Shown here piece by piece: positions 1-64,000 of a stretch of DNA of 64,000 bases. Both the position numbers and the translations under genes were made by a program. The notes below the pieces were generated by a model. The model searched no databases. It had not been told where the DNA came from and worked only from the letters and a program-made list of their open reading frames with translations. Each line of letters opens with the position of its first letter. Within the stretch, counting starts at the first letter, position 1. The DNA is from Pseudomonas sp. LRP2-20 (GTDB taxonomy: Bacteria > Pseudomonadota > Gammaproteobacteria > Pseudomonadales > Pseudomonadaceae), in assembly GCF_024349685.1 (NCBI RefSeq), contig NZ_AP025944.1, positions 5,411,001 through 5,475,000 of the forward strand. Direction: 5' to 3'.

Positions 1-215
1 CGGTCAAGCAGCGCCGGCTCCAGGCCATTGGCACGGCCGGCGGCCAGGTCCAGTTCGTTGGCTGCGGCAAGCTCGGCGCGCGCAGCATCCAGCGCATCGG
101 CGGCGGCCTGCAGGGCGCGGTTCTTCTGCGCGGTGCTGGCACGCGCGATGACGCGTGAAGCCTGGCGCGCGGCGCGACCCAGGCGGGTCATATAGTCAAG
201 AACGGACTCAGTCAT
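1..215 (-). CDS. proA: Gamma-glutamyl phosphate reductase, N-terminal part only
   Basis: Partial gene running off the left edge; only the first 71 codons are present, starting from the ATG at 215. The product begins [20 protein letters not shown] and continues with an Ala-rich helix of the kind that opens glutamate-5-semialdehyde dehydrogenases. ProA reduces gamma-glutamyl phosphate to glutamate semialdehyde in cytosolic proline synthesis. The catalytic cysteine region lies outside the window, so the call rests on the N-terminus. It is divergent from mpg. Confidence 0.85.
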
Positions 216-249
216 GGGTTCGGTGTCTTGGCGAAGGGGAAATCGGCTG

Positions 250-255
250 ATTATA
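250..255 (-). promoter_or_regulatory. Possible -10 box for proA
   Basis: The minus strand reads TATAAT here, about 35 bases upstream of the proA start. No good -35 hexamer lies 16-18 bases further upstream, so this is a weak, -10-only prediction. Confidence 0.35.
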
Positions 256-419
256 ACTGTCGCGCAGGTATACGCCCAGCGGCGGGTGGCGGATGGTAGA
301 AAATGGCTCACGAGATTCCATGGGAAAGATGTAACCGCGCTTATCGAACTGCCCCGGTTCAGCCTCGATTAAGCCATTCATTGCTATCATCCCCGCCTTT
401 ATTGCCACGTACCGCCAGC

Positions 420-1112
420 ATGCCAGAATCAGCCCCCTGCCCTGCACGCGCCCTCCCCGACAGCTTCTTCGACCGCGACGCCCAGACTTTGGCCAAGGCG
501 TTGCTCGGCAAGGTCATCCGCCATCGCCACGGCAACCTGTGGCTGGCGGCACGGATCATCGAGACCGAGGCGTACTACCTCACTGACAAGGGCAGCCACG
601 CGTCGCTTGGCTATACCGAGAAGCGCAAGGCGCTGTTCCTGGGCGGCGGGCATATCTACATGTATTACGCACGCGGTGGCGATTCGCTCAACTTCAGCGC
701 ACAGGGCCCAGGTAACGCGGTACTGATCAAGTCCGCCTACCCCTGGGTCGATGCCATCTCCGACGCCAACAGCCTGGCGCAGATGCAACTGAACAACCCC
801 GATGCCAGCGGCAACCTGCGCCCAGCAGAACGCCTGTGCGCCGGGCAGACCCTGCTGTGCAAGGCCATGGGCCTGAAAGTGCCGCACTGGGATGCGCAAC
901 GCTTCGACCCCGAGCGCCTCTACGTCGAAGACTGCGGCATTGCCGTGCCCCGGGTGATCCAGGCCGCACGCCTGGGCATACCCCATGGGCGCGACGAGCA
1001 CCTGCCGTACCGCTTCGTCGATGCCGAATTCGCCCGCTTCTGCACCCGGAACCCGCTGCGCCGGGGCCAAGTCGAAGGGCAAGACTTTTTCATCCTCGAA
1101 CAAGGAAGCTGA
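420..1112 (+). CDS. mpg: DNA-3-methyladenine glycosylase (AAG/Mpg family)
   Basis: A 230-residue base-excision repair glycosylase of the AAG (Mpg) fold, which removes alkylated purines such as 3-methyladenine. The active-site motif IIETEAY starts near residue 46, with the presumed catalytic Glu at 48. Further on are the usual G-S-H-A and MYYARGG blocks. An upstream in-frame start at 303 would add 39 residues unlike the family, so the ATG at 420 is preferred. The stop is three bases before the next gene, suggesting co-transcription with the DedA-PAP2 gene. Confidence 0.9.
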   Translation: MPESAPCPARALPDSFFDRDAQTLAKALLGKVIRHRHGNLWLAARIIETEAYYLTDKGSHASLGYTEKRKALFLGGGHIYMYYARGGDSLNFSAQGPGNAVLIKSAYPWVDAISDANSLAQMQLNNPDASGNLRPAERLCAGQTLLCKAMGLKVPHWDAQRFDPERLYVEDCGIAVPRVIQAARLGIPHGRDEHLPYRFVDAEFARFCTRNPLRRGQVEGQDFFILEQGS

Positions 1113-1115
1113 AAC

Positions 1116-2432
1116 ATGGGCCAATGGCTCGACAGCCTGACCGGCTGGCTCAGCGCCAACCCCCAGTGGCTTGGCGTGGCGATTTTCCTGGTGGCTTGCG
1201 TGGAATGCCTGGCCATCGCCGGCATCATCGTACCGGGCACTGTGCTGCTGTTCGCCGTTGCCGTCCTGGCAGGCAGTGGTGCGTTCAGCCTGGGGGAAAC
1301 CCTGCTGCTGGGGTTCCTCGGCGGCCTGCTCGGTGACGCGCTGTCGTACACCATCGGCAAGTACTTCCACCAGAACATCCGCCGCCTGCCGCTGCTGCGC
1401 CACCACCCGGAATGGATTGGCAGCGCCGAGGCCTACTTCCAGCGCTATGGCATTGCCAGCCTGCTGGTCGGCCGTTTCATCGGCCCGCTACGGCCGATGC
1501 TGCCGATGGTCGCCGGTATGTTCGACATGCCACTGCCGCGTTTTGTCGCGGTCAGCCTGGTGGCGGGCGCGGGGTGGTCGGTCGCCTACCTGCTGCCAGG
1601 CTGGGCCACCGGAGCGGCGATGCGCCTGCCGCTGCCGGAGGGCTTCTGGCTGGATGCCGGTATCATCGCCGGCACCCTGGCGGTGCTGATCGGCCTGAGC
1701 CTGAACAGCAGCCTGCGCGATCAGCGTCATGGTACCCGCCTGATCGCAGGCCTCAGTTTCATCGCCTTGTCGGCGGTGTTTCTGGGCTGGCCTTACCTGC
1801 AGGCATTCGACCAGGGCGTGATGACGCTGGTGCAGGAGCATCGCAGCAAGGCGATCGACGGCAGCGTGGTCCTGGTGACCCGGCTGGGCGACTTCAAGAC
1901 CCAGTTTTTCCTGGGCGGCCTGCTGACCGGCTTGCTGCTCCTGGCGCGACAGTGGCGGCATGCCGTGTTCGCGGGCGGCACGCTGATCGGCACGGCATTG
2001 GCCAATGGCACGCTGAAATGGCTCTTCGCCCGTGCCCGCCCAGAGGTATTGGTCGATCCGCTAACCAGCTACAGCATGCCCAGCGGGCACAGTTCGGCAT
2101 CTTTTGCGTTCTTCCTGACCCTGGCGGTACTGGCGGGGCGCGGAATGCCGCCGCGCATGCGCCTGACCTGGGTGATGCTGGGCTGCATTCCGGCGCTGGC
2201 GATCGCCTTGTCGCGGGTGTATCTGGGGGCGCATTGGCCGACCGACATCATGGCCGGGGCCTTGCTGGCCTGTTGCGTGTGTGCACTTAGCCTGACGCTG
2301 GTGCAGCATCGACAGCCCCTGACTGCCATGCCGCAGCGGGTGTGGTGGCTGGTGCTGCCGGCGTGCACCGCGCTGCTGGCGTTCTTTGCCCTGCATGCGC
2401 TGCCTCACGCCCTGCTTCGTTACCAGTATTGA
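1116..2432 (+). CDS. DedA-PAP2 fusion membrane protein (bifunctional lipid phosphatase candidate)
   Basis: A 438-residue polytopic inner-membrane protein joining two families. Residues about 1-200 are a DedA/VTT domain (motif VGRFIGPLRPMLPMVAG). Residues about 215-430 are a PAP2 phosphatase domain with all three signature blocks: K301 and RP at 308-309 (K-x6-RP), PSGH at 322-325, and SR at 366-367 with His 373 and Asp 377 (SRxxxxxHxxxD). PAP2 domains dephosphorylate lipid phosphates such as undecaprenyl pyrophosphate, and DedA proteins are linked to lipid carrier recycling. The fusion therefore suggests a combined carrier-lipid role, which is inference. It starts three bases after mpg. Confidence 0.88.
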   Translation: MGQWLDSLTGWLSANPQWLGVAIFLVACVECLAIAGIIVPGTVLLFAVAVLAGSGAFSLGETLLLGFLGGLLGDALSYTIGKYFHQNIRRLPLLRHHPEWIGSAEAYFQRYGIASLLVGRFIGPLRPMLPMVAGMFDMPLPRFVAVSLVAGAGWSVAYLLPGWATGAAMRLPLPEGFWLDAGIIAGTLAVLIGLSLNSSLRDQRHGTRLIAGLSFIALSAVFLGWPYLQAFDQGVMTLVQEHRSKAIDGSVVLVTRLGDFKTQFFLGGLLTGLLLLARQWRHAVFAGGTLIGTALANGTLKWLFARARPEVLVDPLTSYSMPSGHSSASFAFFLTLAVLAGRGMPPRMRLTWVMLGCIPALAIALSRVYLGAHWPTDIMAGALLACCVCALSLTLVQHRQPLTAMPQRVWWLVLPACTALLAFFALHALPHALLRYQY

Positions 2433-2443
2433 GGTTGCCTGTA

Positions 2444-2570
2444 CTGGCCTCTTCGCGGCTAAAGCCGCTCCCACAGGGATCGCGCCAGATTCTAGAAATT
2501 GAGCAAGACAGTTGCCCCCACAGGAATGGCACAGACCTGTAGGAGCGGCTTTAGCCGCGAAGAGGCCGGC
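2444..2570. repeat. Inverted REP pair (REPIN)
   Basis: Two REP units facing each other (2444-2478 and 2536-2570), with cores cGCGGctaaaGCCGC and its complement, flanked by CTCCCACAGG or CCTGTAGGAG arms. It lies between the convergent DedA-PAP2 and LON-domain genes. Confidence 0.85.
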
Positions 2571-2588
2571 TCAGGCCATTGAGTTCAA

Positions 2589-3179
2589 TCAGGCAAACAG
2601 CTCACCCTGAATCCGCTCCAGCAGCTTCTGGATCTCTTCCAGCCGCTGCGCCGGTGAGTCGAGCGCCAGCAGGTCCAGCTTGTCCTCTTCCATGAACGGC
2701 AACAGATACGCCAGCTGGTTGGCCAACGCCTGGCGCCCGTCGACACTGCGCGGCATGCCCAGCGCTTCGACCATCGGGTGCTCGCCCAGAGCAACCAACA
2801 GCGCCAGCAAATCATCATCCTGTTCGGTCAATGGGCTGTCCGGCTGTTCCGCCAGCCAATGCACCTCGCCCACCAGCAACTGGTCTTTCTGCACGTCGGT
2901 CTGGCTCAGCTCGAAGCGACGCACACCCTCCACACGAATGCCCAGCAAGCCGTTGTCCTGCTGGACGAAGTCACGGATCACCGCCTCGCAGCCGATCGAA
3001 GCCACCACCGGTGGCGCCTTGCCGACCTGCTCGCCTTCGACGATGCACACCACGCCAAAGCCGGTACCTTGCTTCATGCAGCGGCCAATCATGTCCAGGT
3101 AGCGTGCCTCGAAGATCTGCAGATCCAGCAGGCAACCGGGAAACAACACGGTATTGAGGGGAAACAGCGGTAGCGTCAT
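2589..3179 (-). CDS. LON peptidase substrate-binding domain protein
   Basis: A 196-residue protein starting MTLPLFPLNTVLFPGCLLDL, the typical opening of the Lon N-terminal (LAN/PUA-like) domain, here without an ATPase or protease domain. Stand-alone versions are widespread in Pseudomonas; they presumably bind substrates or partners, but no activity is established from sequence. It starts nine bases after the LrgB stop and is the last gene of an lrgA-lrgB-LON operon. Confidence 0.85.
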   Translation of the reverse strand: MTLPLFPLNTVLFPGCLLDLQIFEARYLDMIGRCMKQGTGFGVVCIVEGEQVGKAPPVVASIGCEAVIRDFVQQDNGLLGIRVEGVRRFELSQTDVQKDQLLVGEVHWLAEQPDSPLTEQDDDLLALLVALGEHPMVEALGMPRSVDGRQALANQLAYLLPFMEEDKLDLLALDSPAQRLEEIQKLLERIQGELFA

Positions 3180-3188
3180 CAGAACTCC

Positions 3189-3905
3189 TCAAGCCACCAG
3201 GCTGACCGCCAACGGCAGGAACACCGCCGTGGCCACCCCCATCAGGCTCATTGCCAGTGCGGCAAAGGCACCGCACTCGTCACTTTCCTGCAAGGCCACC
3301 GAAGTGCCCACGGCGTGTGCCGTGACCCCCAGCGACATCCCACGCGCCTCCGGGCTGTGCACACCCAACCGGGTCAGCAGTGCCGGGCCGAAGATTGCCC
3401 CGATCACACCGGTAATCAATACGAACACGGCCGCCAACGCCGCCACACCACCAATCTGCTCGGCCACCAGCATGGCGATCGGCGAGGTAACCGACTTCGG
3501 CGCCATGGTCATCAGGATCATGTGCTCGGCACCGAACCACCAGCCCAGCAGCAGGCAGCAGACCGTGGCGAACAGGCCTCCGACTACCAGCGTAGTAAAT
3601 GTCGGCCAGAACAGCTGCCGGATGCGCCGCAGGTTGAGGTATAGCGGTACCGCCAGGGCTACGGTAGCGGGGCCGAGAAGGATGTTCATGATCTCGGTGC
3701 TCTTGCGGTATTCGGTGTAGCTGATGCCGCAGGTCAGCAGCACACCGATCACCAGCAGCATCGACACCAGTACCGGTTGCAGGAAGATCCAGCGAGTCTT
3801 TTCATAGGCGGCCAGCACGATCTGGTATGCGCCCAAGGTGATGCCGATGCCGAACAAGGGATGATGGATGACGGCCTCGAGCGCGCCTTGCCAGTCGAGG
3901 ATCAT
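3189..3905 (-). CDS. lrgB: LrgB/CidB family membrane protein
   Basis: A 238-residue polytopic membrane protein with the LrgB family C-terminal blocks PKSVTSPIAM and GTSVALQESDECGAFAALAM. LrgB works with LrgA, a holin-like partner, in murein hydrolase export control or in pyruvate/metabolite movement across the inner membrane. The start overlaps the lrgA stop by four bases (ATGA), indicating translational coupling. Confidence 0.92.
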   Translation of the reverse strand: MILDWQGALEAVIHHPLFGIGITLGAYQIVLAAYEKTRWIFLQPVLVSMLLVIGVLLTCGISYTEYRKSTEIMNILLGPATVALAVPLYLNLRRIRQLFWPTFTTLVVGGLFATVCCLLLGWWFGAEHMILMTMAPKSVTSPIAMLVAEQIGGVAALAAVFVLITGVIGAIFGPALLTRLGVHSPEARGMSLGVTAHAVGTSVALQESDECGAFAALAMSLMGVATAVFLPLAVSLVA

Positions 3906-4267
3906 GGCTGCTCCTCACGCTTGCCGTGCTGGCGGTTGATCAGTTTCTGCATCAGCAAACCGACGAACACCAGGGTCACCAGGCAGGAAATCAGCAAGGC
4001 ACCGGCAATCGCCCAGAAGTCCGCGGCAATGTCCTTGGCGTAGACCATCACCCCCACCGCCGGCGGCACCAGCAGCAGTGGCAGGTAACGCAGCAGGCTA
4101 CCGGCGGCTTCGCTCAGCGGCTTGCCGACCTCGCCACGGGCCATCAGGAAGCACAGCAGCAGCAACAGGCCGATGATCGGCCCCGGCAGAATCGGCACGC
4201 ACAGGTGATTGAGCGCCGTACCCAGCAGTTGAAACAGCACCAGCCAGGTCAAACCACGCAACAGCAT
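3902..4267 (-). CDS. lrgA: CidA/LrgA family holin-like protein
   Basis: A 121-residue protein with four predicted hydrophobic segments and the LrgA motif LPGPIIGLLLLLCFLM, as expected for holin-like CidA/LrgA proteins (usual length 110-150). It is the first gene of the operon with lrgB and the LON-domain gene. A divergent MaoC gene begins 144 bases away, so the promoters of both lie between 4268 and 4410. No LytTR or LysR regulator is adjacent. Confidence 0.9.
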   Translation of the reverse strand: MLLRGLTWLVLFQLLGTALNHLCVPILPGPIIGLLLLLCFLMARGEVGKPLSEAAGSLLRYLPLLLVPPAVGVMVYAKDIAADFWAIAGALLISCLVTLVFVGLLMQKLINRQHGKREEQP

Positions 4268-4410
4268 AAGGATCTCCTTCAGGCATGCCGGCCATTATAA
4301 GCACGCGCTGCGTATAAGCCGATATTCGCCGAAAAGCGGGCATCTTGACTGAAACGGTTCGCCGTGCTGATCTTGCACTCTCGTACCAAATGACAACCTG
4401 GAGAGTCGCG

Positions 4411-4866
4411 ATGCCCTATGTACCGGTAAACGAGCTTACGCAGTACGTTGGAAAGGAGCTGGGACGTTCCGACTGGCTGAAGATCGACCAGCAGCGCATC
4501 AACCTGTTCGCCGAAGCCACCGGCGATTTCCAGTTCATCCATGTCGACCCGGAAAAGGCGGCGAAAACCCCGTTCGGCACCACCATCGCCCACGGTTTCC
4601 TGACCTTGTCGCTGATTCCCAAGCTGATGGAAGACATACTGGTAATGCCCGAAGGGCTGAAGATGGTGGTCAACTACGGGCTCGACAGCGTGCGATTCAT
4701 TCAGCCGGTGAAGGTCGACAGCAAGGTGCGCTTGAAGGTGGACCTGGGCGAAGTGATCGAGAAGAAGCCAGGTCAGTGGCTGCTCAAAGCCACCGTTACC
4801 CTGGAGATCGAAGGAGAAGAGAAGCCAGCCTATATCGCCGAACCGCTTTCGCTCTGCTTCGTCTGA
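4411..4866 (+). CDS. MaoC-like (R)-specific enoyl-CoA hydratase
   Basis: A 151-residue single hot-dog domain protein. The hydratase-2 motif is clear: ATGDFQFIHVDPEKA, followed by PFGTTIAHGFLTLSL, giving the catalytic Asp/His pair of the R-hydratases. Such enzymes hydrate trans-2-enoyl-CoA to (R)-3-hydroxyacyl-CoA and can feed PHA synthesis or beta-oxidation; the physiological substrate is not known here. The ATG at 4411 is chosen over an upstream in-frame start at 4345 because a ggagag Shine-Dalgarno sits just before it and the protein then matches family length. Confidence 0.9.
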   Translation: MPYVPVNELTQYVGKELGRSDWLKIDQQRINLFAEATGDFQFIHVDPEKAAKTPFGTTIAHGFLTLSLIPKLMEDILVMPEGLKMVVNYGLDSVRFIQPVKVDSKVRLKVDLGEVIEKKPGQWLLKATVTLEIEGEEKPAYIAEPLSLCFV

Positions 4867-4867
4867 C

Positions 4868-4958
4868 CTGGCCTCTTCGCGGGCAAGCCCGCTCCCACAG
4901 TCACTACAAGGCTCGAGCCTTTTACAGTACCTGTGGGAGCGGGCTTGCCCGCGAAGAA
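4868..4958. repeat. Inverted REP pair (REPIN)
   Basis: Two facing REP units (4868-4900 and 4930-4958) with cores GCGGGCAAGCCCGC, separated by a spacer containing cttttacagtac. The pair sits directly downstream of the maoC stop. Confidence 0.85.
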
Positions 4959-5043
4959 TCCAACACCGATTTCGATTGGATCACAGATACCTGCGCCCCC
5001 CATTCTGCGGCATACTCGGCAGACCTTTTGCCCGGATTCCGCC

Positions 5044-6777
5044 ATGCGTCCACTGTTCCCCCTCGCACTGATCCTGATGCTCGCTGCCTGTGGCGATGGT
5101 GAGTCGTTGTCACCACCCGATGCACGCCTGCCCGATGGTGGTCGCTACCGGGGCCAGGTAGTCGATGGCCTGCTGCAGGGCGAGGGACGTATCGATTACC
5201 CCAACGGCAGCTGGTACGCCGGCAACTTCAAGGACGGCCAGTGGCATGGCCTGGGTGAGTGGCACGGCAGCAATGGCGAGGTCTACCGCGGCCAGTTCGA
5301 CAAGGGGCTGTTCCACGGCCTGGGCGACCTGACCACCCCAGGCAGCCACTATGCCGGCACATTCAGCCACGGCCGGCGTGACGGCGAAGGCAGCCTCAAA
5401 CAGGCCGACCAGACCTACCGCGGCCAGTTCAAGGACGACCAGTACGAAGGCGCGGGCGAACTCGAACTGGCCGATGGCAGCCGCTACCAAGGCTTGTTCG
5501 CCAAGGGCAAGCCCAATGGTGCTGGCGTGCGCAGCGATGCCAGCGGCAACCAGTTCAGCGGCCGCTTCGTCGATGGCCAGCTGCAAGGCAGCGGCACCTA
5601 CGACAGCGTCGATGGCGAGCAATACATCGGTGAATTCAAGGACAACCGCCTGGAGGGCCGCGGCCGCTACGAAAACGCCGACGGCGACGTCTGGATCGGC
5701 GACTTCAAGGACGGCTCGCTGATCGGCGAAGGCGAACTGCTCGGCAGCGACGGCAGCCACTACAAAGGCACCTTCCTGGACTGGCGCCTGTCTGGCCAGG
5801 GCAGCCTGCAACTGCCCGATGGCAGCCAATACGTAGGGGGCTTCGACAACGATGCCTACCAGGGCCACGGCAAGCTGACCCTGGCCAGCGGCCAGGTCGA
5901 GAGCGGCTTCTGGGTCAACGGCGTACGCGTACGTGACCAGAAAGGCAAGCTGCTGCCCGACCCGCTGGACCTGGCCCTGCTCAACCAGGGCCGCCTGCTC
6001 GACGAAGCCCTGGCCCGAGTACCGCGCTCGGCGCCACCTATCCAGCTGTACAGCCTGGTCCTGGCCGGCGATGGCCAGCAAAGCGTGTTCCTGCGCGAAG
6101 CCGACTATGTCAGCAACATGCTCAAGGTGCGCTTCGGCGCCCGCGGGCAAGTCACCCTGGTCAACCACCGTGACCAGATGACCACCCGCCCCATGGCCAC
6201 CCGCGAGAACCTCACCCGCGCCGCTCGCACCCTGGCCGAACGCAGCGGCCCGGAGGACCTGATCTTCATCTACCTGACCAGCCACGGCAGCCAGGACCAC
6301 CAATTGGTGCTCGACCAGCCCCGCCTGCAACTGGCCGACCTGTCCGCCGACGAACTGGCCAGCGCCCTGGCCCCACTCAAGGACCGCGACAAGATCATTG
6401 TCATCTCCGCCTGCTATTCAGGTGGCTACATCGCCCCGCTCAAGGACGATCGCACGGTGATCATGACCGCAGCACGTGCCGACCGGGTATCGTTCGGTTG
6501 CTCGGAAGAAGCCGACTTCACCTATTTCGGCGATGCCTTGTTCGCTGAAGCCCTGAACCAGACGGACGACCTGAAACAAGCGTTTGAACTGGCACGTAGC
6601 AGTGTTGCCGAAAGAGAACGAAGGGAAGGTTTCGAGGCCTCCGAACCACAAATCTGGGCGCCGCCCGCAGTACTGGCACACTGGCAGCAACTGCGTAAGC
6701 ACCAGGCCGAAGAAGCCTTGCGTAATGCCGCAGAGGCCAAGGCGGAGGAACAGGCAAAAACGCCTGCCAGCCGCTAA
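5044..6777 (+). CDS. MORN-repeat lipoprotein with C-terminal caspase/legumain-like peptidase domain
   Basis: A 577-residue protein. The N-terminus MRPLFPLALILMLAACGDG is a lipoprotein signal with the acylated Cys at 16, so it is probably an outer-membrane or periplasmic lipoprotein. Residues about 36-290 are eleven full MORN-type repeats of about 23 residues (pattern Y-x-G-x-F-x-x-G-x-x-x-G-x-G) plus a half repeat. Residues about 340-545 look like a C13/caspase-clan cysteine peptidase, with His 414 in LTSHGSQ and Cys 457 in ISACYSGG. The ORF extends upstream to 4933 through REP sequence; the ATG at 5044 is chosen for the signal peptide. Substrate and role are unknown, and no defence genes are nearby. 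Confidence 0.85.
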   Translation: MRPLFPLALILMLAACGDGESLSPPDARLPDGGRYRGQVVDGLLQGEGRIDYPNGSWYAGNFKDGQWHGLGEWHGSNGEVYRGQFDKGLFHGLGDLTTPGSHYAGTFSHGRRDGEGSLKQADQTYRGQFKDDQYEGAGELELADGSRYQGLFAKGKPNGAGVRSDASGNQFSGRFVDGQLQGSGTYDSVDGEQYIGEFKDNRLEGRGRYENADGDVWIGDFKDGSLIGEGELLGSDGSHYKGTFLDWRLSGQGSLQLPDGSQYVGGFDNDAYQGHGKLTLASGQVESGFWVNGVRVRDQKGKLLPDPLDLALLNQGRLLDEALARVPRSAPPIQLYSLVLAGDGQQSVFLREADYVSNMLKVRFGARGQVTLVNHRDQMTTRPMATRENLTRAARTLAERSGPEDLIFIYLTSHGSQDHQLVLDQPRLQLADLSADELASALAPLKDRDKIIVISACYSGGYIAPLKDDRTVIMTAARADRVSFGCSEEADFTYFGDALFAEALNQTDDLKQAFELARSSVAERERREGFEASEPQIWAPPAVLAHWQQLRKHQAEEALRNAAEAKAEEQAKTPASR

Positions 6778-6804
6778 GCTTGTGTGTAACAAGGGAGAGA
6801 CATC

Positions 6805-7449
6805 ATGTATTTGACGCCTCAGCATGTCCTGCTTGCCGGAGCCACCGGACTGACCGGTGAGCATCTGCTCGACCGCCTGCTCAACGAACCCACCATCAGT
6901 CGTGTGCTGGCACCGACTCGCCGGCCGCTGGCCGGGCACCCTCATCTGGAAAACCCGGTGGGCGACCCGGCGGTGTTTCTCCCGCAACTCGCGGGTCGCG
7001 TCGATATCGCCTATTGCTGCCTGGGCACCACCCTCAAGCAGGCGGGCTCGGAGCAAGCGTTTCGTGCCGTCGACCTGGACATGGTCGTAGCCTTCAGCAA
7101 GCGCGCACGGGAAATGGGGGCGCGGCATCTGCTGGTGGTCAGCGCCATGGGTGCCGATCCCAAGTCAGCGATTCTGTACAACCGGGTCAAGGGCGAGATG
7201 GAACAAGCGCTGAAGGCTCAGGACTGGCCACAACTGACCATCGCGCGGCCGTCGCTGCTGCTCGGTGAACGGGTCCAACCACGGCTGGGTGAGAAGCTGG
7301 CATCGCCATTTGCGAAGTTGATGCCCGGTAAATACCGGGCGATCGAGGTCTGCACCCTGGCGCGGGCGCTGTGGCGCCTGGCACTGGAAGAACAGGACGG
7401 AATCCGGATTGTCGAGTCCGACGAGTTACGCAAACTGGGCAAGAATTAA
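6805..7449 (+). CDS. NAD(P)H-binding atypical short-chain dehydrogenase
   Basis: A 214-residue Rossmann protein with the dinucleotide motif GATGLTG near the N-terminus ([18 protein letters not shown]) and the later [11 protein letters not shown] block seen in TIP30/HTATIP2-like atypical SDRs. No typical YxxxK dyad stands out. A strong aagggaga Shine-Dalgarno precedes the ATG. The substrate is unknown. It follows the MORN lipoprotein by 27 bases and may be co-transcribed with it. Confidence 0.8.
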
Positions 7450-7452
7450 CCC

Positions 7453-7740
7453 CTACAGGCCGCCCGTAGCCTGAAAACCTATGCCTGCCGCCGTCAGCAA
7501 TGACAGCGGCAGGAACAACGTATCCAGCAGCATGCTGCCCGGCAGGTCCAGGTGTGGGTACGCCGGCGCCTCAGCCCCGAAGCGATCCTTGGGGCAGCAC
7601 CCGCCATTGATCACATACATGTCCAGCCGGGTCCCGGCATACACCACCGGCGCCCCTGGCTTGTTGGCATCCAGCGTGCGCACCGTGGCGCAGCCGCCGA
7701 GCAGGCTTGCAGCCAGCAACCCAGCCAGGAACCGCTTCAA
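7453..7740 (-). CDS. YceK/YidQ family lipoprotein
   Basis: A 95-residue lipoprotein with signal [20 protein letters not shown] (lipid-modified Cys 17), followed by the family pattern [15 protein letters not shown] and a C-terminal hydrophobic stretch around [15 protein letters not shown]. The function of this family is unknown. The start overlaps the ubiX stop by four bases, so it is the last gene of the mpl-ubiX operon; its stop lies three bases from the convergent upstream gene. Confidence 0.85.
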
Positions 7741-8366
7741 TCATCAGCCCCGAAATGGTGTTCGCCCCAGCGCGGCAGCATGTCCTGCGGAATGTTCAGC
7801 AGGTTGAGTATGCGCGCGACGACGAAGTCGATCAGGTCATCGATAGTCTGCGGCTGGTGATAGAACCCCGGCGCCGCTGGCAGGATCACCGCGCCCATCT
7901 GCGACAACTTGAGCATGTTCTCCAGGTGGATGGTCGAGAATGGCGCCTCGCGCGGCACCAGGATCAGCTGCCGACGCTCCTTGAGGGTGACGTCGGCGGC
8001 ACGCTCGATCAGGTTGTTGCAGGCACCGGTGGCGATCGCCGACAAGGTACCGGTAGAACACGGCACCACCACCATCGCCGCTGGCGCACCGGAACCCGAA
8101 GCCACCGGCGACATCCAGTCTTCCTTGCCGTATACGCGGATCTGCCCATCGGCAGCACCGGTATATTCGGTGAGAAACGCCTGCATGGCCTGCGGCTTGG
8201 CCGGCAGGAGCACATCGGTTTCGGTAGCCATCACCAGTTGCGCAGCCTTGGAGATAAGGAAATGCACCTCACGGTCTTCGCGCACCAGGCAATCGAGCAG
8301 GCGCAAGCCATACTGCGCCCCGGAGGCGCCGGTCATGGCCAGGGTGATACGCTCCGGCCCGCTCAC
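7737..8366 (-). CDS. ubiX: Flavin prenyltransferase UbiX
   Basis: A 209-residue flavoprotein of the UbiX/Pad1 family. It begins [20 protein letters not shown], with the GASGAxYG FMN-binding loop, and carries the [15 protein letters not shown] segment typical of the family. UbiX prenylates FMN to make the cofactor used by the decarboxylase UbiD in ubiquinone synthesis. It overlaps mpl by four bases upstream and the lipoprotein gene by four bases downstream, indicating tight translational coupling. Confidence 0.95.
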
Positions 8367-9712
8367 TTCAAGGCCTCGGCCAGCTTGCCGTGGAGGCCGC
8401 CGAAGCCGCCGTTGCTCATGATCACCACATGGGTACCTGGGCGCGCCTGGCCTTTGACCCGCTCGATGATTGCGTCGAGGCTGTCAGCGACCACGCTGGC
8501 CACCTTGCACTGCGCCGCCGTGGCAGCCAGGTCCCAACCCAGGTTGGCGGGCGCGTACCAGATCACCTGATCGGCGTCGTTGACGCTTTCCGGCAAGCCG
8601 TCACGGTGGGCGCCGAGCTTCATGGAGTTGGAGCGTGGCTCGATGATGGCGATGACCGGTGCTTCGCCAACACGCTTGCGCAGGCCGTCGAGGGTGGTGG
8701 CGATGGCGGTCGGGTGGTGGGCGAAATCGTCGTAGATGGTCACGCCCTGAACCTCAGCGACCTTCTCCATGCGCCGCTTGACGCTCTTGAACGCGCTCAG
8801 GCCTTCGATGCCCATGGCCGGCACCACGCCCACATGGCGGGCAGCGGCCAGTGTGGCGAGGGCGTTGGCGACGTTGTGCTGGCCGGTCAGGGCCCAGTCC
8901 ACCACACCCTGCGCTTCACCCTCGAACAGCACTTCGAAACGCGAGCCGTCGGCGCTTAGCAGGCGCGCCTGCCACTGGCCACCTTCGCCAGTGGTCTGCA
9001 CCGGGGTCCAGCAGCCCATGCCGATCACGCGTTCCAGCGCCTGCTCGGTGGTCGGGTGAATGACCAGGCCTTCGCTCGGAATGGTCCGAACCAGATGGTG
9101 GAACTGCCGCTCGATGGATGCCAGATCAGGGAAGATATCCGCGTGATCGAACTCGAGGTTGTTGAGGATCGCCGTGCGTGGGTGGTAATGGACGAATTTC
9201 GAACGCTTGTCGAAGAAGGCGCTGTCGTATTCGTCGGCTTCGACCACGAAGAACGGCGTGCCGCCCAGGCGCGCCGATACCGAGAAATTCTGCGGCACGC
9301 CGCCGATCAGGAAACCGGGGCTCATGCCGGCGTGCTCAAGCACCCAGGCGAGCATGCTGCTGGTGGTGGTCTTGCCGTGGGTACCCGCGACTGCCAGCAC
9401 CCAACGACCCTGCAGCACATGGTCGGCAAGCCACTGCGGGCCCGACACATAAGGCAGGCCCTTGTTCAGCACATACTCCACCGCCGGGTTGCCCCGCGAC
9501 ATGGCGTTGCCGATGACCACCAGATCCGGCGCTGGGTCCAGCTGAGCCGGGTCGTAGCCTTGGGTCAGCTCGATGCCCTGGGCTTCGAGCTGGGTGCTCA
9601 TGGGCGGATAGACGTTGGCGTCGGAACCGGTGACGCGGTGGCCGAGCTCTTTGGCCAGCACGGCCAGAGAACCCATGAAAGTGCCGCAAATACCGAGAAT
9701 ATGAATATGCAT
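8363..9712 (-). CDS. mpl: UDP-N-acetylmuramate:L-alanyl-gamma-D-glutamyl-meso-DAP ligase
   Basis: A 449-residue Mur-ligase family protein used in murein recycling: it reattaches the salvaged tripeptide to UDP-MurNAc. It begins [20 protein letters not shown] and has the ATP-binding loop [12 protein letters not shown] near residue 108 and the Mur-ligase block [16 protein letters not shown]. Length matches the family (about 450). The ORF is open 18 codons further upstream, but the ATG at 9712 gives the canonical N-terminus. First gene of the mpl-ubiX-lipoprotein operon. Confidence 0.95.
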
Positions 9713-9778
9713 GGTCGACCTCGCAAAACTTCGAGGCAGGGTAGCCCAGGGCGCAGGAAATCGCACCCGGTGTTTTGC

Positions 9779-11776
9779 TCAGACGCCCCTGGCGATGCCG
9801 TGTTTGCGCAGTTTTCGATACAAGGTATTGCGGCTTATGCCCAGGTGCTCGGCGACCCGGGTCAAGTGCCAGTGTTTTGCCTCCAGAACGTCCATCAGCG
9901 CCTGGCGCTCTGCGCCCGGCAATACATCGACTCCCACCAAGGCTTCAGGCCCAGCACTGGGCCTGTGGGAGCGGGCTTGCCCGCGAATAGGCCCGACCTG
10001 GCAATGCAAGGCACGGGCGTTGCCCTCATTGGCGGGCAAGCCCGCCCCCACAGAGGTCGCGTGAGTCCTGACAATGGTGGGAAGGTCCGGGAACCGGACA
10101 AGGGAGCCCTCGCACAAGGCGACCAGCGTTCGCAGCACATTGCGCATCTGCCGCACGTTCCCCGGCCAGGCAAAGTCCAGCAGCGCCTGGCGCGCCTCGG
10201 GTGCCAATTGCACATGCTGCCCCTGCGCCTCCTGACGCAACAGAAATTCCAGCAAGGCGTCCTTGTCCGTGCGCTCACGCACGGCCGGCAGCGCCACCTC
10301 CAGGCCATTGAGCCGATAGTACAAGTCTTCGCGGAAACTGCCCTGCTCGACCCGTTCCAGCAAATCCCGGTGGGTGGCACTGACAATACGCACATCCACC
10401 GCCTGCGGCTCACCGCCAATCGGCACCACCTGGCGCTCTTCCAGCACCCTCAGAAGGCGGGTCTGCAAAGCCAGCGGCATGTCACCGATTTCGTCCAGCA
10501 GCAAGGTACCGCCATCGGCCTGCAGCAGCTTGCCGCGCATGCCTTCCTTGCGCGCCCCGGTGAAGCTGCCACCGCGATAGCCGAACAGCTCGCTCTCGAT
10601 CAGGCTCTCGGGGATCGACGCACAGTTCACCGCCACGAATGGCTTGCCACGGCGCTGACTGGCCTGGTGCACGGCCAGGGCGAAGGCCTCTTTACCGCAA
10701 CCGGTCTCGCCGCGCAGCAGCAGCGGCACATCGCGTTCGAACACGCGCACGGCACGCTGGAAATCCTGCTGCAAGGCCGGGTCCAGCAAGCAGATGCCCG
10801 GCTGCGCTACGGGGGTGCCCTGGGGCAGGCTGGCCGGCACCGTCCATTGCGGCGCCCTCGCCTGCCCGCGCAGGCTGGCAAATACCTGGCGACCATCGCG
10901 GGTGTGCAACGGCCAGACCGTACTGCCGCTTGGCGTGGCACGGCTGAACAGTTCGTCATGGCTGCAGGCGAAGAACATCTCCAGCGGCTTGCCCAGTACA
11001 CCGCCGCGAATGGTGCTCAACAGGTTCAGGGCACTCTGGTTGGCAGCGCAGATGCGGCCATCGCCATCGAACGCCAGCAACCCTTCGCTGAACTGGCCGA
11101 CCGACTCGGCTTGCACATGGAAGCGCAGCAACCATTGCTGCTCGAAATGACGCAGGAAATAACAGCTCTCGATCATCTTTGCCGAGAGGTTGACCAAGGC
11201 CATGGTGTGGAACTGGCTCTGGCGCGACACGTCCGGCCGCGCCGAGGACACATCGAGCACCGCCAGCAGCTCGCCGTGCGGGTCGAACACCGGGCTCGCC
11301 GAGCAGGTCAGCCCGGTATGGCGGCCACGAAAATGCTCATCCTGGTGAATGGTCAGGGCCTGGCGCTCGACCAGGCAGGTACCGATGCCATTGGTGCCTT
11401 CGCGGGCTTCGCTCCAGTCCGCCCCCAACCATAGCCCGGCACGCTCAAAACTACGCCGCTCGCTGGGCGCGGTGACACAGTTGAGGATCACGCCGCGGGC
11501 GTCGGTGAGCAGCACCGCATGGCCAGCGCCGGACAGCTGCTGGTGCAGGCTGTTCATCTCGTGGTCGGCGATCTTCAGCACCTGGCGCAGGCGCTCGCGG
11601 CTCTCCAGCAGGCGCCCGTGCTCGAGCACCACCGGTGCCTCGATCACTGACGGGTCGAGGTGGTAGTCGTCCAGGCAGCGCAGCCAGGAACGGGCAATGG
11701 AAAGGTCGCTGCCAGCTTCGCCACGGGCAACGGTATGCACTTGCTGGGCATGGCGGCTGAATGCGTTGCTCTGCAT
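9779..11776 (-). CDS. eatR: Sigma-54-dependent activator (EatR/AcoR type) of the ethanolamine genes
   Basis: A 665-residue enhancer-binding protein. Residues about 60-230 form a GAF-type sensor region. The AAA+ domain has Walker A GETGCGKE near 355, the sigma-54 contact loop written GSFTGA (not GAFTGA) near 402, and LLLDEIGDMPL as Walker B. A Fis-type HTH (EHLGISRNTLYRKLRK) ends the protein. Between AAA+ and HTH, residues about 572-608 are encoded by an in-frame REP pair. The start at 11776 (MQSNAFSRHAQ) is chosen over 52 upstream low-quality codons. It is divergent from the aldehyde dehydrogenase. From memory it matches PA4021 (EatR), which activates eat-eutBC in P. aeruginosa; the specific symbol is inference. 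Confidence 0.88.
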   Translation of the reverse strand: MQSNAFSRHAQQVHTVARGEAGSDLSIARSWLRCLDDYHLDPSVIEAPVVLEHGRLLESRERLRQVLKIADHEMNSLHQQLSGAGHAVLLTDARGVILNCVTAPSERRSFERAGLWLGADWSEAREGTNGIGTCLVERQALTIHQDEHFRGRHTGLTCSASPVFDPHGELLAVLDVSSARPDVSRQSQFHTMALVNLSAKMIESCYFLRHFEQQWLLRFHVQAESVGQFSEGLLAFDGDGRICAANQSALNLLSTIRGGVLGKPLEMFFACSHDELFSRATPSGSTVWPLHTRDGRQVFASLRGQARAPQWTVPASLPQGTPVAQPGICLLDPALQQDFQRAVRVFERDVPLLLRGETGCGKEAFALAVHQASQRRGKPFVAVNCASIPESLIESELFGYRGGSFTGARKEGMRGKLLQADGGTLLLDEIGDMPLALQTRLLRVLEERQVVPIGGEPQAVDVRIVSATHRDLLERVEQGSFREDLYYRLNGLEVALPAVRERTDKDALLEFLLRQEAQGQHVQLAPEARQALLDFAWPGNVRQMRNVLRTLVALCEGSLVRFPDLPTIVRTHATSVGAGLPANEGNARALHCQVGPIRGQARSHRPSAGPEALVGVDVLPGAERQALMDVLEAKHWHLTRVAEHLGISRNTLYRKLRKHGIARGV
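9961..10055. repeat. REP pair inside a coding region
   Basis: Two facing REP units (about 9961-9993 and 10029-10055) with GCGGGcttgcCCGC cores. They lie wholly within the sigma-54 activator gene and stay in its reading frame, giving a segment starting SVGAGLPANEG and ending GQARSHRP in the linker before the HTH domain. Confidence 0.85.
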
Positions 11777-11876
11777 TTGTTGTTGTTCTCCGCAGATAGA
11801 GATTTCAGCCAGCATCCTCTGCGGCGACCGCCCGGTCAAGCACGTACCGCAAACGGCACAAAGTGTCACCCAGGCC

Positions 11877-11892
11877 GTGCCAGCACTGGCAC
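11877..11892. promoter_or_regulatory. Palindromic upstream activator site for the sigma-54 promoter
   Basis: Perfect inverted repeat GTGCCAG-CA-CTGGCAC. It is centred about 100 bases upstream of the expected start of the aldehyde dehydrogenase transcript, the usual place for an enhancer-binding protein. The divergent activator gene starts 101 bases to its left, so the site could also serve autoregulation. Confidence 0.6.
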
Positions 11893-11955
11893 ACAAACGC
11901 AGCGAAAGGGCCATCCGCGTGACCCAAGTCATTGATTTGGCTAGGGCCCGCCACG

Positions 11956-11972
11956 CTGGCCCAACCTTTGCT
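11956..11972 (+). promoter_or_regulatory. Sigma-54 -24/-12 promoter of the aldehyde dehydrogenase gene
   Basis: CTGGCCCAACCTTTGCT matches the RpoN consensus (YTGGCACG-N4-TTGCW), with the invariant GG and GC exactly ten bases apart. Expected transcript start is near 11984, giving a leader of about 36 bases before the ATG at 12020. It pairs with the adjacent RpoN-dependent activator. Confidence 0.75.
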
Positions 11973-12019
11973 CTACGCTTTTCAACTCCCTAACAAACAC
12001 AATAGCCAGGAGACACACC

Positions 12020-13540
<1,521 letters not shown>

Positions 13541-13550
13541 ACCGCGTCGC

Positions 13551-13628
13551 CTGCTTCGCGGGTGAACCCGCTCCCACAGGGAATCGCAACACTCCTGTGG
13601 GAGCGGGTTCACCCGCGAAGAGGCCTGG
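13551..13628. repeat. Inverted REP pair (REPIN)
   Basis: Facing REP units with GCGGGtgaaCCCGC cores and a very short spacer (gaatcgcaacact). It lies between the aldehyde dehydrogenase and the ethanolamine permease, so the two may be expressed separately or with polarity. Confidence 0.85.
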
Positions 13629-13749
13629 CCTGCAAACACAAAATCCAGAGCGGCAACCGTGTACCAACCGCTCTGGCTCGCTTCCTGCAGTACCCATCAC
13701 CATCGGCCCGGACGCCTTCCGGCCACCAAGAAAAAAAACAGGTGAAACT

Positions 13750-15198
13750 ATGCCAAGCGATCATTCCGCCGGTGTGCCGGCAGGGTCTTCCGTCGACTTC
13801 GAAAAAGTCGGATCGGACTATTTCCAGCAACGTGAACTGAAAAAAGGCGCCGCCGGCTGGGTACTGCTGGTCGGCCTGGGTGTTGCCTATGTGATTTCCG
13901 GCGACTATGCCGGCTGGAACTTCGGCCTGGCCCAGGGTGGCTGGGGCGGCATGTTCCTCGCCACCCTGCTGATGGCCACCATGTACCTGTGCATGTGCTT
14001 CTCGCTGGCCGAACTTTCCTCGATGATCCCTACCGCTGGCGGCGGCTACGGCTTTGCCCGCAGCGCCTTCGGCCCGTGGGGCGGCTTCCTCACCGGCACG
14101 GCGATCCTCATCGAATACGCCATCGCCCCCGCCGCCATCGCCACGTTCATCGGCGCCTACTGCCAGTCACTGTTCGGCATCGGCGGCTGGATGATCTACC
14201 TGGCGTTCTATGTGGTCTTCATCGGCATTCACATCTTCGGCGTGGGTGAAGCGCTGAAGCTGATGTTCATCATCACCGCCATCGCCGCCATCGCCCTGGC
14301 GGTGTTCCTGGTGGCCATGGTGCCCCATTTTGATGCAGCCAACCTGTTCGACATCGCCAAAACGGACGCCGTGGGGGCCAGCAGCTTCCTGCCGTTCGGC
14401 TATGTCGGTGTGTGGGCGGCGATCCCCTATGCCATCTGGTTCTTCCTCGCCGTGGAAGGCGTGCCACTGGCCGCCGAAGAAACCAAGAACCCCAAGCGTG
14501 ACCTGCCACGCGGCCTGATCGGCGCAATGCTGGTGTTGCTGGCCTTCGCCCTGCTGATCCTGGTGGTCGGCCCTGGCGGTGCAGGCTCCGAAGCGCTGAA
14601 GGCCTCCGGCAACCCGCTGGTCGAAGCGCTGGCCAAGGCCTACGGCGGCGCCACCTGGATGGGCAGCTTCGTCAACCTGGTGGGCCTGGCCGGCCTGATC
14701 GCCAGCTTTTTCTCGATCATCTACGCCTATTCGCGGCAGATTTTTGCCCTTTCCCGCGCCGGCTACCTGCCGCGCAAATTGTCGGAAACCAACAAGAGCA
14801 AGGCCCCGGTGATGGCGCTGGTGATCCCCGGGATCATCGGTTTCGCCCTGTCGCTGACCGGCCAGGGCGACCTGCTGATCCTGGTGGCGGTATTCGGTGC
14901 CACACTGTCGTATGTGCTGATGATGGCCGCGCACATCACCCTGCGCATCCGCCGGCCGAAAATGGAACGCCCTTACCGCACCCCGGGCGGCATCTTCACT
15001 TCGGGCCTGGCTCTGGTGCTGGCCTGTATCGCCGTGGTCGCGGGCTTCCTGGTCGACCCACGGGTGGTGATTGGCGCTGCGGTGATCTATGCGGTATTGA
15101 TCGCCTACTTTGCGTTCTACAGCCGCCACCACCTGGTCGCGGGCACACCGGAAGAGGAATTCGCCGCGATCCAGAAGGCCGAAGAGGCCCTGCACTGA
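13750..15198 (+). CDS. eat: Ethanolamine permease (APC superfamily)
   Basis: A 482-residue amino acid/polyamine/organocation transporter with about twelve membrane segments. After a hydrophilic N-terminus it enters the family start KKGAAGWVLLVGLGVAYVIS. The central block AVEGVPLAAEETKNPKRDLP is characteristic of ethanolamine permeases. It imports ethanolamine as carbon and nitrogen source. The ATG at 13750 is chosen; the frame stays open 51 codons upstream through REP sequence. It precedes eutB by 46 bases and forms eat-eutB-eutC. Confidence 0.92.
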   Translation: MPSDHSAGVPAGSSVDFEKVGSDYFQQRELKKGAAGWVLLVGLGVAYVISGDYAGWNFGLAQGGWGGMFLATLLMATMYLCMCFSLAELSSMIPTAGGGYGFARSAFGPWGGFLTGTAILIEYAIAPAAIATFIGAYCQSLFGIGGWMIYLAFYVVFIGIHIFGVGEALKLMFIITAIAAIALAVFLVAMVPHFDAANLFDIAKTDAVGASSFLPFGYVGVWAAIPYAIWFFLAVEGVPLAAEETKNPKRDLPRGLIGAMLVLLAFALLILVVGPGGAGSEALKASGNPLVEALAKAYGGATWMGSFVNLVGLAGLIASFFSIIYAYSRQIFALSRAGYLPRKLSETNKSKAPVMALVIPGIIGFALSLTGQGDLLILVAVFGATLSYVLMMAAHITLRIRRPKMERPYRTPGGIFTSGLALVLACIAVVAGFLVDPRVVIGAAVIYAVLIAYFAFYSRHHLVAGTPEEEFAAIQKAEEALH

Positions 15199-15244
15199 TC
15201 GCCGCCACCTGCCGCGGGCCAGCCCGCGGCCCTGGAGATTCTGT

Positions 15245-16639
15245 ATGGCAAGTTTCGTACACACGGTAGGCCACCTGGTCTACCGCTTCGACAGCCTCAA
15301 GGACGTGATGGCCAAGGCCAGCCCGGCCCGTTCCGGGGACTTTCTGGCCGGCGTCGCCGCCGCCAACGACGGCGAGCGGGTGGCCGCGCAGATGGCCCTG
15401 GCCAACATCCCGCTGACGCATTTTCTGAATGAAGCCCTGATCCCCTACGAACAGGATGAAATCACCCGGCTGATCGTCGACAGCCACGACGCCCAGGCCT
15501 TTGCCCCGGTCAGCCACCTGACCGTTGGCGGCCTGCGCGACTGGCTGCTCAGCGAAGAGGCCAACGAACACAGCCTGCGCGCGCTCGCCCCGGGGCTGAC
15601 CCCGGAAATGGCGGCAGCAGTGTCGAAGATCATGCGCGTGCAAGACCTGGTGCTGGTGGCGCAGAAGATCCGCGTGGTCACCCAGTTCCGTGGCACCATG
15701 GGCCTGCGCGGGCGCCTGTCGACCCGCCTGCAGCCCAACCACCCGACCGACGAACCGGCCGGCATCGCCGCCAGCATCCTCGACGGCCTGCTCTACGGCA
15801 ACGGTGACGCCATGATCGGCATCAACCCGGCCACCGACAGCATCGCCTCGATCTGCACCCTGCTGGAAATGCTCGACGCCATCATCCAGCGCTACGACAT
15901 CCCCACCCAGGCCTGCGTGCTGACCCACGTCACCACCTCGATCGAAGCGATCAACCGCGGCGTGCCGCTGGACCTGGTGTTCCAGTCGATTGCCGGCACC
16001 GAGGCGGCCAACGCCGGCTTCGGCATCAACCTCAACGTGCTGCAGGAAGGTTACGAGGCCGGCCTGTCGCTCAAGCGCGGCACTCTCGGGCAGAACCTGA
16101 TGTACTTCGAAACCGGCCAGGGCAGCGCGCTGTCGGCCAACGCCCACCACGGTGTCGACCAGCAGACCTGCGAGACCCGCGCCTACGCCGTGGCCCGCCA
16201 CTTCAAGCCGTTCCTGGTCAACACCGTGGTCGGTTTCATCGGCCCCGAGTACCTGTACAACGGCAAGCAGATCATCCGCGCCGGCCTCGAAGACCACTTC
16301 TGCGGCAAGCTGCTCGGCGTGCCGATGGGTTGCGACATCTGCTACACCAACCACGCCGAAGCCGACCAGGACGACATGGACACCCTGCTGACCCTGCTGG
16401 GCGTGGCCGGGATCAACTTCATCATGGGCATCCCCGGCTCCGACGACATCATGCTCAACTACCAGACCACGTCGTTCCACGACGCGCTGTATGCGCGCCA
16501 GACCCTCGGCTTGAAGCCCGGGCCGGAATTCGAAGCCTGGCTGCAACGCACCGGCATCTTCACCCAGGCCGATGGCCGCGTACGCTTCGGCGACAACCTG
16601 CCGCCGGCATTCCGCCAGGCCTTGGCGCAGCTGGCATAA
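15245..16639 (+). CDS. eutB: Ethanolamine ammonia-lyase large subunit
   Basis: A 464-residue catalytic TIM-barrel subunit of adenosylcobalamin-dependent ethanolamine ammonia-lyase, converting ethanolamine to acetaldehyde and ammonia. Recognisable blocks include RGTMGLRGRLSTRLQPNHPT, GNGDAMIGINPATDS and MGCDICYTNHAEADQDD. Length agrees with the family (about 450-465). The ATG at 15245 follows a ggagattctgt ribosome site. It sits between eat and eutC. No microcompartment shell genes and no eutA reactivase are in the window. Confidence 0.96.
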   Translation: MASFVHTVGHLVYRFDSLKDVMAKASPARSGDFLAGVAAANDGERVAAQMALANIPLTHFLNEALIPYEQDEITRLIVDSHDAQAFAPVSHLTVGGLRDWLLSEEANEHSLRALAPGLTPEMAAAVSKIMRVQDLVLVAQKIRVVTQFRGTMGLRGRLSTRLQPNHPTDEPAGIAASILDGLLYGNGDAMIGINPATDSIASICTLLEMLDAIIQRYDIPTQACVLTHVTTSIEAINRGVPLDLVFQSIAGTEAANAGFGINLNVLQEGYEAGLSLKRGTLGQNLMYFETGQGSALSANAHHGVDQQTCETRAYAVARHFKPFLVNTVVGFIGPEYLYNGKQIIRAGLEDHFCGKLLGVPMGCDICYTNHAEADQDDMDTLLTLLGVAGINFIMGIPGSDDIMLNYQTTSFHDALYARQTLGLKPGPEFEAWLQRTGIFTQADGRVRFGDNLPPAFRQALAQLA

Positions 16640-16648
16640 GAGGTGACC

Positions 16649-17491
16649 ATGGCAGACCGTACCCCACCCCAGCCTTCTACCCCGCTCTCTAGCCAGGAAA
16701 GCCCCTGGCTGGCCCTGCGCAACCTCACCCCGGCGCGTATCGCCCTGGGCCGTTGCGGCACCAGCCTGCCTACCAGCGCACAACTGGACTTCCAGTTCGC
16801 CCACGCCCAGGCCCGCGACGCCGTGCATTTGGCCTTCGACCACGCGGCCCTTAGCGAACAGCTCAAGGACAGAGGCCGCGACAGCCTGGTGCTGCACAGC
16901 GCTGCCAGCGACCGCCACCAATACCTGCAACGCCCGGATCTCGGCCGGCGGCTGAACGAGGACTCGGCCGAACGCTTGCGCCAGCATGCCCAGGCCAACC
17001 CCGACGGCGTCGACCTGGCCATCGTGGTCGCCGACGGCCTCTCGGCCCTGGCCGTGCACCGCCATACCTTGCCGTTCCTGGCCCGCTTCGAGGAGCAGGC
17101 CGCCGCCGATGGCTGGACCAGCGCCCCGGTGGTGCTGGTGGAACAAGGCCGGGTGGCAGTGGCGGACGAAGTCGGCCAGTTGCTCGGTGCACGCATGACC
17201 GTGATGCTGATCGGTGAACGTCCGGGGCTGAGCTCGCCGGACAGCCTCGGCCTGTATTTCACCTACGCGCCCAAGGTCGGCCTGACCGATGCCTATCGCA
17301 ACTGCATCTCCAACATCCGCCTGGAAGGCCTGAGCTACGGCATGGCGGCCCATCGCCTGCTATACCTGATGCGCGAAGCCTGCCGGCGGCAGCTTTCCGG
17401 TGTGAACCTGAAGGATGAAGCCGAGGTCCCTGGTATCGACAGCGAAAATGCCCCCACCCAGCGAGGCAACTTCCTGCTCGGCGAACGTTAA
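16649..17491 (+). CDS. eutC: Ethanolamine ammonia-lyase small subunit
   Basis: A 280-residue subunit that binds B12 together with EutB. Family blocks are visible: [32 protein letters not shown] sequence, and [15 protein letters not shown] followed by YRNCISNIR. The ATG at 16649 follows a taagaggtg Shine-Dalgarno nine bases after the eutB stop; a GTG two codons earlier is possible. Last gene of eat-eutBC. Confidence 0.95.
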
Positions 17492-17600
17492 AAAACATGT
17501 AACGGAAGGCGGATTGCGCTGATGGCCAGCATTGGGGCAGCATGCCCAGGAAAGCCGCAGGCATTCCGCTGTTTCCCCTAATGGACTCTGAGGGCCGCAC

Positions 17601-18059
17601 ATGCGCATCATCAAGGCAACCCTGGAACACCTCGACCTGCTCACTCCAATGTTCGTCAGATACCGCGAGTTCTATGGGCAGCTCCCTTATCCGGACAGCT
17701 CTCGTGCCTTTCTGGAGAAACGCCTGAAGTACAAGGAGTCGGTGATCTACCTGGCCCTGCCGGATGAGGATGAAGACAAGCTCCTGGGGTTCTGCCAGCT
17801 GTATCCGAGCTTTTCGTCGCTATCGCTGAAACGCGTGTGGATCCTCAACGATATCTTCGTCGCCGAAGACTCGCGGCGCATGCTGGTGGCCGACCACCTG
17901 ATGCGCGAGGCCAAGAAAATGGCCAAGGAAAGCCAGGCAGTGCGCATGCGGGTATCGACCAGCGCCAACAACGAGGTGGCGCGCAAGACCTATGAATCGA
18001 TCGGCTTTCGCAAGGACACCGAGTTCGAGAGCTACATATTACCGATCCATCAGGACTGA
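17601..18059 (+). CDS. GNAT family N-acetyltransferase
   Basis: A 152-residue single-domain acetyltransferase beginning MRIIKATLEHLDLLTPMFVR. The acetyl-CoA-binding region is around residues 85-105 (LNDIFVAEDSRRMLVADHLM, a loose Q/RxxGxG/A motif), followed by the C-terminal NEVARKTYESIGFRKD typical of GNAT enzymes. The substrate cannot be told from sequence. It stands alone between eutC and a REP pair. Confidence 0.85.
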   Translation: MRIIKATLEHLDLLTPMFVRYREFYGQLPYPDSSRAFLEKRLKYKESVIYLALPDEDEDKLLGFCQLYPSFSSLSLKRVWILNDIFVAEDSRRMLVADHLMREAKKMAKESQAVRMRVSTSANNEVARKTYESIGFRKDTEFESYILPIHQD

Positions 18060-18065
18060 CCGCTC

Positions 18066-18160
18066 CGGCCCTTTCGCGGGTAAACCCGCTCCCACAGGCA
18101 CTACGCAAAGCTCAAAAGCGGTGCAATACCTGTGGGAGCGGGTTTACCCGCGAAAAGGCC
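18066..18160. repeat. Inverted REP pair (REPIN)
   Basis: Facing REP units with GCGGGtaaaCCCGC cores. The spacer (ctacgcaaagctcaaaagcg and on to caatacc) resembles the spacers of other REPINs in this window. Confidence 0.85.
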
Positions 18161-18222
18161 AGTACATGTTCAAGTCGTAACCCCCCGCTACAAACTCGCC
18201 GGGCAGGTTTCCTACTTCGCCG

Positions 18223-18228
18223 TATAAT
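18223..18228 (+). promoter_or_regulatory. Possible -10 box for dedA
   Basis: TATAAT about 115 bases upstream of the dedA start, in an intergenic stretch without other features. No convincing -35 accompanies it. Confidence 0.35.
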
Positions 18229-18342
18229 GCATCGACCTGCCATGTGTGAAATTTTACCCATCCACAGGTCATCATGCCGACACCCAGGGCATTGTCCGTC
18301 ATCGCGTGCCCGTAAAACGGGTCTAGAACACAGGTGCTGTAC

Positions 18343-18990
18343 ATGGAATTCAACCCGCTGGACTTAATCCTGCATCTCGACACCTACCTCGATCTGCTGG
18401 TTACCAACTACGGTCCCTGGATCTACGCGATCCTGTTCGCTGTCATCTTCTGCGAAACCGGCCTGGTGGTGATGCCGTTCCTGCCGGGCGATTCGCTGCT
18501 GTTCATCGCCGGCGCCGTGGCCGCCGGTGGCGGCATGGACCCGGTCCTGCTGGCGGGCCTGCTGATGGCGGCGGCCATCCTGGGCGACAGTACCAACTAC
18601 ATCATCGGCCGCACCACCGGCGAAAAACTGTTCAGCAACCCCAACTCGAAAATTTTCCGCCGCGACTACCTGCAACGCACCCACGAATTCTATGAACGCC
18701 ATGGTGGCAAGACCGTGACCATGGCGCGCTTCCTGCCGATCCTGCGCACCTTCGCGCCGTTCGTGGCCGGTATCGCGCACATGCACTACCCGCGCTTCCT
18801 TGGCTTCAGCGTGGCCGGTTCGTTGCTGTGGGTCGGCGGCCTGGTGACCCTGGGCTACTTCTTCGGCAACGTGCCGTTCATCAAGCAGCACCTGTCGTTG
18901 ATGGTGGTCGGCATCATCGTGCTCTCGCTGGTTCCGATGATCCTCGGCCTGCTGCGTAGCCGCCTGGGTCGCACCGCCAAGGCCCACTGA
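18343..18990 (+). CDS. dedA: DedA family (VTT domain) membrane protein
   Basis: A 215-residue inner-membrane protein with the DedA signature: ETGLVVMPFLPGDSLLFIAG, then the acidic/basic block FYERHGGKTVTMARFLPILR and the FVAGIAHM segment. DedA proteins contribute to lipid flipping (for example undecaprenyl phosphate), membrane potential and envelope homeostasis. The ATG at 18343 follows a caggtg site; a GTG three codons upstream is less likely. It is followed eight bases later by mtfA. This is the second DedA domain in the window. Confidence 0.92.
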   Translation: MEFNPLDLILHLDTYLDLLVTNYGPWIYAILFAVIFCETGLVVMPFLPGDSLLFIAGAVAAGGGMDPVLLAGLLMAAAILGDSTNYIIGRTTGEKLFSNPNSKIFRRDYLQRTHEFYERHGGKTVTMARFLPILRTFAPFVAGIAHMHYPRFLGFSVAGSLLWVGGLVTLGYFFGNVPFIKQHLSLMVVGIIVLSLVPMILGLLRSRLGRTAKAH

Positions 18991-18998
18991 CAGCAGAC

Positions 18999-19814
18999 AT
19001 GTGGTCCTACAGCGCCTGGCGGCGCAAGCGCACCCTCGCGCGCTACCCGATCGATGCACGGCAATGGCAGGTGATCCGCGATCGCCTGCCGATGCTCGAC
19101 GGCATCAGCGCCGATGAAGACCGATGGCTGCGCGAAGCGTGCATCCTGTTCCTGCTCGACAAGCACCTGACCACCCTCCCCGGGGTCGAACTGGACGACG
19201 AGCAGCGCCTGTTTCTCGCCGCCCAGGCGCAGCTGCCGCTGCTGCACCTGGGCGAGTTGAACTGGTACCAGGGCTTCCACGAGATCATCCTCTACCCCGA
19301 CGACTTCAAGAGCCCGCAGCGCCACCGCGATGCCAGCGGGGTTGAGCACGTGTGGGATGCCGAGCACAGCGGCGAAGCCTGGCAGCAGGGGCCGATCATC
19401 CTGGCCTGGGCCGGCGTGCTGGCCAGTGGCGGCTGGGAAGCCTACAACCTGGTGATCCACGAACTGGCGCACAAGCTCGACATGCTCAATGGCGATGCCA
19501 ACGGCCTGCCGCCGCTGCACCCGGGCATGCGCGTGGAAGACTGGGCCGCCGCCATGCAGCAGGCCTATGACGACCTCAATCACCAGCTCGACGCTGACCC
19601 CGACGCAGAAACCGCCATCGACCCCTACGCTGCGGAAAACCCGGCGGAATTCTTCGCCGTCACCAGCGAATACTTCTTCAGCGCACCCGACCTGCTACAG
19701 CAGGCTTATCCACAGGTGTACCAGCAGCTGTCGCTGTTCTACCGCCAGGATCCGCTGGCGCGCCTCATGCGGCTGCAAGCCGAGCACCCGGAGTACCGGC
19801 AAAGCCACGCCTGA
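18999..19814 (+). CDS. mtfA: MtfA-type zinc-dependent peptidase
   Basis: A 271-residue cytosolic protein of the MtfA (DUF980) family, known in E. coli to bind the repressor Mlc and to have aminopeptidase activity. The zinc motif HELAH is at residues 154-158 (HELAHKLDMLNG), and the downstream Glu ligand region is ENPAEFFAVTSEYFF. Length is close to E. coli MtfA (265). It is probably co-transcribed with dedA. Confidence 0.92.
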   Translation: MWSYSAWRRKRTLARYPIDARQWQVIRDRLPMLDGISADEDRWLREACILFLLDKHLTTLPGVELDDEQRLFLAAQAQLPLLHLGELNWYQGFHEIILYPDDFKSPQRHRDASGVEHVWDAEHSGEAWQQGPIILAWAGVLASGGWEAYNLVIHELAHKLDMLNGDANGLPPLHPGMRVEDWAAAMQQAYDDLNHQLDADPDAETAIDPYAAENPAEFFAVTSEYFFSAPDLLQQAYPQVYQQLSLFYRQDPLARLMRLQAEHPEYRQSHA

Positions 19815-19874
19815 TGCGGCCGCACATCTGCCCGCACATCAGGCCAGGCGTGGCATGGCCTGGCGGAATGTGCC

Positions 19875-19880
19875 TATAAT
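19875..19880 (+). promoter_or_regulatory. Probable -10 box for ppa
   Basis: TATAAT about 40 bases upstream of the ppa start codon. The -35 region is poor. A G/C-rich inverted repeat (GCCAGGC ... GCCTGGC) overlaps the upstream side. Confidence 0.5.
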
Positions 19881-19919
19881 CGCCGCCACTTTTTTGATCA
19901 AACACGGGGGCACTGCCCA

Positions 19920-20447
19920 ATGAGCTACAGCAAGATCCCGGCTGGCAAAGACCTGCCGAACGACATCTACGTCGCTATCGAGATCCCGGCCAACCACGCG
20001 CCGATCAAATACGAAATCGACAAGGACAGCGACACCCTGTTCGTTGACCGTTTCATGGCCACCCCGATGTTCTACCCGGCCAACTACGGTTTCATCCCGA
20101 ACACCCTGGCGGACGACGGTGATCCCCTGGACGTGCTGGTCGTGACCCCGTACCCGGTAGCCCCAGGCTCGGTCATCCGTGCCCGTCCGGTCGGCGTGCT
20201 GAACATGACCGACGACGGCGGCGGCGACGCCAAGGTCATCGCCGTTCCTCACGACAAGCTGAGCCAGCTGTATGTCGACGTGAAGGAATACACCGACCTG
20301 CCAGCCCTGCTGATCCAGCAGATCGAGCACTTCTTCGCGAACTACAAGGATCTCGAGAAGGGCAAGTGGGTCAAGATCGAAGGCTGGGAAGGCGCCGACG
20401 CCGCCCGCGCTGCGATCACCAAATCGGTTGCTGCCTACAAGGGCTGA
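19920..20447 (+). CDS. ppa: Inorganic pyrophosphatase (family I)
   Basis: A 175-residue soluble family I pyrophosphatase, which hydrolyses pyrophosphate to phosphate and drives biosynthetic reactions. The metal-binding motif [15 protein letters not shown] is at about residues 62-76, and [20 protein letters not shown] follows with further acidic ligands. Length is exactly as expected. Own promoter (-10 upstream) and own terminator downstream suggest a monocistronic gene. Confidence 0.97.
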
Positions 20448-20460
20448 TACCGCTTTGCAG

Positions 20461-20489
20461 AAAAAGCCCCGCCTCGGCGGGGCTTTTTT
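20461..20489 (+). terminator. Rho-independent terminator of ppa
   Basis: GCCCCGCC-tc-GGCGGGGC stem preceded by five A and followed by six T, 13 bases after the ppa stop. The A and T runs make it usable in both directions. Confidence 0.9.
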
Positions 20490-20516
20490 ATGGGTCATAC
20501 TTAAGACAGGTAAAAA

Positions 20517-20546
20517 GTCCTACGTAGTCCTACACCTTCGCCCTAC
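20517..20546. promoter_or_regulatory. Direct repeats, possible operator of the LexA-like gene
   Basis: Heptamer GTCCTAC at 20517 and 20527 and a near copy GCCCTAC at 20540, that is, starts 10 and 13 bases apart, on the upstream side of the LexA-like gene. The phasing suggests a protein-binding site; there is no direct proof. Confidence 0.35.
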
Positions 20547-20624
20547 ATGAAGGCATTTTTCACGCCGTTCATGTCAACATCCCGTTCATTTCGTTACTGG
20601 CAACCGGCCGCTACACTCGGTCTC

Positions 20625-21323
20625 ATGAACAGATCCGGTGAACGCCTCAAGGCACTCCTTCGGGAATGTGGCCTGACTCCCTCAGACTTCGCTGCCCAGC
20701 GCCGCGTTACGTCGCAGCACATCAACAACTGGTTCACTCGCGGCATCCCCATTGCCCGCCTCGACGAAATGGCCGAGTTGTTCTGTGTGCAGCGCCGCTG
20801 GCTGCAAACTGGCGAAGGCCCCAAACACCCGCATTCGTTTCTACGCATGTACGCGCCCCAGTCAACGCCTGTAGAAACACCCGGTTTACCTTCGATATCG
20901 CATCCTCCCCTGGTGCAAGTGCCCTTCAACGAACTGCGCAATGGCCAACTCGTGGCGATCGACCATCACTGCCTGGCAATGCCGGCATCTGCGCTGGAGG
21001 CATTGGCCGTGCCTGAGGACAAAGCCATCTGCATGACCATGCCTGCCGCCAACATGGCGCCGTGGATCCCGCGCGATGCCATCTTGGCGATCGACCTCAG
21101 CTTCACCCGCGTGGTTGATGGCGAGATCTATGCCCTGCTGCACAACGGCAGGCTCAGGGTGAACAGCCTGAGCCTCGGTCACCGGGGCACCCTGTGCCTG
21201 CACAGCCATAACCTGCGCGAGATCGTGGAGCGCTACACACCCTTACAGTGCGATGCGCAGAAGCTGGAGATACTCGGCTGGGTGTTCCATTGGTCGCATT
21301 ACCGCCAGAGACGCCCCGACTGA
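20625..21323 (+). CDS. HTH/S24-like transcriptional regulator without peptidase catalytic residues
   Basis: A 232-residue phage-repressor-like regulator. An N-terminal HTH (SGERLKALLRECGLTPSDFA ... RRVTSQHINNWFTRGIP, residues 3-45) is followed by a C-terminal S24/LexA-like fold. Where LexA and CI proteins have the nucleophile in G-D/N-S-M, this protein has AANMAPWIPRD with Asn 143. The Lys-bearing strand reads NGRLRVNSL, without an evident Lys. It should therefore not self-cleave. The ATG at 20625 gives the HTH start; 26 extra upstream codons are unlikely to be used. No phage genes are adjacent. Confidence 0.8.
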   Translation: MNRSGERLKALLRECGLTPSDFAAQRRVTSQHINNWFTRGIPIARLDEMAELFCVQRRWLQTGEGPKHPHSFLRMYAPQSTPVETPGLPSISHPPLVQVPFNELRNGQLVAIDHHCLAMPASALEALAVPEDKAICMTMPAANMAPWIPRDAILAIDLSFTRVVDGEIYALLHNGRLRVNSLSLGHRGTLCLHSHNLREIVERYTPLQCDAQKLEILGWVFHWSHYRQRRPD

Positions 21324-21345
21324 CACACTCTGTGCCATTTTTTGC

Positions 21346-21550
21346 TGGGCATACCGCGCCAGCCCTTGTATGCTACGCTGCACATTCAGCCCCGGCCGGC
21401 GCAAGCCGCGTTCCAGAGGGCTCGGCGACGCTCCACACGACCGTCTGCCATCTCTTTCAGGCCCTTGATGGCCACACAGTTAAGGCGGCTGCGACTTACC
21501 ATAAATTAGTCGGAACCGTCCCCGAGAAGCCGGCCACAAGCCGGCTTTTT
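21346..21550 (+). ncRNA. Candidate small RNA ending in an intrinsic terminator
   Basis: Non-coding stretch of about 170-200 bases with no supported ORF. A promoter-like segment (ttgctg near 21346, tatgct near 21368, not ideally spaced) precedes it, and a strong terminator closes it at 21527-21550. I do not recognise a known Pseudomonas sRNA; it may simply be the 3' end of the regulator transcript. Confidence 0.25.
21527..21550 (+). terminator. Rho-independent terminator
   Basis: AAGCCGGC-cacaa-GCCGGCTT perfect 8-bp stem followed by a T run. It ends the transcript of the LexA-like gene or of a small RNA downstream of it. Confidence 0.85.
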
Positions 21551-21779
21551 AATGCCCCACTGAAAATAATCCTCATCTCTTGAAGCCACCTGAAGCTTTG
21601 CCATATCAGCCTCGAACCGCCGCGAAGGCGGCCGACCTGAGAAAGCGGCTGCTAGCCTTCATGGGTGTGTACCTTTCCCCGGTGCTGATGATCCTCACTT
21701 CCCGGCCGTGCATGCTTTCCTCGCCATGGCGAGGGATCGCTGCTAACAGCGTTGTAATTGTTCTCTTCATGTCGAGCTC
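21551..21779. other. Intergenic stretch without recognised content
   Basis: About 230 bases between the terminator and the end of copB. It is less GC-rich than the core genome. I see no gene, tRNA, attachment site or transposase remnant in it, though it is where an accessory insert would join. Confidence 0.5.
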
Positions 21780-22769
21780 TCAAAACCACAGCCGAATGCC
21801 GGCTACGAAACGCGCCTCATCGACATCCCCGCCCTCATCACGAATCAGGTCTGCCGTTTTGCCGTAGGAGCGGTTCCAGGTTACGCCGATGTAGGGCGCG
21901 AACTGGCGCACGATCTCATACCGTAAGCGCAGACCGACTTCGGTGTTTGCCAGGCCAGAACCCACTCCGCGCTCGGGATCGTTCTTGCCATAGAAATTAG
22001 CTTCAGCGGTTGGCTGCAAGATCAGGCGATTGGTTAGAAGAATGTCGTATTCGCCCTCCAGCCGAGCAGCTGCCTGGCCATTCTCACCGATGAACGCTGT
22101 GGCTTCGGCTTCGAAGTCATAGAGCGCCATGCCCTGGATACCAAAAGCGCCCCATGTCTGTGGTGATCCTGGTTGGAAATCCTGGCGCACCCCAGCGACC
22201 ACATCCCACCATGGGCTAACGGAGCGCCCATACAGAAGCTGCAACTCAGCGTCCTCGGTGACGCCATTGGTCCGCTCACCTTCGGAGCGGATCCACAGCC
22301 GGTTGATATCGCCGCCAACCCATCCAGAGGCTTCCCAAGCCAGCGCGCTGCCTTCGTCTGCATCCTGGTACTCAAGCTTGTCTAGCAAGAAGAAGCTGTT
22401 GATCGCGCTGTCATGCATCTGATGCCCGCCCAACGGAGGAAAGGCAGCTTGGCGATCAGCATCCGTCAGCACAGGTATCGGAGTACGGCTAGTCGTCGTT
22501 GGGGCATCAGAGCCATGGTTCATCATCGAGTGATCCATGGCACCATGGTCCATCCCCTGCATGCTGCCATGGTCCATCTTGCTGTGGTCCATGTGCGCGT
22601 GGTCCATACCTGGCATCGGGTCCGCCGACGGAGCGGAATCCATTTCCATGGACCCATGCCCCATTGCCGAATGGTCCATCTCCTCAGCAGCAAAGCTGGG
22701 CGCAGCACCCAGCATGCTGAATGAAACGGTCAATGCCAACAGCGATGGTCGTGCCAGGCTATTGGTCAT
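21780..22769 (-). CDS. copB: Copper resistance protein CopB (outer membrane)
   Basis: A 329-residue protein: signal peptide ([20 protein letters not shown] to about residue 28), then a Met/His-rich region to about residue 85 with repeated MDHSAM, MDHAHM, MDHGSM, MDHSKM units, then the CopB beta-barrel domain, which has [19 protein letters not shown] and ends in RLWF with a terminal aromatic residue. CopB binds or sequesters copper at the outer membrane in the cop/pco system. The start at 22769 overlaps the end of the preceding small gene by eleven bases. Last gene of copA-orf-copB. Confidence 0.93.
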
Positions 22770-23052
22770 CTTTCCCTGCCTTAGCTTTATCGCTGCCATG
22801 CGATTCCATCATTTTGCTGTGATCCATACCTTCCATCGAGCCATGGTCCATACCTTTCATGGTGTCGTGGCCCATACCCTTCATGGAGCCATGATCCATG
22901 CCCTGAGAACCCTTCGATTTCGCGGCATCGGCAGACTGCTGACTGTGCTGTTCATGGTTGTCGCCGGACCACGACGAAGGAGCGTAAACAGCAAACAGAC
23001 CAGCCATCGCGGCAGAGAGGAAAAAGGCGTTTCGCTTCATTGGTTTGTTCAT
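22759..23052 (-). CDS. Small exported Met/His-rich copper-binding protein
   Basis: A 97-residue secreted protein. The N-terminal signal ([20 protein letters not shown] ... SSWSG) is followed by a low-complexity tail of MDHGSM-, MGHDTM- and MDHSKM-type units (about six) ending in a Lys-rich segment. The composition suggests periplasmic Cu(I) binding, by analogy with the same repeats in CopA and CopB; no known family domain is visible. A ggagatccaaa ribosome site precedes the ATG at 23052. It lies 14 bases after copA and overlaps copB by eleven bases, so the three are co-translated. Confidence 0.8.
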
Positions 23053-23066
23053 TTTGGATCTCCAGT

Positions 23067-24836
23067 TCATTCGTCCACGCGAACTTCTCGGAACATGCCC
23101 ATTTCCATATGGAACAGTAGGTGGCAGTGGTAGGCCCATCGGCCCAAAGCATCCGCAGTTACTCGGTAGCTTCGTTTTGAGCCTGGTGGCATATCGATGG
23201 TGTGTTTTCGAACCATGAAGTTACCGTCCTCATCTTCCAGATCGCTCCACATTCCGTGGAGGTGGATGGGGTGAGTCATCATGGTGTCGTTGACCAAAGT
23301 GATACGCAGACGCTCGCCATATTTGAGGCGTAGGGGTTCAGCATCGGAGAATTTCACGCCGTCGAAGGACCAGGCGAACTTTTCCATATGGCCTGTGAGA
23401 TGCAGCTCGATGGTGCGCCCTGGTTCACGTCCATCCGGATCAATGAACGTGCTTCGCAGATCCGCATAGGTCAGGACATGCCTTCCATTGTTGCGCAGGC
23501 CAATTCCTGGATCGTCCAACTTAGGCGTTGGACTCATAGTCTGCATGTCGACCAAGGGGTTGTTTGTTTCTGAGGCTGGGTGAGACTGCATGGCGCCGCC
23601 CATGCCTCCCATGCTGCCATGGTCCATCCCAGCCATCTTGCTGTGGTCCATGCCGGCCATGCTGCCATGGTCCATCCCCGCCATCTTGCCGTGGTCCATG
23701 CCAGCCATGCTGCCGTGATCCATACCCATATCGCTCATTGAAATGAGAGGGCGAGGATCAACTGCCGGAACTGCAGCTTGCATACCTTCGCGAACGGCTA
23801 AGGTGCCTCTGGAGTAGCCTGTGCGATCCATGGATTGAGCAAAAATGGTGTAAGCCTGCTCGTCCTCCGGTTCAACAATGACATCGAACGTTTCAGCCAC
23901 TGCGATACGGAATTCATCAACCGTGACCGGTTTGACGTGCTGCCCATCAGCAGCCACGACCGTCATTTTCAAGCCAGGGATACGCAAATCAAAGTACGTC
24001 ATGGCCGAAGCGTTGATGAAACGCAGCCGGATTCTCTCACCAGGCTTGAAGAGGCCCGTCCAGTTCGTATCGGGGGCCTGCCCGTTCATGAGGTAGGTGT
24101 AGGTGTAGCCACTTACGTCAGCGAGGTCGGTAGGGCTCATTTTCATTTCAGCCCACATTTTTCGATCCGCCACCGCAGCCGACCATCCCATCTCGCCTAC
24201 GTCGTTGACGAAGTCGCCCACGGTGCGTTTGTGGTAGTTGTAATAGTCCGACTGCTTCTTGAGCTTGGACAGGACCCTGGCAGGATCCTCGTCAGTCCAA
24301 TCGCTAAGCATGACCACATAATCGCGATCATAGGTGAATGGCTCTGGCTCCTTGGCATCAATGACCAGGGCGCCGTAGACCCCGACCTGCTCCTGGAACC
24401 CAGAGTGGCTGTGGTACCAGTAGGTCCCATTTTGATGGACCTTGAACTTGTACTCATACATGCCATCGGGTGCGATGCCATGAAAGCTCAGACCAGGCAC
24501 ACCGTCCATGTTCGCCGGTAGGATGATGCCGTGCCAATGGATAGAAGTGTCCTGTTTCAAGCGGTTACGTACCCGCAGCGTGACAGTGTCTCCCTCCCGC
24601 CAACGAAGGATCGGCCCCGGAAGCGAACCATTGATTGCCATGGCTGTGCGAGTTGCTCCGGTGATGTTGACCGGCAACTCACCGATGTAGAGATCAAAAT
24701 CGGTGCCTGTCAGAACATTCGGCTGGCCCGGACTGGTAACAGCCCAGACCGGCGCGCGCCACATGCCCAGTCCACCCAGTAATCCAGTAGCGGCCAGGCC
24801 TTTGACGAAAGATCGTCTCGTGGTTTTGCTTTGCAT
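23067..24836 (-). CDS. copA: Multicopper oxidase CopA (copper resistance)
   Basis: A 589-residue periplasmic multicopper oxidase with a Tat signal (TRRSFVKGLAATGLLGG). Copper ligands are clear: HWHG, WYHSHSG, HPIHLHGM and the C-terminal HCHLLFHMEMGM, with the type 1 Cys in HCH. Between cupredoxin domains 2 and 3 (about residues 365-415) is a Met/His insert of at least six MDHGSM/MDHGKM units. CopA oxidises or sequesters Cu(I) in the periplasm. First gene of copA-orf-copB; no copRS or copCD genes are adjacent. Confidence 0.95.
   Translation of the reverse strand: MQSKTTRRSFVKGLAATGLLGGLGMWRAPVWAVTSPGQPNVLTGTDFDLYIGELPVNITGATRTAMAINGSLPGPILRWREGDTVTLRVRNRLKQDTSIHWHGIILPANMDGVPGLSFHGIAPDGMYEYKFKVHQNGTYWYHSHSGFQEQVGVYGALVIDAKEPEPFTYDRDYVVMLSDWTDEDPARVLSKLKKQSDYYNYHKRTVGDFVNDVGEMGWSAAVADRKMWAEMKMSPTDLADVSGYTYTYLMNGQAPDTNWTGLFKPGERIRLRFINASAMTYFDLRIPGLKMTVVAADGQHVKPVTVDEFRIAVAETFDVIVEPEDEQAYTIFAQSMDRTGYSRGTLAVREGMQAAVPAVDPRPLISMSDMGMDHGSMAGMDHGKMAGMDHGSMAGMDHSKMAGMDHGSMGGMGGAMQSHPASETNNPLVDMQTMSPTPKLDDPGIGLRNNGRHVLTYADLRSTFIDPDGREPGRTIELHLTGHMEKFAWSFDGVKFSDAEPLRLKYGERLRITLVNDTMMTHPIHLHGMWSDLEDEDGNFMVRKHTIDMPPGSKRSYRVTADALGRWAYHCHLLFHMEMGMFREVRVDE
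23590..23735. repeat. Tandem Met/His repeat in copA
   Basis: Short tandem repeat within copA with a period of about 15 bases, and 30 bases where SMAGMDHG and KMAGMDHG alternate. The same unit recurs in the next two genes (about 22795-22910 and 22505-22680). Confidence 0.8.
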
Positions 24837-25108
24837 GCCGTAGTGTCCAGTCAGTCAGATAATTCGCTGATATCCGGGCCGCTCGATCACAGCCCCGGCT
24901 TTCTTCGGGATCCCACAAGTCTTTGCTAGAAAACGCAGGCCGTAGTGGCCTGGGCTACGGATGACACGCCTTGTCCGCCATCATCGACTTGTGTTCACGA
25001 ACCCATCAGGGGATTTGAAACCATTGCTACCGATAACGGCAGGCGTGACAGCAATACCCGTCTTCAATGACCGTAGATGGCAGGCCCTGACAGCTGGCTG
25101 ATACCAAC
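24837..25108. other. Long copA leader region
   Basis: About 270 bases between the copA start and the CopR-like box without a supported gene. It is moderately GC-rich, with no clear hairpin-plus-T-run terminator and no recognised riboswitch. Confidence 0.5.
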
Positions 25109-25124
25109 ATTACATTTGCGTCAG
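25109..25124 (-). promoter_or_regulatory. Candidate CopR box upstream of copA
   Basis: The minus strand reads CTGACGCAAATGTAAT, matching the Pseudomonas CopR box CTGACA-N5-GTAAT (recalled from the literature) with one mismatch. It lies about 275 bases upstream of the copA start, implying a long leader or additional elements. Confidence 0.5.
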
Positions 25125-25191
25125 CTTCCGGTTAGCTCACTTTTTTGCTGCACGCTGGGTGTGAGGGGATGCGGGATTCGATGCGAAACGT

Positions 25192-25283
25192 CGGGCCCTT
25201 TCGCGGGCAAGTCTGCTCCCACGGGTCCTGCAGCCACTTCCAAACAGATGCGATCCCTGTGGGAGCGGGCCAGCGAAGAGGCC
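25192..25283. repeat. Degenerate REP pair
   Basis: Facing REP units, one intact (GCGGGCAAGtctGC-type core with a changed half) and one truncated (gggagcgggccagcgaagagg), just past the rtcB stop. Confidence 0.75.
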
Positions 25284-25291
25284 AGTACAAG

Positions 25292-26497
25292 TCACCCTTT
25301 TACGCAAACCACCTGCCGCAGGGTGTGCACCACCTCCACCAACTCGCTCTGCGCCCGCATCACCGCATCGATGTCCTTGTACGCCATCGGAATCTCGTCG
25401 ATCACGTCCTTGTCCTTGCGGCACTCGACATGCGCCGTGGCCCGCCGCTGGTCGTCCACGGTGAAGCGGCTCTTGGCCTTGGTCCGGCTCATCACCCTGC
25501 CCGCACCATGGCTGCAGGAGCAGAATGACTCCTCGTTACCCAACCCCCGCACGATGAAGCTCCGGGCGCCCATGGAGCCGGGGATAATCCCCAGTTGCCC
25601 TTTCTGCGCCGACACCGCGCCCTTGCGCGTCACCAGTACCTCGCGCCCGAAATGCTGCTCGCGCTGCACATAGTTGTGGTGACAGTTGACCGCCTCCAGG
25701 CTTGCCTCGAAGGGTTTGCCCAGTGCCTTGCGGGTGGCTGCGACCACCGCCTGCATCATCAGCTCGCGGTTGCGCCGGGCAAATTCCTGCGCCCACTCCA
25801 CCGCCTCGACATAGTCGGCAAAATGGCGGCTGCCCTCCTCGAAGTAGGCCAGGTCCTTGTCCGGCAGGTTGGCCAGGTGCTGGCGCATGTCGGCCTGGGC
25901 CAGTTCGATGAACAGGTTGCCAATGGCATTGCCCACGCCGCGCGAGCCGCTGTGCAGCATGAACCAGACCCGGTCAGCCTCGTCCAGGCACACCTCGATG
26001 AAATGGTTGCCACCGCCCAGGGTGCCAAGGTGGTGCCGGTTGTTGGTCTTTTCCAGGCGCGGGTACTTGTCGGTAATGGCCTTGAAGCGCCCGGCGAGCT
26101 GGCCCCAGGCCTTGTCCGCCGAACCCGGCACCTTGTCCCAGGCACCCTGGTCGCGTTTGCCAAAGGTCTTGCCATGGGGCACCGCCTGTTCGATGGCGCT
26201 ACGCAGCCCATGCAGGTTGTCTGGCAGGTCGCGCGCCTGCAGCGAGGTACGCGCGGCGATCATGCCGCAGCCAATGTCCACCCCCACCGCGGCGGGGATG
26301 ATCGCACCGAGCGTGGGAATCACGCTGCCAATGGTCGAGCCCTTGCCCAGGTGCACATCCGGCATCACCGCCAGGTGCTTGAAGATGAACGGCATCTTCG
26401 CCGTATTGAGCAGTTGCCGGCGAGCGTCGTCTTCGACCGGCACGCCGTCGGTCCACAGTTTGACCGGCTTGCCGCCGGCGACCTGGAGAATGTCCAT
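25292..26497 (-). CDS. rtcB: RNA-splicing ligase RtcB
   Basis: A 401-residue RtcB-type 3'-phosphate/5'-OH RNA ligase. Motifs: GVDIGCGMIAART with the metal-binding Cys, GGGNHFIEV, MLHSGSRGVGN, and CSCSHGAGRVMSRTKAK, where His 330 is the presumed guanylylated residue (E. coli His 337). The C-terminal MAYKDIDAVM block is also present. It seals RNAs in tRNA or stress RNA repair using GTP and Mn. The start at 26497 has an agga site; a second in-frame ATG ten codons upstream is possible. No rtcA, rtcR, archease or prfH neighbour is present. Confidence 0.92.
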   Translation of the reverse strand: MDILQVAGGKPVKLWTDGVPVEDDARRQLLNTAKMPFIFKHLAVMPDVHLGKGSTIGSVIPTLGAIIPAAVGVDIGCGMIAARTSLQARDLPDNLHGLRSAIEQAVPHGKTFGKRDQGAWDKVPGSADKAWGQLAGRFKAITDKYPRLEKTNNRHHLGTLGGGNHFIEVCLDEADRVWFMLHSGSRGVGNAIGNLFIELAQADMRQHLANLPDKDLAYFEEGSRHFADYVEAVEWAQEFARRNRELMMQAVVAATRKALGKPFEASLEAVNCHHNYVQREQHFGREVLVTRKGAVSAQKGQLGIIPGSMGARSFIVRGLGNEESFCSCSHGAGRVMSRTKAKSRFTVDDQRRATAHVECRKDKDVIDEIPMAYKDIDAVMRAQSELVEVVHTLRQVVCVKG

Positions 26498-26589
26498 GGA
26501 GCTGTTCCTGTTGAGCCATGCCTGCATGATACCGCCGAAGGTCGTAGAACTGCGGGTTGCCAGAACGGTTGCACAGTGCTGTATGCTTG

Positions 26590-26732
26590 GCCGGTCTTCA
26601 GGGCGGGGTGAAAGTCCCCACCGGCGGTAAATCGAAAGATGAGCCCGCGAGCGCCCCGGCCATGCCGGGGGTCAGCAGATCTGGTGCAACTCCAGAGCCG
26701 ACGGTCATAGTCCGGATGAAAGAAGGCGTCAG
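26590..26732 (+). promoter_or_regulatory. FMN riboswitch (RFN element)
   Basis: Classic RFN sequence: cttcagggcggggtgaaag, then cccaccggcggta, the gccc-gcgagc arm, ggtcagcagatctggtg, and the 3' block gtccggatgaaagaaggc. It lies upstream of ribB and should shut it off when FMN is abundant. Confidence 0.95.
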
Positions 26733-26770
26733 GCAGGGGCCATTCGGGCGCCCCTGCGCGCGCATTTTGT
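26733..26770 (+). terminator. Riboswitch expression-platform hairpin
   Basis: GCAGGGGC (26733-26740) pairs with GCCCCTGC (26750-26757), followed by a gcgcgc stretch and a short T-rich tract (attttgtt). It is placed directly after the FMN aptamer, as a conditional terminator should be, about 55 bases before the ribB start. Confidence 0.65.
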
Positions 26771-26811
26771 TCGCCCCGAGACGTTCATCGATCAATCACG
26801 AGGAGCGTTTC

Positions 26812-27462
26812 ATGTCCCCTTTGCTGCAAAAACAATTCCCCAATGTGTCCGCCGCCATCGCCGCCTTCCAGGCCGGGCGCCCTGTATTGCTGCTCGACGA
26901 TGACGACCGCGAGGACGAAGCCGATATCGTTGCCGCCGCCGAGAACCTGTCGCTGCAGACCATGGCCATGATGATCCGCGACTGCAGCGGCATCGTCTGC
27001 CTGTGCCTGGACGAAGCCACTGTCGATGCCCTGCAGCTGGCGCCGATGGTGCAAAACAACCAGGCCCGGCATGGCACGGGCTTCACCGTCACCATCGAGG
27101 CAGCCGAAGGCGTGAGCACTGGCGTCTCCGCGCAAGACCGCATCACCACCATCGAAGCGGCGCTGCGCTCGACCGCCGAGCAACGCCATATCGTCAGCCC
27201 TGGCCATGTGTTCCCGCTGCGCGCGCGGGATGGTGGCGTGCTGACCCGTCGTGGGCATACCGAAGGCTCGGTGGACCTGGCACGCCTGGCCGGACTACGG
27301 CCGGCGGCAGTGCTGTGCGAGTTGATGAACCCCGATGGCAGCATGGCGCGGGGTGAGCAGGTGTCGGTGTATGCACGGCAATACAACCTGCCGGTGCTGA
27401 CCATCGAAGAGCTGGCGCGGTGCCGTGAGGCCATGGTCGAGCTGGAAGCCGAGCCTGCCTGA
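26812..27462 (+). CDS. ribB: 3,4-dihydroxy-2-butanone 4-phosphate synthase (stand-alone)
   Basis: A 216-residue DHBP synthase making the four-carbon precursor of riboflavin from ribulose 5-phosphate. Motifs: LDDDDREDEADIV (acidic metal site), HGTGFTVTIEAAEGVSTGVS, SPGHVFPLRARDGGVLTRRG and HTEGSVDLARLAG. Usual length is about 215. An aggagc Shine-Dalgarno precedes the ATG. It is the only riboflavin gene in the window under an FMN riboswitch and is a paralogue of the N-terminal half of ribBA near 39 kb. Confidence 0.95.
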   Translation: MSPLLQKQFPNVSAAIAAFQAGRPVLLLDDDDREDEADIVAAAENLSLQTMAMMIRDCSGIVCLCLDEATVDALQLAPMVQNNQARHGTGFTVTIEAAEGVSTGVSAQDRITTIEAALRSTAEQRHIVSPGHVFPLRARDGGVLTRRGHTEGSVDLARLAGLRPAAVLCELMNPDGSMARGEQVSVYARQYNLPVLTIEELARCREAMVELEAEPA

Positions 27463-27485
27463 TCTGTCGCACGGGGCCGCTTTGC

Positions 27486-27582
27486 GGCCCATTCGCGGGC
27501 AAGCCCGCTCCCACAGGGATCTCACACAGCTTGAGGGCGGTGAGATGACTGTGGGAGCGGGCTTGCCCGCGAAGAGGCCGGC
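27486..27582. repeat. Inverted REP pair (REPIN)
   Basis: Facing REP units with GCGGGCAAGCCCGC cores and a spacer containing cacagcttgagggcggtgag, between ribB and xseB. Confidence 0.85.
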
Positions 27583-27671
27583 AAATCCAGCCTCAGGTAG
27601 CCTGAAGTTTGCTCCCCCCGCCCCGCTCTGCTAACGTCGCGCGGTTCTGACCCGCCACCGAGACTGTCGCC

Positions 27672-27914
27672 ATGGCCCGCAAAAAAGCCTCCATTGATTT
27701 CGAACAATCCCTCGCCGACCTGCAAGCCCTGGTCGAGCGCCTGGAGAACGGCGAACTGTCGCTGGAGGACTCGCTGGCCGCGTTCGAGCAAGGCATCGCC
27801 CTGACGCGCGATTGCCAGGGGGCCCTGGCCCAGGCCGAACAGAAAGTGCAGATCCTGCTGGAACGTGATGGCGAACTCGCCGCACAGCCGTTCGATGCGG
27901 AGCCAGAAGCATGA
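27672..27914 (+). CDS. xseB: Exodeoxyribonuclease VII small subunit
   Basis: An 80-residue helical protein with the family pattern [20 protein letters not shown], then [19 protein letters not shown]. XseB binds XseA to form exonuclease VII, which degrades single-stranded DNA in repair. It overlaps ispA by four bases, the standard xseB-ispA-dxs arrangement. Confidence 0.96.
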
Positions 27915-28798
27915 TCAGCGCTTACCAGGCCAGTTGCCAGGCCCGTGTCGACGCCGCCCTCGAACCGCTGTTCATCGCTCCGACCAAAGAACTGGAGCGC
28001 CTTTATGCGGCCATGCGCTACAGCGTGATGAACGGCGGCAAACGCGTGCGTCCGCTACTTGCCTATGCCGCCTGCGAAGCCCTGGGCGCGCCAGCCGAGC
28101 AAGCCAACGGTGCAGCCTGTGCTGTGGAGCTGATCCATGCCTATTCGCTGGTCCATGACGACCTGCCGGCCATGGACGACGACGACTTGCGCCGTGGTCA
28201 GCCAACCACCCACAAAGCCTTCGACGAAGCCTGCGCGATTCTCGCCGGTGACGGCCTGCAGAGCCTGGCCTTCAGCGCCCTGCTCGACCCACGCCTGAGC
28301 CCGCAGGCCGACAGCATCCGCCTGGCCATGGTCCAGGCCCTGGCCAAGGCTGCTGGCCCCGCGGGCATGGTCGGCGGCCAGGCCATCGACCTTGGCTCGG
28401 TCGGCCTGAAGCTGAACCAGCAAGCCCTGGAATTCATGCACCGGCACAAGACCGGTGCGCTGATCGAAGCCAGCGTGCGCCTGGGCGCCCTGGCCAGTGC
28501 CCGCGCCGAACAGGCGCAGCTGGATGCCCTGCAGACTTATGCACAGGCCATCGGCCTGGCATTCCAGGTGCAGGACGATATCCTCGACGTGGAAAGCGAC
28601 ACGGCCACCCTGGGCAAGCGCCAGGGTGCCGACATCGCCCGTGACAAACCGACCTACCCGGCGCTGCTGGGGCTGGAAGCCGCCAAGGCCTACGCGATCG
28701 AACTGCGCGACCAGGCGCTGGTCGCATTGCAAGGGTTTGGTGAAACTGCCGAGCCACTGCGGGCGTTGGCGCGCTACATCGTCGAGCGCCGTCATTAA
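27911..28798 (+). CDS. ispA: Farnesyl diphosphate synthase (geranyltranstransferase)
   Basis: A 295-residue cytosolic prenyltransferase condensing IPP with DMAPP and GPP to farnesyl diphosphate for ubiquinone and undecaprenyl lipids. The first Asp-rich motif is [14 protein letters not shown] (DDxxxxD, bacterial type) and the second is [26 protein letters not shown] is the typical N-terminal IPP-binding block. It overlaps xseB, and dxs follows after a single REP. Confidence 0.96.
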
Positions 28799-28812
28799 GG
28801 CTTGACTGCAAT

Positions 28813-28848
28813 CCCTTGTGGATGCGGGTTTACCCGCTGCCACAGGGT
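28813..28848. repeat. Single REP-like palindrome
   Basis: Self-complementary REP-like unit (cccttgtgg ... GCGGGtttaCCCGC ... ccacaggg) between ispA and dxs, with no partner unit. Confidence 0.7.
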
Positions 28849-28929
28849 CCGCGTAACCCGTGGTCGAATGGGCACTTTTCCCACAATGGGGTAAACTGCC
28901 GCGTCTTCACACCTATAACGACTCGCCTG

Positions 28930-30825
28930 ATGCCCACGACGTTTCAAGAGATCCCCCGCGAACGCCCGGTCACGCCGTTGCTCGACCGCGCTGACACGCC
29001 TGCCGGCCTGCGCCGGTTGGCCGAAGCCGACCTGGAGACCCTGGCCGACGAATTGCGCCAGGAGTTGCTCTACACCGTTGGTCAGACCGGTGGGCATTTC
29101 GGCGCCGGCCTGGGCGTCATCGAGCTGACGATCGCCCTGCACTACGTCTTCGACACCCCGGATGACCGGTTGGTGTGGGACGTCGGCCACCAGGCCTACC
29201 CGCACAAGATCCTCACCGGGCGCCGCAAGCGCATGCTCAGCCTGCGCCAGAAGGACGGCATCGCCGCCTTCCCGCGCCGCAGCGAGAGCGAGTACGACAC
29301 CTTCGGCGTCGGCCACTCCAGCACCTCGATCAGCGCTGCCCTGGGCATGGCCATTGCCGCCCGCCTGCAGAACAGCGCGCGCAAGTCGATCGCCGTGATC
29401 GGCGACGGTGCCCTCACTGCCGGCATGGCCTTCGAAGCGTTGAACCACGCCCAGGAAGTCAACGCCGACATGCTGGTGATCCTCAACGACAACGACATGT
29501 CGATTTCGCGCAACGTCGGCGGCTTGTCCAACTACCTGGCCAAGATCCTCTCCAGCCGCACCTACGCGAGCATGCGCGAGGGCAGCAAGAAAGTGCTGTC
29601 GCGCCTGCCCGGTGCCTGGGAAATCGCCCGTCGCACCGAGGAATATGCCAAGGGCATGCTGGTGCCGGGCACGCTGTTCGAGGAGCTGGGCTGGAACTAC
29701 ATCGGCCCGATCGACGGCCATGACCTGCCGACCATGATCGCCACCCTGCGCAACATGCGTGACCTCAAGGGCCCGCAGTTCCTGCACGTGGTAACCAAGA
29801 AGGGCAAGGGCTTCGCCCCGGCCGAGATCGACCCGATCGGCTACCACGCCATCACCAAGCTCGAGCCTGCCGACAAGCCGGCTGCGCCGAAGAAAGTCAG
29901 CGGGCCGAAGTATTCCGCCGTGTTCGGCCAGTGGCTGTGCGACATGGCCGCCGCCGACAACCGCCTGGTGGGCATCACCCCGGCGATGAAGGAAGGCTCG
30001 GACCTGGTCGCCTTCAGCGAACGCTACCCACAGCGTTATTTCGACGTGGCGATCGCCGAGCAGCACGCGGTCACCCTCGCCGCCGGCATGGCCTGCGAAG
30101 GCAGCAAGCCGGTGGTGGCGATCTACTCCACCTTCCTGCAGCGTGCCTACGACCAGCTGATCCACGACGTGGCGGTGCAGAACCTCGACGTGTTGTTTGC
30201 CATCGACCGCGCCGGCCTGGTGGGCGAAGACGGCCCGACGCACGCCGGCAGCTACGACCTGTCTTACCTGCGCTGCATCCCGGGCATGCTGGTGATGACC
30301 CCAAGCGACGAGAACGAGCTGCGCAAGATGCTCAGCACCGGCCACCTGTTCGACGGCCCGGCTGCGGTGCGCTACCCGCGCGGCACCGGCCCGAACGCGC
30401 CGATCAGCGGCGACCTCGAGCCGCTGGAAATCGGCAAGGGCGTGGTTCGCCGCCAGGGCGAGAAAGTTGCCCTGCTGGTGTTCGGCGTGCAGTTGGCCGA
30501 GGCCCTGCAGGTTGCCGAGCAGATCAACGCCACCGTGGTTGACATGCGCTTCGTCAAACCGCTGGATGAGGCCCTGGTGCTGGAACTGGCTGCCAGCCAC
30601 GAGCTGCTGGTGACCATCGAAGAGAACAGCATCATGGGTGGCGCCGGGGCTGCCGTGGGCGAGTTCCTGGCCAACGAAGCTGTGGTCAAGCCGCTGCTGC
30701 ACCTGGGGCTGCCGGATATCTACGTCGAGCACGCCAAGCCTGCGCAGATGCTGGCCGAGTGCGGGCTGGATGCTGCTGGCATCGAGGCCTCTGTCAAAGC
30801 TCGCATGGCCAAGCTCGGGCTCTAG
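28930..30825 (+). CDS. dxs: 1-deoxy-D-xylulose-5-phosphate synthase
   Basis: A 631-residue thiamine-diphosphate enzyme condensing pyruvate and glyceraldehyde 3-phosphate, the entry step of the MEP isoprenoid pathway. The ThDP motif is [17 protein letters not shown] through NDNDMSIS, the central domain has [18 protein letters not shown] with the catalytic Glu, and the transketolase C-terminal domain follows. [13 protein letters not shown] is the usual substrate block. The ATG at 28930 gives [13 protein letters not shown], the pseudomonad N-terminus; the frame is open 38 codons upstream into REP sequence. Confidence 0.97.
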
Positions 30826-30896
30826 GGCCCTTTCGCGGGCAAGCCCACTCCCACAGGTGCTGAGATACCCTGTGGGAGCGGGTTTGCCCGCGAATG
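30826..30896. repeat. Inverted REP pair (REPIN), short spacer
   Basis: Facing REP units starting at the last base of the dxs stop and ending ten bases before btuB, with spacer tgctgagatac. Compact packing leaves little room for a separate btuB promoter. Confidence 0.85.
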
Positions 30897-30910
30897 CTTT
30901 GGTAATGACC

Positions 30911-32782
30911 ATGAAAATCCTGAGCTTTGCCCCGCTGCTCTGCCTCCCCTTGCCGTTGCTGGCCGCTGAGCGCGACGATGCCCTCAAGCTCCCCGACACC
31001 CTGATCAGCGCCAACCGCCAGGTCGAGTCGCGCACCGCCACCAGTGCCGCCAACACCGTCTTCACCCGCGCCGACATCGACCGCCTGCAACCCGGTAGCG
31101 TCACCGATCTGCTCAGCCGGGTGCCCGGCGTGCAAGTTGCCCCCACCGGTGGCCGTGGCAGCCTGCCAGGCATCTTCATCCGTGGCACCAAGGCCGCCCA
31201 GAGCCTGGTGCTGGTCGATGGCGTACGCATCGCCAACGCCACCTCCGGCGACAGTGGCCTGCAGTTTCTCGATGTCGACCAGATCGAGCGGGTCGAAGTG
31301 CTGCGCGGCTCGCGCTCGGCGCTGTATGGCAGTGATGCCATCGGCGGGGTGATCCAGATCTTCACCCGCCGCAGCAGCGGCCCCGGCCTGCAACCGCGCC
31401 TGCGCCTGGCGGCGGGCAGCAACCAGACGTTCCAGCGCAGCCTGGGGCTGTCTGGCGGTGACGACGCCACCCGTTTCAACCTCGGCGCCAGCCTCGATGA
31501 AACCGCTGGCATCGACTCGACCGGGCCGTCGTTTGCCAGCGATGGCGACCATGACGCCTACCGCAACAAATCGCTCAACCTGAGCCTGAGCCACACCTTC
31601 GGCGAGCGCTTCGAAGCCGGCCTGAACCTGCTCGACAGCCGCGGCCGCAGCGAATACGACAACCCATTCGGTCGCTTCGACCCGGTCACCTTCCAGAGCT
31701 TTGGGCAAAAGCCCTACACCGACTTCAACGTCAGCAGCCTGGGCAGCTATTTCGATGCTCAGCTCAACGACCTCTGGCATTCGCGCCTGGAGCTTGGCCA
31801 CAGCGAAAACCGCGACGACAAACGCGACAAGCTCAGCGACGAGCGTTTCGTGTTCAACACCTACCGCGACCAGGTCACCTGGCAGAACGACCTGGCCCTG
31901 GCCGAGCGGCACAACCTGCTGCTGGGTGGTGACTGGTACCAAGATCGCGTGCACGGCAGCACCGACTTCACCGAGGACAGCCGCTGGAACCGTGCGGCCT
32001 TCATCCAGCACCGCTACAGCGGCGAAGCCTTTTCCACCGAGTTTGGCGCACGGCGCGACCAGAACCAGCAATTCGGCGGCCAGACTACCTGGAGCGGTAG
32101 CCTCACCGTGCCGTTGAATGCCCAGAACGATGTACTGCTGTCCTACAGCGAAGGCTTCCGCGCCCCAACGTTCAATGACCTGTACTACCCGCAGTTCAGC
32201 AACCCGGGCCTCAAGCCCGAGCGCTCGAAGAGCTATGAAGTGCAGTGGCGTAGCCAGCTGACCCACGACAGCCGCCTGGAAACCTCGCTGTACCGCACCG
32301 ACCTGCGCGATGCGATCATCTTCGGCCAGGACTCGATCCCGCAGAACGTGGCTTCGGCGCGCATAAACGGCCTGGAAATGGCACTCGACCAGCAATGGGG
32401 CGAATGGCGCAGCCAACTTGGCCTGGCCCTGATCGACCCACGCGACCGCGACAGTGGCCACACCCTCGCCCGCCGCGCTCGGCGCACCCTGAGCCTGGAC
32501 CTGGACCGCCAGTTCGGACAGTTCAATGCAGGCGCCAGCTGGCAAGCCGTCAGCGCCAGCTACGACGATGAAGCCAACCAAAATCGCCTGGGCGGTTACG
32601 GCCTGTTTGGCCTGCGTGCGGGCTGGGCGGCCACTGACGAGGTGAAGCTTGAAATGAAGTTGGATAATCTGCTGGACAAGGACTACAACCGGGCACTTTA
32701 CAGCTTCGACGGGGCCAGCTACGGCTACCGCGAAGAAGGCCGCACCGCGCTGTTCAGCATCACCTGGACGCCGGCACTCTAG
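30911..32782 (+). CDS. btuB: TonB-dependent outer-membrane receptor, BtuB type (cobalamin)
   Basis: A 623-residue protein: signal peptide (MKILSFAPLLCLPLPLLAA), plug domain (VTDLLSRVPGVQVAPTGG ... ASALYGSDAIGGVIQIF-like block), then a 22-strand barrel ending ALFSITWTPAL. It resembles BtuB, the vitamin B12 receptor; the convergent neighbour is a B12-binding-protein homologue. An alternative ATG lies two codons upstream. No cobalamin riboswitch is visible upstream. The 3' end overlaps btuF by 23 bases tail to tail. Confidence 0.88.
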   Translation: MKILSFAPLLCLPLPLLAAERDDALKLPDTLISANRQVESRTATSAANTVFTRADIDRLQPGSVTDLLSRVPGVQVAPTGGRGSLPGIFIRGTKAAQSLVLVDGVRIANATSGDSGLQFLDVDQIERVEVLRGSRSALYGSDAIGGVIQIFTRRSSGPGLQPRLRLAAGSNQTFQRSLGLSGGDDATRFNLGASLDETAGIDSTGPSFASDGDHDAYRNKSLNLSLSHTFGERFEAGLNLLDSRGRSEYDNPFGRFDPVTFQSFGQKPYTDFNVSSLGSYFDAQLNDLWHSRLELGHSENRDDKRDKLSDERFVFNTYRDQVTWQNDLALAERHNLLLGGDWYQDRVHGSTDFTEDSRWNRAAFIQHRYSGEAFSTEFGARRDQNQQFGGQTTWSGSLTVPLNAQNDVLLSYSEGFRAPTFNDLYYPQFSNPGLKPERSKSYEVQWRSQLTHDSRLETSLYRTDLRDAIIFGQDSIPQNVASARINGLEMALDQQWGEWRSQLGLALIDPRDRDSGHTLARRARRTLSLDLDRQFGQFNAGASWQAVSASYDDEANQNRLGGYGLFGLRAGWAATDEVKLEMKLDNLLDKDYNRALYSFDGASYGYREEGRTALFSITWTPAL

Positions 32783-33572
32783 CCGCCAGCAGCACGCACA
32801 GGCGGGCGGTGGCTTCGATCATCTGCCCGCTGGGCCGCTCCAGCCCCTTGTCCGGCACCACCAGCAAGCCGTCCCCGGCCACCGCGCTCAGCCGTGGCCA
32901 GGCCTTCCAGCTCGTCAGCTGCGCCTCATCGGCCGCCAGGATCACCTGCGGGTCGCGCATCAGCACCGACTCGACATTCACCTGCGGCGCTGGCTGACTC
33001 AGATCGGCAAAGACATTGCGCGCCCCGCACACTGCCAGGGCATCGCTGACCACCTGCTGCCCGCCCAAGGTGTACAGCGGCCGGTCCCACACCTGATAGA
33101 ACACCCGCACCGGATGCTCGCGCCTGTATTGCTGGCGCAGCTGCTGCAGCCGCTCGCGCAGGGCCTGCACATAGGGCCGGCCTTGCTCGCCCCGGCCGAC
33201 ACGCACGGCGATGGCCTCGATCTGGTCGAGCAATTGCTTCAGGTCGTGGGGCTCGGCGCTGTAAGTGGCAATGCCCAGGCGCCTGAGCTGGTCGCGCTGT
33301 GCCGGTGCCACGCTGCCGGGCCAGAGCAGCAGCAGGTCGGGCTTGAGGCTGAGCAGGGTTTCCATGTCCAGCTGGCCCTGGCGCCCGACCGAGGGCAGCC
33401 TTTGCAGCGCTTGCGGTCGCTCGCCGCCATCGAGCACACCCACCAGCAGGTCATCGGCGTGCAGTTCGAGCATGATTTCGCTCATCGACGGCGCCAGGCT
33501 GACCACGCGCAAAGGCTCGCCGGCCTTTGCAGTAACGGCCAGCAGCGCCAGCAGGCAGAGCAGAACGCGCAT
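32760..33572 (-). CDS. btuF: Periplasmic cobalamin-binding protein BtuF-like
   Basis: A 270-residue helical-backbone substrate-binding protein: signal [18 protein letters not shown], then LRVVSLAPSMSEIMLELHAD (the usual BtuF/FhuD opening), QLDMETLLSLKPDLLLLWPG and the C-terminal GDGLLVVPDKGLERPSGQ block. It should deliver B12 to an inner-membrane ABC importer, not present in the window. The ATG at 33572 overlaps the stop of the upstream membrane-protein gene (ATGA). Confidence 0.88.
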   Translation of the reverse strand: MRVLLCLLALLAVTAKAGEPLRVVSLAPSMSEIMLELHADDLLVGVLDGGERPQALQRLPSVGRQGQLDMETLLSLKPDLLLLWPGSVAPAQRDQLRRLGIATYSAEPHDLKQLLDQIEAIAVRVGRGEQGRPYVQALRERLQQLRQQYRREHPVRVFYQVWDRPLYTLGGQQVVSDALAVCGARNVFADLSQPAPQVNVESVLMRDPQVILAADEAQLTSWKAWPRLSAVAGDGLLVVPDKGLERPSGQMIEATARLCVLLAARVPASR

Positions 33573-33991
33573 CAGCCCAGCTGACGCGGAATACGGTAGA
33601 GGTAAAGCAGCACCACGGTGGACAGCGCCAGGAGAATCTGCGGTACCGCCTCCAGCCCGACCAGCACCGACAGCGCGGCGACCCAGGCCGGGAAGCAGGC
33701 AAACAGCATGGCCATGCGCCGCACCCGCGCCAGGTTGATCCAGGCGGCGGGTTCCTCGGCCGTGCCCAACACCTTCGAGGTGGCGATCAGCGCCCGCTTG
33801 TAGGCGCCGAAACGCGGCAGGCTGAGGAACATGGTCGCGGCACCGGCGATGAACAGCGGCATGGCCAGCACCGGGATCAGCGCATCGCCGCCGCCAAAGG
33901 CCCAGGCCATGATCGGTAGCGGTACCAGGCCGACCGCCAGGTACTGCCACCAGGCCAGCGCCAGGCGCCGCTTGACCTCGCCGCGGGTCAC
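33572..33991 (-). CDS. Hypothetical inner-membrane protein
   Basis: A 139-residue protein with about four hydrophobic segments ([35 protein letters not shown], a third near residue 95 and a fourth at [17 protein letters not shown]) and a basic N-terminus. I do not recognise a family. It overlaps ribA upstream by four bases and btuF downstream by three, so it is co-translated with both and may relate to B12 or metabolite transport (inference). Confidence 0.75.
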
Positions 33992-34605
33992 GCCTGGGGC
34001 ACCTCGCCCTGGTGCTCGTTACCCAGCATGTGGCCGAGCTTGCCGGCCTTCGTCGCCAGGTAGTAACGGTTGTGCGGGTTGTGGCCGGTGTGCAGCGGCA
34101 CGCGCTCGGCGACCTTGATGTTCATGTCGGTCAGCGCCTTGACCTTGCGCGGGTTATTGGTCATCAGGCGCAGCGATTTCACGCCCAGGTGCTCCAGCAT
34201 CGGCAGGCACATGGCGTAGTCGCGCTGGTCGGCGGCAAAGCCCAGGCGCTCGTTGGCCTCGACAGTATCGGCACCACCATCCTGCAGCTCATAGGCGCGG
34301 ATCTTGTTCAACAGGCCGATGCCACGGCCTTCCTGACGCAGGTACAGCAGCACGCCACGGCCTTCGCGGGCGATCGCCTGCAGCGCGGCTTCCAGCTGCG
34401 AACCGCAGTCGCAGCGCTGGCTGAACAGGGCATCGCCGGTCAGGCACTCGGAATGCAGGCGCCCCAGCACCGGCTCACCGTCGGCGATATCACCCAGGCT
34501 GAGCACCACGTGCTCACGGCCAGTGGCTTCGTCGAGGAAGCCATGCATGGTGAAGATCGCAAAGGGAGTCGGGAGTTTCGAGGCGGCAACAAAGACGACG
34601 GGCAC
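33988..34605 (-). CDS. ribA: GTP cyclohydrolase II
   Basis: A 205-residue enzyme opening GTP in the first step of riboflavin synthesis. The zinc ligands are Cys 54, 65 and 67 in [20 protein letters not shown], the same positions as in E. coli RibA, and the active-site block [20 protein letters not shown] is intact. It is the only intact GTP cyclohydrolase II in the window, because the RibBA C-terminal domain lacks the zinc cysteines. It heads ribA-membrane protein-btuF. Confidence 0.97.
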
Positions 34606-34740
34606 GTTGTGCTCCTGGATAAGTAGGAAATTTCTCGTGAGCCGATTGTATCAGCAGGTCGCCGCGTGTGCGCTCGTTGAATACCGTGGCTTAAGATCGA
34701 AAAGTTCGATGCTTAGCAGGGACTGGCATTCTATATTGGG

Positions 34741-34862
34741 CCTTGTGGGAGCCGCGCTTGCCGGCGATGGGCCGCGAAGCGGCCCCACGATTTCAAGGTT
34801 GTTGCATAAACTGCCGGGGCCGCTTCGCGGCCCATCGCCGGCAAGCGCGGCTCCTACAGGGA
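34741..34862. repeat. Long REPIN of the second type, copy 1
   Basis: About 120-base inverted repeat: gggagccgcgcttgccggcg ... cggccccacgatttcaagg ... ttgcataaactgccggggccg ... cgccggcaagcgcggctcc. It differs from the common REP type and has a near-identical copy in opposite orientation at 50040-50154. Confidence 0.85.
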
Positions 34863-34873
34863 TCGCGCCAGCT

Positions 34874-35617
34874 TTATTGCGGCTTGCTGTCCGGGGTGAA
34901 GGGATAGGGCTGCTTCCAATGCTCGAAGATCGGCTTCAGCTCGCCGCTGCGTACCAACTCGGCCATGCGTTTGTCGAACAGGTCTCGCAGGACCTTGGCC
35001 TGTTCGCTCTTGGAGAACGCCAGGTACAACGGCAGTTCGGCCACATGGGTACTGCGAAAACGCTCCGGCTGCGAGGTCTGCCCGAGCACATAGTCGACTT
35101 CGGTCTGCGCATCGATGTAGAAATCCACGCGCTCATGTTCGAGCATCGGCAGGATGCCTTCACGGCGCTGGATTTCGCGGAAGTTGTGCACGTTGGGCAG
35201 GTAACTGCTGTAGTCATAGCCGCGCACCCAGGCCAGGCGGTACTGGCCGACGGTAGCCAAGGTCGGCACCGGCGTGCTGGCCAGGCCCAGGGCATAGATA
35301 TGGTCCATATCGAAGTGCCAGCGCGGATACAGGTTGTCGTCGTTTTCCTCCTTGTACGACCCGACCCAGGCATCGGCCTCGCCCCGCTTGACCAGGCCAA
35401 CCGCGCGGCTGTACGGCGCACTCTGGGTCACCACCTTCACGCCGGCAGGTTCGAACACCTTGCGCAGCACATCCCAGGCCACCCCACTGCCATCGGCATT
35501 GGTGTAGTCGCTCCACTCTTCGCTGACCAGGTGAATCTGCTTGGGTAACGCATCAGCTGCCATCACCCAAGGGGCAAGGCTCAGCATCATTGCCAGCAGC
35601 ACAGTCCTCATGGCCAT
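34874..35617 (-). CDS. Solute-binding protein family 3 (periplasmic)
   Basis: A 247-residue exported protein: signal MAMRTVLLAMMLSLAPWVMA, then the SBP family 3 fold (LVSEEWSDYTNADGSGVAWD, RAVGLVKRGEADAWVGSYK, and a C-terminal LRDLFDKRMAELVRSGELKP). No permease or ATPase gene is adjacent, so the ligand is unknown; such orphans may signal or supply other transporters. A ggga site precedes the ATG at 35617, 16 bases after the pgpA stop, so it probably ends the rib-nusB-thiL-pgpA operon. Confidence 0.85.
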   Translation of the reverse strand: MAMRTVLLAMMLSLAPWVMAADALPKQIHLVSEEWSDYTNADGSGVAWDVLRKVFEPAGVKVVTQSAPYSRAVGLVKRGEADAWVGSYKEENDDNLYPRWHFDMDHIYALGLASTPVPTLATVGQYRLAWVRGYDYSSYLPNVHNFREIQRREGILPMLEHERVDFYIDAQTEVDYVLGQTSQPERFRSTHVAELPLYLAFSKSEQAKVLRDLFDKRMAELVRSGELKPIFEHWKQPYPFTPDSKPQ

Positions 35618-35633
35618 CGAAACGCTCCCTGCT

Positions 35634-36137
35634 TCAGCCTACCGCCCATACCAGAATCTGCATGCCCAGCCAGGCGAACACACCGGCCAGGATATCGTCG
35701 AGCATGATCCCGACACCGCCGTGCACATGGCGGTCGATCCAGCGGATCGGCCATGGCTTGAGGATGTCGAAGAAGCGGAACATCAGGAACCCGGCGAGGA
35801 TCCACTGCCACCCTTCAGGCACCAGCCAGAGGGTGATCCACATGCCGACCATCTCGTCCCAGACAATGCCTTCATGGTCGTGCACGCGCAAGTCGTTGGC
35901 GACCTTGCCGCACAGCCAGAAGCCGAACAGCATCGTCACGCCCAGCAGCAGCCAGTAGCCCCAGTCGGGCAGCATCTGCCACAGCGGGATGAACGGGATC
36001 GCTACCATTGAGCCCCAGGTACCGGGGGCCTTGGGCAGGGTGCCCGAACCGAAGCCGAAGGCGATGAAGTGCCACGGGTTGCGCCAGACCGATGGCGGAA
36101 CGAACTCCGCTGGCACCTGGTTGGGGTGGTCGGTCAC
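35634..36137 (-). CDS. pgpA: Phosphatidylglycerophosphatase A
   Basis: A 167-residue inner-membrane phosphatase of the PgpA family, which dephosphorylates phosphatidylglycerol phosphate. Motifs: FGSGTLPKAPGTWGSMVAIP, HDHEGIVWDEMVGMWI with the acidic catalytic residues, and the C-terminal HGGVGIMLDDILAGVFAW. It overlaps thiL by four bases. Confidence 0.95.
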   Translation of the reverse strand: MTDHPNQVPAEFVPPSVWRNPWHFIAFGFGSGTLPKAPGTWGSMVAIPFIPLWQMLPDWGYWLLLGVTMLFGFWLCGKVANDLRVHDHEGIVWDEMVGMWITLWLVPEGWQWILAGFLMFRFFDILKPWPIRWIDRHVHGGVGIMLDDILAGVFAWLGMQILVWAVG

Positions 36138-37102
36138 GGTGTCTCCCTAAAGTGTTGATAGCCCCGTTGAACCGGGGTGATGTCCTGGCCCTGCGAGTCG
36201 CGCAGGGTCACGCCTTGGCCTTCGAGCACGCGGCCGATGACGTGCACCTCGACGAAACCGAGGTCGGTCAGCGGGGTGAGCGCCGCTGGCGGCAGGGTAA
36301 AGGCCAGTACGTAGTCGTCGCCGCCGGTCAGTGCTGCCAGCCGGGCTGCATCGTGGCCAAGGAAGGCCTCCAGAGCAGGAGACACTGGCACCCGCGCCAG
36401 GTTCACCTCGAGCGCGACCCCGGATGCCTTGGCGATATGCCCACAGTCGGCGAGCAGGCCATCGGAAATGTCCAACGCCGCCGTGGCCCGGCCGCGCAAC
36501 AGCTGGCCAAGGTGCAGCTGAGGCATCGGCGACCAGTAGTGATCAAGCAGCGGCTTGGCCAGTTCGGCCGGCGCCTCGCGCTCACCCAGTACCAGCGGCA
36601 ACGCCCCGGCCGCCTTGCCCAGCGAACCGCCGACGCACAGCAGGTCGCCCGGCCGCGCGCCGCTGCGGCGCAACGCCTGGCCGACCGGCACGCGGCCGAA
36701 CACGGTGACGGTGATGCTCAGCGGGCCGCGGGTGGTGTCGCCACCGATCAGGCTCATGCGGCAACGGTGGGCCATGCGGCTGAGACCGTCGGCATAGGCT
36801 GCCAGCCAGTCTGGGCCGACATCCGGCAAGGTCAGGGCAAGGGTGAAGCCGATCGCCGTTGCGCCCATGGCCGCCAGGTCACTGGCCGCCACGGCCAACG
36901 AGCGCTGGCCAAGCAGCAACGGATCGCAGACGGTGGGGAAATGCCCCCCGGCGACCAGGGTGTCGGTCGACACCGCCAGTTGCTCACCGGGGGGAAGGTC
37001 CAGCAGGGCGCAATCGTCGCCGATGCCAAGCGCCACGCCCTCGCCGCCCTGCGCACAAGGCGCGGCGGCGAAGTAATGGTTGATCAGCTCGAACTCACCC
37101 AT
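36134..37102 (-). CDS. thiL: Thiamine-monophosphate kinase
   Basis: A 322-residue ATP-dependent kinase forming thiamine diphosphate, the cofactor of dxs and other enzymes. Family blocks: ALGIGDDCALLDLPPGEQLA, then STDTLVAGGHF, SDLAAMGATAIGFTLALTLP, and MSLIGGDTTRGPLSITVTVF, and the typical ATTALDISDGLLADCGHI-like segment. It is 18 bases after nusB and overlaps pgpA by four bases. Confidence 0.96.
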   Translation of the reverse strand: MGEFELINHYFAAAPCAQGGEGVALGIGDDCALLDLPPGEQLAVSTDTLVAGGHFPTVCDPLLLGQRSLAVAASDLAAMGATAIGFTLALTLPDVGPDWLAAYADGLSRMAHRCRMSLIGGDTTRGPLSITVTVFGRVPVGQALRRSGARPGDLLCVGGSLGKAAGALPLVLGEREAPAELAKPLLDHYWSPMPQLHLGQLLRGRATAALDISDGLLADCGHIAKASGVALEVNLARVPVSPALEAFLGHDAARLAALTGGDDYVLAFTLPPAALTPLTDLGFVEVHVIGRVLEGQGVTLRDSQGQDITPVQRGYQHFRETP

Positions 37103-37120
37103 GGGCCGACAGCGCCAGAA

Positions 37121-37621
37121 TCAGCGCTTGTTCGCCTTGACTTCTGCTTCACGCAGCGCCGGGGCAAGCTTGTCCAGCACGCCGTTGACGAACTTGTGGC
37201 CGTCGGTGGCACCGAAGACCTTGGCCAGTTCCACGCCTTCGTTGATCACCACGCGGTACGGTACGTCGACGCGCTTGATCAGCTCCCAGGTGGACAGGCG
37301 CAGCACGGCCAGCTCGACCGGGTCGAGCTCTTCCAGTGCGATGGTCATGCAAGGCACCAGCGCCTTGTCGATTTCGCCCTTGATTGCCGGGACCCCGTGG
37401 AGGATCTCGCGGAAATAGGCACCGTCGACATCGGTGAAATCGTTATCCACCCGGAACTGCGCTTCGATCTCGTTCAGCGAATGCTGGGCCATGTGCCACT
37501 GATACAGGGCCTGGGTCGCGAGCTTGCGGGCTTCGCGGCGCTTGGCGCTTTTCGATGGCTTGCCGGCATCCGCAGGTTTTGGATCGCGCGGGTTGAAACG
37601 ATCGCTTTCGTCGCTAATCAC
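37121..37621 (-). CDS. nusB: Transcription antitermination factor NusB
   Basis: A 166-residue all-helical RNA-binding protein needed for antitermination of rRNA operons with NusE, NusG and Nus[21 protein letters not shown] and [20 protein letters not shown], followed by [11 protein letters not shown], are the family signatures. It overlaps ribH by four bases, a coupling conserved in many bacteria. Confidence 0.96.
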
Positions 37622-38094
37622 TTGGCCTCCAACTGCGCCAGCAGGCTGACCATTTCCAGAGCGGACAGGGCAGCTTCACCGCCTTTGTTGCCAGCCTTGG
37701 TGCCGGAGCGCTCGATGGCTTGTTCGATGGAGTCGACGGTCAGAACGCCGAAGGCCACCGGTACGCCGAACTCCATGGACACCTGGGCCAGGCCCTTGGT
37801 GCATTCGCCCGCCACGTATTCGAAGTGCGGGGTACCGCCACGGATCACTGCGCCCAGGGCGATGATCGCGTCGTATTCGCCTTGCTGGGCGACTTTCTGT
37901 GCCACCAGCGGGATTTCGAACGCGCCCGGGGCACGGATGATGGTGATGTCGCTTTCGCTGACACCGTGGCGTACCAGGGTATCAACGGCGCCGCTTACCA
38001 GGCTTTCGACGACGAAGCTGTTGAAGCGGCCAACCACCAAAGCATAGCGACCTTTGGGGGCGATGAAGGTACCTTCGATGGTCTTCAGGGTCAT
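37618..38094 (-). CDS. ribH: 6,7-dimethyl-8-ribityllumazine synthase
   Basis: A 158-residue enzyme that joins DHBP with the pyrimidine intermediate to form lumazine. Motifs: [55 protein letters not shown] and [20 protein letters not shown]. It is also named ribE in some genomes. It precedes nusB with a four-base overlap and follows ribBA across a 91-base gap holding a stable hairpin. Confidence 0.97.
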
Positions 38095-38117
38095 TCCGAT
38101 ATTCTCATCTTCAAGAG

Positions 38118-38141
38118 CGAGGCCGCATACAAGCGGCCTCG
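38118..38141. other. Intercistronic hairpin between ribBA and ribH
   Basis: Perfect 9-bp stem CGAGGCCGC ... GCGGCCTCG with a six-base loop and no T run on the minus strand after it. It may act as a processing or stability site or a weak attenuator inside the operon. Confidence 0.55.
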
Positions 38142-38185
38142 ACAGGGGTCTGGACTCGAGCTCAGGGCGTCAATGCCGCCTCAAG

Positions 38186-39277
38186 TCACTCGGAGGGCAC
38201 GTATTCTACAACTTCCAGATCGAATCCGGATATCGCATTGAACTTCATCGGCGAACTCATCAGGCGCATCTTGCGCACACCGAGGTCGCGCAGGATCTGC
38301 GAGCCGGCACCGACGGTGCTGTAGGTGGTCGGTGCCTTGGTCGGTGCATCGCCCGCGCTTTCGCGGATGTGCGCCAGCAGCACGTCGCCGTCCAGCGGGT
38401 GGCCCAGCAGCAGCACCACGCCACTGCCAGCCTCGGCCACGGCGGCCATGGCCGCGCGCAGGCTCCAGCGGCCCGGCTGCTTGACCAGCAGCAGGTCGCG
38501 CAGCGGGTCCATGTTGTGCACGCGCACCAGGGTCGGCTCTTCGGCGCAGATCTTGCCCAGGGTCAGGGCCATGTGCACGTCGCCTTCCACCGCGTCACGG
38601 TAGGTGACCAGGTTGAATTCGCCCAGCTCGCTCTCCACCGGCTGCTCGGAGACGCGCTGCACGGTGCGCTCGTGGATCATGCGGTAGTGGATCAGGTCGG
38701 CGATGGTGCCGATCTTCAGGCCGTGTTCGGCGGCGAACACTTCCAGCTCGGCGCGGCGCGACATGGTGCCGTCGTCGTTCATCACTTCGCAGATCACGCC
38801 GCTCGGCTCGAAGCCGGCCATGCGCGCCAGGTCGCAGGCCGCTTCGGTGTGGCCGGCGCGGGCCAGGGTGCCGCCGGGCTGGGCCATCAGCGGGAAGATG
38901 TGGCCTGGGCTGACGATGTCTTCAGCCTTGGCGTCCTTGGCAGCGGCAGCCTGCACGGTGCGTGCGCGGTCAGCGGCGGAAATGCCGGTGGTAACGCCTT
39001 CGGCGGCTTCGATCGACACGGTGAACTTGGTGCCGAAGCCCGAGCCGTTGCGCGGTGCCATCAGCGGCAGCTTCAGGGTCTCGCAGCGCTCGCGGGTCAT
39101 CGGCATGCAGATCAGGCCGCGGGCGTGCTTGGCCATGAAGTTGATGTGCTCAGGCAGGCAGCATTCGGCCGCCATGATGATGTCGCCTTCGTTCTCGCGG
39201 TCTTCGTCATCCATGAGGATGACCATTTTGCCCTGGCGGATGTCTTCGACCAGTTCTTCGATGCTGTTGAGCGCCAC
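38186..39277 (-). CDS. ribBA: DHBP synthase fused to a degenerate GTP cyclohydrolase II domain (RibBA-like)
   Basis: A 363-residue protein. Residues 1-200 are an intact DHBP synthase (MVILMDDEDRENEGDIIMAA, SPGHIFPLMAQPGGTLARAG, HTEAACDLARMAGF). Residues about 205-363 keep the GTP cyclohydrolase II fold, but where HSECLTGD ... RCDCG should be it reads VRVHNMDPLRDLLLVKQPG, so the zinc cysteines are gone and only DHBP synthase activity is expected. The start is the GTG at 39277 with a gggggtg site, giving the family N-terminus (M)ALNSIEELVEDIRQGK. It lies 18 bases after ribC. Confidence 0.94.
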   Translation of the reverse strand: MALNSIEELVEDIRQGKMVILMDDEDRENEGDIIMAAECCLPEHINFMAKHARGLICMPMTRERCETLKLPLMAPRNGSGFGTKFTVSIEAAEGVTTGISAADRARTVQAAAAKDAKAEDIVSPGHIFPLMAQPGGTLARAGHTEAACDLARMAGFEPSGVICEVMNDDGTMSRRAELEVFAAEHGLKIGTIADLIHYRMIHERTVQRVSEQPVESELGEFNLVTYRDAVEGDVHMALTLGKICAEEPTLVRVHNMDPLRDLLLVKQPGRWSLRAAMAAVAEAGSGVVLLLGHPLDGDVLLAHIRESAGDAPTKAPTTYSTVGAGSQILRDLGVRKMRLMSSPMKFNAISGFDLEVVEYVPSE

Positions 39278-39295
39278 TCGGCACCCCCTTCTCAA

Positions 39296-39961
39296 TCAGG
39301 ATTTCAAGAAGCCGTTGGCGGCCAGGAAGCTTTCGGTAATGCCACTGCCCTTGCTCGGTTCGGCAGCCTTGTCGCCCAGCAGCAGACGCTCCAGGTAACG
39401 GGCCAGCAAGTCGACCTCAAGGTTTACCCGACGCCCTGCACGGTAGTCGGCCATGATGGTTTCGGACAGGGTGTGCGGGACAATGGTCAGCTCGAATTCG
39501 GCGCCATTGACCTCATTGACCGTCAGGCTGGTGCCGTCGACGGTGATCGAACCCTTGTGGGCGATGTACTTGGCCAGCTCCTTGGGCGCACGCACGCGGA
39601 ACTGGATGGCGCGGGCGTTATCGCTGCGCGAGATGATTTCGCCGACACCGTCGACGTGGCCGCTGACCAGGTGACCGCCCAGGCGGGTAGTCGGGGTCAG
39701 GGCTTTTTCCAGGTTGACCTTGCTGCCGCTCTTGAGGTCGATGAACGCGGTGCGCTTGAGGGTCTCGACGCTGACGTCGGCCCAGAACCCGTTGCCCGGC
39801 AGCTCGACGGCGGTCAGGCAGACGCCGTTGACGGCGATGCTGTCGCCGAGCTTGACGTCACCCAGGTCGAGCTTGCCGGTTTCGACGTAGACGCGCACGT
39901 CACCGCCCTTGGGGGTCAGGCTGCGGATGGTGCCGATGGATTCGATGATGCCGGTGAACAT
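39296..39961 (-). CDS. ribC: Riboflavin synthase alpha chain
   Basis: A 221-residue trimeric enzyme dismutating two lumazines to riboflavin. It has the two internally repeated lumazine-binding domains starting MFTGIIESIGTIRSLTPKGG and at about residue 98 GGHLVSGHVDGVGEIISRSD. SIAVNGVCLTAV and SITVDGTSLTVNEV are the matching half-sites. It is also named ribE. It lies between ribD (42 bases upstream) and ribBA. Confidence 0.97.
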   Translation of the reverse strand: MFTGIIESIGTIRSLTPKGGDVRVYVETGKLDLGDVKLGDSIAVNGVCLTAVELPGNGFWADVSVETLKRTAFIDLKSGSKVNLEKALTPTTRLGGHLVSGHVDGVGEIISRSDNARAIQFRVRAPKELAKYIAHKGSITVDGTSLTVNEVNGAEFELTIVPHTLSETIMADYRAGRRVNLEVDLLARYLERLLLGDKAAEPSKGSGITESFLAANGFLKS

Positions 39962-40003
39962 GGGGACTTCCTCAAAAACGGGTTGCGCGGGGCAAGCCCG
40001 GCA

Positions 40004-41134
40004 TTATACGCCGGGTGCCGGCAGAGGGATGGCCGTGACCCGCCAGTCATCGCCCACTGCGCGCATTTCGGTGATTTTCAGCCGCGGCGCCTGGCTCATC
40101 CTGTCCAGCGGCCAGTCCAGCAATGGCCGGGCCTGGGAGCCGAGGAAAGTGCCGGCAACGAAAAGCTGGTACTCGTCGATCAGGCCCTGGCTGGCAAAGG
40201 CGCCGACCAGACCGGCGCCGGCTTCCAGCAGGATTTCGTTGACCCCACGTGCGGCCAGCGCCCGCAGCAGGGCCGCCAGGTCTACCTGGCCATTGTCGCC
40301 GGGCAGGCTGAGCAGTTCATGGCCGGCAGCGGCATAGCCTGGGTCATCTGCGACGGCGGTGACCACCAGCGCCGGGCCAGCCTTGAAGAACGGCGCATCC
40401 AGCGGCAGGCGCAGGCGGCCGTCGATCAGCACGCGCAGCGGCGTGCGGCTCAAGGCCAACGCGGTGGTTTCGGCGTCCAGGCCCAGCTCGGTACCACGCA
40501 CGGTCATCCGCGCGTTATCGGCGAGCACGCTGGCTGCACTGGTCAGCACCACGCTGGAACGGGCGCGCAGGCGCTGTACCGCCGAGCGGGCAGCGGGGCC
40601 GGTGATCCACTGGCTTTCGCCACTGGCCATGGCGGTGCGCCCGTCCAGGCTCATCGCCAGCTTGGCGCGCACGAACGGCAGGCCGTGCTCCATGCGCTTG
40701 AGAAAGCCTGGGTTGAGGGCACGGGCTTCGGCTTCGAGCACGCCACTGGCCACCTCGATGCCGGCCTCGGCCAGGCGCCGCAGGCCTTGGCCTGCGACTT
40801 GCGGGTTGGGGTCCTGCATGGCGGCGACCACCCGGGCCACACCGGCGTTGACCAGCGCCTCGGCGCACGGCGGCGTGCGGCCATGGTGGCTGCACGGCTC
40901 CAGGGTCACGTAGGCGCAGGCGCCGCGGGCCAGCTCGCCGGCCTGGCGCAGGGCATGCACCTCGGCATGCGGCTCGCCGGCGCGCACGTGCCAGCCTTCA
41001 CCGACCACCTGGCCATCACGAACGATCACGCAGCCCACGCGGGGGTTGGGGTGGGTGGTGTACACGCCCTTGCGCGCCAGCTCCAGCGCGCGGGCCATGT
41101 AATGGGCATCGAGAATCGCGGTCTGGCTGGGCAT
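40004..41134 (-). CDS. ribD: Bifunctional pyrimidine deaminase/reductase RibD
   Basis: A 376-residue enzyme carrying out the second and third steps of riboflavin synthesis. The N-terminal deaminase has zinc ligands His 56 (with Glu 58), Cys 81 and Cys 90 in PHAEVHAL and EPCSHHGRTPPC, with the same spacing as E. coli RibD. The C-terminal reductase (from about 145) starts KLAMSLDGRTAMASGESQWI. ATG at 41134 preferred; the gene overlaps the nrdR stop region only by adjacency. Second gene of the nrdR-rib operon. Confidence 0.96.
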   Translation of the reverse strand: MPSQTAILDAHYMARALELARKGVYTTHPNPRVGCVIVRDGQVVGEGWHVRAGEPHAEVHALRQAGELARGACAYVTLEPCSHHGRTPPCAEALVNAGVARVVAAMQDPNPQVAGQGLRRLAEAGIEVASGVLEAEARALNPGFLKRMEHGLPFVRAKLAMSLDGRTAMASGESQWITGPAARSAVQRLRARSSVVLTSAASVLADNARMTVRGTELGLDAETTALALSRTPLRVLIDGRLRLPLDAPFFKAGPALVVTAVADDPGYAAAGHELLSLPGDNGQVDLAALLRALAARGVNEILLEAGAGLVGAFASQGLIDEYQLFVAGTFLGSQARPLLDWPLDRMSQAPRLKITEMRAVGDDWRVTAIPLPAPGV

Positions 41135-41136
41135 GC

Positions 41137-41601
41137 TCACTCTTTAGCCGGCTCGCGGGCCAGGCGGTCGATTTCTTCGCGGAATTCGTCGAGGTCCTGG
41201 AAGCGCCGGTACACAGAGGCGAAGCGGATGTAAGCCACTTCGTCGAGCTTGCGCAGCTCGGCCATGACCATTTCGCCCACCACCAGCGACTTGACCTCGC
41301 GCTCGCCGGTGGCGCGCAGGCGGCTCTTGATATGCGCCAGTGCCGCTTCCAGGCGCTCGACGCTGACCGGGCGCTTCTCCAGCGCACGCTGCATGCCGGC
41401 GCGCAGCTTGTCTTCGTCGAAGGGCTGGCGTGTGCCGTCCTGCTTGATCAGCCGCGGCAGCACCAGCTCGGCGGTTTCGAAGGTGGTGAAACGCTCGCCG
41501 CAGGCGACGCATTCACGGCGGCGGCGCACCTGTTCGCCCTCGGCGACCAGACGCGAGTCGATGACCTTGGTGTCGTTGGCACCGCAAAAGGGACAGTGCA
41601 T
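41137..41601 (-). CDS. nrdR: Transcriptional repressor NrdR
   Basis: A 154-residue repressor of ribonucleotide reductase operons. A zinc ribbon (Cys 3, 6, 31, 34 in [10 protein letters not shown] and ECVACGERF) is followed by an ATP-cone ([20 protein letters not shown] onwards) sensing ATP/dATP. The frame is open far upstream to 42180, but only this ATG gives the zinc ribbon. First gene of the long minus-strand rib operon; its promoter region is 41602-41706. Confidence 0.97.
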
Positions 41602-41706
41602 GGTGGCAGGCAACAAAAAAAGGGAGGGCCATGGTAGCGCATTGCACTGGCAAGACAAGCCAAAGGGGTTAACATCCATACAATTCTGCCCCTGAAGGAC
41701 CCACCC

Positions 41707-42159
41707 ATGCATCTTCGTGCGCTCGTCGTGCTGTGCTGCGCTTCTCTGCTCGCCGCCTGCGGCAGTGACCGCCCCAAGACCGAAGCAGTCCCCGCGCCAG
41801 CAGTGGCCAAGGTGGCGAAAAACGCCGAACCGCTTGGCCCGCTGCCGGCCTATCAGCGTGAACTGAGCGGCACCTTGCTGGAGATCCCCGCCGGCGCCGA
41901 CGTGGAGCTGGCGCTGCTGGTCATCGACGACCGTGACCGCCCGCAACAGCTGCTGGCCAGCAGCACCCTGACCGGCACCGGCCAGGCCCTGCCCTATCAC
42001 CTGCGTTTCAACCCCGAGGCCTTCCCGGCCGGTGCCCGCGTCGAGCTGCGCGGCCGTGCCAGTAGTTCCGGCCAGCTGATCATGCACCTGCCACCCGTGC
42101 GTATCATCCAGGCCCAGACCCAGGCCACCGGCCCGCTGCGTTTCGAGAAGGCGCCGTAA
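41707..42159 (+). CDS. YbaY family lipoprotein
   Basis: A 150-residue lipoprotein with lipobox LLAAC (Cys 18), a linker, then a single beta-rich YbaY/YscW-like domain ([20 protein letters not shown] ... [20 protein letters not shown]). The exact role of this family is not established. Its stop codon is directly followed by the GTG of the methyltransferase gene, suggesting coupled translation. Confidence 0.82.
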
Positions 42160-42819
42160 GTGGCGCCGCTTGCCCTGCAACAGGCCCTTAGCGGCCTGAT
42201 CGGCGAAGCGCGCCTGGTGGTCAGCGAGCTGCCCGAGTGCGAACTGAAGCTATGGCTGATCGATGATCAGAACATGGACCGCGCCTTCAGCAGCGAAGAA
42301 ACCCGGCGCATCCTCGAGGAACCGCCATACTGGAGCTTCTGCTGGGCCAGCGGCCTGGCCATGGCCCGCTACCTGGCCGCGCACCCCGAATGGGTCGCCG
42401 GCAAGCGCGTGCTGGACTTTGGCGCCGGTTCCGGCATCGCCGCAATCGCGGCGGCCCGCGCCGGGGCGCTGGAAGTGGTCGCCTGTGACCTCGACCCGCT
42501 GGCCCTGCAAGCCTGCCGCGCCAACGCACAGCTCAATGCTGTCGAGCTGGGCTACAGCAGCGACTTCTTCGCCGAGGCCGACCGCTTCGACCTGATCCTG
42601 GTCGCCGACGTGCTCTATGACCGCGCCAACCTGCCGCTGCTCGATGCCTTCCTTGGTCGCGGCCGCCAGGCACTGGTGGCCGACTCGCGCGTGCGTGATT
42701 TCAGCCACCCGCTGTACCGGCAGCTTGGCGTGCTCGAAGCCCTGACCCTGCCGGACCTGGCCGAGCCGCACGAATTCCGCCGGGTCAGCCTGTACCACGC
42801 CAGCCGCGAGCCTTTATAG
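42160..42819 (+). CDS. Class I SAM-dependent methyltransferase (protein-lysine MTase 16/ETFB type)
   Basis: A 219-residue methyltransferase. SAM-binding motif I is [20 protein letters not shown] at about residues 83-102, motif II is [17 protein letters not shown], and [17 protein letters not shown] is the post-motif block typical of methyltransferase_16/ETFBKMT-like enzymes, which modify protein lysines. The start is a GTG right after the preceding TAA; the upstream frame is closed. The bacterial substrate is unknown. Confidence 0.85.
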
Positions 42820-42850
42820 TGGTGCCATTCACGGATTTGCGAGAGTCGCG

Positions 42851-43735
42851 ATGAGCCTAGCTCCTAGTAATGATCTGCCCTACATCTTCGATGCCACCGA
42901 TGCCACCTTCCAGCAGCTGGTGATCGAGAATTCCTTCCACAAGCCGGTACTGGTGGACTTCTGGGCCGAGTGGTGCGCGCCGTGCAAGGCGCTGATGCCG
43001 CTGCTGGCGAAGATCGCCGAGGGTTACCAGGGCGAGCTGCTGCTGGCCAAGATCAACTGCGACGTCGAGCAACAGGTGGTGGCCCAGTTCGGTATCCGCA
43101 GCCTGCCAACCGTGGTGCTGTTCAAGGATGGCCAGCCGGTTGACGGCTTTGCCGGTGCGCAGCCGGAGTCGGCGATCCGCGCCATGCTCGAACCGCATGT
43201 TCAACTGCCGGCCGCGCCAACCGCTTCGCCACTTGAACAAGCCAAGGCGCTGTTTGCCGAAAGCCGTTTCGCCGAGGCAGAGGCAGCGCTCAAAGCACTG
43301 TTGGGTGAAGACAACAGCAATGCCGAGGCATTGATCCTGTATGCCCGTTGCCTGGCCGAGCGTGGCGAGCTGGGTGAAGCCCAGGTGGTGCTGGACGCGG
43401 TCAAGACCGACGAGCACAAGGCCGCGCTGGCTGGCGCCAAAGCGCAGCTGACCTTCCTGCGCCAGGCCGCCAGCCTGCCAGAAGTCGCCGACCTGAAGAG
43501 CCGCCTGGCGCAGAACCCGCAGGATGATGAGGCGGCTTACCAGCTGAGTATCCAGCAGCTGGCGCGCCAGCAGTATGAAGCGGCACTGGAAGGGTTGCTG
43601 AAACTGTTCCAGCGTAATCGCGGGTATGAGAACGGTCTGCCGCAGAAGGCGATGCTGCAGGTGTTCGAGCTGCTGGGCAGCGACCATCCGCTGGTGAGCG
43701 TTTACCGCCGCCGCCTGTCTTCGGCCATGTTCTGA
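42851..43735 (+). CDS. cnoX: Co-chaperone CnoX/YbbN (thioredoxin-TPR protein)
   Basis: A 294-residue protein. An N-terminal thioredoxin domain carries WCAPCK with the redox pair Cys 42 and Cys 45, and a C-terminal half of TPR-like helical repeats follows (FAESRFAEAEAALKALLGED etc.). CnoX holdases hand substrates to GroEL and protect against oxidative stress. E. coli CnoX has lost the CxxC, so this copy may be redox-active. It is 31 bases after the methyltransferase gene. Confidence 0.93.
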   Translation: MSLAPSNDLPYIFDATDATFQQLVIENSFHKPVLVDFWAEWCAPCKALMPLLAKIAEGYQGELLLAKINCDVEQQVVAQFGIRSLPTVVLFKDGQPVDGFAGAQPESAIRAMLEPHVQLPAAPTASPLEQAKALFAESRFAEAEAALKALLGEDNSNAEALILYARCLAERGELGEAQVVLDAVKTDEHKAALAGAKAQLTFLRQAASLPEVADLKSRLAQNPQDDEAAYQLSIQQLARQQYEAALEGLLKLFQRNRGYENGLPQKAMLQVFELLGSDHPLVSVYRRRLSSAMF

Positions 43736-43765
43736 CCTGAAGCCCGTTGCGAGGGCTTCGCCCTC

Positions 43766-43855
43766 GTTCGCGGGCGCGCCCGCTCCCACAGGGATCGCGC
43801 AAGGCTTGAGAGCTGTGCAGTACCTGTGGGAGCGGGCTTGCCCGCGAAGAGGCCC
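43766..43855. repeat. Inverted REP pair (REPIN)
   Basis: Facing REP units with GCGGGcgcgCCCGC and GCGGGcttgCCCGC cores, spacer gcgcaaggcttgagagctgt, between convergent genes. Confidence 0.85.
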
Positions 43856-43867
43856 GCATAGGCAACC

Positions 43868-44203
43868 TCACCCCACCCAGTGATACACCGGCGCATCCAC
43901 GCCACTTTCCACTTTCACTTCACTGCTGTGGCGCAAGCGCACCAGCAACCGCTTGCCCGCTGCGGTACTCCCGGCCAGCCCTTCCAGCCGGTCCAACAAC
44001 TCCGGCCCGCTCATCTGCCCTGCCAGGCGCAGCACCTCACGCGCGGCATGCCACTGCCCATCGTCCTGGCGCGCAGCCGCTGCTGCGGCTACCGGCTCCG
44101 CCACCGGCACCTCGATCTGCCGCCCAAGCTGCGCCCACTCCTGCGGCTCCAGCTCGATGGTCAGGTCCACCGGCCAGTCACCAATCTGTCCACGAATTCT
44201 CAC
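43868..44203 (-). CDS. Conserved hypothetical protein
   Basis: A 111-residue soluble protein beginning MRIRGQIGDWPVDLTIELEP, with a hydrophobic/acidic pattern, an Ala-rich linker (about residues 35-47) and a helical part (AAREVLRLAGQMSGPELLDR). I recognise no domain and no signal peptide. It faces the zinc operon, 130 bases away, so both promoters share that interval. Confidence 0.7.
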   Translation of the reverse strand: MRIRGQIGDWPVDLTIELEPQEWAQLGRQIEVPVAEPVAAAAAARQDDGQWHAAREVLRLAGQMSGPELLDRLEGLAGSTAAGKRLLVRLRHSSEVKVESGVDAPVYHWVG

Positions 44204-44290
44204 GATGCGTTCCTTGAGCTCAGGTCAATGCAGCCATGCTACCGCAACATGAAACCTGCGCCACGCAGGCTGGCGGCGCAAAGAAAAGTT

Positions 44291-44303
44291 GTTATAACAT
44301 AAC
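44291..44303. promoter_or_regulatory. Zur box
   Basis: GTTATAACATAAC matches the core of the gamma-proteobacterial Zur operator (GTTATAATATAAC), 31 bases before the zrgA-like start. Occupancy by Zn-Zur should repress the four-gene operon when zinc is sufficient. Confidence 0.8.
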
Positions 44304-44333
44304 CGAATCTTTCAGCCCGTCCCGGAGTCGTCC

Positions 44334-44909
44334 ATGCGTCGCCTGCTGCTCGCCCTGCCCTTCGCCCTGCTGCCCCTGGCCGTGGCCCATGCCCACGACG
44401 AACATGACCATGATCACGCCCACGGCACCCTCGCCGCCCACGAGCATGGCGTGGCCAAGCTCAACGCGGTGCTCGATGGCAACACCCTGGAGTTGGAGCT
44501 GGACAGCCCGGCGATGAACCTGGTCGGCTTCGAACATGCCGCCAGCAGCGATGCCGACAAGGCCAAGGTTGCCGCCGTACGCCAGCAGCTCGAACAACCG
44601 CTGAAGCTGTTCGCCCTGGCCTCGGCCGCAGGCTGCAAGGATGATCAGCAAGAGCTGGAAAGCCCGCTGTTCGGCGACCCGGCCAAGGCTGACGACGACG
44701 GTGACGAGCATGAAAAAGGCCACGCGCACAGCGACATCAATGCCCACTACCAGCTGACCTGCGCCACCCCGGACAAACTCACCCAGATCGATCTCACCCC
44801 GCTGTACAAGGCCTTCCCGGCCACCCAGAAGATCAACGTGCAACTGATCGGCCCGAATGGCCAGAAAGGCGTCGAGACCTCGCCCGCCAAGGCCGTGGTC
44901 ACGTTCTGA
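44334..44909 (+). CDS. zrgA: ZrgA-like zinc-binding periplasmic protein (DUF2796)
   Basis: A 191-residue exported protein: signal MRRLLLALPFALLPLAVAHA, then a His/Asp-rich stretch (HDEHDHDHAHGTLAAHEHG, residues about 21-39), a central acidic/His insert (DDDGDEHEKGHAHSD) and the DUF2796 core with two Cys. By family and context it binds zinc in the periplasm. First gene of the operon with an ABC ATPase, an FtsX-type permease and a DUF3299 protein (equivalent, from memory, to PA4063-PA4066, which respond to zinc). Confidence 0.9.
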   Translation: MRRLLLALPFALLPLAVAHAHDEHDHDHAHGTLAAHEHGVAKLNAVLDGNTLELELDSPAMNLVGFEHAASSDADKAKVAAVRQQLEQPLKLFALASAAGCKDDQQELESPLFGDPAKADDDGDEHEKGHAHSDINAHYQLTCATPDKLTQIDLTPLYKAFPATQKINVQLIGPNGQKGVETSPAKAVVTF

Positions 44910-44910
44910 A

Positions 44911-45621
44911 ATGCGCCAGCCGTTGATTGAACTGCGAGACCTGGTGTTCGCCTGGCCCGGCCAGGCGCCACTGCTGGATATCCCGGCATTCCGTCTGGAA
45001 GCCGGTGAAGCACTGTTCCTCAAAGGCCCCAGCGGCAGTGGCAAGACCACCCTGCTGGGCCTGCTCGGTGGGGTCAACCGGCCGGGCCAGGGGCGTATCC
45101 AACTGCTGGGGCAGGACCTCGCCCTGCTTGGCCAAGGCGCGCGAGACCGCTTCCGGGTCGACCACACCGGCTACATCTTCCAGCAGTTCAACTTGCTGCC
45201 GTTTCTTTCGGTGCGCGAGAACGTCGAGCTGCCGTGCCGCTTTTCACGCAGCCGCGCCGAACGTGCCAGTCAGCGCCACGGCAGCATCGACCAGGCCGCC
45301 AGCGAGCTGCTGGCGCACCTGGGCCTGGGGGACCCGGCGCTGCTCGCACGGCGTGCCGACAGCCTGTCGATCGGCCAGCAGCAGCGCGTCGCTGCCGCAC
45401 GCGCATTGATCGGCCAGCCCGAGCTGGTGATTGCCGACGAGCCGACCTCGGCGCTGGATGCCGACAGCCGCGAAGTCTTCATCCGCCTGCTGTTCGACGA
45501 ATGCCGTGCGGCCGGTTCCAGCCTGCTGTTCGTCAGCCATGACCAGAGCCTGGCGCCGCTGTTCGATCGGCACCTGTCCCTGGCTGAACTCAACCGCGCC
45601 GCCAAGCCCCGGGAGGCCTGA
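44911..45621 (+). CDS. ABC transporter ATP-binding protein (MacB/LolD-like) of the zinc operon
   Basis: A 236-residue ATPase: Walker A GPSGSGKTTLLG near residue 40, Q-loop FQQFNLLP, signature LSIGQQQRVAAAR (LSIGQ in place of LSGGQ), Walker B LVIADEPTSALD and H-loop LLFVSHD. It is of the MacB/LolD type that partners with FtsX-like permeases. It starts one base after zrgA; its TGA shares a base with the permease ATG. Confidence 0.92.
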   Translation: MRQPLIELRDLVFAWPGQAPLLDIPAFRLEAGEALFLKGPSGSGKTTLLGLLGGVNRPGQGRIQLLGQDLALLGQGARDRFRVDHTGYIFQQFNLLPFLSVRENVELPCRFSRSRAERASQRHGSIDQAASELLAHLGLGDPALLARRADSLSIGQQQRVAAARALIGQPELVIADEPTSALDADSREVFIRLLFDECRAAGSSLLFVSHDQSLAPLFDRHLSLAELNRAAKPREA

Positions 45622-46886
45622 TGTACCTGCTTCGCCTTGCCCTGGCCAGCCTGGCCAACCGCCGTTTCACCGCCTTTCTCACGGCCTTCGCCATCGCCCT
45701 GTCGGTGTGCCTGCTGCTGGCCGTCGAACGCGTGCGCACCGAAGCGCGCGCCAGCTTCGCCAGTACCATCAGCGGTACCGACCTGATCGTCGGCGCCCGC
45801 TCGGGCTCGGTGAACCTGCTGCTGTACTCGGTCTTTCGCATTGGCAACGCCACCAACAACATCCGCTGGGACAGCTTCCAGCACTATGCCCAGGACCCAA
45901 GGGTCAAGTGGGCGATCCCGATATCGCTGGGTGACTCGCATCGTGGCTACCGGGTGATGGGGACCACCACCGACTACTTCAGCCATTACCAGTACGGCCG
46001 CAAACAGCATCTGGAGCTGAGCCAGGGCCGTGAATTCGCCAGTGACCCGTTCGAAGTGGTGCTCGGTGCCGAAGTGGCCGACGCTCTGCACTACAAGCTG
46101 GGCGACAAGCTGGTCCTGGCGCACGGTGTCGCCGCGATCAGCCTGGTCAAGCATGACGACAAGCCGTTCACCGTGGTCGGCGTGCTCAAGCGCACCGGCA
46201 CGCCGGTCGACCGCACCCTGCACATCAGCCTCGGCGGCATGGAGGCCATTCACATCGACTGGCACAACGGCGTGCCGGCCCGTGGTGCCGGGCGCATCAG
46301 CGCCGAGCAGGCGCGGACCATGGACCTGCAGCCGGCAGCGATCACCGCGTTCATGCTTGGCCTGAACAACAAGATCGCCACCTTCAGCCTGCAGCGCGAG
46401 ATCAACGAGTACCGCAGCGAGCCGTTGCTGGCGATCCTGCCTGGGGTTGCCCTGCAGGAACTGTGGAGCCTGATGGGCACCGCCGAACAGGCGTTGTTCG
46501 TGGTGTCGTTGTTCGTGGTACTGACCGGCTTGATCGGCATGCTCACGGCGATCCTCACCAGCCTCAACGAACGCCGCCGGGAGATGGCGATCCTGCGCTC
46601 GGTGGGCGCGCGGCCGTGGCATATCGCCGGGCTGCTGGTGCTCGAAGCGCTGGCGCTGGCGCTGACGGGCATCGCGGCGGGGCTTGGGTTGCTGTACGCG
46701 GGCATCGCCCTGGCCCAAGGCTACGTTCAGGCCAACTACGGTCTGTACCTGCCCCTGGCCTTGCCCAGCCCCCATGAATGGACGCTGCTTGCAATCATCC
46801 TTGGCGCGGCGCTGCTGATGGGCAGCGTGCCGGCCTGGCGCGCCTATCGGCAGTCGCTGGCCGACGGCCTGTCCATTCATCTCTGA
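45621..46886 (+). CDS. ABC transporter permease, FtsX/MacB type, of the zinc operon
   Basis: A 421-residue inner-membrane protein. One N-terminal membrane helix (FTAFLTAFAIALSVCLLLAV) is followed by a large periplasmic MacB_PCD-like domain (residues about 40-270) and three C-terminal helices (ALFVVSLFVVLTGLIGMLTA onwards) of the FtsX family. It couples mechanical work to an exported partner rather than forming a classical importer; the substrate is unproven. It overlaps the ATPase gene by one base. Confidence 0.9.
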   Translation: MYLLRLALASLANRRFTAFLTAFAIALSVCLLLAVERVRTEARASFASTISGTDLIVGARSGSVNLLLYSVFRIGNATNNIRWDSFQHYAQDPRVKWAIPISLGDSHRGYRVMGTTTDYFSHYQYGRKQHLELSQGREFASDPFEVVLGAEVADALHYKLGDKLVLAHGVAAISLVKHDDKPFTVVGVLKRTGTPVDRTLHISLGGMEAIHIDWHNGVPARGAGRISAEQARTMDLQPAAITAFMLGLNNKIATFSLQREINEYRSEPLLAILPGVALQELWSLMGTAEQALFVVSLFVVLTGLIGMLTAILTSLNERRREMAILRSVGARPWHIAGLLVLEALALALTGIAAGLGLLYAGIALAQGYVQANYGLYLPLALPSPHEWTLLAIILGAALLMGSVPAWRAYRQSLADGLSIHL

Positions 46887-46896
46887 GAGCTTTGCA

Positions 46897-47514
46897 ATGA
46901 TCCGAGACCTCACCGCCATTTTCGCGGGCAAGCCCGCTCCCACAAGGAGCACGTCGAACCCTGTGGGAGCGGGCTCGCCCGCGAAAGGGCCGGGACAGGC
47001 AGCCCAACTTTTGCTGGTAGTGCTGCTCTCGCTGGCACTACCAGCCTGGGCCTCGGAGCCCCGCGAGCTGGACTGGCCTGCACTCATCCCCGAAGGCGCG
47101 CCGGTCATCCCGCCACAACTGGCGCCGCTGCACGACATGTCGCAGCTGAGCAATGCGCTGTCGGCCGAGTCGGCCCCTCCGGCACGCCAGCAGGCGCCCG
47201 ATGCCCCGGTGGTGAAAAGCCTGGACGGCCAGCAGGTCAAGATACCGGGCTATATCGTGCCGCTGGAGGTAAGTGAAGAAGGCCGTACCACGGAGTTTCT
47301 GCTGGTGCCGTATTACGGCGCCTGCATCCATGTGCCCCCTCCGCCGTCGAACCAGATCGTGCATATCTTCAGTGAAATGGGTGTGCGCGTGGAGGACCTC
47401 TACCAGCCCTACTGGATCGAGGGAAAGATGCAGGTTAGAGCCTCCAGCAGCGAGTTGGCCGACGCCGGATACCAGATGGAAGCAGAGAAAATATACGCTT
47501 ATGTTCTCAAGTGA
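46897..47514 (+). CDS. DUF3299 protein with REP-encoded N-terminal extension
   Basis: A 205-residue protein. The secretion signal LLLVVLLSLALPAWA starts only near residue 38, because a REP pair occupies codons about 8-35 (reading FAGKPAPT ... VGAGSPAKGPG). The DUF3299 core follows, with LDGQQVKIPGYIVPLEVSEE and LVPYYGACIHVPPPPSNQIV. The function of the family is unknown; it is the fourth gene of the Zur operon. The ATG at 46897 is ten bases after the permease stop and has a gagag site; an internal non-ATG start nearer the signal peptide is also possible. Confidence 0.82.
   Translation: MIRDLTAIFAGKPAPTRSTSNPVGAGSPAKGPGQAAQLLLVVLLSLALPAWASEPRELDWPALIPEGAPVIPPQLAPLHDMSQLSNALSAESAPPARQQAPDAPVVKSLDGQQVKIPGYIVPLEVSEEGRTTEFLLVPYYGACIHVPPPPSNQIVHIFSEMGVRVEDLYQPYWIEGKMQVRASSSELADAGYQMEAEKIYAYVLK
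46919..46990. repeat. REP pair inside the DUF3299 coding region
   Basis: Facing REP units (GCGGGCAAGCCCGC and its partner gcgggctcgCCCGC) lying between the annotated ATG and the signal-peptide codons, in frame. Confidence 0.85.
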
Positions 47515-47544
47515 GAACTGTTTCGAATTCATGACGACGCTTCT

Positions 47545-47558
47545 TTGAGCTGGGTCAA
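47545..47558. promoter_or_regulatory. Anr/FNR-type box of oprG
   Basis: TTGAG-CTGG-GTCAA matches TTGAT-N4-ATCAA at eight of ten defined bases. Its centre is 41.5 bases before the position expected from the -10 box at 47581, the class II activator geometry. OprG is known to be Anr-dependent in P. aeruginosa. Confidence 0.7.
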
Positions 47559-47580
47559 ACTTTCGGTTCAGACGCATCCG

Positions 47581-47586
47581 TACCAT
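47581..47586 (+). promoter_or_regulatory. -10 box of oprG
   Basis: TACCAT at the exact spacing predicted from the Anr-type box, giving a start near 47593 and a 31-base leader. Confidence 0.6.
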
Positions 47587-47623
47587 TGGACTACTCGATT
47601 ACTCACGTCCTTTGGGAGCTTCC

Positions 47624-48307
47624 ATGAACAAGTCCTTGCTCGGTGCCTCGCTTGTGGCCCTTGCGCTCGCCGCCCCTGTTGCCCACGCCCACCAGGCGGG
47701 TGATGTCATCGTCCGCGCCGGTGCCATCACCACTGCCCCGAACGAAAACAGCGGCGACCTGAAATTCGACGGCAACAAGGTATCGGGCACCAAGGCGACC
47801 CTGGACAGCGACACCCAGCTGGGCCTGACCTTCGCCTACATGCTCACCGACCACGTCGGCCTGGAACTGCTGGCTGCGACGCCGTTCAAGCACAGCGTCG
47901 GCGTCAAAGGCCTCGGTGGCGGGCTGGACGGCAAGCTGGCCGACATCAAACAGCTGCCACCGACCCTGTCCGTGCAGTACTACCCGATGGAGCCGAACTC
48001 CAAGTTCCAGCCCTATGCCGGCGTCGGCATCAACTACACCCTGTTCTTCGACGAAGACCTGACCAGCGCGCGCAAGCAACAAGGCTTCAGCAACCTCAAG
48101 CTGCAGGATTCGGTGGGTATCGCCGGCCAGTTGGGCATGGACTACATGATCACCGACAACCTGCTGGTGAACGCCTCGGTCTGGTACGTCGACATCGATA
48201 CCAAGGCCAGCGTCAACGGCCCGACCGCACTGGGCTACAGCAAGACCAAGGTCGACGTCGATGTCGACCCGTGGGTGTACATGGTCGGCCTTGGCTACAA
48301 GTTCTGA
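47624..48307 (+). CDS. oprG: OmpW family outer-membrane protein OprG
   Basis: A 227-residue OmpW-type eight-stranded barrel. Signal MNKSLLGASLVALALAAPVA is followed by HQAGDVIVRAGAITTAPNEN, and the protein ends VYMVGLGYKF with the terminal Phe of outer-membrane proteins. OmpW proteins form a hydrophobic lateral channel for small nonpolar solutes. The gene follows the zinc operon and ends 13 bases inside the convergent MFS gene. An Anr-type promoter lies upstream. Confidence 0.93.
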   Translation: MNKSLLGASLVALALAAPVAHAHQAGDVIVRAGAITTAPNENSGDLKFDGNKVSGTKATLDSDTQLGLTFAYMLTDHVGLELLAATPFKHSVGVKGLGGGLDGKLADIKQLPPTLSVQYYPMEPNSKFQPYAGVGINYTLFFDEDLTSARKQQGFSNLKLQDSVGIAGQLGMDYMITDNLLVNASVWYVDIDTKASVNGPTALGYSKTKVDVDVDPWVYMVGLGYKF

Positions 48308-49488
48308 CCTGAACACGGCAGGGCGGCTTCGGTCGCCCTTGCTCGTTGCCCCCATGACCAACACCCAAGTGCCAGCGCACTGATCACCATGCCCAGCCCG
48401 CATACCGCAACCCACCCCCAGCGCGCATACACCCAACTGGCCAGCACGGCCCCCAGGCCGCTGCCGATCGAGTAGCAACACATGTAGGCGCCAATCAAAC
48501 GGCTGGCCATCGCGCCACGCCCCGCCAGCAACAGGCTCTGATTGGTGACATGCACCGCCTGCACGGCAAAATCCAGCATCAGCACGCCCAGCACGAACGC
48601 AGTCAGCGAGTGCCCGACCCAGGCTGTCGGTAACCATGACAGCGTCAACAAGGCCAGCGCCAGACCGGTGGTGCGCTCGCCCAGCCCTCGATCAGCCAGC
48701 CGACCGGCCCGCGACGCGGCCAGGGTGCCGGCGATACCCGCCAGGCCGAACAGGCCGATCTCGGTATGGCTGAGCGCCAGCGGTGGCGCACTCAAGGGCA
48801 GCACCATGGCACTCCACAGTACGCTGAACGCAGCGAAGATCAGCAGCCCGAACAACCCTCGTCGGCGCAGCAGGCTGTCGTGCCGGTACAACGTGAACAA
48901 AGCGCCGATCAATTGCCAGTAGCCAGGTCGTTGTGCGGGTAACTGGCTCTGGGGTAGCCAGCGCCAGAGCACCATAGCCATGAGCGTGAGCAGTGCCGCC
49001 GCCACGAAGTAGACACTGCGCCATCCCGCCAGGTCGGCGAGCGCCCCTGAGACCAGACGCGCCAGCAAGATACCCAGTACCACCCCGCTGGTGACCGTGC
49101 CCACCACTTGGCCCTGGCTGGCCGGAGTGGCGAGGGTTGCGGCGTGGGCGACCATCACCTGCACCATGACCGCCATCAGCCCGACCAGGGCCAGCGCTGC
49201 CAGCACAACCAGCCATTGCTGAGCCAGGCCAACACCGACCAAGGCCAGGGCGGCAACCAACAGCTGCACCAGCAGCATGCGCTTGCGCTCGATCAGATCG
49301 CCCAGGGGCACGATCAGGATCAACCCAAGGGCATAACCGGCCTGCGTCGCGCCAACCACCCAGCCGGTCTGCTGCTGTGCCACGCCCAGGTCGCGGGCCA
49401 TCGACTCGAGCAAAGGTTGAGCGAAATAGACCGTGGCCACGGCCATGGCGCAGGTGGCGGCAAGCAGCAGGGTTATCCAGCGATTCAT
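48295..49488 (-). CDS. MFS transporter (DHA-type efflux)
   Basis: A 397-residue, twelve-segment major facilitator beginning MNRWITLLLAATCAMAVATV, with the loop 2-3 motif GDLIERKRMLL and the motif GTVTSGVVLGILLARLVSG in helix 5 typical of drug:proton antiporters. The substrate is unknown. It is divergent from an HxlR regulator, with two operator-like palindromes between, so it is probably repressed by it. The start at 49488 is chosen over a 14-codon upstream extension. Confidence 0.88.
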   Translation of the reverse strand: MNRWITLLLAATCAMAVATVYFAQPLLESMARDLGVAQQQTGWVVGATQAGYALGLILIVPLGDLIERKRMLLVQLLVAALALVGVGLAQQWLVVLAALALVGLMAVMVQVMVAHAATLATPASQGQVVGTVTSGVVLGILLARLVSGALADLAGWRSVYFVAAALLTLMAMVLWRWLPQSQLPAQRPGYWQLIGALFTLYRHDSLLRRRGLFGLLIFAAFSVLWSAMVLPLSAPPLALSHTEIGLFGLAGIAGTLAASRAGRLADRGLGERTTGLALALLTLSWLPTAWVGHSLTAFVLGVLMLDFAVQAVHVTNQSLLLAGRGAMASRLIGAYMCCYSIGSGLGAVLASWVYARWGWVAVCGLGMVISALALGCWSWGQRARATEAALPCSGQNL

Positions 49489-49509
49489 CGGGCTGACTCC
49501 TTCGCGCCT

Positions 49510-49526
49510 GGTTTCAATTTGAAACC
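49510..49526. promoter_or_regulatory. Palindromic operator 1 (HxlR candidate)
   Basis: Perfect 17-base palindrome GGTTTCAA-T-TTGAAACC, 21 bases upstream of the MFS start. Confidence 0.65.
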
Positions 49527-49550
49527 ACATGATGGATATTTAGCAAATGT

Positions 49551-49567
49551 GGTTTTAATCTGCAACC
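49551..49567. promoter_or_regulatory. Palindromic operator 2 (HxlR candidate)
   Basis: GGTTTTAATCTGCAACC, an imperfect version of operator 1 with the same outer GGTTT/AACC halves, 41 bases apart start to start and 24 bases before the regulator ATG. Confidence 0.55.
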
Positions 49568-49591
49568 AGATGAACCACGCAGGTGCTGCCA

Positions 49592-50035
49592 ATGCTCGAT
49601 GAAGTGAACGCTCAATGCCCCATAGCCCGGGCGCTGGAAGTACTGGGTGACCGTTGGGCGCTGATGATCCTGCGCGATGCCTTTGATGGCTTGCGCCGTT
49701 TCAGCGAGTTCCAGAAGAACCTGGGGCTGGCGAAGAACATTCTGGCGTCGCGGCTGAAGTTGCTGGTGGAGAGTGGCTTGCTGGCGTTGCAGCCGGCGTC
49801 GGATGGCAGTGCCTACAAGGAATATGTGCTGACCGAAAAAGGGCGCTCGGTATTTCCGATCGTGGTTGGGTTGCGCCAGTGGGGGGAGCGGTTTTTGTTC
49901 GAGGCGGGGGAAGCGCGGTCGGAGTTGGTGGACAGCGCCAAGGGGCGGCCAGTCGGGATTCTGCAGGTGCGGGCCGAGGATGGCCGGCTGCTGGCGGCGG
50001 AGGATTGCCTGCGCAAGGTTGTGCGGCATACGTGA
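49592..50035 (+). CDS. HxlR family transcriptional regulator
   Basis: A 147-residue winged-helix regulator. CPIARALEVLGDRWALMILR is the diagnostic HxlR N-terminus with its Cys, followed by FSEFQKNLGLAKNILASRLK (recognition region) and EYVLTEKGRSVFPIVVGLRQ. HxlR proteins respond to aldehydes, quinones or other electrophiles through the Cys in some members. It is divergent from the MFS gene, which is its likely target. Confidence 0.9.
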   Translation: MLDEVNAQCPIARALEVLGDRWALMILRDAFDGLRRFSEFQKNLGLAKNILASRLKLLVESGLLALQPASDGSAYKEYVLTEKGRSVFPIVVGLRQWGERFLFEAGEARSELVDSAKGRPVGILQVRAEDGRLLAAEDCLRKVVRHT

Positions 50036-50039
50036 ACCC

Positions 50040-50154
50040 TGTGGGAGCCGCGCTTGCCGGCGATGGGCCGCAAAGCGGCCCCGGCAATTTATGCAACAAG
50101 CTTGAAATCGTGGGGCCGCTTCGCGGCCCTTCGCCGGCAAGCGCGGCTCCCACA
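50040..50154. repeat. Long REPIN of the second type, copy 2 (inverted)
   Basis: Same element as at 34741-34862, but its internal spacer (ggcaatttatgcaacaagcttgaaatcgtgg) is the reverse complement, so the copy is in the opposite orientation. Confidence 0.85.
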
Positions 50155-50178
50155 AGTACAGCGCACGCCCCAGCTATC

Positions 50179-51111
50179 TCAAGCCTTGCCGAGCAGCTTG
50201 GCCAAACCCTCGACCATCGGGGTCGGCTGCGGGAAGTCGAAACGCGCCAGCAACCGCTGGTTATCCGCCCGGGAATGGCGAATGTCACCCGAGCGCACCT
50301 GCCCGTAGCTGATTGCCGGCAAGCTGCCCACCACCTGCTCCAGTGCCTTGAGCATCTGGTTCAGCGAAGTCGCCTGGTTCAGGCCGACGTTCACCGCGCC
50401 CTCTTCCACCTGCGGTTGCTCCAGTGCCTGCACCATCACCTGCACCAGGTCGCCGACGTAGAGGAAGTCGCGGGTCTGCTCGCCATCACCAAACACGGTG
50501 ATCGGCAAGCCTTGGGCCGCCCGCTCGCTGAAGATGCTGATCACCCCGGAGTACGGCGAGGAAGGGTCCTGGCGTGGGCCGAAGATGTTGAAGAAGCGGA
50601 ATATCACCGGCTCCAGGCCATGCTGGCGGCGGTAGAAGTCCAGGTACTGCTCGCTGGCCAGCTTGTCCACCGCATAGGGCGTCAGCGGCGCCTTGGGCGT
50701 ATCCTCGGCAATCGACTCACCTTCACCGTTGTTGCCGTACACCGCTGCGCTCGATGCAAAGAGCACGCGGCGCACGCCATGCACGCGCATGGCCTCGGCC
50801 ACGTTGAGGGTACCGATGAAGTTGCTCTGGTGGGTCTTCACCGGGTCTTCGACCGACGCCTGCACCGACGCCACCGCAGCCAGGTGAACCACAGCACGGC
50901 AACCGGCGGCGGCGCGCTCAACCAGCTTGGCATCGGCGACATCGCCTTCGATCAGCTCGAGGTTTGGGTTGCCCAGTTGCAGGTTGTCGCGCTTGCCGGT
51001 GGAAAGGTCGTCGAGAATACGTACCGCATAGCCCTTGGCCAGCAACGCATCGCACAGGTGGGAGCCGATAAAGCCGGCGCCGCCGGTGATCAGGATGGGG
51101 GCATCAGCCAT
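50179..51111 (-). CDS. NAD-dependent epimerase/dehydratase (GalE/WbpP-like)
   Basis: A 310-residue extended short-chain dehydrogenase. The NAD loop is GGAGFIGSH near the N-terminus, the Ser is in FASSAAVYG, and the catalytic YAVDK lies at about residues 148-152. FGPRQDPSSPYSGVISIF and DFLYVGDLV are typical of UDP-hexose 4-epimerases. It probably acts on a nucleotide sugar for surface polysaccharide. It overlaps the upstream RmlD-like gene by eight bases. Matches PA4068 by position in the syntenic block (memory). Confidence 0.88.
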   Translation of the reverse strand: MADAPILITGGAGFIGSHLCDALLAKGYAVRILDDLSTGKRDNLQLGNPNLELIEGDVADAKLVERAAAGCRAVVHLAAVASVQASVEDPVKTHQSNFIGTLNVAEAMRVHGVRRVLFASSAAVYGNNGEGESIAEDTPKAPLTPYAVDKLASEQYLDFYRRQHGLEPVIFRFFNIFGPRQDPSSPYSGVISIFSERAAQGLPITVFGDGEQTRDFLYVGDLVQVMVQALEQPQVEEGAVNVGLNQATSLNQMLKALEQVVGSLPAISYGQVRSGDIRHSRADNQRLLARFDFPQPTPMVEGLAKLLGKA

Positions 51112-51988
51112 GGCGGTAGAATCGATCCAGTAGAGGTGGCAAGCCCGCGCGCCAGGCACGCGGCTTGATACCGAAAGTGTGAAGAATTTTCTTGCAGGCC
51201 AGTACCGCGTGCTGCGGCTCCTCGCTGGCATCCGGCCGCGCAGCATGGGCCTGAGGGGTCGGCGCCTGCACGGCCAGCTGACGGTACTGGCCGGCCTCGC
51301 TGAGAATCGCCTGGCCCAGCGCCAGCGGCGTGGTCGCCTCGTTGCCGGCGTAATGGTAGGTGCCCCACAGCGGCGCACTGCAATCAAGCTGCTTGAGCAC
51401 CGACAGGATCACCCGCGCGGCGTCATCGACCGGCGTCGGGTTGCCACGGCGGTCGTCGGCCAGCAGCAGCTCCTGGGGTTGCTCGGCACGGGTCAGGAAG
51501 CGGCCCAGGGCACCGTCGATGCTCTCGTCCAGCAACCAGCCGAAGCGCAGCAGCACATGCTGCGGGCATGCCGCGCGCACGCTTTGCTCGATACGCCACA
51601 GGGCCTGGCCACGCTGGCCCAGCGGTACCGGTTCGTCTTTTTCGCTGTAGGCCGTGGCCCGCGAACCGTCGAACACCCGGTAGCTGGAAGGCTGTACCAG
51701 GGTGATCTGGTGGTGCTGGCACAACTCGGCCAATCGCTCCACAGCACGCTCCTGCAGGGCCAGGCGCTGGTCGCTGACCGACTCGGCCTGGAACCAGTCG
51801 AAGTAGTAGGCCAGGTTGACCAAGGCATCGGGGCGATGATCATCAAGCAGCTGAGTGAGGCTGGCCGGGGCCCAGCCGTTCTCCGGCGGGCGCGGTGCCA
51901 GGAATGCGATGTCCTCCTCGGCCCCGAGACGAATCAGCGCTTGCCCGAGGGCATTGCCACCACCCAACAGCATCAGGCGCATACGCAT
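51104..51988 (-). CDS. RmlD-like sugar-nucleotide reductase family protein
   Basis: A 294-residue atypical SDR: Rossmann start MRMRLMLLGGGNALGQALIR (GGGNALG loop), then LVNLAYYFDWFQAESVSDQR and VQPSSYRVFDGSRATAYSEK, which parallels the dTDP-4-dehydrorhamnose reductase block, but without a clear YxxxK dyad at the usual site. It may be non-catalytic or act on an unusual substrate. It overlaps the epimerase gene by eight bases; the pair is likely one operon. Confidence 0.75.
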   Translation of the reverse strand: MRMRLMLLGGGNALGQALIRLGAEEDIAFLAPRPPENGWAPASLTQLLDDHRPDALVNLAYYFDWFQAESVSDQRLALQERAVERLAELCQHHQITLVQPSSYRVFDGSRATAYSEKDEPVPLGQRGQALWRIEQSVRAACPQHVLLRFGWLLDESIDGALGRFLTRAEQPQELLLADDRRGNPTPVDDAARVILSVLKQLDCSAPLWGTYHYAGNEATTPLALGQAILSEAGQYRQLAVQAPTPQAHAARPDASEEPQHAVLACKKILHTFGIKPRAWRAGLPPLLDRFYRHG

Positions 51989-52199
51989 AGAGTCAGCAGA
52001 TCCGAACAGGTTGATTGAGGGAGAGGGCCATTTTGCGGTTTCCTGGCCGGGAAGTCCAACACAGGGCCTGGCAACGCCCAAGGACGGTCAGGGCGTCGAA
52101 CTTCAGACGCTCAGCTCCACGTCGGAGGAAGTTTCCTACACCACCTCGAGAAACAGCTGATTTCCATCTGGCGACCTACCTCCATTGAATAGCCGACTT

Positions 52200-52218
52200 C
52201 CCCACTTGCCAAGTGGGG
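52200..52218. promoter_or_regulatory. Perfect palindrome upstream of the oxygenase cassette
   Basis: CCCCACTTG-C-CAAGTGGGG, 19 bases, ending 30 bases before the oxygenase ATG. It could be an operator or a leader hairpin; no T run follows, so it is not an intrinsic terminator. Confidence 0.55.
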
Positions 52219-52248
52219 GCTCATAAGAACAACTACAAGGAACGTTCA

Positions 52249-53289
52249 ATGCCTCATCAGGAAATCGCCTACCTGGATTTCAACCATGAACAAAACCAAG
52301 CCATATCCTGGGCAAGCCTTGCCATGGCTGCATCGGGCGGACCAGAAGCCAAAGGCGTCGCACTCAAGGCTCGCGCATTCGCTCAGGAAATCGAAACAGT
52401 CTTGAGCGATGAACAGCGTGCCATGTTGCAGCGCTTCAGCGAAGGGCAACTTTGCGCATTGATTTACCGGCAGATGCCATGTGCTGACGATCCGATGCCC
52501 GAGCAGCTACCCGATATTTTCACCCTGGCGCACGATCCTCGCTGCCAATACCTCGCGTCGCGCAACCAATTGCTGTTGGAACTGGCACGCCATCGAAACT
52601 TTGCCTTCGATATTGACAACGAAGGCAAACAAGTACGTTTGGTCGGCAACTTCAAGGGCGGCGGCCGCGTCCCGCGTTTCGGCGAAGATACCAGCGCAAA
52701 TGTTGAAACCAGCTCGCACGCAGGCCTGCGTCTGGGGCCTCACACCGAAGCGCCTTACAATTGCTCGACGATCGCCAGCCATGATCACTCCCCCGCCCCT
52801 TCAGCGCTGATCCTGACTGCACGCTGGAATCCCGCCAATGAACCCACACATGTATTCCCGCTCAGGGACATCATCAGACGCTTGGACGGACTGGAAGCGC
52901 TCGCGCTCACTTCAGCGTCCTTCGACTTCACCCGCAGTGACTGCTTCGCTCACGGACAAGGCAATGCTGGAGAAGGCATTTCCATACTGCAGTTCGAGGC
53001 CCATGGCGGATTTTCACTCCGTTACAACAGCTACCGCTTTTCGTTGAATGCGCGTGCCTGCAGTGCTGTCGCGGCCGCTTTCGAGCGCTTTCAAAAACTG
53101 CTGAGCGTCGCACAGCCACTGAGGTTCGTCCTCCAACCTGACACTGCACTGATGATCAACAACAGCCAAGCCCTGCACGGCCGCGATATCGTCCAGGACA
53201 ACCGCCGGCTGCTGATTCGCCAGTTCGGATACTCCCGTCACGCAACACCGTTGGTACGGGTTGCCGACCCGCTGCTTGTTCGTGGCTGA
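52249..53289 (+). CDS. Fe(II)/2-oxoglutarate-dependent oxygenase (clavaminate synthase/VioC-like)
   Basis: A 346-residue TauD/TfdA-superfamily oxygenase. The iron triad is His 165 and Glu 167 (GPHTEAPY) and His 310 (SQALHGRD); Arg 324 (RLLIRQFG) is placed to bind 2-oxoglutarate. The HxE variant and its spacing to the distal His resemble VioC/clavaminate-synthase enzymes, which hydroxylate amino acids or their derivatives, but the arginine-binding acidic residues of VioC are not evident. Good aagga site before the ATG. First gene of a cassette with a TSUP exporter and an alpha/beta hydrolase; base composition is less GC-rich than neighbours. Substrate unknown. Confidence 0.82.
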   Translation: MPHQEIAYLDFNHEQNQAISWASLAMAASGGPEAKGVALKARAFAQEIETVLSDEQRAMLQRFSEGQLCALIYRQMPCADDPMPEQLPDIFTLAHDPRCQYLASRNQLLLELARHRNFAFDIDNEGKQVRLVGNFKGGGRVPRFGEDTSANVETSSHAGLRLGPHTEAPYNCSTIASHDHSPAPSALILTARWNPANEPTHVFPLRDIIRRLDGLEALALTSASFDFTRSDCFAHGQGNAGEGISILQFEAHGGFSLRYNSYRFSLNARACSAVAAAFERFQKLLSVAQPLRFVLQPDTALMINNSQALHGRDIVQDNRRLLIRQFGYSRHATPLVRVADPLLVRG

Positions 53290-53306
53290 GTGAAGGAGGA
53301 CATCCC

Positions 53307-54101
53307 ATGATCGAACTCGACCTGACACTTGTCATGACACTCGCCCTGGTTGCACTGATGGCTGGGTTTTTCGATGCCATTGCCGGGGGCGGAGGCCTGA
53401 TTACCCTTCCGGTAATGTTTGTTGCTGGCATTGAGCCCTTGGCGGCAATTGCCACCAATAAATTCCAGGCGGCGTCGGCTACCGTCTCCGCTACATGCGC
53501 CTTTGCCCGCAAAGGCATGATTGACTGGAGGCGCAGCAGTCCGATGGCAATCATGTCATTTATTGGCGGGGCCACAGGGGCCTTGTCGGTAAGTTATGTA
53601 CCTAAGAGCATTCTCCAGGCCTGCATCCCGTTCCTGCTGATAGCGGTAGCCGCCTATTTCGCGTTCAGCCCAAAACCCAATGAACAAGCACGCAAGGCAA
53701 AGATATCGACTAGCCTCTTCTGCGTGGCAGTGGCTCCGATCATTGGTTTTTATGACGGAATTTTCGGCCCCGGGGTTGGCTCGTTCTTCATGCTGGCCTG
53801 CGTGACGCTGCTCGGTCAGCACCTGATACAAGCGGTGTGCAACAGCAAACTGTTGAACGCGGCCTGCAATCTGGGCGCCTTGTCAGTGTTCACATTCAGC
53901 GGAGCGATCATCTGGCCACTGGCGCTGGCAATGGCATTGGCCGCGTTCGCGGGCGCACAGTTGGGCGCACGCTGCGCAGTACACTTTGGCCCACGGCTGA
54001 TCAAACCGCTTTTGGTCTGTGTGTGTTGCATCATGGCGTTCAAACTGCTGTTCGATAGCGGCAATCCACTGGGCGAATGGTTACACAACATGTTCTTCTA
54101 A
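53307..54101 (+). CDS. TSUP (TauE/SafE) family exporter
   Basis: A 264-residue inner-membrane protein with about eight hydrophobic segments and the two TSUP half-repeats: FFDAIAGGGGLITLPVMFVA near residue 25 and FYDGIFGPGVGSFFMLACVT near residue 150. TSUP proteins export sulfite, sulfoacetate and other organic anions. It follows the oxygenase by 17 bases and precedes the hydrolase by eight, so it probably exports or imports the cassette's product. Confidence 0.88.
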   Translation: MIELDLTLVMTLALVALMAGFFDAIAGGGGLITLPVMFVAGIEPLAAIATNKFQAASATVSATCAFARKGMIDWRRSSPMAIMSFIGGATGALSVSYVPKSILQACIPFLLIAVAAYFAFSPKPNEQARKAKISTSLFCVAVAPIIGFYDGIFGPGVGSFFMLACVTLLGQHLIQAVCNSKLLNAACNLGALSVFTFSGAIIWPLALAMALAAFAGAQLGARCAVHFGPRLIKPLLVCVCCIMAFKLLFDSGNPLGEWLHNMFF

Positions 54102-54109
54102 CGAGCACC

Positions 54110-54955
54110 ATGCACTTGCAAACGGGCACTCAGCAGCGTTCGAAATGGCAGTTCGACGAACCCGCTCCGGGACGGGAGCTGTTCATCGACGAACTGTTTG
54201 AAAACTACCGCCAGCAAGCCCGCTTGCTGGTGCCTGATATCGAGCGCGCACCTCCAGTATTCGTACTGGGTGGCGCACGCTCGGACTACACCCGGCTCAA
54301 CCCTCTGATCTATCGACTGCAAGCCGCCGGGATCGGCTCGCTGACAGGCAACCTGTCCGGGCACAGCCATGCCAGCGAACCAGGGGCAGTGGCACCGTCA
54401 TTGGCTATCAACCTTGAAGAGGCCCAGCGCTTTCACGCCCATATCGCAAACCGATGCCGCACGCTCATTGGCCATAGCCTGGGCGCCGCCATCGCCCTGA
54501 AGCTTGCGGCGCGCTTGCCGCAGGTTGAAAACATCGTGCTGATCTGCCCGGCAGTCTATCCAGACGAAGCTCACCAGGCGCCGTTCGGCCCGGCATTTAC
54601 GGCGGCCATCAGCAAGCCCTATGGGTTTATGAACAGCGACAGTTACGCCTTCCTCCAACAGTTCCGAGGCAGAGTGCTGATGGTGATCGGTGAGTTCGAC
54701 GGGCTCAACTCACAACGATTCGGCAAAGCGCCGGGCACCAGCGCGGGCAACCTGCGGCTGGCCGGTAGGGACCGTTACAGCCCGATCCCCGAAGAAGTCA
54801 CCCAGGCCCTGATGCGAGCCGTTTCAGCGGAGCGCCTGCAATGCCTGTTTCTAACGGACTGCGACCATGGCATCGCCGCTCACCTGCGTACAGCTCCGGC
54901 AATTGCTGACCAGGTTGCCAACGCCGTGGAGGCATTCATCCTCGACGGCTCTTGA
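54110..54955 (+). CDS. Alpha/beta hydrolase
   Basis: A 281-residue serine hydrolase. The nucleophile elbow is GHSLG with Ser 123, the acid is probably Asp 197 (GEFDGL) and the base His 253 (DCDHGI). The oxyanion region is FVLGGARSDYTRL, unusual in having GGAR. The start at 54110 (MHLQTG) is chosen; 11 upstream codons overlap the exporter gene. It is third in the oxygenase-exporter-hydrolase cassette and convergent with the XRE regulator. Esterase, lactonase or thioesterase activity are all possible. Confidence 0.8.
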   Translation: MHLQTGTQQRSKWQFDEPAPGRELFIDELFENYRQQARLLVPDIERAPPVFVLGGARSDYTRLNPLIYRLQAAGIGSLTGNLSGHSHASEPGAVAPSLAINLEEAQRFHAHIANRCRTLIGHSLGAAIALKLAARLPQVENIVLICPAVYPDEAHQAPFGPAFTAAISKPYGFMNSDSYAFLQQFRGRVLMVIGEFDGLNSQRFGKAPGTSAGNLRLAGRDRYSPIPEEVTQALMRAVSAERLQCLFLTDCDHGIAAHLRTAPAIADQVANAVEAFILDGS

Positions 54956-54966
54956 CCCGTCAGGCA

Positions 54967-55776
54967 TCACTCGATTTCGAAGAGCCCGTTGCTCAGCGGC
55001 CGCACGCTCAGCCGTTCGCGCACATCGTCATCGATCCGTGGATCGTCCGGCCGGTACAACCTGACCTGGCGATAGGCATTGATGCGGTTGATCTCCTCGC
55101 CCAGGTATTCCCACACCACGCGGGTGCAGGCCGGGTTGCGCCGGTCGCCGCTGGACACCCCGGCCTTCAGGCCGTTCAGGCGGGTGATGCGGCTCTTGAA
55201 GCTGGGGATGAGAATGGTCTGGCTCATCTCGTTGAAGGTAAGCGACTCGTAGTCGATGAGGAACATCCGGTCCTGCAACTGGAACGCTGCGCCCAGGTAG
55301 CGGCAGCGCACCTCGGCATGCTGGTCGGTAGCGCTGGAGCGCTCCTGGCGTTCCTGGCGCTCGAACAGGAAGCGGCCGCGCTCCTCCCACAGGTGCACCA
55401 GCGACACCAGGATGGTGCCCGGTACCGACATGCAGTTGGAATACTCGAAGTAATAACCGCAATAGCGCGACAGGTTGCCAGCGTGGTCGTGCAGCGGGCG
55501 GAACAGTTCGCTGATCGGATCGCCGGGCTGGTCGGTGACGGTCGATACGCGCGCGCCGATCAAGCGGGCGAACTGTTCGGCCGGCAGGTTCAGCTCGTAA
55601 TCCTCGACACCAAAGAAATCACCGATGCGCTTGAGGTTGAAAGGCGTCGGACGGCTCTGGCCGCTCAGGTACTTGTTGAACTGCGCACGGTTGATCGAAA
55701 GCTGGCGGCAAACTTCCGAGATAGAGCGGTAGTGGCTGCAAGCCAGTTTGAGGTTGATAGCGAAATGATCGCTCAT
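54967..55776 (-). CDS. XRE family transcriptional regulator
   Basis: A 269-residue regulator. An N-terminal HTH is at residues about 18-60 (ISEVCRQLSINRAQFNKYLS then GQSRPTPFNLKRIGDFFGVE), followed by a large C-terminal domain of unknown ligand (YCGYYFEYSNCMSVPGTILV). The start at 55776 gives the HTH; the frame is open upstream. It is divergent from the AGCS symporter, which it may control, or it may control the convergent oxygenase cassette. Confidence 0.82.
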   Translation of the reverse strand: MSDHFAINLKLACSHYRSISEVCRQLSINRAQFNKYLSGQSRPTPFNLKRIGDFFGVEDYELNLPAEQFARLIGARVSTVTDQPGDPISELFRPLHDHAGNLSRYCGYYFEYSNCMSVPGTILVSLVHLWEERGRFLFERQERQERSSATDQHAEVRCRYLGAAFQLQDRMFLIDYESLTFNEMSQTILIPSFKSRITRLNGLKAGVSSGDRRNPACTRVVWEYLGEEINRINAYRQVRLYRPDDPRIDDDVRERLSVRPLSNGLFEIE

Positions 55777-55955
55777 GACAGGGAACTCAGGTGAAGCGAA
55801 TGACGCCATTCTAGCATCAAGTCGCACCAAATCAGAGCAACCCGCGAAATTGTAACCACTCTTGTCATGGCCAACCATGCGCCCCAACGAATAGCGGTGC
55901 GCCTGCCGTCCGCTCTTCATTCCATGCGAAGAATAAGAATCGAGGTCATTTTCCA

Positions 55956-57398
55956 ATGCTCGAAGCACTCAACGATTTCCTTTCCGGGAAACTCCTCATC
56001 GTGCTGATCGTCGGTCTCGGCGGTTACTTCACCATCCGTTCGCGGTTCGTTCAGTTCCGCCACTTCGGCCACATGTTCGCCGTCTTCAAGGAATCGCTGC
56101 GTGGCCAGGCAGGCCAGCTGAGCTCCTTCCAGGCCCTGATGCTGAGCCTCGCCGGCCGTGTTGGCGCCGGTAACATCGCCGGTGTCGGTATCGCCGTGAC
56201 CCTGGGTGGCCCAGGCGCGGTGTTCTGGATGTGGGTCACTGCTCTGGTCGGCATGGCCAGCAGCTTCTTCGAATGCACCCTGGCCCAGGTCTACAAGCGC
56301 GCCGACGGCGACGGCCTCTACCGTGGCGGCCCGGCCTACTACATTCAGCACGGCCTGAAGCGTAAAAGCATGGCCATCGTGTTCTCGATCCTGCTGCTGG
56401 TCACCTACGGCTTCGCCTTCATCGGCCTGCAGTCGTACACCGTGACCCACTCGCTGCAGAACGCCTTTGCCTTCGACCCGCGCCACACCGGCATCGTCCT
56501 GGCCGTGCTGCTTGCCATCACCTTCATCGGTGGCATCAAGCGCATCGCTGCAGTGTCGGACCTGCTGGTACCGATCAAGACCCTGGCCTACATCGGCGTG
56601 ACCCTGTACGTGATCGGCACCCAGATCGAACACGTGCCGGCCATGCTGGAAACCATCTTCAAGAGCGCCTTCGGCCTCGACCCGGCATTCGGCGGCCTGC
56701 TCGGCAGCGCCATCGTCATGGGCGTGAAGCGTGGCGTGTTCGCCAACGAAGCGGGCCTGGGCAGCGCACCGAACGTGGCTGCCGTGGCTGCGGTGAAGCA
56801 CCCGGGCGCCCAGGGCGTAGTCCAGGCCTTCAGCGTGTTCCTCGACACCTTCGTGATCTGCACCTGCACCGCGCTGCTGATCCTGCTGTCGGGCTTCTAC
56901 ACCCCAGGCTTCGAAGGTGACGGCATCGTCCTGACCCAGAACTCGCTGGCCGCCGTGGTCGGTGACTGGGGCCGCCTGTTCGTCAGCGTGGCACTGTCGC
57001 TGTTCGTGTTCACCTGCATCCTCTACAACTACTACCTGGGCGAGAACAGCCTGCAGTTCCTCAGCCGCAACCGCATCGTGCTGCTGGGCTTCCGTGCTCT
57101 GGTACTGGCGCTGGTGGTGTGGGGTTCGATGCAGGACCTGTCGACCGTGTTCGCCTTCGCCGACATCACCATGACCTGCCTGGCCTTCGTCAACCTGGTG
57201 GCCCTGGCCCTGCTGTTCAAGGTCGGCCTGCGGGTGATGCGCGACTACGATGACCAGCGCAAGGCAGGCATCCAGCAGCCGGTGTTCGACTCGTCGAAGT
57301 TTGCCGACCTGGACCTGGACCGCAACGCCTGGCCTGCCAATCCACAGGTGGAAACAGCCACTGACAAAGCAGTCGGCCAAGTTCAGCCGCAGCGCTGA
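55956..57398 (+). CDS. Sodium:alanine/glycine symporter (AGCS family)
   Basis: A 480-residue, about eleven-segment symporter. GRVGAGNIAGVGIAVTLGGP is the AGCS signature near residue 67, and KRGVFANEAGLGSAPNVAAV is the second conserved block. It imports alanine or glycine with sodium. It lies between the XRE regulator and an asparaginase gene, suggesting an amino acid use theme. Confidence 0.93.
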   Translation: MLEALNDFLSGKLLIVLIVGLGGYFTIRSRFVQFRHFGHMFAVFKESLRGQAGQLSSFQALMLSLAGRVGAGNIAGVGIAVTLGGPGAVFWMWVTALVGMASSFFECTLAQVYKRADGDGLYRGGPAYYIQHGLKRKSMAIVFSILLLVTYGFAFIGLQSYTVTHSLQNAFAFDPRHTGIVLAVLLAITFIGGIKRIAAVSDLLVPIKTLAYIGVTLYVIGTQIEHVPAMLETIFKSAFGLDPAFGGLLGSAIVMGVKRGVFANEAGLGSAPNVAAVAAVKHPGAQGVVQAFSVFLDTFVICTCTALLILLSGFYTPGFEGDGIVLTQNSLAAVVGDWGRLFVSVALSLFVFTCILYNYYLGENSLQFLSRNRIVLLGFRALVLALVVWGSMQDLSTVFAFADITMTCLAFVNLVALALLFKVGLRVMRDYDDQRKAGIQQPVFDSSKFADLDLDRNAWPANPQVETATDKAVGQVQPQR

Positions 57399-57470
57399 TA
57401 TCCTGCCCTGCCCAGCCGCCCCGTCCGCGGGCGGCTGCTCTACCTCCGCTCACCGCTACGGATGCTTTCC

Positions 57471-58457
57471 ATGCGTGCAGTCAAGAATCTCCTCGTCCTC
57501 TACACCGGTGGCACCATCGGCATGCTCGAAACCGCCGAAGGCCTGGCGCCGGCCGGTGGTTTCGATGCTCGGATGCGCGCACACCTCGCCGAACTGACCG
57601 ATGCACCCCAGGTGCAGTGGACGCTGCAGGAAATGAACCCGCTGCTCGATAGCGCCAACATGCAGCAGCACAACTGGCTGGCGATGCGCGATGCCATCGT
57701 CGCGGCGGTGGACGCCGGCCATGACGGCGTGCTGGTGCTGCATGGCACCGACAGCCTGGCCTACAGCGCTGCGGCGCTGTCGTTCCTGTTGCTGGGCCTG
57801 GCGGTGCCGGTGCTGCTGACCGGCTCGATGCTGCCGGCCGGTGCGCCGGGCAGCGATGCCTGGGACAACCTGTGCGGGGCCCTGCGCCAGGTCGAGCAAG
57901 GCCTGGAAGATGGCGTGCAGCTGTACTTCCATGGCCAGCTGCTGCATGGCTGCCGGACGTCAAAGCTGCGCAGCGAGGCTTTCGACGCCTTCGCCGCGTT
58001 GCCGCGCCATCGTGAAGGCGAGCGCGCCGCCGAGTTGCCTGCTGCCCTGGGCTATCGCCAGCAGTGCCAGCCGGTCAACCTGGCGGTGATGCCGGTGTTC
58101 CCGGGCCTGCAAGCCAGCCACCTCAAGGCACTGCTCGACAGCGGTGTGCAAGGGCTGCTGCTGGAGTGCTATGGCAGTGGTACCGGGCCGTCCGATGACC
58201 AGGCATTGCTGGAAGTACTGCGTGCAGCGCGCCAGCGCGGTGTGCTGCTGGCTGCCATCAGCCAGTGCCCGGAAGGGTCGGTGGTGTTCGATACCTATGC
58301 GGCAGGTAACCGCTTGCGCGGCGCCGGGTTGGTGAGTGGTGGCGGCATGACCCGCGAGGCGGCGCTGGGCAAGATGTTTGCGCTGTTGGGCGCAGGGATG
58401 GATGTAAATGAAGCAGAGCATTGGTTTGCTCTGGACCTGTGCGGAGAACGAGCCTGA
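57471..58457 (+). CDS. ansA: L-asparaginase, type I
   Basis: A 328-residue asparaginase/glutaminase family enzyme. The two threonine motifs are YTGGTIGM (residues about 11-18) and LHGTDSLAYSA (about 88-98), the catalytic Thr pair. The lack of a signal peptide and the N-terminus MRAVKNLLVLYTGG indicate the cytosolic type I enzyme, hydrolysing asparagine to aspartate and ammonia. The ATG at 57471 is preferred over one three codons upstream. It is 72 bases after the symporter. Confidence 0.9.
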   Translation: MRAVKNLLVLYTGGTIGMLETAEGLAPAGGFDARMRAHLAELTDAPQVQWTLQEMNPLLDSANMQQHNWLAMRDAIVAAVDAGHDGVLVLHGTDSLAYSAAALSFLLLGLAVPVLLTGSMLPAGAPGSDAWDNLCGALRQVEQGLEDGVQLYFHGQLLHGCRTSKLRSEAFDAFAALPRHREGERAAELPAALGYRQQCQPVNLAVMPVFPGLQASHLKALLDSGVQGLLLECYGSGTGPSDDQALLEVLRAARQRGVLLAAISQCPEGSVVFDTYAAGNRLRGAGLVSGGGMTREAALGKMFALLGAGMDVNEAEHWFALDLCGERA

Positions 58458-58467
58458 CTATCGCCTG

Positions 58468-58530
58468 TCAGGGCCTCTTCGCGGCGGTTCGGCGCCCCGA
58501 TGAACCCGCTCCCACAAAGGCCCTGCAGGG
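58468..58530. repeat. Degenerate REP-like palindrome
   Basis: Broken REP unit (cttcgcggcggttcggcgccccg ... aacccgctcccacaa) bracketed by cagggcct and aggccctg, which together can fold into a long stem between asparaginase and tRNA-Sec. Confidence 0.6.
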
Positions 58531-58539
58531 CAGTAAAAG

Positions 58540-58635
58540 TGGCGGAAGGCAGCGGGAGTCGAACCTGCCCGGGAACGGCTGCCGTCCCCAACCGGGTTTG
58601 AAGCCCGGCCGCGCCACCGGGCGCGATTGCCTTCC
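58540..58635 (-). tRNA. selC: tRNA-Sec (anticodon TCA)
   Basis: A 96-base tRNA on the minus strand. The acceptor arm GGAAGGCA/TGCCTTCC is eight pairs long, the extra arm is long, the T arm reads GGTTCGACTCC, CCA is encoded, and the anticodon TCA is at 58609-58611 (loop CTTCAAA). It inserts selenocysteine at UGA codons, and lies just downstream of selA-selB. Confidence 0.97.
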
Positions 58636-58641
58636 TTGAAC

Positions 58642-61994
<3,353 letters not shown>

Positions 61995-62025
61995 CTACCT
62001 TGGACTGATCCGTTGTCTGTTCTGC

Positions 62026-62118
62026 CCTTTTCGCGGGCAAGCCCGCTCCCACAGGGTTCTCCACAGGTCTGGGAGCCTGCGCAGTTGTTTGTGGGAGCGG
62101 GTTTACCCGCGAAGCAGG
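62026..62118. repeat. Inverted REP pair (REPIN)
   Basis: Facing REP units with GCGGGCAAGCCCGC and GCGGGtttaCCCGC cores between selA and fdhE, spacer containing gggagcctgcgcagttg. Confidence 0.85.
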
Positions 62119-62150
62119 CGACTCGGTATTACAGTGTAGACACTCACCTA

Positions 62151-63095
62151 CTACCCAGGCGCGAACATCAGGTTCGGTGCCAGGCGATGGAGGCCCTCCT
62201 CGTCCAGGCGGATATCCAGCGCCAGGCTGGCCAGGTCGTCGGCCAGCGGCTCGGCCGCCGCATCGTTTTCCAGATAATTCTGCTTCAGGTAGCTCTCGCA
62301 CCCCGGGCAACATTCGGCCCGTAGCGGCGCCTTGCCCGGCGCATATCGATCGTCTTCGAGGCTGGTGTAACGCAAATCCTTGCTCGACTCGCAATACACA
62401 CACTTGACCCGCACCACATGCCACTCGCAGGCACACAGCGAACAGGCCAGGTAACGCAACCCGTTGTGCTTGCCACGGTTACGCACCACGCCGGCCATCG
62501 CTGGCGAACCGCAAGCCGGGCACTGGGCCAGGCTGCCGGCGGGCTTGAGTTCGGGGGCTGGCAGCGCCAGCAACCAGCTCGACCAGGCGGCCTGCAACGC
62601 GGCGCCAATGAACGGCACCAGCGCCGCCGGCAGCGCATCGTATTGCCCGCCGAGCAAGGCGATGCCCCAGCCCTTGCGCTGACTACCGTCACTGTCGCGA
62701 AGGGCTTGCAGCGCCTCGCCCAGCGGGCCACTGGCCTCGCTGTCGAAGTGCATGAGCAAGGTCTCCAACCACACCAGCCACTGGCCTTCGCGCACCAGGC
62801 TATCGGCTGCCAGCGGTGGCAGACCATGACTTATACACAGGCGCTGACGCTCCTCGGCCACAGGCAACTCGCTGGGAGGCTTATCCACAAGCTGCTGCTG
62901 GACGCGGCACAGTTTTGCGATCAGCCGCAGGTAATCAGCCAGTGCGCTGCCCTCGGCCAGGTGCTCAAGGCGCGCGGCGCGCAGTGCAAACAGGTTGGCA
63001 GGTGGCAGATGCAGAAACGGCGGCATCACTGCCGACGCTTCGATCTGCCCAGGTTCGAGTATCGTGCTCAAGCGCTCATCCTTCTTTGCGTCCAT
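62151..63095 (-). CDS. fdhE: Formate dehydrogenase accessory protein FdhE
   Basis: A 314-residue cytosolic accessory factor needed for formate dehydrogenase maturation. Four CxxC motifs (CPACGSP, CSLCACEW, CVYCESS, CCPGCESY) make the rubredoxin-like iron site in the C-terminal half. The ATG at 63095 with an agg site is preferred to a GTG seven codons upstream. It overlaps the end of the cytochrome b subunit gene by 20 bases. Confidence 0.93.
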   Translation of the reverse strand: MDAKKDERLSTILEPGQIEASAVMPPFLHLPPANLFALRAARLEHLAEGSALADYLRLIAKLCRVQQQLVDKPPSELPVAEERQRLCISHGLPPLAADSLVREGQWLVWLETLLMHFDSEASGPLGEALQALRDSDGSQRKGWGIALLGGQYDALPAALVPFIGAALQAAWSSWLLALPAPELKPAGSLAQCPACGSPAMAGVVRNRGKHNGLRYLACSLCACEWHVVRVKCVYCESSKDLRYTSLEDDRYAPGKAPLRAECCPGCESYLKQNYLENDAAAEPLADDLASLALDIRLDEEGLHRLAPNLMFAPG

Positions 63096-63732
63096 GGTTG
63101 CCTGGGGTCTTGTCACCGGTCACTTCGCGGTACCACAGCTCATGGTGCTTGCGCGCCCAGGCGCGGCTGACCCAGCCATGCAGCATGGCGCCGATCGAGC
63201 CCTTGATCCAGATACCGGCGTAGATGTGCACGATGATGCTGAGGATCAGCACGAACGCCGCCAGGGCATGGGCCAGCGCCGACAGGCGAATGACCTCGAT
63301 GCCGAACAGGTGGCTGAAATACGCACGCCAGATCACCACGCCGCTGAGCAGCAGCACCAGCATGCACGCCAGCAGGGTCCAGAACAGCAGCTTCTGCCCG
63401 GCGTTGTACTTGCCGATCGGCGGTACGCCCTCCTCCTTGTTGAGCATCACCCGGTCCACGCGGCGCAGCCACAGGCGGTCGTTGGCGGTGATGAAGTTGG
63501 CGCGCCAGAAACGGAACACCAAGCCGAGGAAGAACACGAACATCGCCACCCCCAGGAACGGGTGCAGGATGCGCGTCCATGGCCCGCCACCGAACAGATG
63601 GCTGAGCCAGAACAGCGCCGGGTGGAACAGCGCCAGCCCGGAGAGCCCCGCCGTCATGAACAGGATCGCGACGATCCAGTGGTTGGTCCGCTCGTTGGCG
63701 TTGTAGCGCAGGATGGGTTTGTTGTCGTTCAT
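63076..63732 (-). CDS. fdoI: Formate dehydrogenase cytochrome b556 (gamma) subunit
   Basis: A 218-residue inner-membrane di-heme b subunit with four membrane helices, starting MNDNKPILRYNANERTNHWI. The axial heme histidines are in TNHWIVAILF, HPALFWLSHLFGGGP, AHALAAFVLILSIIVHIYAG and neighbouring helices. It passes electrons from formate to quinone. It overlaps the beta subunit by four bases and fdhE by 20 bases. Confidence 0.94.
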   Translation of the reverse strand: MNDNKPILRYNANERTNHWIVAILFMTAGLSGLALFHPALFWLSHLFGGGPWTRILHPFLGVAMFVFFLGLVFRFWRANFITANDRLWLRRVDRVMLNKEEGVPPIGKYNAGQKLLFWTLLACMLVLLLSGVVIWRAYFSHLFGIEVIRLSALAHALAAFVLILSIIVHIYAGIWIKGSIGAMLHGWVSRAWARKHHELWYREVTGDKTPGNHGRKEG

Positions 63733-64000
63733 GGCCGCTGCTCCCCTTGCCCACCGGGCTTGGTCGGATCATAGACATGCACCGACGGGTCCACCTGATG
63801 CACGCTGTCGTCCGGCGGTGTGGGGTGCTCGTCCTCTTCCACCCGCTGTGGCCCCACCCGCACGTAGTGGAAGAACCCGGCCAGCACCGCCGCGCCCATG
63901 GCCAACAGCGCCAGCGGTTTGGTGAAGCCTTTCCACAGCCCCACCAGCGGGCTGATCACCGGCTGGTCAGGCAGGCCGGCGTACAGCTTGGGCGTGTCGG
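63729..64000 (-). CDS. fdoH: Formate dehydrogenase iron-sulfur (beta) subunit, C-terminal part
   Basis: Partial gene cut by the right edge. The visible 90 codons read DTPKLYAGLPDQPVISPLVG, a single anchor helix KPLALLAMGAAVLAGFFHYV, and a charged tail ending GGQGEQRP. This is the membrane-anchored end of the beta subunit that carries the [4Fe-4S] clusters upstream. The selenocysteine-containing alpha subunit should lie just beyond the window. Confidence 0.85.
   Translation of the reverse strand, partial: DTPKLYAGLPDQPVISPLVGLWKGFTKPLALLAMGAAVLAGFFHYVRVGPQRVEEDEHPTPPDDSVHQVDPSVHVYDPTKPGGQGEQRP

What the first reader, a model, noticed from the sequence alone, without database searches (positions are those of the whole stretch)
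52249..54955. Unfamiliar cassette: VioC/clavaminate-synthase-like oxygenase, TSUP exporter and alpha/beta hydrolase
Three tightly packed genes (gaps of 17 and 8 bases) sit between conserved core genes and are visibly less GC-rich than their neighbours. The oxygenase has His165-x-Glu167 ... His310 ... Arg324, the amino-acid-hydroxylase variant of the family; the exporter and hydrolase have complete motifs. Inference: it makes, exports and unmasks or detoxifies a hydroxylated amino-acid-like small molecule, or degrades one. I know of no described system with this trio.
Basis: partly seen in the sequence, partly recalled or inferred. Interest (0 to 1): 0.75.

Follow-up and report, generated by a model that had tools for sequence, protein, structure and literature searches.

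The report
Pseudomonas amino-acid oxygenase and exporter cassette
Three small bacterial genes appear to oxidise an amino-acid-like molecule and pump the product out of the cell, and they look like one member of a little-known group of such oxygenase-exporter pairs in Pseudomonas.

The parts
52249..53289 (+). OX, 346-aa clavaminate-synthase-like Fe(II)/2-oxoglutarate oxygenase. Iron ligands His165, Glu167, His310; probable 2OG arginine Arg320; probable substrate-carboxylate arginine Arg324; acid Asp123 at the probable alpha-amino-binding position
   Evidence: roles of the positions from PMC6224419 and PMC9513391 (passages)
53307..54101 (+). TSUP (TauE/SafE family) membrane protein, 264 aa, probable exporter of the product
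   Evidence: PF01925 E 9.6e-51; intact in 45 of 45 loci with intact OX
54110..54955 (+). ABH, 281-aa alpha/beta hydrolase with Ser123/Asp197/His253; accessory member
   Evidence: distribution
51986..52248 (.). Intergenic stretch before OX, shared with the divergent rmlD-like gene; expected place of the promoter, but no sigma-70-like match there and no Rfam match

Best explanation
OX is a diverged clavaminate-synthase-like (CSL) Fe(II)/2-oxoglutarate oxygenase that oxidises, most likely hydroxylates, a small free amino acid or close derivative. The TSUP protein exports the product. ABH, where present, acts on an ester-like or otherwise hydrolysable form, or protects the cell. The cassette is one lineage of a wider group of oxygenase-exporter pairs in Pseudomonas in which the exporter family and the third gene are exchangeable. 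Shown here: predicted fold, conserved catalytic positions, constant OX-TSUP linkage across sites, the parallel TSUP pairings, and that YbaK goes with OXd. Inferred: the reaction, that the substrate is an amino acid, the direction of transport, and the role of ABH.
Against: No substrate, product or transport was measured. OX itself reaches no curated CSL profile (TauD E 5e-4, below cut-off; NCBIfam only TmpA and TMLD, E 0.0095 and 0.059), has no useful PDB sequence match, and its profile gives nothing better than E 0.024, the best two rows not being CSL enzymes by name. Among 40 homologues Asp123, His165, Glu167 and Arg324 are not invariant (at least 90%). TSUP proteins can carry sulfur compounds and organic acids and one affects use of alpha-ketobutyrate (PMC12671195 passages). 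ABH is missing from 22 of 37 sampled genomes with intact OX and occurs without OX in 18 genomes. Some related oxygenases have no transporter gene beside them: the five OXdef loci, L165 and L115, and the own genome's TauD-like L117.
Confidence: 0.6

Rival explanations
1. Antimetabolite version: the exported product is a toxic amino-acid analogue that can be mischarged onto tRNA; the exporter and the third gene are self-protection, and lineages that lose the oxygenase keep the exporter.
For: A YbaK-type tRNA-editing protein goes with OXd. Among 11 sampled genomes with decayed OX (a twelfth, G223, is cut by a contig end) TSUP is intact in 7; OX intact with TSUP broken is 0 of 37. TSUP pN/pS is 0.03-0.09 in the five close OX-minus pairs and 0.18-0.21 in the two distant ones. 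Full-length OX relatives with a changed iron-ligand motif exist: P0016 (His-Thr-Lys) and P0026 (Pro-Thr-Glu).
Against: No toxicity data; the window's cassette has no YbaK; in 4 of 11 decayed loci TSUP is broken or gone too; the time of OX loss is unknown, so the low pN/pS may predate it; counts are not corrected for relatedness; the exporter may have another substrate.
Confidence: 0.3
2. Sulfonate catabolism: OX is a TauD-like dioxygenase releasing sulfite from an organosulfonate, and TSUP exports the sulfite.
For: TSUP family name; best (sub-threshold) Pfam hit of OX is TauD; a true TauD-type oxygenase elsewhere is beside a TSUP gene (L241).
Against: OX has HxE, not the HxD of TauD (recalled for TauD); CSL enzymes lead the fold search; the acid at position 123 fits alpha-amino binding; sister lineages lie beside YbaK, a YdfG-like dehydrogenase, LysE or AzlC genes, which do not suggest sulfite.
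Confidence: 0.12
3. Uptake and degradation: TSUP imports a compound which OX and ABH degrade.
For: TSUP direction is not known from sequence; kbuT of Neisseria affects use of alpha-ketobutyrate (PMC12671195 passages); in Herbaspirillum OX-TSUP lies downstream of amino-acid-transport and catabolic-type genes.
Against: Related oxygenases pair with LysE, AzlC and MATE type genes, families known (recalled) as exporters; no regulator or downstream catabolic genes in the window's cassette; ABH often absent.
Confidence: 0.13

Closest known systems
VioC / CmnC / OrfP L-arginine hydroxylases, AsnO, KDO1 (clavaminate-synthase-like family)
   Different: 15-21% identity in the structural alignments; OX lacks the segment between the last His and the arginines that reads PRYDGxDRW in OXd and AsnO; Asn260 where several lineages have the Asp of RFD; Arg263 only in the OX clade of the 34-sequence set; paired with TSUP and no assembly-line genes
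TSUP family (TauE, SafE, YfcA, KbuT)
   Same: PF01925 membrane protein; nearest NCBIfam model is YfcA's
   Different: Below that model's equivalog cut-off (230.4 of 383 bits); constant partner is an oxygenase
AMB cluster of P. aeruginosa (LysE-type exporter with two Fe/2OG oxygenases) (recalled, not fetched)
   Same: Oxygenases plus a small exporter make and release a non-protein amino acid
   Different: AMB has peptide-synthetase genes; the present cassette has none
TauD taurine dioxygenase with TauE/SafE
   Same: Oxygenase superfamily and exporter family
   Different: HxE, CSL-type fold match, Pfam TauD below cut-off

Membership tests
Clavaminate-synthase-like (CSL) oxygenases | CSL fold | tested here: met
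Clavaminate-synthase-like (CSL) oxygenases | His-x-Glu/Asp ... His iron ligands | tested here: met
   H165, E167, H310 in the window; 34 of 34 chosen representatives with D or E
Clavaminate-synthase-like (CSL) oxygenases | Two arginines: 2OG salt bridge and substrate carboxylate | tested here: met
   R320 and R324 align with the two arginines of OXd; 34 of 34; roles from PMC6224419 passages; by alignment, not coordinates
Clavaminate-synthase-like (CSL) oxygenases | Gln/Glu at the alpha-amino position | tested here: inconclusive
   Asp123; an acid in 34 of 34, but Asp rather than Glu/Gln, and the position is assigned by alignment only
Clavaminate-synthase-like (CSL) oxygenases | Direct profile or sequence match to a characterised member | tested here: inconclusive
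   None for OX alone; profile A1 gives E 0.024 at best; the link goes through OXd
Clavaminate-synthase-like (CSL) oxygenases | Acts on an amino acid or derivative | not testable with these tools
   needs an enzyme assay
L-arginine beta-hydroxylase (VioC type) | TIGR03946 match | tested here: not met
   absent from the hits at E up to 1
L-arginine beta-hydroxylase (VioC type) | Asp pair binding the guanidinium | tested here: inconclusive
   Asn260 where several relatives have the RFD Asp; no coordinates to confirm
TauD taurine dioxygenase | HxD and Pfam TauD above cut-off | tested here: not met
   HxE; 20.5 of 27 bits
Fe/2OG halogenase | Acidic iron ligand replaced by Gly/Ala (recalled) | tested here: not met
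   Glu167
TSUP | PF01925 above cut-off | tested here: met
   173.2 bits, cut-off 32.6
TSUP | Exports the oxygenase product | not testable with these tools
   needs a transport assay
YfcA | NF007909 equivalog cut-off | tested here: not met
   230.4 of 383 bits
Alpha/beta serine hydrolase | GxSxG with Asp and His, fold | tested here: met

The most novel reading that the evidence does not exclude
Pseudomonas carries a genus-wide class of minimal, assembly-line-free cassettes in which one clavaminate-synthase-like oxygenase turns a common free amino acid into a toxic or signalling analogue, one exchangeable exporter releases it, and one matched third gene (tRNA-editing YbaK, YdfG-like dehydrogenase, esterase-like ABH) protects the maker; strains that lose the oxygenase tend to keep the exporter as immunity.
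Probability: 0.3. Interest if true: 0.82.

Novelty: new variant of a known kind. Interest (0 to 1): 0.6.

Why it matters
If right, a single oxygenase gene plus an exporter is enough to make and release a non-protein amino acid, and genome-mining tools that look for assembly lines would miss it. The coupling of a tRNA-editing protein to one of the oxygenases gives a genetic clue to what that product does, and exporters kept after loss of the oxygenase offer a testable producer / non-producer contrast.

Tried and rejected
Sequence search of OX against solved structures found nothing useful and its profile only weak matches. The plasmid collection holds no relative at the limit used. Rfam found nothing in 51900-55100; the promoter scan found one match, on the other strand, as many as expected by chance. 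PHROGs and PADLOC gave nothing for OX; for ABH PADLOC gave nothing and PHROGs a weak esterase match. I looked for the KT2440 locus by recalled tags; only the rmlD-like neighbours PP_0500/PP_0501 came up, in PMC8184846 (passages), which excludes them from rhamnose synthesis. I tried to place OX in the active-site groups of PMC6224419 (passages and sections 11 and 12); I could not settle which residue is its position P3 and drop that. A fixed trio was rejected by the ABH distribution. A recent transfer as the cause of the GC dip is weak, because relatives at the same site have none. PMC10256816 (P. donghuensis transcriptome, passages) names taurine genes, not this cassette; PMC5890197 (passage) lists a clavaminate-synthase-like gene among peptide-synthetase genes in P. 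corrugata, which I did not compare. The TSUP tree has very long branches and only five of nine own-genome paralogues; I use it only to say that the three TSUP groups lie apart and that the own genome holds a TSUPd relative. Claims of no prior description rest on searches, of open-licence papers only; most results were seen as listings.

Not examined or set aside: of the 66 genomes with an OX match, 49 were classified; of the other 17, 11 carry OXd, three OXdef and one (G001) the AzlC pair; G246 was fetched but not classified and G026 not fetched. G223 is left out of the decay count because its contig ends inside OX. Of the 12 loci, four (L007, L008, L011, L012) repeat G096, G007, G265 and G289 and are not counted again. 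Of the weak matches, L232 and L114 gave no oxygenase in my gene picks, L144 was held only as 4 kb, and G257:C9 and G070/G079 fragments were seen only as remnants. Outputs 27, 44, 58 were cut in the middle; loci in the cut parts were judged. Gene picks are my own script's; names without a Pfam or BLAST call are by eye.

Full report
What is there. OX is 346 aa, TSUP 264 aa, ABH 281 aa. They lie between a divergent rmlD-like gene and a convergent HTH gene that is followed by an agcS-type symporter gene and an asparaginase gene. TSUP is a clear PF01925 protein (E 9.6e-51); ABH matches several alpha/beta-hydrolase models above their cut-offs; OX reaches only PF02668 TauD, below its cut-off, and no NCBIfam cut-off.

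The pair. Of 298 Pseudomonas genomes 66 gave a match to OX at E up to 1e-3. I classified 49 of these and 8 further named loci (recounted); 15 of the other 17 belong to the related lineages below and two were not classified. OX is intact (at least 90% of the protein in one open frame) in 37 of the 49 genomes and in all 8 named loci, and TSUP is intact, downstream and on the same strand in 45 of 45. Sites differ: between rmlD and HTH-agcS in the putida group; after asmA-mutY-yggX in a fluorescens-type group (these three genes confirmed by Pfam); other sites in G080 (L048), G018 (L051) and Herbaspirillum (L013). A class-wide sample of 274 genomes gave only three short weak matches outside the own genome; the one full relative outside Pseudomonas is the Herbaspirillum locus. 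The own genome has 10 TSUP genes, so chance adjacency does not explain this.

Decay. OX is broken or a remnant in 11 further genomes (G223, cut by a contig end, left out). TSUP is intact in 7 of them and broken or gone in 4; OX intact with TSUP broken is 0 of 37. TSUP pN/pS against the nearest relative with intact OX is 0.03-0.09 in five of those seven and 0.18 and 0.21 in the other two. In 14 of the 45 loci, each compared with its nearest relative, OX has the higher pN/pS in 13; the exception is G009. None of this is corrected for relatedness, and the age of each OX loss is unknown.

Parallel pairs. OXd (HxD) is followed by a TSUP gene and a YbaK-like protein in 11 of 11 loci (PF04073 E 3.1e-25 for the L077 protein); a LysR gene is divergent in 10, and L084 showed none. 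In a 149-genome sample 28 loci carry a TSUPd relative at 78% identity or more: 6 have intact OXd and all 6 have YbaK; of 22 without intact OXd, one, with an OXd remnant, has a whole YbaK and another a YbaK remnant. Fisher probability 1.9e-5, uncorrected for relatedness. The window's own genome has the LysR-TSUPd pair without OXd or YbaK. OXe is followed by TSUP (PF01925 E 2.8e-42 in L148) and a YdfG-like dehydrogenase, with a divergent GntR/aminotransferase-type regulator, in 10 of 10 loci; in L155 the dehydrogenase lacks its 5' end. On the oxygenase tree OX is a clade of its own (100/100); OXd and OXe join (88/90); so TSUP pairing appears in two places, but the joins are long and the test does not rule out one origin.

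Other related oxygenases lie beside LysE (L112, L113, L164, L227, L228), a Mem_trans protein (L166, L167), AzlC (L226), an Asp/Glu-racemase-family protein followed by MFS (L233, L234, L235, L237; the racemase in two pieces in L234) or MATE (L236, L238, L239, L240), or in a cluster with ATP-grasp genes and LysE (L109, L110, L158-L161). L229-L231 have an amidohydrolase and a 312-333-aa membrane-like protein without a Pfam match. A true TauD-type oxygenase in L241 is beside a TSUP gene. Against the pattern: the five OXdef loci (L082, L089, L090, L162, L163), L165, L115 and the own genome's L117 showed no such partner.

How it most likely works. OX oxidises a small amino-acid-like compound inside the cell, TSUP releases the product, and a third gene, different in each lineage, manages a side effect. 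The YbaK coupling suggests that at least in the OXd operon the product can be charged to a tRNA. The YdfG-like dehydrogenase in the OXe operon (NCBIfam name: 3-hydroxy acid dehydrogenase; 318.9 of 411 bits, below the equivalog cut-off) would suit a 3-hydroxy product. Extending either to the window's cassette is inference.

Novelty. Oxygenase-plus-exporter logic is known from larger clusters (AMB, recalled). A stand-alone pair without assembly enzymes, repeated in several lineages with exchangeable exporters, was not found in searches, which cover open-licence papers only.

Noticed in passing
L082, L089, L090, L162, L163: A related oxygenase (343-365 aa) is divergent to a 358-414-aa protein followed by an about 1100-aa UvrD-type helicase, with an IrrE-like peptidase domain in L089 (PF00580, PF06114); PADLOC's best model for the L089 helicase is GajB. 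Looks like a possible defence locus.
   Followed up: partly
L077-L081, L083-L088: Operon of HxD oxygenase, TSUP protein and YbaK-like tRNA-editing protein, in 10 of 11 with a divergent LysR gene.
   Followed up: yes
L148-L157: Operon of OXe oxygenase, TSUP protein and YdfG-like dehydrogenase with a divergent GntR/aminotransferase-type regulator; in five genomes (G217, G077, G045, G072, G215) it lies 15-19 kb from the OX locus.
   Followed up: partly
L195 (own genome, 2.05 Mb): LysR gene divergent from a TSUPd relative (79% identity) with neither the OXd oxygenase nor YbaK.
   Followed up: partly
L158-L161, L109, L110: Related oxygenase in a cluster with an L-amino-acid-ligase-type ATP-grasp protein and LysE, and in some loci a carbamoyltransferase and a haem-oxygenase-like protein.
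   Followed up: no
L233, L234, L235, L237: Related oxygenase followed by an Asp/Glu-racemase-family protein and an MFS gene.
   Followed up: no
P0016, P0026: Full-length OX relatives with a changed iron-ligand motif (His-Thr-Lys, Pro-Thr-Glu), probably inactive; P0016 stands for 57 sequences.
   Followed up: no
L116: In a distant gammaproteobacterium a short match to an oxygenase C-terminus lies before a dehydrogenase-like gene (by eye) and a TSUP gene, with a divergent GntR-type regulator (by eye).
   Followed up: no
L013: Herbaspirillum OX-TSUP lies downstream of genes for an agmatinase-family protein, an IPNS-type oxygenase, an amino-acid ABC transporter (by eye), a class II aldolase and a hydroxyacid dehydrogenase.
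   Followed up: no
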